NCBI GenBank assembly: GCA_026874595.1
Contig: CM049310.1
Span: 30,071,558 to 30,135,557 of the forward strand
Reading direction: 5' to 3'
DNA: 64,000 nucleotides
Source: Sipunculus nudus
Taxonomy: Eukaryota > Annelida > Sipuncula > Golfingiida > Sipunculidae
The number at the start of each line of letters is the position of its first letter. Position 1 is the stretch's first letter. Shown here piece after piece: positions 1-64,000 of this stretch. The position numbers were made by a program, and so were the translations under genes. The notes beneath the pieces are model-generated. The model was not told the origin of the DNA. It saw nothing but the letters and a program-made list of their open reading frames with translations, and ran no database searches.

Positions 1-1510
1 ACGCTGTGCATAAGTGGTTGCAGGTGGCCCCACCAGTTTTGCCTATGATGAAGAGCTATGTGAGATCTATACACGTGCAAAGTTTTTGCCCAATCAGTCA
101 AATGGTTCCAGAGATATGAGCTTGGATGTCTGCAGTGTAAATGTGAATGTAGGTGGCGCCACCTGTCATAAATCGAGAAAGCTGTCCAGGATGTAAAATA
201 CCTGCAAAATTTCAGGTGGATAAGTCAAACCACTGTTGAGATATGAGTGATATTATCCAAAGGCAGATGAACAGATGGATGCTGTGCATAAGTGGTTGCA
301 GGTGGCGCCACCAGTTTTGCCTATGATGAAGAGCTATGTGAGATCTATACGCAAGCAAAATTTTGGCCCAATCGGTCAAACTGTTCCCAAGATATGAGCT
401 TGAATGTCTGCATAGTAAATGTGAATGTAGGTGGTGCCACCTGTCATAAAATCGAGATAGCTGTGCAGGATGTATAAACCTGCAAAATTTCAGGTGGATA
501 AGTCATAACCACTGCTGAGATATGAATAATATTATCCCAAGGCAGATCAACAGATGGACACTGGGCATACATGGTTGCAGGTGGCACCACCAGTTTTGCC
601 TATGATGAAGAGCTATGTGAGATCTATACACAAGCAATATTTTGGCCCAATCGGTCAAACGGTTCCGGAGATATTTGCTTGAATGTCTGCATAGTAAATG
701 TAAATGTAGGTGGCGACACCTGTCATAAAATCGAGAAAGCTGTCAAGGATGTATAAACCTGCAAAATTTCAGGTGGATAAGTCAAACCACTGCTGAGATA
801 TGAGTGATTTTAACCTAAGGCAGATGAACAGATGGACGCTGTGCATAAATAGTTGCAGGTGGCACCACCAGTTTTGCCTATGATGAAGAGCTATGTGAGA
901 TCTAGACACATGCAAAATTTTGGCCTAATCTGTCAAACGGTTCCCGAGATATGAGCTTGAATGTCTGCAGAGTAAATGTGAATGTAGGTGGCGACACCTG
1001 TCATAAAATCAAGAAACCTGTCCAGGATGTATAAAACTGCAAAAATTCAGGTGGATAAGTCAAACCACTGCTGAGATACGAGTGATTTTATCCAAAGGCA
1101 GATGAACAGATGGACGCTGTGCATAAGTGGTTGCAGGTGGCACCACCAGTTTTGCCTAATATGAAGAGCTATGTAAGATCTCTACACATGCAAAATTTTG
1201 GCCCTATCGGTCAAACAGTTCCCGAGATATGAGCTTGGATGGCTGCAGAGTAAATGTGAATGTAGGTGGTGCCACCTGTCATAAAATCGAGAAAGCTGTG
1301 CAGAATGTGTAAACCTAAAAAATTTCAGGTGGATAAGCCAAACCACTGCTGAGATATGAGTAATATTATCCCAAGGCAGATGAACAGATGGACGCTGTGC
1401 ATAAATGGTTGCAGGAGGCACCACCAGTTTTGCCTATGATGAAGAGCTATGTGAGGGCTACATTTGTGCAAAATTTTTAGCCTGATCGGTCAAACGGTTC
1501 CTGAGATATG
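1..1510. repeat. ~278-bp tandem repeat array, 5-6 copies
   Basis: Six diverged copies of one unit begin near 15, 293, 572, 853, 1131 and 1408, a spacing of about 278-281 bp. Each starts with a conserved TTGCAGGTGGC(A/G)CCACCAG block and carries a second AGGTGG(C/T)G(C/A)CACC palindrome about 135 bp later, together with GAGATATGAG and CAGATGAACAGATGGA stretches. The first three copies happen to be open for about 60 codons, but later copies have stops or shifts at the same places, so I do not read it as protein. The array probably continues left of the window. The last copy decays after about 1500. Confidence 0.9.
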
Positions 1511-2702
1511 TGGGTTTATGTGAGGAAACAGACGCACAAATGGACACTGGGCAGCAAGGAAAGGTCAGATGTCAACCAAAAATGAAGGCGCAGCAGTTCA
1601 CATGTGACCTGATGATAAACCCGATTTGCTTAAAATGCAACCCAAGTTTTTTCAAACAGTTGAAAGATATAGTTCCAATAATCTGGGAATTCTGCATCTT
1701 AACATTGTATCCAGACTTTTGGATGCTGTGTCTAGACATCTAGACACATTGTCTAGACAACCCCCCCAGAGCCAGGTCAGTTGCCATGGTGATGTCTGGA
1801 CCCCACCTGTTTGTACTGAGTGACCTCTTGACTTGGCTGCATGAAGTCAAATCTGTTTTCAATTACAGAAAGCCTTTTTCAATTGGCTACAATGCTTTTT
1901 TAATACTGTATTTACCCAATCTTTTCTTATAAAACTGGCAGAACCCTACCATAGAATAATTCTTGTAAAGTTTAAACCAATCAGCTGAACAGTTTCATCA
2001 TAAATCAGTGTATAAGCTACAAGAGTTTAAAATTACATTTTCGCTTGTAAAAAACACATCAATGTAGGTGGCGCCACCATTACCTCAAAATCAGATATGA
2101 CATATGTGACAAACATTGGTATAAAATTTGGTCATTATAGCTCTAGCCGTTTCTGAGATTTTAATTTTAGTGTGCTTTTTTGGACAGATGACTAAGTTCA
2201 ACCTCCTGTAACTCGGCCAAAAATCTCCGAACTGGAACCATTCAGCAAACTTGAGAGAGATTGTTCCAGAGATCATTTCTGTGAAATATTGGACAATTTG
2301 GCTGGACAGTTTCAGAGAAGAATATTTTTAAAGGTTTTTAAGCTTTTTCTCTATAAAATCTAAATTAATGCAGATACCCAATAATAAGCTCCAGGCCACC
2401 AAGTTTCACATGTGACGAAATCTTACATGTAATTTGGAGCTGCTAGCTCCGACAGTTTCTGACTTACAGCCATGGGCGGTGGAAAGCCAGCCCTGGACGG
2501 CGGATGGTGGACGGCGGACGGACAACGCTGCGCCATCACATAAGCTCACAGGTTCGCTAAAAAGGGATATGAACATGGCACTAAGGACCCATGGGTCTCA
2601 ACACTCATCCAAGTTTGTCTGTAGGGATATTTTAATGAGCCTTTTCAAAATGTGGTTTCTGTGACCAGTGACGAATAACCTAGTGACCAAAAAAACTGAG
2701 AA
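1511..2702. other. Repeat-derived non-coding stretch
   Basis: No convincing gene. It contains another AGGTGGCGCCACC palindrome at 2066 and a GGACGGCGGA-type tract near 2490-2520, the same modules seen at 8.8, 18.8 and 38.2 kb. It looks like the worn continuation of a dispersed repeat. Confidence 0.55.
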
Positions 2703-4966
2703 CAGGCCTCGATTTATTGCATTCCCACATTCCCGAGGATGGCAATATTCATGGAGGGAATGCTGTATTTTTCATTGAATTCCCGATCAGGAACGCCAGC
2801 ATATAATCAAAGAATTAATTGAGTTTATTTTACAGGTCGTTTATAAAATGAAATAAATTTACGTTAAGGAAGGCAGTTAAAAAGAAACACTACCAAAAAT
2901 AGACGGTATATGCAGTTGCTTTAATTTTAGACGTGTCCTGATCAGTTGTGGCCGGTATGCAGGATGATTTGTCAAAAACTGACCTGCTTCTAATACCCTG
3001 TCATGATCGTTACAGAACTGAAGAAATCACGCAATTCTTGCAAAAACAAACATCTAATTTTTGGAGATCGTGCTCTAGACATCGTCAGTTGCAGGTTCCA
3101 TTATTTAACCCTGCCTCATTTATTTCATAAATGCACGATGCCGCCGTTATCTTAGCTGTAAAAAAAAATATTCATAACCACTGAAGCGACGCGATGTCAG
3201 TGAAAGTCATAAATGAAGTCACGTGGGTTGGATTTTTACTATGAATCTCTTATTGGCTCTCTATAAATGACACGTAATCGCTCCACCAATCACAAAAACC
3301 TATGCACGTGGCATGGATTTATGCAAATCAACGTGTCACATGGTTTCTATTCGGCCTTATTGCCAACATCCACAGGTTGACAGTATGAAAGATGAGCATT
3401 ATAATGCGACAGCGTTAAGCTTGCGCTTTATTTGTAATCAAATAAGAACAATTTCTAATTTCTTAATGTTTTTTCTGCGATTCGCCTATTTTTAATAAAT
3501 ATTTGTGCATCATAATATGTCAAATTTCATTTATCTCTGGCTGATGATGCCCGCAGGCTGTTTCACTGAGTGACGAAATTTGGGAGCGGTTTACCGGCAG
3601 TTTTTTCCTCTTACATACAAGAGTGTATCTGTCGTTCCACGAATATAGGCACAATCAGACTAATTTTACAGGCTCAAATGAAATTCTCGGCTACGTCTGG
3701 TAATACATTTCATTATGGAAACAAAGAACACCTTCCACATGAAACGAAGGAGTGTAAGAATGTAATAGAGGGCTGTTATTCTAGCACATGAAGGCAGACT
3801 TTTTACGGGCCCGGGCTTGCACCTTCACATTATTCGGGCCCGATCAAAAATTACGGGCAACCCTGGTATGACGATCAACTGAAATCGAACGCTTATTTAT
3901 TTATGAAAAATATATTTCATGATGTGATTGATGTTAACATGGGCACTGATGAAAATCGCCGTCCATTTGAAAAAAAAACGATGCCCATTTATTCCAACAG
4001 AATTTTTCCAAACGTCTCACATGTCAGCAGCCTTAGGGACGCGTTGTTAAAATGGCCCTTATCTCTGGTGCGGGCACCTATGGTGCATGTTTGTAGTAAA
4101 AAGTGCCAGTGATTTGGTAAACAAGGGTTTCAAACCTGGATATCAGGTACTTGTTCAAGATGAGTGGACCACATCAAAAGAAAATCTGAGGTGATAAACC
4201 AATAATTTATTATCTAAAAATCAACATTACTACTGCTGTTTTTTTTTTCAAATATTGTGAACAAAAAAAAAACAAAGCTTGTCCGAACATACCCTCTGCT
4301 CTGAAGTTCCTGCACTTGAGTTTCTCTTGGGTCACGTTTGTCATTTGACTATGGCGGGAACATTCATTTTGATCCCGGGTACAATACATTCATGCAAATT
4401 TTTCCCCTTGGTACCCTTTCGTAATGTGCCAGTCTTGCATGCAGGCAACACATATTTACATGTATTTGTATAGTATTTGATTAAATAGTATAATATATAA
4501 ATACATCCAATACGGAGGCCAAATACAAATGCAAATGCAAATATTATAATTGTAAACAACACAAATGCAAATAGGCCTACATGTAAATACACAATGTAGC
4601 TGTATTTGAACACAGATATGTATTTTACCCAAACCCTGCAAGAAATGCATTTCATTGAATTCCATTTGTATTTTGAAGTTTTTTTTATATATGGTGAACT
4701 TTGTCAGAGCATGATGCATGAGATGATCCTTTTTCTTTTGCTTCAACAAAAACCCTTGTTGCTCGTTTTCTATATTTACATTTCCATATCTAAATTAAGT
4801 GTTATCTTTGTAGTCATAGGGATATTGCTTATGCTTTTTTTCAGCTTAAAACTTTTGATATTTAAACAAAGTTTCTGAGGGTGTGTGATAGGTCTGGTGG
4901 GAATGCTAAGAAAATTGTTGCATTCCCGCGCGGGAATGTAACAAAATTTGATTATTTCGACCCCTG
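2703..4966. mobile_element. Probable non-autonomous hAT-like DNA transposon
   Basis: The left end reads CAGGCCTCGATTTATTGCATTCCC. The right end on the opposite strand reads CAGGGGTCGAAATAAT and then also reaches CATTCCC, which fits short imperfect hAT-type termini. GAGAAC occurs at both flanks, compatible with a degraded 8-bp target duplication, but the exact ends are uncertain. The interior has several open stretches of 60-70 codons but no recognisable transposase. It also has a small CCAAT/CACGTG-rich patch at 3220-3350. Confidence 0.4.
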
Positions 4967-5124
4967 GAGAACTTACAGCATTTAGATTATCATAACAATC
5001 TTTTAAACAAGTGGCCCATGGGCAATGATACTCAGCTAATTTTTACTGGGTGCTCATTTTTTTTATTAATGTTATATATTGTCTGTGAGAATAGCCTATG
5101 GCTAAAGTTAGAGTGTTGAAAAAT

Positions 5125-6190
5125 AAAAAATTTCAGGATTCATAGGAGACCTGCCCAGGACCCCCCTGGATTTCACAACAGAGGGTTCCACAGAAAATGG
5201 ATACAATTCGTACCCTGTCTGTCTGGGTGCTCAAAATCTTGTTTCTGTTCCATAGCTGGAAGAATAAAGGTCACCGTGATCCAATTTCAGGTTTCCAAGG
5301 AGAACTGCCAAGGATTTCCCTGAATGTCATGTTAGAAGATTCTAGGGCTAATGGATACAATTTGTGCCTTGTCTGTCTGGGTGCTCAAAACCATTGTTCA
5401 TTCCATAGGTCACACAATCTATAGGTTACCATGACCTAATTTCAGGTTTCAAAGGACACTTGACTAGGACCTCCCTGAATTTTATATTAAAAGATTCTAG
5501 GATTCAATGGATACAATTTGTGCCCTGTCTGACTGTCTGGGTTCTTATATGACATCATTTCTGATAGGTTGCAAAATATTGGTCATGGTGACCTAATTTC
5601 AATTTTCCATAGACATTTGCCAAGGACGCCTCAGAATGTTACATTTGAAGATTCTAGGCCTAACAAATACAATGTGTGACCTGCCTTTCTGGATGCTCAA
5701 AATCCTGTTTTCTGCCTGTAGGTCATAAAATGTAGGTCACCATGACCTAATTTCAGGTTTCCAAAGAGATTTGCCTAGGACCTCCCAGGATGTTGCTTTA
5801 GAAGATTCTAGGCCTAACAGATATGATTTGTGCCCATCTGACATTCAGGGTGTTCAAAATCAGGTTTTTGTCTCGCAGGTCACAAAATGTAGGTCACCAT
5901 GACCTAATTTTAGGTTTCCAAGGAGACTTACCTAGAGCCTCCAAGGATATTGTGTTAGAAGATTCTAGGCTCCACAGATACGATTTGTTCCCATCTGACA
6001 TTCAGGGTGCTCATATTACATCTTTTCCCTATATTTCGCAGAATATAGGTCACAGTGACCTAGTTTCAGGTTTCCAAGGACATTAGCTTAAGATATCTCA
6101 AAATGTCACGTTAGAAGTTTTTAGGCCTTATGGATAAAATTTGTGCCCTGTCTGACTATCTGGGTGCTCAAAATCATGTTTTTGGCTGAC
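5125..6190. repeat. ~155-bp tandem array with AGGTCAnnnTGACCT palindromes
   Basis: About seven diverged units share TGACCTAATTTCAGGTTTCC (near 5280, 5434, 5590, 5742, 5900 and 6056; spacing 152-158 bp), an AGAAGATTCTAGG block and a TGTGCCCTGTCTG block. Three consecutive units carry a perfect AGGTCA-N3-TGACCT inverted repeat (5734-5748, 5891-5905, 6047-6061); the others carry worn versions. The array ends at TTACAGTCAGCTGAGCTAAAAA near 6190-6212, a module that recurs elsewhere. Confidence 0.85.
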
Positions 6191-6212
6191 TTACAGTCAG
6201 CTGAGCTAAAAA

Positions 6213-6960
6213 TGACCTCTGACAAGGTAACCTCAAAATCTACAGATTTCTTCCACTTTGGACAGGGTACAAGCCATGTCATGATGTGAGAGAGATGGAC
6301 AGTTTGGGATTTAAGTGTGATTTACAGTGCATCCACAATCATTTTAAAGATGTGGCCCCATTGACCTTCACCTTTGACCTCAGGACCCCGAAAATCAATA
6401 TGTTTCTTACTTTAGCGATGGGTCATTAATAAATCAAGTTAGAAGACAATCTGTCTATCCAAACCACAGTTATTGTCCATTAACTAATTTGTGAATGGAT
6501 GGGCCCTGTGACCTTGACGTTTGACACTATGACCCAAAAATCATAAGGGTTCTTGCTTTAGTTGTGGATCAAACATGAAGTCAAGTTTGCAACAAATATG
6601 TCAAATCAAACTGGAGTTATCATCTGAAAACTAATCTGTGGACAGATGGCCCCTGTGACCTTGACCTTTGACCATGTGACCTAAATTCATTTATGTTCTT
6701 TCCCTATCGGCAAGTCACTATATGCACAAGATAGAAGGTTTAGCATGAAAAGCTTGTCTTAAAATGCATCTATAATCTATTTAAATAAGTGGGTCCTCTG
6801 ACCATGACATAAGTAAAGTTTGAAATGCATATGTTAATTCAACCTGAAGTTATCATCAGGAAAAAAAATTGTGTGGATGGACGGATGGAAAGATAGACAG
6901 ACAGACAGACGGACAGGGTGTTTACTATGGGGCATCCACTTACAATCAAAAGACCAGGTT
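6213..6960. repeat. ~145-bp TGACCT-rich tandem repeat ending in (GGAC/GACA)n
   Basis: Units centred on GTGACCTTGACCTTTGACC lie near 6350, 6503, 6645 and 6791, each followed by 'catgaagtcaagtttgaa..'-type text. The block ends in GGATGGACGGATGG and (GACA)n at 6870-6920. No gene is seen. Confidence 0.7.
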
Positions 6961-8042
6961 TTGGGAAACTAGATGAAACCACAGCTGAGAAACTGACATG
7001 TTTGCAGTCATTTTATGGTAAAAAAAATATTTGTAAAAATAAGAAACAAGGGACCTATGGGTCACTGTGCTCAGCTGACGTTAACCTTGAAGGTAAAAAT
7101 CTAAAATAATATCTAATGGAGATAAAGTGTAAGAGGAAGAGGTAATAAAGGCCATGGTTGGTTTATATGATTGGTTTGTATTGATGAGCAAGAAATTGTT
7201 GCAAAAAATATTTTGTGACCTGACCATGTGTTTCCTAATGTTGAAACTAAAGCATGTGAGCAGTTTGTGAACAAATGATCTGTACTATAACCATGATCAT
7301 TAATTGGTTTTTTGATTAACTGTTGACATTTCAGTAGTTTACACATTTGTTCAATTGAATCTATTTTTTTGTATAATATATATTATTAAATGTATTTTTT
7401 TTATGAAATGTATACAGTTGAAATATAGCTAATTAACAACATAAAACAGGGCAAACAAAGCCTGATCTCAAATTCTGCTGAGGCAGGAAAATAATGAACA
7501 CATGTTTGTATTAAATCCTGATTTTTTTATCACATCAATTATTTTCTAATTTAAGTTTATATTTCTATACATTTCCAATTTAACATATATATCTGAATAT
7601 AAAAGTTGATTCATAATTCTCAATTGTATCATCATAAATCTCAATCTTGTCAGATAACACCACATCATGCATACAAATGTTTATCTATTTTTTACCACAA
7701 AAATATATCATTTAAATCTGCAAAACAGTATCTAAAAATAATACTTGATTTAGATTTCACAATTTTTAATTGTGTCTTTATTTATTCATAATGTGCTTCA
7801 TATTTTATAATAATTTAAGCATACTGATGGGTTCATTTATATTTGTTAATATCATTTAAAAGAAAATTGATTTCTTTAAAAATGCTACATTACACAACAT
7901 TGCATCTTCTGGATTACACCTTGAATTATTTTTTCAAGGAAAGTTTTTGCATATCGGAGTGGAAACAGCATTACAATTAAGGAGATACAGTGAAAACAAT
8001 AACAATTACAGCATAACACTTGGTGGGTTGGGTTTGCGGGGC
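6961..8042. other. AT-rich non-coding stretch
   Basis: Strongly AT-rich, with only short chance open frames. No exon, transposon end or RNA gene was recognised. Confidence 0.5.
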
Positions 8043-8064
8043 GGGGGGGGGGGGGGGGGGGGGG
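8043..8064 (+). repeat. Poly(G) tract, 22 G
   Basis: Uninterrupted run of 22 G on the plus strand. It is one of eight such tracts in the window. Confidence 0.95.
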
Positions 8065-8229
8065 TGATTGGGGTGGTGATATGAGAATAACTGTACACCT
8101 GTCACAGCAGGGGATCTCCCCCAGTGACTGTAACAAATCAGAAATCCTGGCATAGCTGACTTCCAGTGACCTGGAGTGGGACCCTGCATCTGTAATCAAA
8201 GCAAGTGACTACAGAAAAAAAAATCAATA

Positions 8230-8960
8230 ACTAGCTTAATTTTCAAGCTTTTATTTTCAAATTTCAGATTTAGACAAACTAAATATTTATGTTTACATGC
8301 TGTGAAAATTAAATCAATGGTGCTTACAGGAAAAAAACGTGCCATGGTCAAAGTTGGGCAAAATTTAAGGTACTGATTTTTTTTTATGCTAATAACTTAA
8401 AAAATTTACAAAATTCAGATCTAATTTTGGGTAAACAATTGAATCTTAATTAAACATAGTTATATACTTGAGAAAATAGACTCTAGTTTCAAAATTTTTC
8501 ATGTTAAGTGAGTTATTATTTTTCCTGATTTTTTACAAAGTCCATTATGTTTGGGCCCATAACTTAAAGAATTTATACTTTTCAGTCTTAATTTCTGGCA
8601 TGTACATAGGAACTATATAGAGGAATATTTATGGTAAATATGAGGAAAAACAGATGAGTAGTTTTGATATTAGGCAGTCCTGAAGTGTGAAAATAGGATT
8701 TTAATAAAAAATTGAGGTTTTTCCTTAATTTCTCAAAGGAACGAAGTCGCAAAGACCCAGTTTTCGGCTTGGTAGGAGATCTTGGGGATATCTAACATTA
8801 TGCTGAATTTTGGATTCCTAGGTCTAACGGTTTCAAAACGTGCCACATCTACGGACGGACGGACGGACGGACGGACGGACGGACGGACAGACGGACGGAC
8901 GACGGACAATGGACCACGACTATAGCTCAGATGACTTATAGTCAGCTGAGCTAAAAAATA
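8230..8960. repeat. Dispersed repeat module ending in (GGAC)n and a stem-loop
   Basis: Two internal copies of a 'cccataacttaaagaattta' type unit (near 8385 and 8560) lead into a (GGAC)n tract at 8851-8907. This is followed by a stem-loop with 13-bp arms, AGCTCAGATGACT at 8924-8936 and AGTCAGCTGAGCT at 8940-8952 (12 of 13 paired), and then TAAAAA. The same tail occurs at 6190, 9300 and, altered, at 41560. Confidence 0.7.
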
Positions 8961-9330
8961 CAGGTGGCACCACCAGTTTTCAGGAACTTACAAAACTAAT
9001 CATGGTCAAAATTCATGGCAAGATTCATAACAATCTATGCATTTATTATCAAGATACTGGAGGTTTTGTATAAAATTTTTTATTATTCTGGGGGGGGGAG
9101 AGGGGGGTATTTGCAAGCCCAATAGCTCAGACAATATCACAGTGACTTAACTTCAGGTTTCCAAGATTTTTTATTGACCTCCTTGGATATTTAGTTACAG
9201 GTTTCTAGGGACAGCAGTTATGATTTGTGTCCTACTAATGAAGGGCCGGACACTCAGATGGCCGGACTGATGGAAGGCGGGACCATACCTATACCTCAGT
9301 CGACTTTCAGTCAGCTGAGCTAAAAATTAT
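8961..9330. repeat. Second dispersed repeat module with palindrome and stem-loop tail
   Basis: It starts with AGGTGGCACCACC right after the previous module. It contains a G-rich run at 9091-9108 and a 'cagtgacttaacttcaggtttcc' segment related to the 155-bp array. It ends with CTCAGTCGACTTTCAGTCAG and then CTGAGCTAAAAA at 9294-9324. Confidence 0.6.
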
Positions 9331-10159
9331 ATTGCAGCTGGTTATGGTGTATAAAGGAATCTTTCAACCACATGAAGTACTAATATGAAGGCTGACATAT
9401 GTTCTTGCAAACTAGTAAATCTTCATATCCCACATGATACTTTACAGTATGCTGGCCAAGCAGCCAAACCAAGATGGCTTGCTCTCATAAAACTAGTAAA
9501 TGTATGTACTGTTATATACTGATACACTTTTCAAACACTGTTTTCCATGTTATTTCCAAGTTATCCTGGTCTTAGAATCACTAAGTAACCACACTGTCAC
9601 ACATTTTATGTACTACTACTTTTTCATTTAGTTTGTAATCTTACCCAAGAGAATATGAGACAACTGAGGTAAATGGAATTTTTCATATTGAAAGCTACAT
9701 TGTTTGCCCAAAGACTAAACTGAAAGAACCTGTGTAAAAGTAAGGGTAACAGCATCATTATGTGCTTGACTTAATATAAATGACAAAATGCTGACTGTGC
9801 ATTTTTTAATTACAGCTATGCTGGGGTCAAATTCTAGTCAAATTAACCATGCCTGCATAGAGAGTGTGCAGTTTTACACACACAAAAAAGAGACCGGCAT
9901 CATTTAAGACTTTTTAGTTTTCAAAGATCTGAGCATTGCATTTTTAATGAATAAATCATAGTAGAAGGAAGAAATCATAAACTAATTCGTTTAAAATACA
10001 GCATACTGTAGCTCCTTACTTGACTGATATATATAAATACTGGAAACTATGGACTCAAAAGACATGGGTCAAACTATTAAATCAGCCTGGCAGCTTGATA
10101 TACAAGCACAGAATCTGCAGGCCTCCCTGTAATTATAATCCTGTTCAAAGTGAATTTAC
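9331..10159. other. Non-coding stretch beyond the last visible SRRT exon
   Basis: It follows the donor site of the last SRRT exon in the window, so it is intron if SRRT continues left. I searched it, and everything left of it, for minus-strand exons encoding the conserved ARS2 C-terminal half and found none. Confidence 0.5.
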
Positions 10160-10233
10160 CTGGAGGAATGAGGGATCCCGGTCTATTGACACCTCAGGAT
10201 CAGAGTCCTTGGGTTTGTCATCAACACTGACTC
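10160..10233 (-). CDS. SRRT: SRRT coding exon 14, last visible in the window
   Basis: Acceptor TTTCTCAG, donor GTAAAT. It encodes [20 protein letters not shown] and ends PSFLQ in phase 0, matching the region just before the DKLLLYLRIVHSLDYY helix of ARS2. The exon for that helix was not found in the window. Confidence 0.85.
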
Positions 10234-13200
10234 CTGAGAAAAGAAAATACATAGAAATATGCATGTAGTCCTTGTAGCATCACCTGGTTCATACCCTTCC
10301 CACAGATAAATTTTTATGATTCTTACCAAAGACTTTTTTAATATCTTTCACAAAATGTCTGCCTTTTGATTCAGTGCTTCAAGTGTATCTGGTGACCTCT
10401 GACCTCATTAAATATGTGTGAATTTTGAGGAGAAGGTAATTCAGGTGAGAAACTCTATTGGTAAATATGTATAATGAGTTTCAAGAAAATCAATATTTTT
10501 TTTGGTAAGTCACCAAGGTGCCTCCAAAGTGTGGTGACCTCTGACCTCATTAAATATGCATGGATTTTGCTGGAAATTGAACTAAGATGAGATATTTTAT
10601 TGATTATCATTCTGATGAGTTTTATTAAAATCCTTCATATTCTTCATAAGTTATGGCAGCAACACCACAAAGTAGCCTAGTGACCCATGACCTGATTAAA
10701 TATGCATGGATGTTGCCCATAATCAAACTCTTGGGAGATAATTTGTTGGTTAGTAGAAATGGTGAGTTTCATGAAAATCCATGAAAGTCCTGGTAAGTTA
10801 TCTCCGCGTCACTAAAAGTTAACAGACGGACAGACTGGGGGTGGGTATACCATAATACACCCATCATATGACAGGCATATAAAAAGCATTCCTGAATTTA
10901 TGTATTTCATAATGATGTATACTGTTTGGTGTCATTTGTGCATGTTGCAAAATAGTGTTACCAAGTGTTCCATAACTCTGCATGAGGCCAATTAATATAT
11001 AAAAGCCGGGATGTGGGTTGGCCTCACAGATCTCCTTGGTCAGCCCGACTGTTCAATTTTCTAATCATTAAGTTTATGAAAATGAAACTGCTGCAAGCAG
11101 TGGACGGTGAAAGTTATCAATTAAATGACTGCCCATAATGCACTCACCTAACAACTCTTCTTCTTCATAACTTCCCTCCTCTACTAAGTAATCTGTGATG
11201 TTGTGTAGGACTGGGTTCTTAGATACCAACCCTAGACTAATCACCTGTTAATATAACATAATGATGGTAACTATTATATAATAATCATCAGGACACTTAA
11301 GCATAAGGTCTAAATTTTTTACCAACAGCAAGTTCCACAGCAAGTTTCATAAATATTCACTGAATACCCAGCAAAGGTATTGCCGCAAGGCAAAAAAGGT
11401 TCCAGCAAATTCTAACCACATTACATATGCACAAATTTTGCGAAGAACCAGACTCAGGTAGGTTGTATTACAGGTAAATATTTTTGGAGAGTTGACTTTA
11501 ATCCCATTGAAATCTTTGTTACAAATATAAGTTATCGCAGCAAACCAAAGGTTAACAGATAGACATACTGACAGACACTGCCTATAGCACAATAAAAGTC
11601 CAACGATAACACAGGTGTGTAAAATTTGATATATATTGTTCACAAGCAACTGTAGCAAAATCTGACGTCTTTCTTGGCAAATGACCCAACAAAACTTCAC
11701 CAAAAATATCTTCTTTCTGAAAACAAGCAGCCAATAGGTCACGGTGATCAGCTGCAATTGACTATGATGGTAATTTTTTTTTTTAATCTGACCAATCATC
11801 CCATATTTTCCATATATTTCCATATCAGCATACATATTAGAGTTCTGACTTCATACTTACAGTCGACATAAATCTTATTCAGAACTTTCTATATGTCAAA
11901 ATTTGATGGATTTGAGACAAGAAAATTTCACAATACTAGTTTTTGTTTTGGTCCACTACTTGGATAAATTATTTCACAATGACCAAAGGTCTGGTAGGAG
12001 CACTTATAGAAACCAAATGAATTTGAAGAATACAGCTTTAACTGATTTGAGCCCTGTTAATTGACATCTGGACTGTACAATGGGATACTGAACTACGGGT
12101 AATAAATATAGCTCAGCCAGGTAGGCTAAAGAGCAGATAAAGGCACATATAAACAGGTTTCCTTGATCAGGGTAAAGATGACATACCTCTTTATCATTCT
12201 CTTGTTTCTCCTCGTCACTGTCATCCCAGATGTTCCACTTTTTATCCAGGTTTTGAATGATGATAGCAGCGTTGGAGATGTCTGATCGTACAACAGGTTT
12301 GTGTAATGTGATCCCGTTTACTGGTCTCACACGCTGCTTCAACTCTCTGTTTACGATTGCTCCCATTTCACAGTCACGAAGCTGCAATGATAATGCTGTA
12401 CTTATCATCAAATGACTTGATAATACAATTAATGTGATACTGAGAGATATCTTAAAATGCATAAATTGTTCTGGTAAAACAATAAGATTGTGAAGAGTAT
12501 CATCAACCTTCAATCATACTTTATGAATTTTTAAGTTATGAAGATAAGCTTTTTAAACAGCTTTTAAAAACTATATAATATAAAATGAGCATTCATTCAC
12601 ACACTATATAACAAAATATGACAAGTTTTACATTCAATACACATCAACCAATCTGCTAAGCTTACACATAGCCCTTATTTTTATATGTATACATCCACTT
12701 ACCCTGATATTGTTGAGATTCCAGCAGATGTCTTTGATGTTAACAGTACGGTCAAATGTCACCCAGCCTCTCCTTGCAAACCTTCTTTCTGGCTGTGGGT
12801 CTTGGAGAGCCACTCGCATGAACCCTGGGTACCTCTTGCACATCTAGAAAAAAAAGGTGTAAGCAATGAAAATGGACATACACTCAAACCTTTTATTCCT
12901 GGTTATATATTGCTGCTCAATTATTTCAGTATATATTTATTAGAACCCCGTTTTTTCCATAATAACGGAAAAATGGAATTGGGGTTCAAAAATGGAATTA
13001 TATTAAATTCACGGAATATGGCGGAAAGTCGGATTTAGAGTAGATTTAAACTGCAAATAAAGAATTTCTCATCCAGTATCTTGTAAATACATTTTTTTCA
13101 AACTGTGCCAGACATCTACATAACAAGCAAGGTGTGTCAATATCGGCTCACAACTGTTACAGTAAGCACCAACTTTGATGTAACGATTATTGAAGAACAT

Positions 13201-16200
13201 GCCTGAAACGCTGATTCCACCATCATGTGATATACAATGATTCAATTTCGCCGTGCGTGGTTATCTGCCGAACCAAATTGAAATTATTCCAGATTTACTT
13301 CTTCGGTCCATTAAACACATGTTTTACAAAGGTTAAAAGACATGATTACTGACCAACAATGTGAGAATTGAGTGTGAGAGTTCCGGTCTTGGGCCCGCAT
13401 AACCATATTAAAGAAGCAAACCGGTCAAAATCTTCAAGCGGGAAAGTCTGATCTTACCCAATGTCATAGCGTCTCTGAGGCTAAATAGCTTTGAATATAA
13501 TATAACCATACTTGTTTCAAATATTTTAAATGATCGACGGCAAAATGCAGACAGAGCAGGTCCTTACTGATTTGTTTATAGATGAAGACCAACTGTCTTG
13601 TCGATTCAGTGAACATACTCGCTGGACGAAGAACCATTTGTGCGAAGGACCAAGTATAATTTTAAATATACTTTAGTAACTATGGCATCAGTGGTAGAGT
13701 ATTTAAATTAAAAACATATAAACAGCTTTTTGAACACATCATCCCTTTAATCATCCTGATTTTACAAGATTTAACTTTTACAAGTATGTAGCAATTATAT
13801 TACAAAAAAATATAAAGATAATACGGATAATTCCGGAATATTTATTTTATTAAACGGAAAATAAATATTTATAAAAAGGAAAAAATGGGGCTCTAATTTA
13901 TTAATATAAATTAAAATCCAACTGGCTCCAATACTGTATTATAAGAAGTTCAAACAAACTTCATACCATAATGTCCTTTTACATGTCCATATTCTAAAAT
14001 CTAAGTATTTATATGACAAAATATATGGATTTTGAAAGTTTCATGTTCATGAATATGTATAGGCATGAGAAAGAACAATAATGAAAACTAATGAATGAAA
14101 CCATTAATCAAATAATAACCAAATAACCATGACAGGTTCTAGATCAACAGAAACAACTACAATCCTCAAGGAGAACATTTGTGTATATAATATAAATGTT
14201 TATTTTTATGAATATAGATTCTTACTGCCTCAACTTCCTGGCGAGTGATGGTTGGTGCAAGATTACGCAGGAATATGGAGTTTGTGCGATGGAACGCTCG
14301 GGGACGTTTTTCCTTCTCCTGTTCTTCATCTTCTTTTTCTTGTGATGCATCTTTCTCCTTTATTTCTTCAGATTCCTCTGGAATTTACAAAGTGAAAGAA
14401 CCATTAGTACTAATTACAGTCACTGCTGTATTCAATATTACGTCTTATAACAGCAAACAATGTAACACAAACAACAAGAGCACCGCAAATGGTGCATAAT
14501 ATGCCCTTTGCATATTTTGTGACCTCTGACCTCATTTAATATGCATGAATTTGCTGAGAATGTAATCCAGGTGAGAAACGGTATTGGTTAATACTCGTCA
14601 AGATTTTTGGTAAGTCTGGGTGGTGCCACCAAAGTGTGGGGACCTCTGACCTCATCACATATGCATGAATTTTGCTCAGAATTTAATTGAGGTGAGAAAC
14701 TCTATTGGTAAAACGTATGAGTTTCCTGAAAATGCATAGGATGTTCGGTAAGTCGCAGCCGTGAGAATATTCAGGATTATATGGTACTGTAAATATCCTC
14801 AAATTTCATTGACTTTCCGTTGAACATTGCTGCCAGAACACTGTCATACACACCTTCTTTCTTCCTGCTTTCCAGCGTGGTGAGACCCGCCGGACCAACC
14901 GGACTTGTGTCCTCTCCTGGTTCAACCCCTGGAGGGGGAGGTTCATCTTCAACTCCTGATCCAAGAATTAAACAAAACGATATATCAAAAATATATTTTA
15001 ACAAAAGTACTAAGAATATACATCAGAAAGTAGCGCAACAGAAACACCATGTGTTTACTATATAAACAAGCAGCAAATCACCACCTCAACTTATATCTGG
15101 AATTCTTTGAGGTGATACTTAAAGCTATGCACATCACATCAGTTGCATAAAATGTATATGTAGATATATTTTCACTCTATCATTCATTCAATTGTTATTT
15201 CTCAGATGCATCATGCATTGTAATCTATTTTGTAGTCTTCAATAAGTAGGCAGAATGTTTTTTAAATGCAAGCACATGAACTGTTGAGTTAAGCAGACGT
15301 GTCACCATTATGTCAGTTGTTCCTCTGGGCCCTAAATCTTTGCAGTAAGACACAGTGCATGTCCATCCCAACTGTCTCAAGTCATGATAACACTACAGTG
15401 GTCACACTGGATGCAGTTTCAACACAATGGGATAAGGCACAATCTCAGTGAAAGTAAATCTAAATTTACACATGTCTTAAAATAAAGTTCATGTTAGTTG
15501 CTGCATGGACTTGGCAGCTGTTGGGTAAGGGGATTCCCCTATCTCCACCTGCATATTACAGATGGCAGCATGTACAAAATGTAGGAGAAATTAAACCACA
15601 GTCAGCGGTGCCATATCCACTACAGACTGCTTTGCCGTTTACTGGACCAAATCACGAGCAGGAGGATCATGTCATGTCATGTCTGCATTCAGTGTGACCT
15701 GGGCCTAGCAGTGACTGTAACCCCACCTGGTGGCCGAGGCTCAGCATCAGAATCTGACCCGCTCTCAGACTCTGATCCACTCTCATAGTTGTACTCTGAC
15801 TTGTCTCTGTGTCTCTTCTTCTTCTTGCCTTCAGCTTCACCATTCTACAGAAACAAGATGCATGTATATACAGCTCTGATGGAATGGTAATGTAACAATA
15901 AATTGGCAGTTTCCTTTTGAGAAATCATAAATGGGGCCTTAAAAATAGGCCCCTATCTTAAGAAGCATATACTGACACTTTGCTGATATATAGTATACTT
16001 AGTACACCAGGGTTTCTTCATGTGTGACCTTCAAAACCAAGGTCAAAGTTACTAGTCATGAAAGAAAGTATACTATATATCAACAAATCTGACCTTGAAG
16101 GTCAAGTTCACAGGTTTTTAAACTTTTTAAACAAAATATCTTCTAATATCTTTCATTTTGATTTTCAGACAGATACATCAACTGACTTCAGAAACAATAT

Positions 16201-19200
16201 TTTTCTCAAAATATGGAAAAAAATGGGAATATTAAAGGTTATGGCCATTCTCATAGGAAAGGTCATGATCCAAATTTAAATATACCTCATCCCATAACCC
16301 ATATCTATGTTTATGCATAATATGAAAGATCTTCGGTCAATTTGATTTATAGATCAATCCATGCATCCCTTATTGAGATATTTAAGATTTTGTGTGATAA
16401 TCACCAAATATGGAAATATTCGAGGTCAAGACCACTCTCATAAGAAAGGTCATGACCAAAATTTAAATATATATCATCCAATAACCCATATCTATGTATA
16501 TGCATAACATGAAAGAAATCTGTCCATTAGTTTTTTACTTATAATGCTCACAGTACTTTCAAGTGGCAATGACAGGGGTATTAAAAGGTGTGAAAATAAG
16601 AAAAGGATACTAGGTGGCGCCACTATTTTCTTGTACATGACAACACTATCCAAGATCTCCAGTCATCTTGATTTTTGGCTCAATCCATGCCAGATTTCAT
16701 GAGATATTAAAAAAATGTGTGTGATTTTCCTCAAAAATGGACCTATTCAAGGTCAATGTCACTGTCCTAGTAAAGGGAATCACCCCATTTTAAATAGAAT
16801 TCTCCTCTCACCCATATCTATGCACATATCATGTTTGGTAAATATCCATGAAATCTTTTTTGAGTTATGGGGTAAACAAGATTCATCTGTGGCGGCCCGA
16901 CCACTATAAAACCATGCAAGCACAACCTTTTGAACTCTATCATTTAAAATAAAAACTATCTGTATACAGATGTATGATATGGTGAAGAAAGGCTTCTTAA
17001 ACAGTTCTCCACAAATATACTGATGCCAGGTCTCCTTATTTGTGAGTTTTTATTTACACTCCAAGAATACAGGTTACAGTGTATAGAACGGGTGAAGGGA
17101 GACAACGTCCTCTGTGACTCACCTCGTCTGTGTCCTTGGGTGTCTGAGTGAACTCCTGAGCCGCCTTCATTAACTCTTCTTCCTTGGCCCCCAATGGCAG
17201 CTCTAGGGGTTTCTGTAAGAACCATGGAATGTAAGAAAGTGTCCTGGATAATAACTTTACAACAATTTACCATTACTGCAGGGATTTTATTTTATTTCAA
17301 CATCAATACATTTGTTTAACAGCATAATTTTAAAAATACTTTCCTTAATTTTCTGAAAATTAAGAATACAGCATTATAATAATGTTAATAATTAGTATTT
17401 ACATTGTCCTAAAAGTATGATAATCAGACTCACAGTGCTAACCCACTCACATTTCCCTCAAAATCAAATCCCTGTCCCTCTCCCCATGCCCCCTCCCCCC
17501 CCCCCCCCCCCCCCATCAAATAACATCATAACTATATCCAAGAAGCAAACAACACATCCATTTCTGCAAGACACTTTTCATTATTCATCATCAAATGACA
17601 ACTCAAATTAAACTACAATAAATATCATTTATAAATATTTTGTATAGAATTTAGGGATGTGGCTATAAGATGCACCATGGCTATATGCATCTATATAAAA
17701 TAACTCATAGGGAACTAAAATAAATTTAATTATGCATATGCATGCATGCAGGAATTACTGAGATACTGGAGCCTTTGTATCAAAATTTACTAACAAGAGA
17801 ATTTTTTCATTGGTGCCCAAACACAACCTGTAACTCAGTTTTACACAATATCTCATAAGGACATAGGAACACAGCACCACAGATATAGGGACTAAGCACA
17901 TCCATTTAACATTACTTAAATCAAGAATGACATGTCACAGCAAATTATCACACTGTTGTTGAAGGCTGTAGAAATGTCTAATGAAAACAACTGATAAGAT
18001 GACCAAAGTAATGAAGTAGGCACAGACAACATTATCTATTACAAGTATTATTACAGGTATTATTACAAGTATTATTACAAATATTATTACCAGTACTATC
18101 ACAGGGATTAACTCATACCTCTTTTGCTTTTTCTTCATCCTGGTCATCCATCTCTCCATCCTCTTTTTTGGAGTCTGGATCACGACTGAAACTGAATAGA
18201 GACGCGAATATCAGCAGAAGCTTACAAAAGCCCTCAGCAAAAGGAACAGTGTTTAGAGGTGGTAACAGTAACAAGTACTAAATATCTGTTCTCACACGGA
18301 TGTATATCTGTACATGTCTCAGTTATAAATTTAAAATGGAGAGGTATGTACCATAATTCATAACAATCCACCACATGCTTCCTGAAATATAAGTTTCTTA
18401 GTTTTATTCTATTATAAGCTCTGTGACCTTGAAAAGTAGGTCATTTCACCAAAGAAATAAAATTCCTACTGTGAATCCTTTTAGAGATATCCCACTCACA
18501 AGGCCAAAGTTGAAAAATCCAGGAAAAATTCATTAAAAATCAGAAATTGTAGATGGCGCCACCAAACTTGTGTAGCAAGTACAGACTATCAGTCCCAATA
18601 ATCATAGTAAGTTTTTTTTATGAAAATCCACCAGATGGTTACTGAGTAATAAGCATCTTAGTGTTTTTCTATAATCAGCTCTAAAATGTAGAAAAATAGG
18701 TCAGATCACCCATCTTCCAACCTGACAGAGATTTTGTCGATATACATCTTTACTGAGGAAATAAAATTCTGACGGTGAGTCCTTTTCAAGATATCCGGCT
18801 CACAAGGAAAAAGTTAAGGGACGCCGGACGGACGGACGGACGGACAGCTTGGGTGACGACAATAGCCCATCAGCCAAAGGGCTGAGGGCTAAAAAGCGAT
18901 GTGAGAAATACCATATGAACACTTCATTGTTCACTTAAAAGCCAATGTTCACATAACTCCCCTGAACGTAGTGTAACCTCTCTCTCTCAACAACAGTCCA
19001 GCAATAACTGATGGTGGGGGTTGGGGAGGGGGTGTGTAGGGGGGGATTGAAAAGGTATCTATCTGAAACATGACTGAGTTTTAAATAATGCTAGTATGCT
19101 TTAATATACCCATTTGCACAATATGATGAATCCCAAGTTATAATACATCTTGACACCGAACGATTATGGGAAATCACCAAGGTTAAACATACTGTGGATT

Positions 19201-22200
19201 CAACACTGAGACAGACACAAATTGGTTGTAGGCAAATGGCAGGTGTATGGCTGAAAAATCAATGGATTCATATGTTTTCAAAGCTTGAATTTAACATATG
19301 TTAACAAAGCTTTAATTTTACGTAACTAGCTACATATGAAGTCTTAAATAACACGTGCAAAAAATGCTGCTTCTGTTTGCCTGTATTTTTCAGGAATTTT
19401 TTTATACATGTGACTGGTGACTTGTTTGAATATAACCTACCTTCGTTCCACTGGCTGATTTTCTGATGTTGTCCTGCTCCGCATGCCTTCCTCTTGTCTG
19501 TCATTGTCAGGCATGTCAAGGGCATTCAGGTCGAACTCTGTACCACCCTCCATCAATATTACAGCTACAATTAACATTTACCAATCAATTAAAAAAAAAA
19601 ATCAAATAAAGTCAAGTTGATTTCTGCAAACTGGGAGTCACTGTTAGATTATATATTGTTAAAGAATACAATACTATAAAATGGGGGGGGGGGGGGGGGG
19701 TGACTCAATTCCTGTGGACCACCATTCATGGTAATATTCAGCAATCTAATGTTATTTTAGATCACATAAAGTCTCTTAAATTTGTAAATCTATTTGACAA
19801 ACTGTTTACTGTTACAAACCTGCATCTAACAGCCGTACAATTTCTTCAGTTTTCTCGACATCCAAACTCACAGGTTCAACACGACCCAATTCCATCAACT
19901 TGGTAAAGATTTCAGCTCTCCGCTTGAGGGAATTGCGAGCTTCTTCTTTCTTGCGACCACATTCTTCAGGGTGATACTTCGCTTTGAACCTGACCGGGGC
20001 AAAAGAAAACAAAATTTTTACATTAAAACCAAATTAATTTTTAGAAACTATCTGCACATATTCATGCTTTCTGGCAGTGCTGTTCTGACAAACTTAATGA
20101 TCACATTTTCTAATGTAATGGTTAAAAAAAGACTTGTCTCACTTCAACTGTCAGAATGTGTGCAGTGCAAAAATTCAACGAGTAACCCAATTTGGTAAAA
20201 AATTTACAAAAGACAAATTTAAAAAAAAATCCAGATTATGTTTAACATGCCAAAGGTGAAATGTATATGCCTAAAAATGAATTTTTGGATTCAGAAATAC
20301 TTTTTTATATAAAAATTTCACCATGTAATTTGAACTTAAAAAAATGGAACCCCCGATATATTTTTACTAAGTACACAAATACTTACCACAACTATACCAT
20401 TGATATATTATGATACAACATAGCAATGTTCCATGCTTTTTATATATAACTCTTCTTTTTTATTAAGATCTCCTCTTCTTTCTTCGGTCTTCCACAACAT
20501 AAATATATACATTTTGTTATGATCCACTTCGCAACATACTTCTTTTGACATTTTCTTTTCATATTTTTTCACGTATGTGACATCCAATTCATGCAAGCTT
20601 TGTGAACTAGCTATCCTAACTTCAACATTTCTAACCGCCTCTGGCATAGGGTAAATGCAGAGGTAACACGACAGAAGCACTAGAACTATTCTCCTGCAAC
20701 GGAAAGAACTTCTTGAGGCTGCAAGTGTCCCATCTTCTCGAATCTTGCTGGTAGATTTAGAGAAAAAATCTGGATGAAATTTCATGAATATTGCGATATA
20801 TCATGCTGGTGGGGGTAATTCCATGAACATGTAGTCTCCTTTCATCCTTAGCCTAACCTTTGTTATTATTATTCAAGCAATAAGCATCAATTTCTTAAAA
20901 TTTGTTTTAAGAGTAGCTTCTGGATAAATAGAAAAAACTGTAAGAGAGGAGAAACCTATTAACATATGGCAATACATAAATTTTCAAGCTGTGAAATTTG
21001 TTTTGTTTTATTAAAAGAATAACCCAAATTCACAGCAATCATTAAACAAGGGAAAATCCATGTGGCTTGGAAAAGACATCATATAAGAAATGACTGAAAT
21101 TAAAATAGTACAGGTAATATGCTTCTAAAGTTCTGCTATTTCATTATTCTTCTGTGTCCCAATAGGGCATGTTTTATCTACAACCAAAGGTCAGCAGGAC
21201 AGAAAATAGGGCAGCCAAGTTTACTGTTATTATTTGTAATTACCATTCAATATTCAAACTCATGAATTTATTATTTATACTGGACCAGATTTTTTCAACC
21301 ATCACTCATAAGGCAAAGGTAAAGAGACTAGATATTTCTGGAAATAAGGATTCCACTGTACAGACAACACTACCATGAGATGAACATAAACTGCATGACA
21401 TTTTGAACAACTACAGAAGAGCCAGATGAACAATGATATCACGGAGGATCTCTGATGAGACCTAACCATGTACAGCCTGTGTTCTGTTCTTGCAGTATGA
21501 ATTTTTTATTCAGTTTTATTGGAGTTTTCATCATCTCTATTTAGGGAATGAAACACGATACAAGGAGTTTTTTTCATCAGTATATTCCTCAGGCCACATT
21601 TTATTACAAATGACAAGTTTGATTTTGGGGAGTTATATGTATATAAGTGAATGAAAATCAAAAGGACAATGAAAACTCCATGGACAGTAATTAAATTTGA
21701 AAAGAACACATAAAGTACTTCATGTTAGCTGCTGTAACAAAACAATATGAAATACAGTAAAAGAAGCATGTCATTTTAACATAAAGTTAATATCATCTAA
21801 AAAATGTGGATTTGGAACAAGATGTCACAAATATAGAGCCTGATCAAAGAAAACTTGAGCAGGAAATTGTAAACTTTCAGAATGTGAGATTCATGACTTT
21901 TTACAAATTTTAAAGATATCTAAAAATGCCGTAATGGCCCTGAAGGACATGAAACTCATTTCCAAATCTTCTAGACCACCAACATTTCAAAAGGAATACC
22001 TGTGTTGCCATGGTGTTTGCATGTGTATTTTAATTCTGTCTTGAAATCCATCTGAATCCTTGTTTTAATGATAAATACAGACGACGCCACTTATTTGCAA
22101 GTCGGTTAACAGAAAATGCCGCTTATTTGCAAGAAATTCTGAAAACCAAAACCATTTCCTATATACTACCATTAAAAACACGCCGCATAATCAGAAGCCT

Positions 22201-25200
22201 CATAATCGCAAACTTCCGATTAACGCAAGGGAAAATATGGGCAGAAAGGTAGAAAACTCACGTTAAATGCAAGTACTTCAATAAGTCGGTGAGTTGTGTT
22301 GGTGTTACCCCAATAATGATCATAGACCGGAACTTCAAAAGTAGCCGCTGTGATAACTGCAGGTGCATATGTGTACAAAGAACCTTAATTTCCCTGTGCT
22401 CGGTGAAGCAGTTCGATACGGTCACAGCACACATCTCTTTGAAGTGGGTTAACAACGGTAGGTTAAAAAAACGTCACGCATATTAAACATCTTGATCACG
22501 AGAGCAACTCTTAAATAGCTTAAACTTTTTTTGTCAAACAAACTTTGTGTGCTAGATTTTCAAACAAAATTTTGTGTGCTAGCTGTCCCATGGTTTGTTC
22601 CTTTGATGATACTTATAATAGAATTGTCAAAGGCTCTTATATACACTAACATTGTTAACCCCTTATGTTCATGAAATCTTGTCTAAACCTCTCTTCTATA
22701 AAAGACCAGCAAATTTCGATTCATGTCACTATTCAATCATGAGTGGCGAGCAAAACAGAAGCAAATCATAGTTCTTTAGGTGTTAACATGATGTTAATTA
22801 CATCGGACATTTTGCATATTTTGTATATTTTTTTGGTATATCTAGTATATTGCCTTTGTTAATATATGTGATCTTAAATAACTCTCTATGGCTTGGTTTT
22901 TAATGTGTTCTCTTACATATATTTTTATTTTTAATAAAAGTTATCTAATACTGGTGTTTTTTTCGTAATCACAATACTAAGTGTTACAAAACAAATTCTA
23001 AATTAATTAAATATTTGGCGGTCCAATCGATCATTCGGCTTTCCCTCACGCATGGTAGACGGTGAACTTCGCCTAAATGCAACTTCGGTTAATTGCAATA
23101 AATTCGCTTGACAAAAGCCTCTTGCAATTAAGCGGCTTTGTCTGTATATGCACATTTCACGTTTTAGGACATTTTAAAAATGCTAAAATATTAATGAGTA
23201 TTTAAATATTTAAAACTGACATTATCAAATTTATGACAATTTAAGATTCTAAAGGGCAAATGAACAATGACAAAATCATGAGGGACAATCATGTCCCATC
23301 TCTTAAGATCACAGCTTGGTTATATTACATGGCTTGTTATTCTCAAATAAACTGGTGCATTCTGATCTGTAACTGAATAGCTTTGTTTCAAAGTTTTAAT
23401 TGAATTCATTTTATCTTACATGCATATGATAATATTTCTCCAAGGTTTGATGGCGAAAAAAGACCTGGGTGGAATATGTAGAAAACATTTCAGATTTTTA
23501 AAAAAACTGCCAGAAGTTAAACTGAGTCAAAGACAAGAACTTTCTTGTTTTTGAAAAATTTCCTGCATATGTAACTGAATATAGAATTAAGTGTGCTATA
23601 TTACACTGACTTTTTTAAATATATTATAAATAAACATTACAATGAATGCACATTATGCTTCAAAATCTATTTAAAAAAGAATATCAAGTTACAATCTGAA
23701 TGCAAAACAAAGCTATTCAGAAAATGAACAACATTTGTATATAAAAAGAAAAAAAGAGACACATTTCTTCACAGCCAAACTAAGAAGAGTTGTGACCCTG
23801 GGCTTTACCATTCCTCGTCCTTGTGAGCCAAGAAGAACTCATTAATCTGCTGTTTGCGGAAGTCAAGTTTGTACTCGTTGAACCTCCGGATGGCTTCCTC
23901 ATCACTGATGCTGTCCTCTTGCTGTGCCAGGAACTGCTTGAATGTCATCATCGGTGGCTGGGTTGGAAAATCTGGATCAGGACTGTGGAATACAATTTTT
24001 TACATTTATTTTGCGTGAACATGTTGTTAACTTGTATACAACATCAGACCATTTATGTCCTGTCCAATGTAATTTTCACAAATACTTTACCTGACAAAGC
24101 TGCTAAATCAATTGTTTCACAATTCATTATATCAATATATTCTTACAATAAAGCTTTTTAATGATGTTTACAGATGAAATGTTCTGGACAGCAAAGGGGA
24201 GGTTTGCTTCTAACCAGTAAGAAATATACTGCTGGCCATAATTATCAGTGGGAGAAACAAATTAAATTTTTTGGCCATATAACAAGAATAATGTTATTAT
24301 GGTGAAAATTATTTGCTGTAAAACAGTTAGGGAATACCTATGTAACAAATTTATTTTGTATACACTCATCCTGCACAATAAATTCACATCCAGTGAATTA
24401 TGTGACAACTCAGAAATGATTTTTAAAGTGATGCCAATCTTCTACAAGTTTTCTTGTTAAAATTATATTTATATTTTTGCCTACTAAGGAACTCTATCAT
24501 TTTTTCTTCATTTCTACACACTCATATTTAAGGTAACCATATTTACTTACCCTCTGTGGCTGGGTGGGCCGCCTCCACCCCCATCGCGATATGAAGGCTG
24601 CTGGGGCGGGGGCATGTCATCTCGACCTGGTCCACCCCATCCGCCCCCTCGACCGCCCCGCCCTCCTCCATCATGGTGCTGAGGTCCGCCCATTGGACCA
24701 CCACCCCCTCCGTAAGGCATGTCATAATGGGAAAATCCCCCATCATCCCTAAAAAACAGTGAAAGATTAGAACATCCAAGTGGCCATGTCACTGCAAGAA
24801 ACATCAATCTGGGGAAAATCTATGAAGGATAAATGGTCTTACAGCTGTTCAAATCCATACAGTGCCCAAATTGTAGCTTGGAAATAATTCTCTATGTTAG
24901 TTTCCTGACAAGATTTGAGACGTCTTGTTGTGACTAAAACCCATTATATACTTCTGAATGATATCATAGGTAACATTAATCAAACCAAAGGCAGTCAGGA
25001 TCAAGCGATTTTGAACAGCTGCTGTTTTCAATGTCTATTCTTAAAGTTCACAATGGAGCAGGGAAAGAGCAGCAGAAAATTTAATGCTTACACCACAGTC
25101 CTAAAGAATACATGAAACCTGATGGAGGGTTTGTAGTTTTAATTTAACAAGAACCTGTATGAACAAGAGCAACATGAATGCATCTCCAATTGACAATAAC

Positions 25201-25764
25201 AGCTAAAGAATCCCCCATATGAAAGAAAAAGATAGCAAAATCAGAAAATAGTCTTACTGTACATGAACACTGCAAATTTAAATGAACTGCAATCCTTACT
25301 TAAGGCCTGTTCTGGAAGATATTTTAATTTAATTTTTAATATAATTTTTCATCTCTATCTGTATATATAAGACAAAGATGCATATTTCCATTTATTTTCT
25401 TAACTGGGCATGCTGGGGTTGGAGCGACCTGCACAGCGTCCCTTACACAATATGCATGCCCAATGGCTTAATGTCACCTTTTTTTGAAAGAACTACTGTC
25501 TCCATACCACTCCCGTCTCATTCTCTTCACAGGCGGGCTGATGTCATGACGACCGGGACTGTAGCGTTCCCTCCGACTGCCTCTCTCGTAGTCTCTTCCG
25601 TACATTTCCCGTCGGCCTTCACGTCGACCCCAGTTCTCTCTACCCCCTCGGTCTTCCCATGACTCTCTTCTGCGTTCATCTCTCCTTTCATAATCGTTCC
25701 TCTCTCTCCTGAATTTATCACGTGCCCTTGAGCGACGGTCGTATTCTTCATCACTGTCACCCAT
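10160..25764 (-). CDS. SRRT: Serrate RNA effector molecule homologue (ARS2), 5' part, 14 coding exons
   Basis: ARS2 is a nuclear cap-binding-complex partner that directs capped transcripts to 3'-end processing, export, miRNA biogenesis or decay (family knowledge). The 14 exons listed separately join in phase into 663 codons with GT-AG borders throughout. In order they show: the [11 protein letters not shown] start and an Arg/Glu-rich region with the KRMRREW nuclear-signal-like stretch (1-95); a Gly-rich linker (96-161); the SERRATE/ARS2 N-terminal domain with [10 protein letters not shown] and [10 protein letters not shown] (about 165-290); an acidic, Lys-rich linker (300-445); and an RRM-like core with [21 protein letters not shown] and [14 protein letters not shown] (about 470-590). 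Vertebrate ARS2 is about 870 residues; the zinc-finger C-terminal quarter is absent here and presumably lies left of position 1. Start codon: ATG at 25764, 24 nt inside its exon. Confidence 0.95.
10360..10830. repeat. ~150-bp tandem repeat with DR1-type TGACCT direct repeats (SRRT intron)
   Basis: Three diverged copies of a unit holding TGACCTCTGACCT, CATTAAATATGCATG and AGGTGAGAAACTCTATTGG. Perfect TGACCT-N1-TGACCT motifs are at 10393-10405 and 10535-10547, and a worn one is near 10680. It ends in ACAGACGGACAGAC near 10820. The same family is at 14505-14765. Confidence 0.8.
11148..11244 (-). CDS. SRRT: SRRT coding exon 13
   Basis: Acceptor GTTAACAG, donor GTGAGT. It encodes [18 protein letters not shown] and YEEEELLG, matching the NPILKNITDYLIEE and EEEELLG run of vertebrate ARS2. 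Confidence 0.93.
11245..12186. other. SRRT intron, no further feature
   Basis: Non-coding. A 162-codon chance open frame on the minus strand (11347-11835) has no start context or recognisable motif. It overlaps a CTGTCTGTCTGTC-type repeat near 11555-11575. Confidence 0.5.
12187..12381 (-). CDS. SRRT: SRRT coding exon 12
   Basis: Acceptor CATTGCAG, donor GTATGT; 195 nt, phase 0. It encodes the [18 protein letters not shown] region, [17 protein letters not shown], and [12 protein letters not shown]. It corresponds to GVNRDLTRRVRNINGIT of the vertebrate protein. Confidence 0.95.
12703..12843 (-). CDS. SRRT: SRRT coding exon 11 (RRM-like domain core)
   Basis: Acceptor TTTTCTAG, donor GTAAGT; 141 nt, phase 0. 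It encodes [19 protein letters not shown] and [20 protein letters not shown], nearly identical to vertebrate ARS2. Confidence 0.96.
12942..13894. mobile_element. Non-autonomous hAT-like MITE, 953 bp, in an SRRT intron
   Basis: Ends AGAACCCCGTTTTTTCC and, on the opposite strand, AGAGCCCCATTTTTTCC, so a 17-bp terminal inverted repeat with 2-3 mismatches. The 8-bp flanks are TATTTATT (12934-12941) and AATTTATT (13895-13902), 7 of 8 identical, as expected for a hAT target duplication. The interior has no transposase. Confidence 0.7.
14226..14377 (-). CDS. SRRT: SRRT coding exon 10 (start of RRM-like domain)
   Basis: Acceptor AATTCCAG, donor GTAAGA. It encodes an acidic [14 protein letters not shown] stretch, then [20 protein letters not shown], equivalent to the LFMRNIAPNISRAE of vertebrate ARS2. 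Confidence 0.93.
14505..14765. repeat. Second block of the DR1 repeat family (SRRT intron)
   Basis: Two copies of the unit found at 10.4 kb, with TGACCTCTGACCT at 14520-14532 and a one-mismatch copy at 14640-14652. A GGTGGTGCCACC palindrome lies at 14620. Confidence 0.75.
14854..14955 (-). CDS. SRRT: SRRT coding exon 9 (Pro-rich linker)
   Basis: Acceptor TGGATCAG, donor GTGTGT. It encodes [18 protein letters not shown] and [11 protein letters not shown]. It is a phase-consistent bridge between two well-supported exons; the linker itself is poorly conserved. Confidence 0.78.
14956..15726. other. SRRT intron, no further feature
   Basis: Non-coding, AT-rich, no clear repeat structure or transposon ends seen. 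Confidence 0.45.
15727..15844 (-). CDS. SRRT: SRRT coding exon 8 (Lys run and Ser/Glu repeats)
   Basis: Acceptor TTCTGTAG. The donor is taken as GTGGGG because only that end leaves phase 1 and fits the next exon. It encodes [18 protein letters not shown], then [10 protein letters not shown], matching the SESESES region of vertebrate ARS2. Confidence 0.85.
16000..16900. repeat. ~185-bp diverged tandem repeat (SRRT intron)
   Basis: Three copies of 'aaatatggaaatatt..aaggtca..ctcataggaaaggtcatgacc' followed by ATAACCCATATCTATG lie near 16215, 16400 and 16730. An AGGTGGCGCCAC palindrome is at 16613-16624. Confidence 0.7.
17123..17212 (-). CDS. SRRT: SRRT coding exon 7
   Basis: Acceptor TCTTACAG, donor GTGAGT; 90 nt, phase 0 at both ends, so it could be skipped without a frameshift. 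It encodes [20 protein letters not shown] and TPKDTDE. Confidence 0.8.
17495..17514 (+). repeat. Poly(C) tract, 20 C
   Basis: Run of 20 C in an SRRT intron, so poly(G) on the gene's sense strand. Confidence 0.95.
18119..18185 (-). CDS. SRRT: SRRT coding exon 6 (charged linker)
   Basis: Acceptor AGTTTCAG, donor GTATGA. It encodes the short acidic/Lys stretch [19 protein letters not shown], as expected for the low-complexity ARS2 linker. Phase fits both neighbours. Confidence 0.85.
18400..18900. repeat. Dispersed repeat with palindrome and (GGAC)n tail (SRRT intron)
   Basis: Two related segments containing TAGGTCA and AAATAAAATTC lie near 18435 and 18690, with GATGGCGCCACC at 18553. A (GGAC)n tract at 18825-18845 is followed by GGGCTGAGGGCTAAAAAG, a variant of the stem-loop tail seen at 8.9 kb. 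Confidence 0.65.
19441..19564 (-). CDS. SRRT: SRRT coding exon 5
   Basis: Acceptor AATTGTAG, donor GTAGGT. It encodes [17 protein letters not shown] and then a polar stretch; ILMEGGTE matches the conserved KMEGGTE of vertebrate ARS2. Confidence 0.9.
19683..19700 (+). repeat. Poly(G) tract, 18 G
   Basis: Run of 18 G between SRRT coding exons 4 and 5. Confidence 0.95.
19820..19989 (-). CDS. SRRT: SRRT coding exon 4
   Basis: Acceptor CCGGTCAG, donor GTTTGT. It encodes [28 protein letters not shown] and EIVRLLDA, the helical remainder of the N-terminal domain. It leaves in phase 1. Confidence 0.93.
19990..22077. other. SRRT intron, left part
   Basis: Non-coding AT-rich sequence without recognisable exons or element ends. 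A 125-codon minus-strand open frame at 20408-20785 shows no known motif and is probably chance. Confidence 0.45.
22078..23144. mobile_element. pogo/Tigger-like non-autonomous transposon, 1067 bp
   Basis: TA dinucleotides flank both ends (22076-22077, 23145-23146). The left end CAGACGACGCCACTTATTTG (then CAAG) pairs with the opposite-strand right end CAGACAAAGCCGCTTAATTG (then CAAG), 20 of 24 identical. Subterminal copies of TTAA-TGCAAG/CTTGCA motifs occur at both sides. No intact transposase was seen; a short ATGAGTGGCGAGCAAAAC start at 22739 stops after ten codons. The TA target and CAG ends fit the Tc1/mariner-pogo group. Confidence 0.72.
23809..23982 (-). CDS. SRRT: SRRT coding exon 3 (start of SERRATE/ARS2 N-terminal domain)
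   Basis: Acceptor TTCCACAG, donor GTAAAG. It encodes [31 protein letters not shown] and [10 protein letters not shown], strongly conserved family landmarks. Confidence 0.93.
24551..24748 (-). CDS. SRRT: SRRT coding exon 2 (Gly-rich linker)
   Basis: Acceptor TTTTTTAG, donor GTAAGT; enters and leaves in phase 2. It encodes [18 protein letters not shown], then [15 protein letters not shown] and MPPPQQP low-complexity sequence, matching the Gly-rich stretch after the ARS2 N-terminus. Confidence 0.88.
24780..25470. other. SRRT intron, no further feature
   Basis: AT-rich intronic sequence without recognisable repeats or exons. Confidence 0.4.
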
Positions 25765-25788
25765 TTTTGTTTAGTGTGTTCGCTTCAC
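25478..25788 (-). CDS. SRRT: SRRT first coding exon (start codon at 25764)
   Basis: Acceptor TTTTGCAG ends at 25789 and donor GTGACA begins at 25477. The 24 nt before ATG are 5' UTR. It encodes residues 1-95 plus two bases (AG) of the next codon: [18 protein letters not shown], then Arg/Glu-rich repeats, [18 protein letters not shown] and SSSFKK. This is the hallmark ARS2 amino terminus. Confidence 0.93.
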
Positions 25789-26190
25789 CTGCAAAACATA
25801 ACAGGAATGTCTCATAACTAAACCTAAACTCCAGATTCACATTCTGACGGAACACTATCCAAAATCATCAAACATTAAACGGTATGCCAATATGGTACAT
25901 TGTGTATTCTGCTGCGTCTAAAACATACACCAGGATCTTCTCCTCTAACACACATAAATTTCAGGGCTGCCTAGTGGGACAAATGTTCATACAGATAATA
26001 GGCCAAACTTAAGCAATCCATTACTGATGACATATCTATCTCTGTAAGACATGAGAATATGAAAAATATACTTAAATTAAGCAACTGGTGAGAAAAATTT
26101 GTGGATTTTTGTAAGCAGAGAGTTTATCTATAAGATCCACACATTATCAATCATAATGATAATGGAACAAAAAAGTTGGTTTTTTTTGGC

Positions 26191-26210
26191 GGGGGGGGGG
26201 GGGGGGGGGG
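26191..26210 (+). repeat. Poly(G) tract, 20 G
   Basis: Run of 20 G in the first SRRT intron. Confidence 0.95.
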
Positions 26211-27485
26211 ACTGAGCTATGATACATCATTCATATGGTATGTTTGTAAGATTTGCAATTCCTCAGATTCAATATTCGCCCCAACACATCCATTAACTTT
26301 TATGTGTGCATAATAAATTCTCCCAGTAAGATATTGGCAGTGATATTGTAATGTTCTGACTTTTTTGCAATGGTTGCCAATATTTTATTTAGTTCAGAGT
26401 AAAATAATCAGACCCCAACCTTTGTCAGGAGCAAATAAAATCTGTTTTGTATATTGTTAAGCAGACAGGACATGAATTTCTTAAATGGCCATTTAAAATG
26501 AGTGACTATTATGGCTTAAGCTGCATGAATCAATATACCTCATCCAATTTATGTAGAGGCTGATAAGCCAACAGAAAAAAAAAACAGTAAATTTTCAGCT
26601 TGAAATCAAACTGCACGGTCTGTGATGTCCAAGAGCAAAAATACTAATTTCAAACATCACAGCATTAAACAAATTAACCTAGATTTTACACAGAAATACC
26701 AAATGTTCAGCATTCCATATATATTCAACTGCAACACAAGTCAACTGCAACACAAGTCAGTTTTCAATATGAACACCCTTAATCCTATTATTTGCCAATT
26801 TGTAAATAAACAAACAAAAAGTGGCCTTTAGCCAATTTGGTTTCCAAGCAAATAAAGACCAGCTTAGAAATGGATTACAGAATAAGAAAATTTGCTGACA
26901 TGGGCACTCAAAGAGTTTCATGAAATTAATGTAATTTTACCTGCCAGCAGTTAGACATGCATGACCAGGGTGTTCTACTAGGAAATGAGGGGTAACCATT
27001 GAGATGCACTGTGGTCCATCAAAACTTGTATAGCATGAGAAAACAACCCCCTCTCCCCTTTCCAACTTAAAAGAAAAACTTAACACTCAGGAATAAAATA
27101 AATTCAGACAGATTGGATTTCAATTATTAACACTTGTAATTTATTAATTATATTTCTGGATCAAATATTTGATTTCTAAAGTTATTTCAACTGCAAACAT
27201 TAGATGTAATTTTAGCTTTTTTTATTGCAAAAAAATTTAATACAAACAATCAAACAGTATCAGTAAAAATTTTCAAGATCAGATTTCAAAATAATTAAAC
27301 ACCCAAAACCTCAGTATACAATATTATTCATGCTAAATTTAATCAATTCTGGTTTGATTTTATAAAGTTGTTAATATGCATTTTAGAGTTTTTTTTTTTT
27401 ACTTTATTTTACGATCTGTTACGCATTATTTCTTCAATATTATTCAATATTAAATGAGAAATGTATACTTCTTACAAAAATAAGG

Positions 27486-27522
<37 letters not shown>

Positions 27523-27784
27523 TATTTATTTAGAGTTTGTAACCAATATATTGGATATGGAATGGTATAAAATGCTCAAATATAGCTTTCTTGGCAATGT
27601 CACAACGTCATGAAAAACGTTATGGCAGAAGATCAAATTAAACTATAGGAGCCTGAACGAACCTTAAGTACCACCACCTTTCACTTTTCTGATGGTATAC
27701 ATCTCCTCTTCATTACAGAATATTACTTTTGACAGGCCTTGTTTAGGAGTTAAAAGATTATAAAATTGGCTTTTGAAAAAACTT
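26211..27784. other. First SRRT intron, AT-rich part with a (TA)n tract
   Basis: No gene seen. A (TA)n microsatellite lies at about 27489-27518. The rest is AT-rich and featureless. Confidence 0.45.
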
Positions 27785-30357
27785 AGTGGCAGATCCAGAA
27801 ATTTGGGAAAGGGGGGGGGGGCCTAATACTGGGTTAACACTAAATGGATTTGAAATTCTTAAAATGTGCACATTCTTTTGGGAAAATTTCATATAAATAA
27901 TATAAATATGCCTGTAGTATAGCAATACTGTAATATTATATTGCCCTATCTACAAATAATACGTTATATAATCAGCCTTTTCAAAAATATTAAATTTATA
28001 TATTATCTAAGAATGTTTTTCTTAAATTATAGCTATATGGGGAGAGTATCTAGGGGGTGTCCCCTTCCATACTGGGAAATTTTTAAATATGCAGAGTAAA
28101 GGGGACATTTTGAGGCAAATAGGAAGGCCATTGCTTCCCTCAGACAAGTGCGACTTTAGGGTTCCTAGTTGTTATGACCCAGCAGTGGGTAATAAAGGAA
28201 AGACCCTCTCCCCAAGTATAGAAATATCTCAAGGTTGCTATCCAAATGGATCAAATCACAGAGCTATTAATAAATATCCCAAACTTGTGAATTAGAAAGT
28301 TATAATCATCAGTTATACACTGATTATTACAGGGGTATTAATAACTGAAAATTCATATAGAATAAATGGTAACATTTTTGTGGATGATGATATGACAGCT
28401 GAACCAGGCCGTTCAACTTTTTACTGAAACTGACCTCTTTTACCGGAACTGAAAGGAACTGACCGGAACTGACTTTAAAATATATTAAATTACTTTAAAT
28501 TTACATTTTCTATTTCAATATTCTCAGACAATGTGAAAAATGGTAATACAGTAAAAACACAACGTAATAAACACGATAAAATACAAGGTTTTGTGAAACG
28601 ATCATAACATAAAAGTACCTCATTTTCCATTAATAATGTTCATTGTGAATATTTGTTCAGTTTTATAACATATTTCAATTTTTTATGTAAAGGGGACAAT
28701 TTCATGCAATTTTCAATTTGATTTACATTTGGACAAGTATAATTTTCTCATATATATATAGCAGCATACCCACAGGACTATTTTTTAGTATTTGTAGATT
28801 CCTGATGGTCCAGGTATTAAAATTAAGGCTGTTGCTACAGGTCCGGAACCGGACACCGATCATACATGCTTAAGTTCCGGCACTTCCTATGAGCATGCGC
28901 GCTGACACTGCTGGACACATTTATTGGAGCTACTTCTCCGGCACTGACTGACGGACATACCAGAACATTTGCTATTGAAGTAATAAATATAAATTTCATT
29001 TATTTCATTTAATTTTAATTGTAGCACTTTTTTAGTATGTTTTGAGAGAATACTCGTAGACCCGGAGATCCGCAAAATAACCAAAGAATTTTCATAAAAT
29101 GTGACAAAAGCGAACAGCTTAATTTTAAATTGACCATGACCTAAGCAAGTTTAAATATATATATATATACCAGAACTCACAATTTAATGTTGAAACAAAA
29201 TACCTATGCATGTAGGCCCATATGAAAACTTAAAAGTTTTTCCATAATTTGCACAGAGTATTACTCATAATGCTGATGTACTTGTATGTATTTACTTATA
29301 GCTCCTCACTTATTGGCGTATAAGTGCAAATCGGAAATAGTCCGGACCTTTAGCTCTAGGTCAATGGGCCCGGGTCCGGAGCTCTAGACACTTAGTAAAA
29401 AAATGCAAAAAAAAAGATGTTGAAAAGAAAACTTCTCCTTTGTGTTCATATAATTATTTCTAATTTTAATTTCAAATATGGTACATGTGCAACACATAAG
29501 AGATAAATAAATATAACAGTCCAAGGTGATAAGGACAGAAATGTCCAAGGCATTCCATGCATTTGTCATGAATAATAAGCTGTTTTAATGAATTCTTACT
29601 CAACATGACTGACTGTATAGTGGAATTTCACATTTGTTTTTCAAATGGTACAAATTGTAATCATAAAACCCAGCAACTTGATGCTTAACATCGATAGGTC
29701 CAGATGAAATAGATTTTAAAACAGGAGTCATGATTTATTGGTCAGTCTTTGTAATAACCTGGATACTGTGTAACTGCAAATATTGCGGTGTAGGCTATGT
29801 ATCTGTTTCCATGGATATCTGCGGAAGGGAGAGAGCACAAGAGCTCAGGGTTGATACTGTAGATCAGTAAATTGTCATGGTCCATATCTTAAGTTTACTT
29901 GCCTCATGAGGCATTTGTTGTTGACAAAGACATGTAATTTATAATAACATTATACATGGATTTATAGAATATTGGGAAGTATTATAAAAGTGTTCATCTT
30001 TTGCTTGTTTTTTTTTTTATTATTTTGATACTGGTATTTCCATGCTGACTGATCTGCTGTTTTGCAGTTTTACTGTTAAACACAATTTAGGGTTAAGTAA
30101 AATAAGATCAAATGTGTGTTATTCAAGTCAGTTCCAGTACCATTTTAAGTAGATACACGTTGGATAATGGTAGTCACACTTGGTTATAACTCATCAAGTT
30201 ATGTTATTATGAAATATGTTTTAAAATAACTTAACAAGTGCTTTATTTTCTTTTAAGTTCTGATAAAATGCAGTCAGTTTTGGTCAGTTTCGGTCAGTTC
30301 CTGTAAAAAGTCGAGCCCGAACCGGGCGAAGGGGCAGGCACCTTTGGATCCGCCACT
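27785..30357. mobile_element. Outer inverted-repeat element (AGTGGCRGATCCA ends), interrupted by another
   Basis: AGTGGCAGATCCAGAAATTT at 27785 faces TGGATCCGCCACT at 30345-30357 in the opposite orientation. Both sides then carry G/C-rich text (G11 at 27811 on the left). The 2.6-kb interval is best explained as a small element split by the insertion at 28409-30318. No clear target duplication was found, so the pairing is tentative. Confidence 0.45.
28409..30318. mobile_element. Non-autonomous hAT-like transposon, ~1.9 kb, with GGAACTGACC subterminal repeats
   Basis: Left end CCGTTCAACTTTTTAC and opposite-strand right end GGGCTCGACTTTTTAC align without gaps. Each continues into repeated GAACTGACC/AAACTGACC units (28424-28472 and 30270-30300). 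The flanking octamers GAACCAGG (28401-28408) and GAACCGGG (30319-30326) match at 7 of 8. Inside, two inverted GC-rich patches (CAGGTCCGGAACCGG near 28838 and CCCGGGTCCGGAGCTC near 29370) suggest a further nested insertion. Confidence 0.62.
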
Positions 30358-30902
30358 GAAACTACACATTAAAATACACAACCACTATATCATGGCCGTT
30401 CCCTTAGCAATCGTACCAATTTTCTTAGTAGAACTTTTCACGAAATTACTTATTGAAGTTATTCGATTCCTCACATTACCAGTGATGACCAAAATTTGCC
30501 GGATGCCGAGCAATGCAACCTGAAACCGGGCGGACATGACATTGACACAACGGAAACTACAAACATCCGAAATAAATACTGGATTGCAACAACTCTATTA
30601 ATTTATACGTATAAATTAAATGAATCGCCGACCGCAACTCATCAAGATTGTCATTTTTATTGGGACAGGAATAAACAGTGTAGGGACTGCAGTGGAATTT
30701 TCCTGAACAATGGCAGAACCCCGGCATTTTCAGTTCAGTGGCACACGATTTATCATGATACCACTGATGGAGGGGGTTTATTTCTGAGACGAACATGAGC
30801 TCGTGACTTTTCATGAATCCCGTCTTCATTATCCTGAGTTTTACAACAAGGTCCACTTCATTCCTATTCCGATCTTCTGATTTTTCTTTCTGATATGCTC
30901 AC
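30358..30902. other. Start of the first SRRT intron
   Basis: Directly downstream of the inferred first-exon donor on the minus strand. A 100-codon plus-strand open frame at 30496-30798 has no recognisable motif. No other feature. Confidence 0.4.
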
Positions 30903-31010
30903 CTTCGTAAATTTTAGTCAAGCCGCCATGCACATCCCACAATGCATTGTGCCTCTCAAAGCTCACAAAGCCGCCAGGTGTCGCTGTTGTATACTGCCCG
31001 GCGGTTTCCG
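30903..31010 (-). other. SRRT: Probable non-coding first exon and promoter region of SRRT
   Basis: On the minus strand ACGAAG is followed by a strong donor GTGAGC (exon edge 30903), and the coding exon at 25788 has a matching acceptor with untranslated bases before ATG. Upstream text is less AT-rich than its surroundings and contains CAATGCATTGTGGGATG, a typical TATA-less housekeeping promoter look. The right limit is arbitrary because the transcription start cannot be read off. The link to SRRT is inferred from orientation and the absence of another gene between. Confidence 0.55.
30918..30929 (-). promoter_or_regulatory. Minimal upstream ORF (ATG GCG GCT TGA) in the inferred SRRT leader
   Basis: A three-codon upstream reading frame, Met-Ala-Ala-stop, lies 15 nt before the first-exon donor. 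If the leader is as inferred, scanning ribosomes would meet it before the main start and it could damp or regulate translation. Confidence 0.45.
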
Positions 31011-31047
31011 ACTTCTGAGCAAACTATTGTGTGCATGTGTGTGGGTT

Positions 31048-31069
31048 GGGGGGGGGGGGGGGGGGGGGG
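31048..31069 (+). repeat. Poly(G) tract, 22 G
   Basis: Run of 22 G just upstream of the inferred SRRT first exon, after a GTGTGTGTGG stretch. Confidence 0.95.
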
Positions 31070-31220
31070 CTTATGGTTTATAAATTAGGAGCATAGTTTA
31101 AAGATCTTAATGACTTTTTGTCAGACTTAACATCTAAGGGCCATATATTGCTGGACAACAACATAAATCACTGGCCCTTCACAGCAGAAATATACCCGGT
31201 ATTCAAGTTAACTGTGTTAA

Positions 31221-31650
31221 AGGGACCCAATCACCTGAAAAGCATGTTGAATATAAACACCAAAAAAAATAGCTTCTTTCCTTTAAAATAAATTGGTACC
31301 TGCAAACATATTGCCCTGAAATTGTTTGCTTACTCCTGTAAACAATTGTTAAAAACAGTGTCACAGGTGTCAACATAAACGCAGCGGATGGAATTCTGTG
31401 CATCGCAGGACCACAACACCCGCCAGTCATGCGATGCCCGGGCTGACTTGATCCCTAAAACGTAATACATGGTCCCGCTGGCTGAAACATCGGTGTTGGG
31501 GCTCACAATTGGACCTCCGTCCATACAACCTTGCTATGGTACGTATAAACAGACTATACCGTGGACCGTGTTTTCAAACACCCAGGGCCATAACAAGGTA
31601 AATGCGAGGTACTGGGAATATTCCAAAATATTGCTCCTGATTATGTCCCT
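31221..31650. mobile_element. TTAA-flanked MITE (piggyBac-like), 430 bp
   Basis: TTAA lies at both borders (31217-31220 and 31651-31654). The ends AGGGACCCAATCA and, on the opposite strand, AGGGACATAATCA are inverted repeats with two mismatches. TTAA targets plus short termini are the signature of piggyBac-group non-autonomous elements. No coding capacity. Confidence 0.7.
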
Positions 31651-31654
31651 TTAA

Positions 31655-31788
31655 CTGAGACTGAACTATTCCCCTAAAAATATTTTGCACGGGCAATAAA
31701 TACAGGCCATAGCTAGGATAGCAGAAAATATGCCCAATATATGTCGGCAAAGTTTCATCCGACAGGGATTTCTGCAAGTGCGGGTGTA

Positions 31789-31828
<40 letters not shown>

Positions 31829-32312
31829 GTATTATATATAGTTTGTTTGATTTTATATTATTGTAATACATTACTGTTTTGTGGGTTCAGCTTACCAGCC
31901 GGCTCACTCTTAAGGTACAAACTTCATAAAATGATCATTTATGTGTATTTAGTTCGTTTAAATAAGCTGGATAAAGCATGGGTTAATGGGTTCGTTGAGG
32001 CTGTCGTGGTCCAGGTGGCTAAATTGTGTTGGATTGGTGGGGATTTGTAGGATTACTTGATGTTACATAGCAGGTGTTTGGCCCTGTGTTTACATGTGGT
32101 GTTCAGTTCGCTTCTATTATTTTATGTGCTCTGTTCTGCATGGTCTGCATATGATGAAATATTTTTCCGTATTGCATTAATTACATTTCTTTATTTTGGT
32201 AATGTAGGCCTTTCGTTTCGCTAGTATTTTCTAATTGATGGCATATTTTGCTTTTTCTTTTTTTCTAAGGTCCATATGTACTGGCTTAACGAGGTGTTGT
32301 TTTTTTTTGTAT
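31655..32312. other. Non-coding stretch with a (TA)n tract
   Basis: (TA)n microsatellite at about 31793-31826. No exon or element recognised. Confidence 0.45.
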
Positions 32313-32393
32313 TTCTCGTTTTTAAAGCTGTTGGTATGTCCGTAATATCAAATCACGATATTTCGGACATACCAGCAGCTTTAAAAACGAGAA
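32313..32393. repeat. Near-perfect 81-nt hairpin
   Basis: Arms 32313-32342 and 32364-32393 pair over 30 bp with a single T/C difference, which is G-U compatible in RNA. Pairing extends inward through TAATATC/GATATTT to leave a loop of about seven bases (AAATCAC). It could be a pre-miRNA-like hairpin or a small foldback element. Confidence 0.7.
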
Positions 32394-32399
32394 GCAAAC

Positions 32400-33540
32400 C
32401 ACGATACTAGTATTTCATACCAGTTTGTACCTGAGGAGTGAATATGTTAAGTATGGGATTAAAGGGGGTGGTTTTGTCTACTTTTATGGGGGGGGGGGGT
32501 AACTAGTTTTTATTGTTCATATACTTTTTCTTTCATCCTTTTTGTCTTCTCTTCATATACATTCTGTTTTCACCTTTTTACTTCATCCACACTTCATTCA
32601 TATAAAATACAATAGAAACAATATGCAAAGTTCAAAAGATCAATCCAACTACAAAATAATTTACTGCAATAATAAATCAGTCAAATTTTCAAATATGAAA
32701 TATTCAATATATTTGCGGTTTTATATATACATAATGTACAATTATTTACATCCTATCTACATGTTTAAATATTACTTTATTATGCACAGAAATATATACA
32801 TCTTTTATCAAATAAAATACATTATTTACATATACATAACAAATATATCACCAAATTATCTGTACCAATCATCCCCTACATAATGAATAATCAAAATCTA
32901 AAAACGTAACTTCTTTTCCCAGTTGCCCCCTCCCTAACTAGATGTGTAAAAAAAAGTCCCGTGTGGTTGTGTAATGCTCGCAAAACATGCAGACAAAACC
33001 TGATACATAGAAACAGAAAACAAAGTCCCCCCCCCCCCCCACTAAACTGAATAGACATGATGTTGATGTAAATTAAAACTTCTCATGTTATTAACTGTAA
33101 AAGAAGAAGGCCCCAAATCTAAGCAAAAGCTGTTTTCCCGGAATTCTTGCTCTTCCATAACGTGATGTCGGAGTAGCTGTTGATGTAGCCATTGATCTAG
33201 AAAAAAGCAAATCAATTTAAGAACATCCCCCAAAAACAAGTAAATGAAAATTAAATTCTAACACAATTTAACCATGTCCTCTAACTTAAAAATTTTAATA
33301 CCAATCCTTTCTCTTGCAACAACTCTACGAAAACCAAAAACAGTTTAAATGAAGTGGAATAATTTACACGTAATTTCTCCGTGTCGGCTCCTAAAACTAA
33401 CAAATAAGAGGATCAAAGAGCCGTTAATTAGTTATATAATTTGCCGCGAGGTGGCAGGTCCTGCAATAAGCGTTGCAATACAATTAGAGAACGTTTTATT
33501 TCTCTGTCAGAGGTAACAATTTAGTCATAACCATTTCATC
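32400..33540. other. AT-rich non-coding stretch with two homopolymer tracts
   Basis: Contains G12 at 32488-32499 and C14 at 33027-33040. A 113-codon open frame at 32542-32883 is a run of Ile/Tyr/Asn from AT-rich DNA, without motifs. Confidence 0.45.
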
Positions 33541-33720
33541 GACTTGGCCAGTCTAGGTTTTTCCAGGGGGTTGGGTTTTCCTGGAGTGCTAGATTTTCTC
33601 GGAGGGCTGGGTTTTCACGGAGGGCTGGGTTTTATCAGGGGGCTGGGTTTTCGCACAGAGCATTCTGGAATATTCCGGAAGGCTGGGTTTTTCTGGGTTT
33701 TCCTGGAGGGTTGTTTTTTC
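33541..33720 (+). repeat. Short GGGCTGGGTTTTC repeats (NF-kB-like half matches)
   Basis: Six to seven irregular ~20-bp units with core GG(G/C)TGGGTTTTC(C/A) precede the TATA box at 33736. GGGTTTTCC is close to the GGGRNWYYCC NF-kB consensus but lacks one base, so binding is speculative. Confidence 0.6.
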
Positions 33721-35271
33721 CACCCACAAAATGCGTATAAATCGCAGCACACACACTTTTAGCGCCATGTCGAGCGATGAGGAGCAATACGACCAGTACG
33801 GGCGGGAGACGAGCCACCCCTCTATGCTGTGCCGCTTGGACGGCGATTAAGGTGCAGATACAGAGAGAGACCCGAAGGACGATGTCAGATCGATCGCGGT
33901 CGAAGTACCTCCCTTGTTAGATGTCATGCAGAGGATAATAGTGATCGGAGAGATAAAATTAGTGCTGGAAAAAAAGTTCGAGTGGCATTGGAAGGCGGCG
34001 TACCTAAAGACGTGGTTGAAAGCACACACACCCCCCCCCCCCCCCCCCCCCCGAGAAAAAAAAATACGAACAAAGGTATGAACGGCGGGGAGTGGCAAAA
34101 GCAGTGACAAAACGACTGAGACAACCGGTGGCAAAGCACTGAGAAAGACATGGAAAGGGCCCAGGAATGGATGCGGTCTTCCAAGATGAGACCCTGCCCC
34201 TAAGACGGGATGTCCGCCGCCATTTTGCGCCGCCCCCAGCCGAGTTAAGATCAAGCCGAGCCGAGCTGAGTTTATCAGGAGGCGCCGCCCATTTTTCCTT
34301 AAGCTGAAGTGAGCCGATTTTGTGCAGCTCAGACCACCGTCCCCGCGACCACCGTCCCCGTGACAGGAGCCGGCGCCCCTGAACCGGCCGCTCTGCCGTC
34401 CCCTCCGGCCTCGGACGGAAAAGAGGATTAGTTGTCGGGTTTCTGCGCCCTTGATTTCGGTGGCGCACCGCCCGTATTGAACGGCAACTTTCGGTCCGAT
34501 CCCGTTTTCAAGAAACACAAAGAAAAAATGAAACACGTCTTGGACGGGTTGGATTCACGGGCCGAGGTCGTTGTCAGTAGCAGGGCTAACTGCAGGGCGC
34601 CATGCAGAGGCCCGCTTGCAAAAGAAAGTGCACCTCATAAAAGGGCGTCGACCAGAGGACAGCGAGAACTTCTACAACATTGACAAAGACAAATTTCGTT
34701 TACTGGAAACCGCATTGGGCACGCGGGGACCCGTGTATGTTCCTGAACGATCAGATTTTCAAGCTTCAAATCAAAACCAAACCCGACCAGGTGGCCGAGT
34801 ACTGCATGGAAAGCGCGGGTGGAATTAAGTGGCCTACTGGATCACCGACACTTTTGTCATAGGGCATGCAGGACGAAGCCAAAGTGGACCTGCGGGACGA
34901 GGCGGTGCATTGCCTGACATGCAAAACAAATCCTTTTTTCTTGGCCAAGTATTTCGGTGGTTGCAACGGGGACAATGATCACCACACACGCCCGTGGAAA
35001 GGTGTGTGCTTGGAAAAATGGGTGACCGAGTACATGCTTGGAGTCACGATGGATTAAAGGCGTATATCTCGCGGTATACACACACTGACGTCTGAGGGAA
35101 TATTTATTGCGCCATCAAGAACATCGATTCGGCTTCCAAAACTTTCAACGTGCATATGTCAAAAGATTTCTCGAACAAACAAAAATATTCAAAGGGGTCA
35201 TCTGGTACTGAGGTTGTTCCAAAAAACTTCCGGTCGCATTGGTCATTCCTGGATAGTTCAGGGGATGGTGA

Positions 35272-35282
35272 GGGGATTTCCC
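35272..35282 (+). promoter_or_regulatory. Perfect NF-kB-type site GGGGATTTCCC
   Basis: GGGGATTTCCC matches the GGGRNWYYCC consensus. It lies about 60 bp before a TATAAAA box. By sequence only; binding is untested. Confidence 0.5.
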
Positions 35283-35340
35283 AAGGGTTGAGGTTTTCCC
35301 AGAAATGCCAGACATGTGGGGTTTTTGCAGCAGTCGAGTT

Positions 35341-35347
35341 TATAAAA
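35341..35347 (+). promoter_or_regulatory. TATA box (TATAAAA) before the ORF at 35388
   Basis: TATAAAA at 35341 with an expected start site near 35370 would give a leader of about 18 nt before the ATG at 35388. Confidence 0.45.
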
Positions 35348-35387
35348 CAGGTGAGAAATCTGCATCGGTCAGGCGGTCACATTCACC

Positions 35388-35834
35388 ATGACCACATTCG
35401 AGTACGACGGCACCGAGCTACAGGAACTGGAAGAAATTTTCAGGCTAATGCAATATAATAACCGACACGTTGACGTACCTGCCTCCTCCGCAGCCGTGCC
35501 ACAAGACACGCTCTCTGCCCCGCTGACAGGCACTCATCGCACTGACACCAACGCAAGCTGTGTGACCCTGTATACCATTCAGCATACAGCGAATACGACA
35601 CAAGCGTTTAACATGGGTTCTACGCATTCTCAGGTTGAACAGACAGAAAACATTTCTTCCTCCGACAAGAAAGAAATGGGTGCAGACAAACAAAGTGGTC
35701 ACGACAAGAAGAAAACCAAACCCGACTGCAAAGAATCTGGGAAAGAAGAAAAGAGAAACAATAAAGAAAACGCCAAACAAGACAAAAAAACACCGCCAAA
35801 ACGAAAACCAAAGGCTAGGGCGGAAAAGCCCTGA
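35388..35834 (+). CDS. Unrecognised 148-residue ORF with Lys-rich tail, in the decayed block
   Basis: Starts MTTFEYDGTELQELEEIFRL and continues through a Thr/Ala-rich middle to a strongly basic Lys/Glu/Asn tail from about residue 90. It is the longest intact frame of the 33.7-36.0 kb block and sits behind a TATA box and an NF-kB-like site. A second frame starting inside it (35635) ends at a TAG at 35842. That same frame is then open from 35845 to 36029 (DEIKKEDDITQKLEQINQRF and so on), so the original protein may have been longer and is now interrupted. No family recognised; possibly a dead remnant rather than a working gene. Confidence 0.4.
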   Translation: MTTFEYDGTELQELEEIFRLMQYNNRHVDVPASSAAVPQDTLSAPLTGTHRTDTNASCVTLYTIQHTANTTQAFNMGSTHSQVEQTENISSSDKKEMGADKQSGHDKKKTKPDCKESGKEEKRNNKENAKQDKKTPPKRKPKARAEKP

Positions 35835-36029
35835 TGTGACCTAGCCAACACCTGTCGTCACTGATGAAATCAAGAAAGAAGACGATATCACCCAGAAGCT
35901 GGAGCAAATCAACCAAAGGTTCCAACTGGAAATGAACTTAGACGTCATGGGTGTACCGGTGACCGACGTCTACTGCATCTTTTTCGGTGAAAAGCTGAAG
36001 AATAAAAAATGCAAAGTCAGTAATTCTTG

Positions 36030-36615
36030 ACATTGTAGTTTCCTGTTTTGAACTGTCATATGTATATATGTTTACATCGAGAGAAAAAAAAAACATTCAA
36101 CTTTGTTTATATGTTCGTCTTGTAAATATGTTTGTTGTTGAAACGTTCCACCTTTGTATTTGTAAAGAATAAGCTATCTGCATCGTTCAGAAAAGATGTG
36201 TTCCTTTTCATTTTTTGAGAGAGGGTGTGCCAGTGAATCCGTTGTGTGTCGAGTTTATGGGGATGGGACGAGTTTGACTTGTGGGTCAGACAGGGTTTTG
36301 AACCCGGGATGGCAGCCCCTTGCGTGGTCCCGCCCGACTACCGCCGTTCGGGCCCTCTGACATTAGTCACGGCTGCCACCTTTCACCTATGACCCCGTCA
36401 CGTTTACCTTTCACCTACGGCCCCAGCCCTCCTCTACGGTCGAGCGAATTATTCCTTATACGATATTTGTAAAATAATAACTCACCTAATCTGTGAAACA
36501 ATAACTAAAAAAATCTAGTGAATTATTCCTTATAATTTTGTGAAATCATACCATATGATCCTGTGAAATAAACCTCACGATCCTGTGAATTAACACACTA
36601 TTTTACATTACTTAT

Positions 36616-36674
<59 letters not shown>

Positions 36675-36730
36675 AAACTGGGCGCCGGTAAAGTCCCCGG
36701 GGACCGTTAAAGTTTGCGCCCTGTCTGGCT
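36030..36730. other. Non-coding stretch with a (TA)n tract
   Basis: Holds GTGAATTATTCCTTATA and CCTGTGAAAT repeats at 36445-36600 and a (TA)n tract at about 36624-36671. No gene seen. Confidence 0.45.
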
Positions 36731-36744
36731 CTACTCTCTGGTGG

Positions 36745-37560
36745 ATACTTTACCTAGTTGTAATTTCAATAATATTCTTTTTATGTAATAGCCTATGTAC
36801 AAGTGAATGAAAAAAAAATATTATGTTGTGATAATGATATATGTTTTAAAATAATCCAAGAACTATGATAACCTGTAAAATTAATAACTGAAATGTTATA
36901 TTGTATAGATTCAGATGAGTTATATTCTTAAAAAAGTTCTCTATCTTCAACACAAACGTTAAACATTATAAATGTTTAAATATCGTTCCAGATAGTCTAC
37001 GTGAAAACTTCCAGTCCCTTTTTTCACATATTACACAATACTGATAGGTGTGTTACCTTGTTGTAATATCAATAATATTCTTTTTATGTATTATGTATAA
37101 GTATCTAAAAAAATAAGAAGCCATATTATGTTGTGATTATGATATGTTTAAAAAATTTCCCAAGTTCCATGATAACCTGTAAGTATGACAGCACTTATCG
37201 AATTTCAGACTCGTTGAAAATACAATATACCATGCAGCGATCTTTGATTTCCGTTGGGCCGATATCTCAGGAATCTTTAAAGTTATTGCCATGAAAATTT
37301 ACCAAAAGAATGACATCCATAAGAGGATGTGAGCTATTGAATTTCAGACCCGTCTGGTACACAATATTGCCACTAGGCAGTGATCTTGAAATTCCTTTTC
37401 TGCTGGTATCTCAGGAACATATTAAGTAATTACCGTTTAAATTTTTCCAAGATTGACACTCTTGAGAGGATGTGCTACCGAAATCAGACCCATCAAAATT
37501 CAATATCGCCACAAGGCGTCATTTTTTTTCACGATGAGCTTCTGGATGCTTCTGGGTGCT
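36745..37560. repeat. Two short duplications in tandem
   Basis: A segment containing CAATAATATTCTTTTTATGT and ATGATAACCTGTAA is present at 36751 and again at 37056, about 305 bp apart. It is followed by 2.5 copies of a ~135-bp unit holding AATTTCAGAC and GGTATCTCAGGAA (near 37198, 37337 and 37478). The longer open frame at 37380-37562 follows this repeat and is not a gene. Confidence 0.75.
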
Positions 37561-37900
37561 AACGTTTCAGGTGCTAATCATATCTAGTTATATAAGTAAG
37601 ACTTCTCAACGATAATATAAGCATACATATCATTGTTCACTTTAAAACATTTTCATAAAAACAAACGGTTTTTCAGCTGTTCTGCATGAAGCTGGGATAT
37701 TTAATTGTAATTACTTACCTGTTCACACTTCTCAAGCTATACATTTCTTCGTGTGCGTGTTTTCACAAAATAGCAGTTTGCTGTAAATGATACATTCTAA
37801 TGTGAGCATGCTTTATTTGCGGTGAAATCCCGGAAAGACTTTTTTTATTTTATTTTTTTTATATTGTCTAGCCATTTAAATAAAAGATAACATTTTGGTG
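37561..37900. other. Non-coding stretch
   Basis: AT-rich; nothing recognised. Confidence 0.4.
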
Positions 37901-38340
37901 CACACAAGGTAAGTCAAAACAGGTGGCGCCACCTGCAGTTTATACACATACCAGTGATATGACGAATATTACTGTAATATTCTGAGCTACTGCTGAGAGT
38001 TGCAGCTGTTCCTGAGATATCTGGTAACAGGCATTATATTAGGAATACAAATACCTAGAATCGAAAATTTATTCAAATAAATCGCTCAGCAAATCAAGGA
38101 TCTTTTATACGATTCCTTTTTCAAATACATTCAGATAGTCTCAAAGATGTAAGTGAGGCACATTTTTCTTTTACTATTTTATGATCCAGTGTAAAGTCCA
38201 ACAATTTGAAGGTCCAACAATATGGAAAAGTACCAGTCCAGCAGACTGAGGGACGGACGACGAACACCCAGACAGACGCTGGGAAATCGTTATAAATTAT
38301 TCATTTAGCTATAAAGCTCAACTAAACACTGCGTCAAGTA
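37901..38340. repeat. Dispersed repeat with AGGTGGCGCCACCT palindrome and GGAC tail
   Basis: The complete 14-bp palindrome AGGTGGCGCCACCT is at 37921-37934. The module ends with GAGGGACGGACGACG near 38248 and TTTAGCTATAAAGCTCAACTAAA, a variant of the 8.9-kb tail. Confidence 0.6.
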
Positions 38341-38431
38341 AGGCCCGACTTTCAAATTGAAAAATACAGGTTGATACGTGTGAATTATTACCAGAATGTT
38401 ATAATGAAATAGAAATTAGAAATTAGAAAGT

Positions 38432-38463
<32 letters not shown>
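38432..38463 (+). repeat. (GA)n microsatellite
   Basis: About 15 GA units. Confidence 0.9.
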
Positions 38464-38473
<10 letters not shown>

Positions 38474-39020
38474 CAGGGAAGAGAAAGAGCGCATACGTAC
38501 ATGTGTGAGGGTTTGTGTGTGTGGCCTGGGTATTTCCGATGTGAACTATTTAGTTTCCCATATGAAAACGTAGTACATTGCACGATGGCCAGATAGATGA
38601 ATGCGTACAAAAAAAGATATGTGCCAAGTTTGACAAGCATTCTGTGTGTCATGATGGCAAGTTTAGATTAACTTCGTGGTTTATAACGGTGGATTAGATA
38701 TAAATTGGGCAATCAGAGTTGCAGACGGGGGTGAAATAGATCATAACGGATTTAATCATCTGGGGCAAGTAGATAATGCAATGTGAGGTCGTAAATAAGT
38801 GGTACTTTCAATTTAAACGCACATCTGGTATGTGTAAGCCCACACGTATACAAGTACTCGGGAACTGTTTAATAACAGGTATGCAAGCTGGTCGCGGATC
38901 TGTGTTGTTCTCTCAGTGATATTACCGGGGTTGTACTGATTAGCGATCAATTAATTACGTTCCTAACCCTATCAGAACGTCCCAAGTTCTTCACTCAGGT
39001 CATTTCGTTTTCTTCCTTAC

Positions 39021-39228
39021 CTGGACTTTGTCGATAAACTGTGCACGCCGTAGCGTGGTACAGACCTTTCGATCCTGTTAGTTTATCTTGTTGACGAGGT
39101 CGCTGTGAGATAAAGCGTGATAAATTGTGTACAGAATTTTGATCTAATACCGCCGTCTTGGGACAACAACGACCCTCAGATGGCAAGTCTCCTGGTACGT
39201 CACAACAGGTCAGTGGTGAACAATACAC
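39021..39228 (-). other. Exon-like open block of an unknown minus-strand gene
   Basis: A 208-nt block with acceptor AGTATTTCAG on one side (39229) and donor GTAAGG after CCAG on the other (39020), open in one frame throughout (69 codons). The predicted peptide begins VYCSPLTCCDVPGDLPSEG and is Cys-rich at first, then polar. There is no ATG, so it would be an internal exon. I did not find partner exons nearby. It may be a chance match or a non-coding exon. Confidence 0.3.
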
Positions 39229-39239
39229 CTGAAATACTT

Positions 39240-40061
39240 CTTTGTAAAGTCATGTATTTTACTCAAACTATTTTGTAAACGCTCGTGTTAATTATATGTC
39301 AATACATGGTAAACATTCGGCATTTTACACAAGGGACATTTTTGATTCCACTGACGCTCTCTCTCCATAATATAAATAAAGTACACTGAATAATAGCTCG
39401 TACATATATATATTTTCAGATGTGAAATATAGGTAGGTCAACATATTTTATGGGTCATAATGATGTATAGAAATACACTGGTAAATGTTATACTTTATAG
39501 TGTTATCTGTATACACAAGTACCGGAAGTAATCTATATAAGCATATGTATACTGACCTTCACAATATGATAGTTGAACTAAACTTACTTTACTGTATATA
39601 ATTATATTATGCAATTAACATTCATTAAAAATAATATATTACATGTTTTTGTATTTTTACTATACATGTGAATTTGCATAAATACGGTAGATACATAATG
39701 GATGTAGTGTATACTCAGTATTTTTTTTGGTGGGAATAATCTTCAAATAAAGTACATACAGACATACATGCCAGTGACAATCTATATGCCATTTGAACAG
39801 TAAACCGTAAACAGTAAAATTAACATTAAACTACTTTCTGGATTCTTTTTGTAATATTGCATGCAGAGGATCCCTGATAAAACGTCACTTTTCTTTTTTT
39901 TTTTATCGTGTTGATATCTTTAGAGTGTGAACATAATTTCAACCAGTCAGCACCTTGCAAATGTGTATGTTTTCGCCGCATGTAACTAAACACCTCAGGT
40001 GGCGTCAATATGAATGAAATTTTGTGAATAAATTTGTCCCCATGTTGTCAATCAAGGTGAG

Positions 40062-40118
<57 letters not shown>

Positions 40119-41322
40119 CCCTGAAACTAAATTCTACATCTTTTCATATGAATAAAAAAACAAGAAAAAACATGGTGACAAAAAAGACTAGGGTTTACAA
40201 AAAGAACAAAGAAACATAATTTAGCGCAATTTTACATATTTCGTTTAGCTTAAATTATTTTTTAAGAGAAGTAAAACCATGCCAGCTAATAAGACCACTT
40301 TAAATCAGAAACATACATGTAAATATGTTTGACATTATACGTGTGTGCAGATATTTGCCGCAATGCTCTGGTAAACACTGATTAAGATAAGATAAGCCCG
40401 ATGTTATCGCGGCTGTTTCCCGCAGGCAACCATGGTCTGTTGTTACCGATAGTGCGTGTGATTGTCGAATATCGTGTGTGTGTGTGTCGGCGTGTGTGTT
40501 AAGGATTGCGTTCGAGTTCGATTATTTCTGGATAAAAAGTTTACAGCTTCGATAATGGCAGGCAATATATGTACATGGTTAAATACCTTCCTATATAACA
40601 TATAGCACAACCTGTAAACGCTTAGGATATGTTAATATTCGTCAGTCACCTAGATAAGGTGATAACATCTATAGCTGTAGGGTCTATGGCTTTGTGTACT
40701 GTATAATATATATATATGTTTTACACCTGAGGAAGGGGGCCGAGCACCCGAAAGCTTGTGTACAAGAACCTACACACAGCTAGTCTTTTTCAAAAGGTGT
40801 CAACCATTTACATTACTTTCATGAGTTTTACATTAACTTGGTTATATGCATTATACCATATATACGTTATATTAATAATTATACTTAAATTTCCATATTT
40901 TCAAAATCAATATTTATATTCTTATTCATAAAACTATTTATGCAAATCTGTAGGTAGTAATTTACAAAACAACAAATAAACAATTACATTTAGAGTAATT
41001 AGTTCACAGTTTCGTCCGAAATGTAAATACACAAACGATAACATCAATTTCAACGTTATCGAACAAATTGCAGTACAAAACAAGTAATATAAGTATACAA
41101 TTAACACAGATTGTTAACATTTACACTGTTTGTGTTGATATTTGTCAGTCTATTGTGTGGTCTATAAACTTCAGATAAAGATAAGACAACACCGATGATA
41201 CATGTTGTGAGCATTGCGTGTTATAGTTAAAATGCTGGCACATGCTGAAGGACACGAGGATGTATTAAAATTTGCCTATATGTTAAACAAGGATGAGAAT
41301 TCTCGTCTGTCACTTGTTTCAG
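39240..41322. other. Intergenic region upstream of the GNAT gene
   Basis: AT-rich. It holds a (TC)n microsatellite (40064-40115), GT-rich text near 40480-40500, paired AGATAAGATAAG and AGATAAAGATAAG GATA-type motifs at 40384 and 41176, and CACCTGAGGAAGG...CCGAAAGCTTGTG at 40726-40760, which recalls transposon tail motifs. The acceptor at 41321 implies an upstream leader exon somewhere here, not identified. Confidence 0.45.
40064..40115 (+). repeat. (TC)n microsatellite
   Basis: About 26 TC units. Confidence 0.95.
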
Positions 41323-41522
41323 GTGATGATCTGATCCACAGAGCAGGATGGATTCTCTGAGCGGCCTGGAAATAAGGCGCATGCGCCCAGAAGACTTGTC
41401 TCAAGTTCTCGCGCTACTTAGAACCGAGAACTGGAATGTGTCCCAGGAGTACCTGTATTTCTGTTACGAGATGTTCCCACAGGGATTCTACGTGGCGGTA
41501 TCGCCCTCTGGTGAAATAATCA
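41323..41522 (+). CDS. GNAT gene, first coding exon
   Basis: Acceptor TTGTTTCAG at 41314-41322, 25 nt of leader, ATG at 41348 and donor GTAAGT at 41523. It encodes residues 1-58 plus one base. Confidence 0.85.
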
Positions 41523-44521
41523 GTAAGTTTAATGAACATATGTTTTCAGAAGACCTGACTTAAAGTCGCCTGAGCTCCACCAACGTCCGGTCTTTCATCC
41601 ATTAACAAAGCACAGATCGTAAACGTTAGACCAGTTTAAATATGTCGGAAACGGCTGCAGCTATCAATTTCAAATTTTACAGTAACGTTTATAATGTGAT
41701 TGATGTATGCATGTAAGCTGCAGGTGGCACCATCTGTTTGACCTGTTTCCTGCAAGACAGAATGTCCTATTCCACTTTTTCCAAAGTACACAGAAAATAC
41801 AATGCTTTAGCTATCATATCATGCTAAACTGTACATCAAAGAAATGGTAACGAAATCAGTATGAACTATGTTGAATTATTCTCAGAAACACTTTTAATTA
41901 AGCCGATCAAAAATTTTGAAGATATATAGACTTTGCATATATAATTCCATATCTGCCACCCGATATTAGGGACTGCTGGGGCTGTGAGTACAAGATAGGC
42001 CTGTAATAGGCATACTGGTTTTCTGACCGGTAAATTAATGAAAGTTGCAGGTGGCGCCACTTATGTTGACTTTTGTTTCTGATACATGTATTACATGTAT
42101 TACTGTTCTTCAGAGCAAGTACATATAAGTGAGTACCAGTTGAAATGAGTTATTTTCGAAAGCACACCTTTATAGAATTTAGATTACTGCAGCATTGTGT
42201 ATCGTATTACTGCAGTATTGTTTATTGTATTGCTCGTTACCAAATGTTGAACATGTGACCTTTATGGTTATGTATACTACAGGGAGGGCAACTTAAGTAG
42301 GCCAACGTTCTCTGATCTAAAATAGTATCTTCCATATTCTAATTCTGAATGTTGTGCAGATTTATGCCTCAGGTTTGCACATGGCCACATGGCACCACGT
42401 AGGCTGGTCTATGGTTGAAATGATGTTTCAAGTTTCACTGTATTGTTTTATGAACTGTTACCCACAATGATGAAGTAGCTGCACACAGTAAATGTAAGAC
42501 GTTGACCGCACTCATCATAACCATTTGACCTGAGACGTTCAGGCAGGTTTCGTAAAGTCTCTTTGTTATCCACATGATAGTTAACTGTCACCTTGTTTAA
42601 TGTTTCAGCCACAGAGGTACGGCGTCATTGCCTGCAGACCACTTGTTTTCTGTATTTCTTACGAGTAATGATTGTTTATGTTACAAGCATTGAGGAATTT
42701 TTTTTTGCATAATTCGAGTCTCTTTTTTATTCAAGGTCACTGTGGAGAGTTAAACTGACTAATTAATCGTCGAATCTCTCTGTGTTCCAGGTCACTGTGG
42801 TGACTTAAAATGACTAATTAATCATGGAATCTCTCTGTGTTCCAGATCACTGTTGTGAGTTAAACTGACTAATTAAGTGTCGAATCTCTCTGTAATCTAG
42901 GACAATGTGGTGAGTAAAACTGACCAATCAATCGTCTAGTCTCTCTGTGTTTCCAAATCAATGTGGTGAGTTAAACTGACTAATTAAGTGTCGAGTCTTC
43001 CAGTATTCCAGGTCACTGTGGCGAGTTAAACTGACTGATTAATCGTCGAGTCTCTCTGTGGTCCAGATCACTGTGGTGAGTTTAACTGAATAATTAAGTG
43101 TCGATTCTTTCTGTGTTCCAGGATAATGTGGTGAGTTAAACTGACTAATTAGTCGTAGAGTCTCTCTGTGTTTCACGTCACTGAGGTGGGTTAAACTGAC
43201 TTATCCTGTGTCGAGTCTATCTGTATTCCAGGTCACTGTTGTGAGTTAAACTGTCGAGTCTCTCTGTATTCCAGTTCACTTTGGTTAGTTCACTCTGGTT
43301 CACTGTGTTGAGTTAAATTGACTTATTAAGTGTCGTGTCTCTCTGTATTCTAGATCACTGTGGTGACTTAATCTGATTAATTCAGCGTCGAGTCTGCCTG
43401 TATTCTGGGTCACTGTGGTGAGTTAAAATGTCGAGTCCCTCTGTATTCCAGTTCACTGTGGTGAGTCAATCTGACTAATTCAATGCCGTGTCTCTGTATT
43501 CCAGTTCACTGAGGTGAATTAAATTGACTAATCAAGTGTCGAGTCTCTTTGTATTCAAAATCACTGTGGTGAGTTAACTGACTAATTATGTGTCGAGTCT
43601 CTCTATAGTCTAGGTCACTGTGGTGAGTTAAACGACTAATAATGTGTTGAGTCTCTCTGTATTCTAGGTCACTGTGGTGAGTAAAACAGTCGAGTCTCTT
43701 TGTATTCCAGTTCACTGTGGTAAGTTGATCTGACTAATTCAATTTTGAAATTCTCTGTATCCTAGGTCACTGTGATGAGTTAAACTGTCGATTTTGTCTG
43801 TATTTCAGGTCACTGTGGAGCAGTCGCTGTAACGGAACAGCTAGGAATGGTCGTGTTTCACGTCACACAGCCATCACATCGTAACATGGGCATCGGAAGC
43901 AGGGTGTTTAGAGCGGCCATGACGTCACTTGGAGACAGAAACGTCAGCCTCATTGCCAAATCTGGCACTGAACACATTCATGCCAGGCATGGATTTCATT
44001 TACAGTCTCTGAGAGTGCGGAGTTTCGCCGGTGTACCTAATTACTACATGATCAGCGACATCCCTGAAGACAACAAAATCCAAATCAGAGACATAAGTGA
44101 TGTACCGTTCGATCAACTGTCTTATTACGATCAAAGTATATGTCCTTTCCCAAGAGAAGACTTTCTTAGAAGATGGACATCTTACGATCGTAGTAAAACC
44201 ACAGTGGCCTTACTAAACGGAGCAGTGTGCGGATACGTATGCGCTTGGCGGCAGAATGACGTGTTGAATATCATGCCACTTTATGCAAATGACGGAATGA
44301 CGGCCCGGATGTTATTCAAAGCTGTAATTGGCTGGGCGTCATTAGGTACAAGCTTTGAAATAGCCGCCCCAGTGGAAAACAATGACGCAATAGACTTTTT
44401 CTCGTCTGTGTTTTCAAACGATGCGCACAATGAGAGTATCAGACTGTTCACCAAAGAATGTGTCACTGCTGACATCAGACCTGTGTACTCTATAGGAGGG
44501 TATGACCTCACTATTATATAA
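41348..44521 (+). CDS. GNAT-family N-acetyltransferase, two coding exons, 295 residues
   Basis: Exons 41348-41522 and 43809-44521 join in phase (A|GT) into 295 codons ending at TAA 44519-44521. The N-terminal half is a GNAT fold: IRRMRPEDLSQVLALLRTENW opens it, GFYVAVSPSGEIISHCGAVAV forms the central strands, and RNMGIG (83-88) is the R-x-x-G-x-G acetyl-CoA loop. The C-terminal half (about 130-290) resembles the second domain of YitH-type acetyltransferases (Acetyltransf_18), known from bacteria and some invertebrates. It transfers acetyl from acetyl-CoA; the substrate is unknown. A splice acceptor at 41321-41322 shows a leader exon further left. The intron carries a remarkable repeat array derived from the acceptor. 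Neighbours are unrelated. Confidence 0.88.
41545..42070. repeat. Dispersed repeat module (antisense copy) in the GNAT intron
   Basis: GACTTAAAGTCGCCTGAGCT at 41557 is a variant of the stem-loop tail. TTAACAAAGCACAGATCGT follows at 41602 and is shared with 54523. Palindrome cores AGGTGGCACCATCT (41721) and AGGTGGCGCCACTT (42049) follow. Confidence 0.6.
42730..43808 (+). repeat. ~55-bp minisatellite made of splice-acceptor-like units (GNAT intron)
   Basis: About 21 diverged copies, mostly 54-57 bp with some of 42 bp, of a unit reading CTCTCTGTATTCCAG, GTCACTGTGGTGAGTTAAAC, TGACTAATTAA and GTGTCGAGT. The array runs straight into the real acceptor TTTCAG at 43803-43808, whose exon starts GTCACTGTGGAGC, so the unit is a copy of the intron-exon junction. 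Many units also contain GTGAGT, a strong donor sequence, nine bases after the AG. Confidence 0.92.
43809..44521 (+). CDS. GNAT gene, last coding exon
   Basis: Acceptor TATTTCAG. It encodes residues 59-295 with the acetyl-CoA loop RNMGIG, and the stop TAA is at 44519. The frame is open throughout its 713 nt. Confidence 0.9.
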
Positions 44522-47054
44522 TAATTAATTTACCGTTCTTGACTGGCCGGTACAGGTGCTGCGTCAGAGTCACATCCGGATGTTCTCTTCTGGCTGTTGA
44601 AAATATATTTGAGTCTCTTAAGATTCTACATCCTTCTGTATTATAGTGACAGCAGTGAACGTTGAGTGCGCTCGTTGTTTAAATTCCATGCAGGCAGATC
44701 TATGAATATAGCCGATTTTTGTTCGATATAACTAAATATATGCTAAATGTCACATCATCAACAGTTCACCAATTATTTATTGGAACAGGTTCCCGTTACT
44801 TAATTATCAAAAGTTACATCACTATATCATTGTTTTATTATTATTTATACCAGAATAAGTGTTTAAGAAAATGTTATCAGCTAACGTTCCAAAAAGGTAT
44901 TCATTATAATGAAACATGGTCTCAATTTATACAGAATATCACCAAGGGAAAATGATCTCAATTATACAAAATGTAAACAAATAACACAATATAGCACATT
45001 ATGTGGCTTTTTATTCCAGCTTTATACATGCAAACATTTACTGTCTTATCCAATATATGTACAAACCACATTAAACTTGTAACACCAGTGTTTCGATACA
45101 GAAAATAAATGCAAGAAAGCTGATCACAGTAATTGTGTCATTCTGATGAACGGTATAACCTCAACATGCTGGAATCTACAACGACTAAATCTTTTGTTTG
45201 AAATTTTTACTAGTTTTATAAAAATAAATAGAAAAGAACCCCTCTTCTAATAGCCCTGATTTACACATTTATATACCTTAAACGTGTCATGGGCATTTTC
45301 AGACGTGTGTTTAGTGTATAGGTGTGGTGAGTAAACTTGAATGGTTTTCTGGGATTTCTGTTTGATTTTGTTTTGTTATACGACAAAAGAAAAAAGTTAA
45401 AGAAAATTAAATGTTTAAATCATAATTTTAAAATATGCCTGTATTTCATTTATTTTTTTAAATTCCTTTGTAGTTTGTGTTAACACGAAAAGGATATTGA
45501 CATAGGATAATTTGCGTAACTAGTTTACCGAAGAGATTTGTTTCCTTTTATTTAAAGAGTTCTGAAATTTAAATTTTCAGATTGTTTATAAATTGTGGTT
45601 ATTTCAGAGAGTTATGAATCGTTAAAGCATGATTTTGGTATACCAAATCCTTGCACTCACATTTACTGCTGACCTTGGGCCGTGGACCAATCACAATGAA
45701 GTTTAAGTAATAATCTGAAGAATTGCACGGATGGCTCACCATATTCAAATTCTGCATGCTGACTTCACTTCAAACAATTAAAACATTTCACACAAATCCC
45801 AAAATAACCGGTGTGATTTTATTCCATTGTCACGCTATGAATAATATCGTGGATATGATAAATTCTTACAGTATTATGGCACAACGAAGCCCTCATCCAC
45901 AACTGACCGCTATGTACATGGTCACTGTCAGTTGAGTAGCAGGTATAATAAAATCTCTCGACATACCACATGCGCTTATACGACAACATATTTGAAACAG
46001 CGGTAAACATCTTAGCAATTTTTTACTCTACTATGAAAGCCCCTACAGTAAGAGCAAGATTGTAGGCCTATGTAAACAGTTATCTGAAAAATTAATGAAT
46101 AATAGTATAACAGCTATTTATCATAAACATTTTTAAGTTTTTAACAAATTTTAAAAAGTAGACCAGTTCTCGAACTACTCTGTGGCAGCAGACACTTGAA
46201 TAAAACTTGGTGCAAAATGTTATACAACAGCATGCAGAATATTTGCTGCACAGGGTGGGAATTATCCCGACTGTCACCACCACCCCCTGCCAAGCCTACG
46301 TTCCTGAATAACATAAACAAGAACAATAGAATTAATGTTAGCCAAACTTCATTGGTCTATGTGATGACGGGAATATAACCGGTGCCAAGAGAATGAATCT
46401 GACAACGATTAATGTGACGGTGACATGGGTGGAGTGGCCTCTTGTGGAGACTGGCAGTACTACGTTCCAATAGGTACCTGCACACTTTACGAGTACTACT
46501 CGGAAGTAAGGTCCTTACACTGATGCACATATAAAGCTAAATGTTTAAATGTCTTACTTTGAACAATATAACGGATATTCTTTTCATTTGAAAATGAGAA
46601 TTACTACGAAAACACAGACGCGCAACCTCAATAAAAGCACTGCTGTTTGTGTTGCGGGAGGACTGTGCGCCGGACAGACGGTCGAGTCATTATGTGATTG
46701 GCTGCTAGAAGTATGCTGACAAGAGCTGTAAGAACGTAGTCAAATCTCTAGTAATAGGTTTGTTACAGTATATGTTCAATATTTGGCGCCAATTATTCAA
46801 ACTGCCAAGATCTTAAGCCGATACTGAATTTCCTTTCGGTCGATTTGGCGTATCTTATATTTTGGAGTGTGGAAAAGCAAATCTAACAGTTTATAAGCTG
46901 ACATTTTACAAACGTAACTTGTTCATTAAACTATTCACAACTGGTATTCTCTCAGACAACAACACGTGTAGTTTGAAGTAGGAATCGTGTTGTGACAATC
47001 CTTCAACTGACGACTGTTTTATGTACATGAAGATTCACCATAGATTCACCATAA
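44522..47054. other. Intergenic region between GNAT and TLR
   Basis: AT-rich. AATAAA occurs at 45104 among several candidate polyadenylation signals. No exon, transposon terminus or RNA gene recognised. Confidence 0.45.
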
Positions 47055-49238
47055 TTAGATTTGAGCACTCCTGAGAGCAGCCCGCAAACGGGGCCAGAAT
47101 GTAGTCACGTGATCAACGCCGTTCACTCCTGGCCATTCTAAGTATGTTTGTTGTCTGAGAATTGTTACCAAAGCTCGTGGCATGTCAGTCACAGGTACCT
47201 CCTCAAGCATAACAACGACGATTTTGTAGACACCACGCTCTATATGATGATGACGCGCCATATACATTTCAAATTTACACCAACCACTCCTAACGAAATT
47301 GTTGGAAAGTATCAGCAGCGCTCGACGACTGTTGGAGATACTTTTTAAAATGTTTTCCTCGATTGACTGGCCCAAAATAAAATCTCTCTGATGCAAACAG
47401 AAACGTACAGGGTTGTCTGTCTCTTCGAGATTTGGTAAGAGATAATCTCGAACCCACCAAAAGTCTCTCTCACTGTGAGCCACAAAAGCGTCATACTCGT
47501 AATCATTCGGATCGTCCCGTAGTTCCTCGTAAAGCGTTCGTCTGACCTTGAACTGTAAGAAACAGTACTTGATGTCCCAACGATGTCTGTACAGAAAAAC
47601 TGAGACTGTCACCAGAAAGGCCAAGGCACATAGGAGCCCGATCGTCGCGTCCAACCAGAGAATACTTGTGCATTGTTTTTCTAAAATTGGTAAAATAAGG
47701 CGCAAGTTGGACAAGCGATCTGTTTTCCCCTTGAGCATACAATATGAATTTTCCAGACCTCTGAATTGGTCACGTTGATTATAGCACCATCTCAGGAATC
47801 CCAGAGAATTACAGGAACATTCCAAAGGGTTCCCGTCGAGACGCAGAATGAACGGTTTTCCGTACAGATCTCTAGCGTTTTGGAATGTTGCTTCAAGAGA
47901 TTTCATTGCCTTGGGTGAAAGGTATCTAATGGTGTTTCCTGTTAGGTCCAATATTTTAAGATTTCTTAATCCGCTCAGGTCGAAGTTCAGATCCGTGAGT
48001 TCATTACCCGCTAAGGTCAAACTTGCAAGTCTGTAGCTGTTTCTGAAAAGCCCCGCTGTAAGACGTGCAATCTGGTTTCTTGAAAGATCTAGGTAAACTA
48101 GATTAGTCAAGTTCCTAAAAGGACCGGAAAATCTAGAAAGCATTTTGCCTAACCTGTTATTCGAAAGGCGAAGTTTCCTAATGGCGACTGAGAAATGCTT
48201 GCCGAAAGAGTCATTTGATAAAAACTGCATATTGTTGTTTGACAAGTCTAAAGTGAACCCCGTGGAGACTTTTTCAAATTCCATAGAAGCATACATATTT
48301 TGAAGGTTGTTTCGTGAAAAGTCAATAATCTTTACGCGCATGTGCTTTGTACACGTGATATATATCGTAATACCCATGGGCAAACTCCCAATATCAAAGG
48401 TTCCTTGTGCATAAAGTTCCCGCAGGGTTGTTGGCCAGGGTATGGCTATTTGCGCGGTTGGTGGAAGGGCTACCATTTCGTTCACGGGAAGTAGTGTAGC
48501 TTGTTTGCTGATATCCAGGACACGGATGTGCTGCAGTTGTCCAAATACTCTTTGTGAAAGAATGCCGAGTTTGTTTGTGCTTACATTCATTACCGTAAGA
48601 TAAGGCATAAATTTGTCCACTTCAGAACTAAAGCTGCGTATCATGTTGTGACTTAGGTTCAATTTTCGTAACGCGGTAGTTGCACAGGCCGTCATAAACT
48701 CATTTGTTATTTTATTTGTATGAAATAGGGAATAACTCGTAATATGGACCAACGAAAGATGAGTTAAATATGTTTTATTTAGTCCGGTCATTACCGCAAT
48801 AAATTCAATAAAGTTTCTTTTCCCAAGCATCGCATTGTACGACAAATCCAGTGATTCCAGTCTGCAGAACGGTCGGAACAAGTGCTTTGGTATGGGACCA
48901 CCGGAACCGATGTCGTTCCTTCTCAAACTGAGCTCACGCAAATTATCAAGTCCGAAGAAAGCGTCCTGTTCTAGAGCGTTGATGCTGCAGTTGTCCAACA
49001 GCAGTGTCCTGAGGTTTGTACAGTACATGAACGTTCGGTCGGGGATTTTCTTCAGGATATTGTGAGTTAAGATGAATTTGACCACACTTCCGGTACAGAG
49101 ATCTGGTACCACAGTGAGGTTTTTTGATTGACAGTTAACACTGTCATCTGTACAGGTACATGGCCAACACCTGTCCAACTCCGAGGTCGCAACTGCTGAC
49201 AGATATCCGGCGATAATCAACAAAGCCGTCAGTTCCAT
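47055..49238 (-). CDS. Toll-like receptor, single exon, 727 residues
   Basis: A complete intronless receptor. Signal peptide 1-18 (MELTALLIIAGYLSAVAT); one N-terminal cysteine cap CWPCTCTDDSVNC (24-36) to about 48; roughly 15 leucine-rich repeats (50-470) such as LRELSLRRNDI and LVYLDLSRNQI; LRRCT CSCNSLGFLRWC from 470; one membrane span 526-550 (ILWLDATIGLLCALAFLVTV); TIR domain 580-727 with box 1 YDAFVAHSERD and box 3 TTFWPRL. A single cysteine cluster places it with the vertebrate-type (sccTLR) group. It senses microbial ligands and signals through TIR adaptors in the family at large; this ligand is unknown. Box 2 reads CLHQRDFILGQ: the BB-loop proline found in most TLRs (RDFIPG in human TLR2) is Leu622. 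The frame is open with no sign of decay. Confidence 0.95.
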   Translation of the reverse strand: MELTALLIIAGYLSAVATSELDRCWPCTCTDDSVNCQSKNLTVVPDLCTGSVVKFILTHNILKKIPDRTFMYCTNLRTLLLDNCSINALEQDAFFGLDNLRELSLRRNDIGSGGPIPKHLFRPFCRLESLDLSYNAMLGKRNFIEFIAVMTGLNKTYLTHLSLVHITSYSLFHTNKITNEFMTACATTALRKLNLSHNMIRSFSSEVDKFMPYLTVMNVSTNKLGILSQRVFGQLQHIRVLDISKQATLLPVNEMVALPPTAQIAIPWPTTLRELYAQGTFDIGSLPMGITIYITCTKHMRVKIIDFSRNNLQNMYASMEFEKVSTGFTLDLSNNNMQFLSNDSFGKHFSVAIRKLRLSNNRLGKMLSRFSGPFRNLTNLVYLDLSRNQIARLTAGLFRNSYRLASLTLAGNELTDLNFDLSGLRNLKILDLTGNTIRYLSPKAMKSLEATFQNARDLYGKPFILRLDGNPLECSCNSLGFLRWCYNQRDQFRGLENSYCMLKGKTDRLSNLRLILPILEKQCTSILWLDATIGLLCALAFLVTVSVFLYRHRWDIKYCFLQFKVRRTLYEELRDDPNDYEYDAFVAHSERDFWWVRDYLLPNLEETDNPVRFCLHQRDFILGQSIEENILKSISNSRRALLILSNNFVRSGWCKFEMYMARHHHIERGVYKIVVVMLEEVPVTDMPRALVTILRQQTYLEWPGVNGVDHVTTFWPRLRAALRSAQI

Positions 49239-50149
49239 AGTGTTTGTAAGTCCTTCTACAATGATCAGTTACCTTTACTTATCCCTCCTTCGCGGTCAAA
49301 ATTCCTCAATTAGAATTTGCATGACTGTACTCTCTTAAGTCAATAGATTCATAGTTGTAAGGTAGAACTGTTGGTTGTATAAATGTAAATCTTCCGGACG
49401 CTCCTCATGCACCTCGCGCCACGGATTCACATTAAAGAAATAAGGAGATATGAATCAGGGACGGAGAGTGGATTATAAAAAAGGGATGTGTTTGTCTTGG
49501 GGATGAAGCTCAACACCCTGGCCAAGAAAAACAAGCGTAAGGGAACCAAGTGGAGTTTATATAACTTTCGTTTACAGTATACGGAAGAAAACTGTGCTGT
49601 AAGCGTGTATTCTTCATTTCCGGGATTTTTAGGTCGAGAGGTTCGCCCATCCCCACCACCTCTAAATCCGCCCCTGTGAACAGTGCTTCCATTGTCGTTT
49701 ATCTATGAATAACAGGAATTACTTAAATAAAAAGACCGCGTGACTGTTTAGATAATAATCAGTCTGTGTCACTCTTTGGCAAACCTATATGTGGGCTGAT
49801 ACCGGATATAATGAAAGTCTGACTGATCGTATTTGTGTGTGTGTGTGTGTGTGTGTGTGTATGCCATGTCTCTGAATGGGTCAAACAAACGCCCTAAATG
49901 TCCTTTCTTCTGAAGACCTGATATTTGATAGCTAAAATTAAAAATAAAAAAATAAAATCCAGCTCTAAAACTCAGATTATAAGAATTTTTACTCCTGTTT
50001 ATTGGAGTAAATATGTTATTGTTCATATAATATACATACCAATAAGATTTCTCAGCAATACGGCAAATGATTAACATGCATGTTGTCCAAATATATGGTG
50101 ATTTGACAGAAAACGGTAATTTGACATTGGGCAGATTCTTGTCCATACA
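49239..50149. other. TLR upstream region with (GT)n microsatellite
   Basis: Contains (GT)n at 49834-49860 and, near 49650-49675 on the minus strand, CAGGGGCGGATTTAGAGG, a terminus-like sequence of a small DNA transposon whose other end I cannot find. No other gene. TLR promoter elements could not be assigned. Confidence 0.45.
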
Positions 50150-51011
50150 GGCATGAGAATACAGTGACGTGACTTTGACTAGGTACCTGTACAAACGACA
50201 CAAAAAACAGTGACGTTACGTGGGTGAGGTCCATGTACATAGGGCACAGAAAACAGTGACGTGACGTTTGCTACGTACAGGTACAAACGACACAAAAAAA
50301 CAGTGACATGACGTTGTCAAGGTACAGGTACATACGGCACAGAAAATGACTTGACATTGGCTAGGAATAGGCACAAAGGACACAAAATGATGACGTGACT
50401 GTGGCTTGGTGCAGGTACATACGACACTGAAAACAGTAACGTGGCGTGGGCTAGGTACAGATACATACGACATAGAAAACAGTGACGTGACGATGGCTAG
50501 GTACAGGTACAAACGACACAGAAAACAGTGACGTGACGTAGACTAGGTACAGGTAAAAACAACACAGAAAAACAGTAACGTGCCGATGGCTAGGTACAGG
50601 TACAAACGACACAGAAAACAGTGACGTGACGTAGGCTAGGTTTCAGGTGGAATCAGCACAGAAAACAGTGACGTGACGTTGGCTAGGTACAGGAACATAT
50701 ACAACACAGAAAAAGTAACGTAACGTTGGCTAGGTGCAGGTACATACGACACAAAAACAGTGATGTGACGTTGGCTAGATACAGGTACATATGACACAGA
50801 AAACAGTGACGTGGGCTAGGTACAGGTTAATAGGACACAGAAAAAACAATGACGTAACTTTGGCTAGGTACAGGTACATATATGACACAGAAAACAGTAA
50901 CGTGGCGTTCCCTAGTTACAGGTACATACGACACAGGAAACAATAACGTTACATTGGCTACATACAGGTACATACGACACAGAAAACAGTGACGTGAATT
51001 TGGCTAGGTAC

Positions 51012-51075
<64 letters not shown>

Positions 51076-52328
51076 CACAGAGCACAGTGACCTTACGATG
51101 GCTAGGTACAGGTACAAACAACACTGAAAACAGTGACGTTACGTGGGTTAGGTACAGATACATAGGGCACAGAATACAGTGACGTGAGTTGGCTAGGTAC
51201 AAGTGCATATATGACACAGAAAACATTGACGTGACGTTGGATAGGTACATGTACATAGGACACAAAAAACAGTGAAGTGATTTTGGATAGGCACAAGTAC
51301 ATACGACACAAAAATCAGTGACCAGACGCTTGCTAGGTACAGATACATATGACACAACAGTGATGTGACGTTGGCTAGTTACAGGTACAAACACCACTGA
51401 AAACAGTGACGTTACGTGGGTTAGGTACAGGTTTATAGGGCACAGAAATCAGTGACGTCACGTTGGCTAGGTACATGTATATATACGACACAAAAAACAT
51501 TGAGGTGACGTAGGCTAGGTATAGGTACATAGGACACAGAAAAAACATCTACGTCATGTTGGCTAGGTACAAGTACATAGGACACAGAAAACAGTGACGT
51601 GACCAGAGCTAGGTACAGGTACATAGAACACAAAAAACAATGACATAATGTTGGCTAGGTGCTGGTACATATATGACACAGAAAACAGTGACGTGAGGTT
51701 GGCTTGGACAGGTAGATAAAACACAGAAAACAGTGACGTGACGTTGGCTAGGTACAGGTACATATATTACACAGAAAACATTGACGTGACGTTGGATAGG
51801 TACATGTACATAGGACACAGAAAACAGTGAAGTGATGTTGGCTAGGTACAGGTACATACGACACAAAAATCGGTGACCAGACGCTTGCTAGGTACAGATA
51901 CATATGACACAACAGTGATGTGACGTTGGCTAGTTACAGGTACAAACGACACTGAAAACAGTGACGTCACGTTGGCTAGGTACATGTATATATACGACGC
52001 AAAAACATTGAGGTGACGTAGGCTAGGTATAGGTACATACGACACAGAAAAACATCTACGTCATGTTGGCTAGGTGCAAGTACATAGGACACAGAAAACA
52101 GTGACGTGACCAGAGCTAGGTACAGGTACATAGAACACAAAAAAAATGACGTAACGTTGGCTAGGTGCAGGTACATATATGACACAGAAAACAGTGACGT
52201 GAAGTTGGCTATGGACAGGTAGATAAAACACAGAAAACAGTGACGTGACGTTGGCTAGGTACAGGTACATATACGCAACAGAAAACAGTGACATGACGTT
52301 GGCTAGGTACACGAACATATACGACACA
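50150..52328. repeat. ~46-bp minisatellite, about 46 units, rich in TGACGT motifs
   Basis: Units read GTGACGTGACGTTGGCTAGG, TACAGGTACATACGACACAG, AAAACA with many point changes. Two copies carry full TGACGTCA (51457 and 51965 region). A (TA)n tract interrupts the array at about 51014-51073. A larger block around 51225-51560 is repeated near 51779-52070, about 554 bp apart, so there is higher-order structure. Long open frames exist in all phases because the unit lacks stops; they are not genes. Confidence 0.95.
51014..51073. repeat. (TA)n microsatellite inside the minisatellite
   Basis: About 30 TA units. Confidence 0.95.
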
Positions 52329-52445
52329 TGTGTCGTATGTACCTGCACCTAGCCAACGTTACGTTACTTTTTCTGTGTCGTATATGTTCCTGTACCTAGC
52401 CAACGTCACGTCACTGTTTTCTGTGTCGTTGGTACCTGTACCTAC
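52329..52445. repeat. Same minisatellite in inverted orientation
   Basis: Two and a half units in opposite orientation (TGTGTCGTATGTACCTGCAC...). They meet the main array head-to-head at the palindrome ACGACACATGTGTCGT. Confidence 0.93.
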
Positions 52446-54028
52446 CGTACTTTCACTCAGTTTAGCTAAAAAGCAATCAACACATCTGAAATTTATTTAA
52501 AATGAATGTACAATGGATTTATTTTGGAATATAATGCGATTTGGTAGGCCTCGAGTGGGCTAAAAAGGCATTGGAACTGTTTCCAAATCTTCAAAAATAA
52601 CCTAAATTAAAAAAAATACAATTTGGGAAAAAGGAATGCATGGGCCATATTATTAGTTCAATACGTCTTAGCAAATATTCTGAACAAGAAGGTCCGGTCC
52701 AGCAAATATTTTTTTATACGTTCATAGCATTTTTCGGTTTTAAATGGCCCCCAAGTAAACCCATTGTTGGGAAATAAATATTTTAACTGAAATTGCCTTT
52801 ATACGTTACAGGTATTCCACATTTTATATATTTAGGAATACCCTTTTAAAAACAAAAAACTCACCTGATACATGCTTAAAATAAGTACATTGTTTTTGGG
52901 TTTATTTTCGGAAAATAATATGATTTGCCCCATTTGACCTTTTGACCTTGAAATTTGACCTTGAAGATAGAAATATTAATTTCCACCAGTTCTACATTTT
53001 ATATATCTTGTAACACCTCAGTAAACCAATTCTATTTGTGTGTATCAAATGAAACCTGACCCTGACTCATTACCAAGCCGGGGGCTAACTAGATCTACTC
53101 TGCCGCACGGTTGTTTATTTTATTTAAACATGACATTTTTCAAACGAACAATCAAACAAGATTAGCAGGGCAAAATGACCATCACCCACGACTGTAAGCG
53201 AGATAATAAGAGAGAGAGGGAGCAAGTCCACATGCAAGTATAAGTGCAGACGCACGTTCAAACAGTCAGTTGTAAGTCCGACACTGATGAAATTTTCAAT
53301 CGTTTCCTCAACCCAAGGTGGAACTGAATATCTTTCCTCACAATATAAGAATTTTATTTTTATTTTATGGGCTACATTATATCGTTTTCTTTCCGTTTTA
53401 TTGATCAGTGCCATTTGCCAGGATGGAAGGTGACAGCGAGCCAACACGATGCCATATACCTAACTCAATTCACAGGGTAGACAGACTTTCGAAAATTCTA
53501 TAATAAACCTAATGATCGTTGGGTTTTTAATTTCGTGGATAAAGGTCACCTACGATCCCAAGAAAATAAAATGTCAACGATCAATTCTCAATCCACGGTA
53601 TATTTTCTTTTAATTTTGTTAACTCTTGACCTGTTGACCTTGAATGTAACAATAAAATGTTACAGAAAAAGTTAACAAATCAAAATCAAACCATGAAATG
53701 AACCCTTGCCCAAAACACAAACCCAATATTAAAAGAAATATTGGAATTTATTTTCACAATATTCTTCTTATTTATCATATATTTCATGAGTAAAAATAAA
53801 CATATCTCAGTACAACCTCATTTTTATTATTATTATTGCAGGTTATTTGTATATATAGGTGAAAATAAAATGTTACCACATTTGACCTTTGACCTTGAGC
53901 TGTGGGCTTGGAGGTCAAATGGCTCCTTGGCAACCGGGTGATTCTGAAACCTTGGATCATGGTCATACTTTCCAGCGCAGTTGCCAGCCATGGACAAAAA
54001 AAATGCTATCTAAAGTAAATATAAACAT
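52446..54028. other. Non-coding spacer between two minisatellite blocks
   Basis: Contains TGACCT half-site clusters at 52935-52970 and 53878-53896 (ATTTGACCTTTGACCTTGAG). A 107-codon minus-strand open frame at 53124-53447 has no recognisable motif. No gene called. Confidence 0.45.
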
Positions 54029-54495
54029 GTTCCTAGCCAATGTCACGTCACTGTTTTCTGTGTCGTATGTACCTGTACCTAACCAACGTCACTTCACTGT
54101 TTTCTGTGTCTTATGTACCTGTACCTAGCCAACATCATGTCACTGTTTCCTGTGTCCTATGTACCTGTACCTAGCCTATGTCACGTCATTGTTTTCTGTG
54201 TCTTATGTACCTGTACAAAACCAACGTCACGTCACTGTTTTCTGTGTCTTTTATACCTGTACCTAGCCAACGTCACGTCACTGTTTTCTGTGTCTTATGT
54301 ACCTGTACCTAGCCAACGTCACGTCACTGTTTTCTGTGTCTTATGTACCTGTACCTAACCAACGCCACGTCACTGTTTTCTGTGTCTTATATACCTGTAC
54401 CTAGCCAACGTCACGTCACTGTTTTCTGTGTCTTATGTACCTGTACCTAGCCAACGTCACGTCACTGTTTTCTGTGTCTTATGTACCTGTACTCA
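54029..54495. repeat. Second inverted block of the ~46-bp minisatellite, about 9-10 units
   Basis: Units CTAGCCAACGTCACGTCACT, GTTTTCTGTGTCTTATGTAC, CTGTAC are more uniform than in the main array. Several neighbours are identical, suggesting recent expansion. Orientation is opposite to 50150-52328. Confidence 0.95.
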
Positions 54496-55140
54496 TCACT
54501 CTTTGTCCACTGTCCGTCCGTTCGTTAACAGAGCACAAATCGTGACCGCTGCACCTGGAACCTTCATACCTTATATTCAGTGAGATCAATAAAGAATCTC
54601 CTTGGACTCTTGAACTTAGGTCACCGCGACTATATTCTGTGAGTTAAGGACAGAAAACATGATGTCTTTCTAAATGTAAAGTAAGGTCATTGTAATGTCT
54701 CCTTGGTCTTCCTAAATAAGGTCACTGTGACCTATATTCTGTGAGCTGTGTGAAAGAACATGATTTTTTTTTTGCTTCCTAAAAATTATTTTTTGCTTCC
54801 TAATTTTTTTTTTTTTTTTGCTTCATAATTTTTTTTTGCTAAATTTATGTCGAGATCTCGAGATGTTATCTTATTTTTTTTTCTGTGTCCTAAATCAGCC
54901 ACCGTAGTACGTTCTGATCAGGGGTCGATCCAATATCTTCCACGTTATGTAACCTGGAGGATGATTGGCCCACTAGTCTAACGTGTTATTCAATTCGCCA
55001 ATAAAATATACTTCAATGTGAAGGCGTATAGAAAGGATTACATGTTCAATAATTTAGTGTTTAATGACGGGTTATTCAATCAGATAGCGTCCATTTTATC
55101 TCCATATTTATATATATATATATATATACACATATAAACA
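54496..55140. repeat. Dispersed repeat related to the 5.1-6.2 kb family, plus T-rich tracts
   Basis: CTGTCCGTCCGTTCGTTAAC (inverse GGAC tract) is followed by AGAGCACAAATCGTGACCGC, shared with 41602. AGGTCACCGCGA (54619) and AAGGTCACTGTGACCTA (54718) follow, the latter an almost perfect inverted TGACCT repeat. T-rich repeats of TTTTTGCTTCCTAA occupy 54760-54840, then TCGAGATCTCGAGA. Confidence 0.65.
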
Positions 55141-55387
55141 ATGGCTATCAGGAAGGCGCAGCTAGCGCCTCTGACGCTCGAAATATCTTTCGGGCAAATT
55201 ACTGGCTGTGGTCCTGACGACTGCCGACTATCTAAAATATAACCAGTAAAAAAATGACAACGAACAGACGACCCTTAAATTTCATTCAAAATAATCATGT
55301 AATGGCAAGAGATATTACATATCTCATAAAAGACACAGCCAAAATTGCTTGCCGGTCGCCGCCGCGCGGCGCCCCCTGCAAAAAAAA

Positions 55388-56157
55388 GTGGAAAATCTGA
55401 CAGAATACAAATATCTGGGTACAATAATAGACAACAAATTTAATTTTGAAGCTCATGTGCAAAACATTTATTAAAAGACAAATATGAAATTGGTTTTTCC
55501 TGAGAAAACTGTACCGGATGAATGTTGATACGATAATAATAACGAACTTTTTATATGTCTGTGATTCAGTCAGTGCTAACATTCTGCATTACGAGCTGGT
55601 TCGGAAATTGCAATACAGTATCCAAAAAACAAACTGGGACGAATTGTTTGTGCAGGGATAAAGTTGGGTCTCAAGAATGTAAAGCTGCTGAATGAACTCT
55701 ACTGCTGATGTGACATGCACTCGAAAGGCACAGTGTATCAGGGCTGATTCAACACATGAACTGTCTTGTTTTTATGATACTCTGAGCTTGGGAAAAAGAC
55801 TATGGGCTGAACATTGCCGCACAGCAAGATACAGGAAAAGTTTCATACCCACTAGAATTAGATTGTTAAATGGTACAGAAAGCATTGTGATGTAAGTGAT
55901 ATAGGAAATGTATATATTTTTTGTAGTATAGATCAGCTCACTCTTGCATATGTATAATACCTGTGAAGTGCTTAAATGCCTGTGATATAATTAATATAAT
56001 GCCAGTGATGTGCAATAATTGTCTGTGATGTGCTATAATGTCTGTACTTGAATCATGTACAATACCTGTAGGTGTCTATATATGTGCTGTAAATGCTTGC
56101 GGACTGAGTTTCATGCCTTGCATGATAAATAAAGGTTTATCTTATCTTATCTTATAC
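55388..56157 (+). mobile_element. 5'-truncated non-LTR retrotransposon relic with (TTATC) tail
   Basis: TEYKYLGTIIDNKFNFEAHV at 55399-55458 is the post-catalytic YLG motif of non-LTR reverse transcriptases. Downstream frames hold KLGRIVCAGIKLGLKNVKLL and, at the end, CRTARYRKSFIPTRIRLLNG (about 55815-55874), the usual carboxy end of CR1/jockey-like ORF2. Frameshifts and stops break it. The 3' end has AATAAAGG and the short tandem tail CTTATCTTATCTTAT (56139-56155), typical of tail-repeat LINEs. Confidence 0.8.
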
Positions 56158-56408
56158 TAGAAGACACGATAATGTAAAGTATTAAAAATCTTATTACATT
56201 TTACATAATCTCAATCTTAAAGTTAATCTTACATAATATTTGGAAAAAGAGATTCCCTCCTTCGTTCCATAATTTTGGTCTAAGCATCACGGACTCCATA
56301 TTAAAAGCCATATATAAATGTAAATATTTAGCCCATTGGCTAGGAAGAGTCACCTTGCATCCCCTGTGGGAATTTATTACATAGGTATTTTTAGATCCTC
56401 AAGTATGT

Positions 56409-56731
56409 CCCATTAATGAATTAAGATGTTAACATTGATTATTTTGGGAAATACTACCCTTTTAGGCATTCTTAAGACAACCGCGTCATTACGCGTCATA
56501 AATTCATTTTTATGATTATTTTTATCAGTGACTTTTTCGAACTATAAGCCAATACAAAAAGGGTATTTCATGAGAATATCAAATATTAAGCGAGCTATAA
56601 GCATTTACATACCCCTACCCCCTTACCAAAGCTAGCTGTCCACAGGTGGCGTGCGTTATGACGCAGTTGTCTTTAAAAGGCCTTAAAGGGTAGTGTTATA
56701 ATCAATGTTGACATCTAAAATCATTAATTGT

Positions 56732-56734
<3 letters not shown>
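56409..56734. mobile_element. Foldback MITE with ~90-bp imperfect inverted repeats
   Basis: The left arm (ATTAATGAATTAAGATGTTA, ACATTGATTAT, ACTACCCTTTTAGGC, AAGACAACCGCGTCAT) is matched on the opposite strand at the right (ATTAATGATTTTAGATGTCA, ACATTGATTAT, ACTACCCTTTAAGGC, AAGACAACTGCGTCAT). The right end abuts a (TA)n tract. No coding capacity. Confidence 0.75.

Positions 56735-56735
<1 letters not shown>

Positions 56736-56771
<36 letters not shown>
56736..56771. repeat. (TA)n microsatellite
   Basis: About 18 TA units directly at the end of the foldback MITE. Confidence 0.95.
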
Positions 56772-56776
<5 letters not shown>

Positions 56777-56859
56777 TTGTCTATGTTGTTTCAAAACATC
56801 TGACACCGCTTGTGACACTTGATACTAGGAGCGAGGGTAATGAGTACAAAGGAACAACT

Positions 56860-58625
56860 TTCCATTATCGCCTATCAGTCACTGCTTACGGTACTAAAGT
56901 CCTGCAACATAGCACATAGACTTGTCTTGAGATATCTATTATTAAAAAGGTAAATAAACTAAATAATGTCTAATTGTTTGGCGCCTGGCACTGTATGCTC
57001 CATGAACTTTAAACAATCATCCTACGTGTCAGACGTGGAATAAAGAAATGTCTGTCTGCCATGTGTTATATGCTTAATTACGGTTTTCGGATGAACGCTT
57101 ACTGGCAATTAAGGAGACAATAATTATACATCCATTTATTTGTGTTCCTTGTGAAATATAATGATATATCGACCTAGTTTTTTTAGTGCAAATGCTCTTC
57201 TATTTGTCCTTTCCTTGTCACGTTGGATATACGTTGGGTCGTACTAGTATAAGGCAAAACTCATTAATACTTTAGAATTATAGCAAAACAAAGCACAATA
57301 CTTGTGCGTGTTGCAAATCTTTTCTGTCTTGGTCATAAGCGGCATTGTCATAATTGACGACATTTCCAATAGCTATTATAGTTGAGCTGGATATGTTATT
57401 AATCCGGTGACTTATTTTTACCTTTTAGTATGATCATTATATTATCAATCATAGGATGATTATTCTAAAAATTCTAACGGTCCTAACTGGTGAAATCTAT
57501 CTATCTATCTATTTGTTATAAAATTTAGATATTAAGACATACATATAAATACGTGTGTTGAAAATCTTTCCTGTCTCCGCCATCAGCGGCATTGTCACAA
57601 TCAGCAACATTGCCAACAGCTGTTTTAGTTGAGCTGGATAAACAGTTTCTATATTCGCGTGAATTATTCTTTACTTTCAGCAGATCAAAGTATATGATCA
57701 CTGTGTTATCATTCATGGAGTCGTTATTTTAAAAATCCAAACAGTCCTAACTGGTGAAATCTGGATAGAGAACACCTGTAATTTTTAAAACAGAACATGG
57801 CCTCTGAAATATACATATTGATATGCATAAACAAATCTTAAGTACTTTATGTTGAAAAAGGCTTTATAATCACATATTATTCTTTATGGATTGCTACACT
57901 GGGTTATACCTTGTCTCAGACATATTTTATATTATATGTGGTGGGCCACTTTAAAAGAGCTCTAATTATTTAATCAAATATGTTCGATGCATGAAAGTTA
58001 TGTTCGCGGCTAAATAATAAGCTTGTCCCTTCATCTTATCATTTTAAGTCACAGACCGACGTCTAGCTTAGGTTAAGGGCCTTACATGCAGGTGGTTGCT
58101 TTTACTTACATTCCTTATATCCGTCAATGCCCTTTCTGTGTTCATATGTTTATTTATGTTATTAATTTACCGTTCTGCCTGTAAACTTCCTTTAACGCTG
58201 AACATATCAGTAAAAGTATGCTTTTTGGGCAGACACCCTGATGTGTTGTACAGACCATATGACCGTAACTTGAAAGCGTATCCTAATTTGGACTCATCTG
58301 AATCAAATTTCCACAAATATTTATCTAAGCTAGCGGCATGATGTCTATTTCATCTAAAATCCGATTAACATTTGATTTTATTCGACAGATGGTTTACTAT
58401 AATTAATATGCAGTTTATATTGTAAACCGTCCTTCCTTGTAAAGACGTATGCCTTTTAATCAGTGATATTTCAAGTACATTAACTCTAATCAGTCTGTAT
58501 TGTTTTGGTTGCTTTGAAAAGGTATAAACGAATGCGCATATCACGTGGCTATCGGCAGACATGTAGTAGCTTTGGACATGGATATTAATCATACCTTTAA
58601 ATTAATAAATGTAGGAGTCTTTATG

Positions 58626-58680
<55 letters not shown>

Positions 58681-58690
58681 CCAGTTTACT
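56860..58690. repeat. Segmental duplicate A (partner at 61480-62500)
   Basis: Landmarks shared in the same order with the partner: ATTATCGC(C/T)T(A/G)TCAGTC; G(C/T)GCCTGG with ACTCTATGATC-like text; TTCGGATGAACGCTTA(C/T)TGG followed by CAATTAAG; and GACA(G/A)ATGGTTT(A/G)CTA(T/C)AATT. Within it, 57302-57510 and 57550-57770 are themselves a local duplicate (CAGCGGCATTGTCA, TAGTTGAGCTGGAT, TCCTAACTGGTGAAATCT). (GA)n follows at 58631-58678. An 81-codon open frame at 58096-58341 has no recognised motif. Confidence 0.65.
58631..58678 (+). repeat. (GA)n microsatellite
   Basis: About 24 AG units. Confidence 0.95.
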
Positions 58691-59130
58691 AAACCCGATC
58701 AATTAAAATGAAATGTTTGCATAACTGAAAATATCCATTGCATTTTAATCTGTCCATAAATGAGTTGCCCCTTTTAGAAAAATATATTAAGCACTTCTTA
58801 AAATTTTATACCACAACATAGATTATATAGAGGTTACGTGCCCGACCATATCTTTTAAAGCAGTGAATCCGCTACCACTGTCCATATCTACACGAAGATG
58901 CCCAGTGCCCAAGAACCTATGATTCATAGGTATACTTTTTTTAATTGCAAAACAAGGTAGAATACACTGCATAACCCAATTCCACAGGATCTCACTATTG
59001 CCGTGAGCAGTACGTGCTTTCACCCTGCTTCTCAGATTCACTTTAACTCGTATTTTTTTTCAAGTATTATTTTTGTTTCAATATTTAAAAAAAACCTGCT
59101 GTTTTAAGTAATCTTGCACCAAAGTGCATT
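58691..59130. other. Non-coding stretch
   Basis: AT-rich; a 72-codon minus-strand open frame at 58823-59041 has no recognised motif. Confidence 0.4.
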
Positions 59131-59139
59131 TATAACTCA

Positions 59140-59490
59140 TCTGTAAAGTGGGAAATGGAGGCAACCCGACCTCCAGTAAACAGATTCAACACAGACCCAA
59201 CAGACGGTATACACAACTACAAGGTCATGCAATATAAAGATCGTACCATCCGAATTTAAGCTACATGATGTTAGTGATTACTGTTTATTACTACAGAAAA
59301 GACTAGCACAAGCTACTGTAAAGTGGAATACGGAGGCACCCCACAGACGGCTAACAACTATAAGCTCGCACATATTAAAGAAATAAAACTGTATTTGAAT
59401 TAATGAAAAGTAAATAACCATCCAGGTTTTATCTACTCATTGGTAGTGATAGTGTTTGTTACTACAGAAAAGACTGACACAAGTGACTGA
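59140..59490. repeat. ~175-bp tandem duplication
   Basis: Two copies share CTGTAAAGTGGAATA(C)GGAGGCA, ACAGACGG, CAACTA(C/T)AAG and TTACTACAGAAAAGACT. They start near 59147 and 59318, with a partial third after 59460. Confidence 0.75.
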
Positions 59491-60086
59491 AAACGTGTTT
59501 CGCACTTTTCATTTGCCTTGAATGATTGAGGAAAATTACTGAGCGTGTTCGTCATTACCCACGGGTAGCTAACAATATGATTTATTTCAAATATACGGCG
59601 CTTGGTACTACCAATGTACCTTCAGATCAGGGTTATTCCGTCATCAGTTATCTAACTAATTATATTTTATAATGCATATACTGTCAGCTTAACATCGGGG
59701 CTAATCCATGTCCGTCCATCCATCCGTTAATGTAATATCAAAAAGTGCATACTAAAAATAAGTGCTTGTCACTCGGATCAGGGTAACAAAAATCCCTGAA
59801 AGTTGGTATATCATGAATTTGTCACAATGATAATTTATGCCGATGAACGGGCACATAATGTTGGGTGGGTGTCAGGGACATGTCAGAGGCCGCAACATAT
59901 CAATAAAATGTAAAAGATAAGGTGGACATGTTATATTTTAGCTGAAGTATTGGAAACAGTATTGAAATTTTTTAATCAAGTCAATTTGAACTAGAGTGTC
60001 ACAGTGGAATAACACATTATCTATGCACGCGAACAACTCTGAAGAAAAACAACACTGTAAATTCACAACATATATATATATATGTA
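59491..60086. other. Non-coding stretch
   Basis: Contains an inverse GGAC-type tract (TGTCCGTCCATCCATCCGTT at 59709) and nothing coding. Confidence 0.4.
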
Positions 60087-60560
60087 CAGTGAAACCTCGT
60101 TGTGTCGAACTCGGTCATGTCGAATTCCCGCATGTGTCGAAGTCGAATGTGGGGTCCCTGCAAAAAACAGTTAAAACCTTACTAATTTATCTCCGCTTGC
60201 GTCGAAGTCGGATGCGTCGAAAACCCTGATGTGTCGAGGTGTTTTGTTGGTCTCCAACTAATATTTCTATCCCTTAACTCGAAGTCATGTTTGGATAACA
60301 GTTGTTCACGGCCCGTCAATCATGATTGGGCCGTGATGACCAGTCATAATGAATTAATACCGACAAGGCTCTCACTCATCAAGCGCGATAGGTATGTCGC
60401 TCGACTCGAGTTCATGCCGCTTTAATCTTTTGACAACAGTTGTGCACGGTCTAACAAACATACCTACGGCCGCGATGGCCAGTTACATAATTAATACCGG
60501 TAAAGGATCTTACTCAACAAGCGTTATGGCTTACATACCTAGTCCGTTGTTTACCTATTT
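60087..60560. mobile_element. pogo/Tigger-like transposon end with internal duplication
   Basis: After TA (60085-60086) the sequence CAGTGAAACCTCGTTGTGTC (then GAAC) matches the CAGT-AACCTCG-GAAC style of Tigger/pogo termini. Repeated GTGTCGAA/GCGTCGAA subterminal motifs run to 60230. Then a ~138-bp unit (ACAGTTGTTCACGG and ACAGTTGTGCACGG, AATTAATACCG, CTCA(T)CAAGCG) occurs twice at about 60276-60410 and 60414-60550. The other end was not found. Confidence 0.55.
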
Positions 60561-61321
60561 GCCAATCAGTCAATCATAATCATGCCTTTCCGACAAAGCA
60601 TCAATGAGTAGTTATTGACAAACCAAACATAATCCAATCCTTCCCTTTGATGTATCTAGGATAAACATACAGGACTCTATATAAAGGGAGGAAGATGAGA
60701 TCTACATTAGGCTGACTCCTATTTACCATAGAGTACGTTATACTGTATTACTGCTTCACTTTTATATTGTACGTGTCCTGTTTTCTATGGCGTCGCGGCC
60801 TGCTAAGCTCTCTATCTCCATGTCCAATCCATAGAATATATAAAATTCTATTGGCCGCAGTTACATTAATGTGTTAGGCCATAGACCATGTACATTTATT
60901 GACCTGTGCCGTTTAATACAAATCATCTTCAATACATGATCAGAGTTTATTATTCAAACATTAAAATAGTGAGTTATTAACAATACCCAGTAATAACTTC
61001 TCAAAGGAGAAATAATGTTTCTCATTAATCAAAGGCAAAAATTGTATTTATTCCTACAAAAAAAAACAGGCACATTCTTCTTTATTACCCATAGATTTTT
61101 AAATTATGATTTATTGAAAACTGATGGTGCTTGCAATTGGCACAATCAACAAGCGTGTAGATCATAATTAATCCATCAGTTCAGCCATCAGAGAGAGAGA
61201 AAGAGAGAGCGAAAGAGGGAGATAGGCATGAGTATTGAACCGAAAATATTGACTTCTAATAGGCAATAATGGTAAACAATTGTTTCGTCGTACTCACGAC
61301 GCTAGCTCCTCAGATATTAGG

Positions 61322-61362
<41 letters not shown>

Positions 61363-61479
61363 CAAGAGAGTGGGAGCGCGAGTGAGATTGAGAGAGAGCA
61401 TGTGACAGAGCATGTGACAAAGCATATACTTTTATAGTGATATTTTAACATAATATTTGTTAGGTTTATAACAAAATAA
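60561..61479. other. Non-coding stretch with a (GA)n tract
   Basis: (GA)n at about 61326-61359 and GA-rich text at 61190-61220. No exon or element recognised. Confidence 0.45.
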
Positions 61480-62500
61480 TTGTATGCCATTATCGCTTGT
61501 CAGTCGGTATTATACAGGACACACACATATCTGCACATATCTGTTATTCAAAGAGTAAAACAAACCAACTCTGATTTTTGGTGCCTGGTCTGGCCTGCCA
61601 CAGTATACTCTATGATCATTAAATTATCACTCTCCGTGCCGAACTTTGAACACAAAAGTTACATTTAGGTTTTTAATGTGTTAAACGTATATAAGAAGAT
61701 AATTGCGGGTTCGGATGAACGCTTATTGGCAATTAAGAAAACAGTACATATAAATTCGTGGTCCCTATTGAATATATTTTTATATACCTTTATGGTTCAA
61801 CTTTTTTCTGCTCATTATCCATTACAAATACGTGAGTCATGACATTAGAACTGGTACACTCTTTACTCAATGGTCGCGTTACATTTCTAGTTATCCATTT
61901 CAATTATCCTCTGCTTATTCAGTGAGCTCCTGCCGTAGACTCCCACTACCCATGTATAGTTGCGCCGTGCCATGCACAGAACCAACGGTTTTAGTTACAT
62001 GAATGAGAGCGGTGCATTCTCGGGTTTTGACCAAGATATCTTCTAGGCATCGCCAAATCAGTCCTTACTCTGATGTGACATACAAAATCTCCCCTGGTGG
62101 CGGTCTAGGGCAAATTAATGCTCTTCTTTTTTTTTCGTTTTCCTTATCAAATCGGATGTTATTTGGTCAATATTAGTTCAAATACATGAACATTGTAGAA
62201 TACTTATAAAATAAAGCCAAAAATGTGTTCATGACAAAACATGAAAAATTAAAGAGATAGGTTATGTGAAAAAAGCTGATTGAAACATTTCTTGTTATGC
62301 TTTTTTCTCCATATTGATATTGAATCAATTTTGTCTTCATCCGAAGCGTCATTGTCATTAATATAAACATATTAAAACCACTTAAGAGAAATGCGATTAA
62401 ATTTTGTTAATTTTCGACAAATGGTTTGCTACAATTAATATGTTGTTTATTTATGGAGAAAGAGACAGGGAGGGTGAGGGGGTCCGTTTTACAAAACTTC
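61480..62500. repeat. Segmental duplicate B (partner at 56860-58690)
   Basis: Carries the shared landmarks in the same order: CATTATCGCTTGTCAGTC (61491), GTGCCTGGTCTGG (61580), GGTTCGGATGAACGCTTATT (61709) followed by GGCAATTAAG, and CGACAAATGGTTTGCTAC (62415) followed by AATTAATATG. Strongly diverged and shorter than copy A. Confidence 0.6.
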
Positions 62501-62739
62501 GATAAAATAAAAATAATAAAAAATGTTCGAATAGAATCCTATTTTATATGTAAGCCTGTGCAATGTAATACGGGCCGTCCCATTTATGGCTTATTTTGGG
62601 TGATAACCCTTTTCTCATCCGGTCTACAATAAGCCACACTCTGTTACTAACAAATTAAGTTGGCTCTACCGCACGCCTATTATGCTGTGATTTATATTTT
62701 GACTGCGCCTTCCTAACATTGTGTTTGGCTACGTTAGAA

Positions 62740-62860
62740 GCAAGCCAAACTGAAATAAGGATAGGCTAACACAATGGGTTTAGATGTTACGGCTGTTTTA
62801 AGTTCTTCGAAAGCCTTTTGTGGTGCGTCAGCCCAGGTAAACTTTCCTGATTGATTGATA
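62740..62860 (-). pseudogene. Ty3/gypsy pol fragment (RT to RNase H junction)
   Basis: Minus-strand text encodes KFTWADAPQKAFEELKTAVT, then SKPIVLAYPYF, the well-known F-W-x(4)-QKAFEELK-x-LTS-P-LAYPDF segment at the end of Ty3/gypsy reverse transcriptase. The TDAS block of RNase H that should follow is missing, replaced by a stop. Only about 35 codons of relic. Confidence 0.75.
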
Positions 62861-63188
62861 GTCTTTATTTCCTCCAGTGATGAAGATATACAATCAATAT
62901 ATATATGCGTGAAAGCAGAAAATTCAGTAATATGCAAAGATACAAAAGTGCGACATATAAGGAAATAAAGAATTACCAAACGTAACACAAGGAATTAAAC
63001 AAAAGGAATTGAACTGAGAATTGTTACTTTTAAAATATTATCTAGAAACACGCTTCATTATAGTTATAATAATGAAAATATATAGTGACAGCCATATGTT
63101 AGCGCATATTCCAGTGCATACAATAAAGCATAATTAAACAGTTGGTACATGTATTAAATGACACTAAATGCAAGCAAGCATGCATGCT

Positions 63189-64000
63189 TCATGAGGTAAC
63201 TTGAACCGAAAAATATATGAACTTAGCCCATATATATAAAAATGTAAAATATTCCTCGTCCCCAAGAAATAAGTCATCTGGCATAGGCCCTCCTAGCACG
63301 GCTTCGATTAATATATTTCGATCTAAAACCAAATAATCAATTAAAATATCCTGCATGTTCAAACGCATCGTGGTCCAGATTTTTTGTCTCTTGCCATTTA
63401 AGGCATTGCAGTCAAATACACAGTGTTCTACTTTGTCTGAGACCATGCAGCCACATTGTATACAAAGTTCATTATCAGTGTAACGTAGGCATGGATCTAC
63501 TAGCAGTCGAGCTAAAAACATGAATACGAGCAAGGAACGCGGAAAGTACATGGCTGCTCTCCATAAAGGAGATGGTTTGATACAACAAAACGGCATGACT
63601 TTATTAAAATTTGTAAGGTGGGCATCCCCGGCAGCATTTTCTTCGAAAATTAGTTGTTCATTCGACGCTACCGCTTGCATAACAACCTTTTTCCAGACTT
63701 GTTTTCCAGGAAACAGCCCATAACTGAGGAACTGCTCTAGCGTGTACATTAAGTTGTATTTCTTAAGGATGTCAATAATGTCATTAGCAAAACCCTTACT
63801 TGTTGACCGTTTGCAAATACTGACTTGATAAAATCTTGAAAAGAAAATGGTCTTACATGGATTTCCTATTGGTAAACAACATAACCGGCGCAAGAATAAA
63901 AGTTTAGAAATGTCTATAAATCCTCGCATACTAAAAAATCCAAGCATACTGGTTACACATACCGAACGTGTGCGTTTACGAAAACCCTGAGAAACTTTAA
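63189..64000 (-). mobile_element. 3' part of a non-LTR retrotransposon ORF, open to the window edge
   Basis: The minus-strand frame is open from 64000 (KVSQGFRKRTRSVCVTSMLG) to the stop at 63189, about 270 codons. The RRTRS-type start, the LLFLRRLCCLP helix and the late zinc-binding cluster C-x-x-C-G-C...DKVEHCVFDC match the region after the reverse transcriptase in LINE ORF2 proteins (zf-RVT style). An internal ATG at 63947 is unlikely to be the real start. The RT core must lie right of the window. It may be recently inserted, since this stretch has no stops. Confidence 0.75.

Follow-up and report, generated by a model that had tools for sequence, protein, structure and literature searches.

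Tandem copies of a 3' splice junction at the end of an intron in a GNAT gene of Sipunculus nudus: a probable passenger minisatellite of the lancelet 'mirage' type

One example of splice signals multiplied in tandem is provided by the lancelet 'mirages', minisatellite-like duplications of intron/exon boundaries reported in the Adh3, globin, troponin C and PGBD5 genes (PMC3087553, PMC3902484), the last two having been added by the second report (PMC3902484). In these accounts, mirages are described as unstable in length among alleles and cells and as evolving in concert within a cluster, the outer copies excluded, while globin splicing was found to be regular by RT-PCR and aberrant Adh and TnC mRNAs were reported as absent (PMC3087553, PMC3902484). 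The authors proposed mirages as an origin of new introns (PMC3087553). The array described below shares with them a minisatellite-like unit (10-72 bp in Adh3, 150-160 bp in BflGb6, which with BflGb9 represents the mirage-bearing globins), a tandem duplication that spans the boundary (in BflGb6, the 3' end of the intron and the 5' part of exon 2) and AG/GT signals in many, not all, of the repeats. It differs from what is described for lancelets in its approximately 21 copies, versus six and three in two BflGb6 haplotypes, in the donor that most of its units add exactly nine bases past the AG, and in bearing no signs of recent homogenisation. A literature search that was far from exhaustive recognised no arrays termed mirage in this sense outside lancelets.

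Several other systems share single traits with the array. In intron 18 of human ABCA7, a VNTR minisatellite opens with the genuine splice site of the exon beside it; the donor one unit further in is sometimes used, and skipping of exon 19 increases with VNTR length (PMC5954066). Its 25-bp units are polymorphic copies of a donor, whereas those considered here are copies of an acceptor. Human duplicated genes also contain repeats of minisatellite size at exon-intron boundaries (De Grassi and Ciccarelli, PMC2812944), variable internal tandem repeats from which cryptic splice sites and new introns can arise; these belong to recent paralogues, are supported by transcripts and comprise on average about four units of 30 bp, versus about 21 of 55 bp here. 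In the intron gain of a potato RdRp gene, the duplicated piece likewise consists of the 3' side of an intron and the 5' side of the next exon, carrying the branch site, the pyrimidine tract and the 3' splice site (PMC4974935), but there a single duplication became a used intron, whereas the present gene holds about 20 copies with no evidence of a new intron. The polyubiquitin gene UBC also contains a tandem array of repeated splice signals (PMC10809524); its monomers are coding, a single element acts as acceptor and as donor, and the isoforms have been seen, whereas the units here lie within an intron and have nine bases between AG and GT. Lastly, the OGT decoy exon offers intronic, rarely used splice sites, and differs in being a single decoy of about 150 bp with weak sites and a demonstrated effect on retention (PMC12017769). 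The preliminary description of the present locus knew of no comparable case, a claim that does not stand beside the published accounts of lancelet mirages (PMC3087553, PMC3902484) and of ABCA7, the donor mirror image of the array (PMC5954066).

The host gene and the anatomy of the array

The window analysed is a 64-kb stretch of S. nudus DNA that carries a two-exon gene of 295 amino acids with GNAT acetyltransferase domains (Table 1). Its exon structure is predicted from the reading frame and from paralogues; the joined translation is stop-free, and PF18014 and PF00583, both GNAT families, score above the Pfam cut-offs with a query protein that carried one extra serine. The predicted intron measures 2286 bases, the final 1.1 kb of which are filled by the array. 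Splice sites were scored with matrices of approximate human/metazoan percentages, and all scores are therefore rough: the real donor lies at about the 91st percentile among the GT sites of the window, and the real acceptor scores approximately 8.2.

Table 1. Positions in the window of the host gene, the array and individual decoy exons
Feature	Position	Strand	Remarks
Exon 1, coding part, GNAT gene	41348-41522	+	Ends in phase 1 (ATC A/); joined translation
Real 5' splice site GTAAGT (inferred)	41523-41528	+	Matrix score 4.7 (approximate)
Mirage-like minisatellite	42714-43794	+	Wrap-around alignment; 20 aligned units plus half copy
Unit 1, most exon-like copy (GTCACTGTGGAGAG), without donor	42714-42769	+	Alignment
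Complete decoy nine-base exon, example	42791-42799	+	Acceptor score 11.1 (real acceptor, 8.2)
Complete decoy nine-base exon with in-frame stop	43122-43130	+	A/GA TAA TGT G
Complete decoy nine-base exon with in-frame stop	43505-43513	+	A/TT CAC TGA G
Pyrimidine tract and AG, inferred real 3' splice site	43795-43808	+	Last array member; AG at 43807-43808
Exon 2, coding part with stop	43809-44521	+	Starts GTCACTGTGGAGC

The preliminary description had reported tandem intronic copies of the gene's own 3' splice site, and the alignment bears this out, with the real junction (43795-43824) aligning last, as a partial 21st row; the array begins 16 bp before the 42730 given there. The unit measures about 55 bp and typically comprises, in order, the branch-point-like CTGACTAAT, the pyrimidine tract TCTCTCTGTATTCCAG, AG, nine exon-derived bases (GTCACTGTG) and often GTGAGT. 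The half copy sits inside a rearranged unit and has its junction at 43299. A 16-base junction probe with up to three mismatches matches 21 times in the array and once elsewhere in the 64-kb window, versus 0.53 times on average in shuffled windows. These in-register matches, together with the exon starts shared by paralogues (see below), rule out an array unrelated to the junction and uphold the view that the unit is the acceptor junction itself.

Four of the spacings between units measure 43 bp (43232-43275, 43409-43452, 43668-43711 and 43766-43809), and by eye these are a nearly identical 12-base shortening that removes ACTAATTAAGTG; the last of them directly precedes the real acceptor. The motif CTGACTAAT is absent before the real acceptor. 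A weaker branch point at that site was considered and dropped, since another candidate obtains an equal crude motif score. Among four single stretches subjected to RNA folding, that at 43586-43646 is more stable than its shuffles (z -2.5) and the other three are no better than theirs; the window contains no Rfam family at gathering scores. Mean identity between units is 0.79 (171 pairs, 19 rows). It changes little with the spacing of the units compared, from 0.80 at lag 1 to 0.78 at lag 7, and no pair of units exceeds 0.907, so that the array does not look freshly homogenised.

The window has other features of its own. On the minus strand, an open frame of 727 amino acids (47055-49238) resembles by eye a Toll-like receptor, with leucine-rich repeats, a transmembrane stretch and a TIR-like end. 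Minisatellite arrays with a unit of about 46 bp lie at 50156-52444 (47 copies) and 54028-54492 (10 copies), the unit being reverse-complemented from 52329 and at 54028. From its first base to position 1510, the window consists of 5.4 tandem copies, 90% alike, of a 278-bp unit, and words that resemble the GCAGGTGGCACCA of this repeat reappear near 41720 and 42050, within the GNAT intron.

Relatives of the gene and origin of the array

The S. nudus genome (1.43 Gb in 153 contigs), which is larger than those of lancelets, contains relatives of the GNAT gene with 22-40% identity. A protein search gave 30 matches, 28 of them outside the gene itself (the other two being its own exons), and 18 exon-2 starts, including that of the gene itself, entered the comparison. 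AG followed directly by GT (AG-GT) is found at the same codon in 14 of the 17 other starts, the exceptions being L017, L019 and L023, and exon 2 begins with GTCACTG in 11 of the 17, which agrees with the exon start on which the preliminary description had based its acceptor-junction unit. None of the 17 paralogues has an upstream copy of its own junction in an ungapped search of 1.2-1.6 kb of upstream sequence; their best upstream matches to the junction have 15-19 mismatches of 37, versus 8-9 in the array-bearing gene. Since most of the paralogues share the exon start and none has such copies in the stretch searched, the exon emerges as the source, and the array looks private to the host gene. 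Most simply, the exon start would be an old feature of the family and the array a later addition. A search of the 1.43-Gb genome that scored best candidates only returned no match to the array DNA other than itself, which rules out a dispersed repeat.

Unit 1 and exon 2 have GTCACTGTGGAG in common, and this stretch at the start of exon 2 probably gave rise to the exon-derived part of each unit. In a tree of the units, unit 1 clusters with the real junction with weak support (0.41), both having A at column 32. This weakly supported grouping fits a first copy nearest to the origin, and if unit 1 is that first copy, the donor of the other units would stem from a single A-to-T change.

Among the 30 protein matches, no spliced retrocopies were seen at a glance. 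GNAT relatives are clustered on contig C11 at about 17.22-17.51 Mb (e.g., L003-L005, L007-L009, L011, L012, L014, L018 and L021), and several of them have stops in the matched stretch; the relatives on this contig may represent a birth-and-death gene family. L019 has a tandem array of its own, with a 145-bp unit in 6.7 copies (2250-3225), which begins about 250 bases upstream of the exon-2 match; no copy of the L019 junction was found in it, and just three sites there resemble acceptors, with scores of 5.8-6.2.

The array is quite probably a passenger, a minisatellite that belongs with the mirages. Its tandem units span the intron/exon boundary of the host gene, as placed by gene structure and paralogues, and AG/GT signals are found in many but not all of them. 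According to the sequence of events that we favor, the last 43-45 or so bases of the intron and the first 10-12 or so of exon 2, i.e., a segment with branch point, pyrimidine tract, AG and exon start, would have undergone tandem duplication on the upstream side of the junction, and later amplification would have raised the number of copies to about 21. At the joint between copies, an A-to-T change, from the GGAGAG of the exon-like unit 1 to GGTGAG, would by chance have formed a GTGAGT donor, and it is for this reason that the amplified copies would resemble nine-base exons. The array would afterwards have decayed without detectable selection, while the spliceosome went on joining exon 1 to 43809. 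That acceptor would be chosen because it is the only one before a long exon, nine-base exons lying 15-47 bases apart being poor substrates.

Decoy sites, their decay and the consequences of their use

Counting the half copy, the array contains 21 decoys, of which 16 have the AG in place and 17 the GT exactly nine bases on. Both are present in 13, so that the preliminary proposal of a nine-base microexon in each copy applies formally to these and fails for the eight incomplete ones; an exact GTGAGT, said to follow the nine bases in many units, does so in 11. By the approximate matrices, five of the 16 decoy acceptors score clearly higher than the real one and one ties with it, and 16 of the 17 decoy donors exceed the real donor. 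Given that decoy sites often outscore the real ones, local strength does not explain why the decoys would be ignored. The scoring of AG/GT pairs that had been suggested as a check yields 11 pairs with nine-base spacing in the array, at thresholds picked post hoc near the lowest sites of the array; 300 dinucleotide shuffles contain 0.02 such pairs on average and never more than one. When all spacings up to 30 are counted, the shuffles average 1.1 pairs and reach at most 5. Outside the array, a single nine-base pair occurs in the window on the array's own strand and seven occur on the other, and four other arrays in the window have 0 to 4 acceptor-donor pairs per strand, with at most two of one length, versus 11 here.

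The decay of the array is neutral-like. Excluding the rearranged row 11 and the real junction, 19 of the 21 rows entered the column tests, and 123 of their 1011 sites (12.2%) diverge from the unit consensus. AG survives in 15 of these units (14.6 expected), GT in 16 (14.6 expected) and both in 12 (11.3 expected from mean column retention). The least variable columns are those of the donor (0.070, p 0.089) and the branch point (0.076, p 0.065), versus 0.122 overall in one-sided, uncorrected tests, and a weak constraint may act on them; neither the pyrimidine tract, at 0.133, nor the nine bases, at 0.105 (p 0.31), departs clearly from the overall value. No splice element shows significant excess conservation among the 19 units, and this test, weak at that number, supports neither maintenance nor removal of the decoys.

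The coding sequence, by contrast with the 12.2% divergence of the units, is intact. At the divergence of the array, simulations give a probability of 0.03 that no internal stop would arise from substitutions alone, and the indel rate of the array predicts about 19 indels in the 888 bp of coding sequence. If gene and array mutate equally, the GNAT gene thus seems to have stayed under selection while the array was present; an array mutating faster than unique DNA may weaken this argument. A gene under constraint would imply that enough correctly spliced RNA is made, and the intact coding sequence suggests that splicing to 43808 presumably works.

These observations bear on whether the array does something. 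U1 and U2AF/U2 bound to the decoys could form unproductive pairs with the real sites, so that the intron would be retained or removed slowly and output lowered or regulated. The 1.1 kb hold 17 decoy donors and 16 acceptors, many outscoring the real sites, and mis-spliced RNA would be non-productive, since reading on from any of the 21 decoy acceptor positions, if nothing more is spliced out, ends at a premature stop, a result that also rules out a coding minisatellite. In line with this possibility, the OGT decoy exon is reported to be needed for intron retention (PMC12017769), and ABCA7 indicates that a splice-site minisatellite can affect splicing, which counts against a mere passenger (PMC5954066). 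However, no selection is detected that keeps the sites, the OGT decoy is described as about 150 bp long with weak sites rather than 9 bp (PMC12017769), and lancelet mirages reportedly leave splicing undisturbed (PMC3087553, PMC3902484), all of which makes decoy-driven retention unlikely. A very improbable use of the same signals is protein diversification, in which nine-base microexons, included in varying number, would add three residues each, of the S/N/I/G-H-C type, just ahead of the HCG in the GNAT domain. As exon 1 ends in phase 1, inclusion of nine bases keeps the frame, as had been pointed out, and 11 of the 13 complete decoys are stop-free; the other two hold a stop, as does the incomplete one at 43177. 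Between a donor and the acceptor of the next unit lie 44-47 bases in 16 of the 21 cases; of the other five distances, four are 34 and one is 15. Such distances match the usual lower limit of intron length or fall short of it. Neighbouring copies could therefore hardly be joined together; splicing that skips over a copy is possible by length, and with introns of at least 60 nt the arithmetic ceiling is 600 mRNAs. Against diversification stand, besides the stops, the eight incomplete decoys, the lack of excess conservation in the nine bases and the special enhancers that very short exons require.

Stepwise splicing, either recursive or dual-specific, would use each AG-GT first as acceptor and then as donor, in the dual-specific form with introns whose lengths are multiples of the repeat, as the tandem dual-specific sites of human UBC are reported to be used (PMC10809524). 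Seven of the 21 decoys keep AG-GT, with donor scores of 2.9-5.4 in the unspliced sequence, but once exon 1 is joined none of the seven regenerates a good donor by the approximate matrix (-2.6, 34th percentile), and the units, mostly 55 bp long, are no multiple of three and contain stops, unlike ubiquitin monomers; we regard this reading as extremely improbable. The earlier suggestion that the copies diversify the protein or pace splicing thus finds no backing in the poor regenerated donor, the stops, the short donor-acceptor gaps or, within a weak test, the splice dinucleotides, which are kept no better than other bases. It is hardly credible that the array is an assembly artefact, with an incorrect copy number or a chimeric repeat. 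Assemblies often get the length of tandem arrays wrong. One lancelet mirage is reported to have been misassembled in a draft (PMC3087553), but the units differ from each other and, being distinct sequence, should place easily. Altogether, a working splicing device, whose 13 complete nine-base exons and 33 decoy signals (16 AG and 17 GT) would slow or withhold intron removal in a manner tuned by copy number, or else give GNAT isoforms with three-residue insertions where the two exons meet, appears decidedly unlikely, whereas a passenger mirage that probably lacks function accommodates both the decayed array and the intact gene.

Significance of the array for splice-site choice

The array belongs to a described kind and is notable for its copy number and for the completeness of its decoys, adding a large example to the boundary-spanning minisatellites represented by lancelet mirages and related human forms. 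If the device reading were true, it would be a mirage turned regulated element. As it stands, the array is a natural test of how the spliceosome chooses one acceptor over 16 near-copies, several of which score equally well or better. If its RNA splices cleanly, this would argue that the exon body, and not the site, decides; if it does not, the array may show the birth of an intron or microexon while still at a raw stage.
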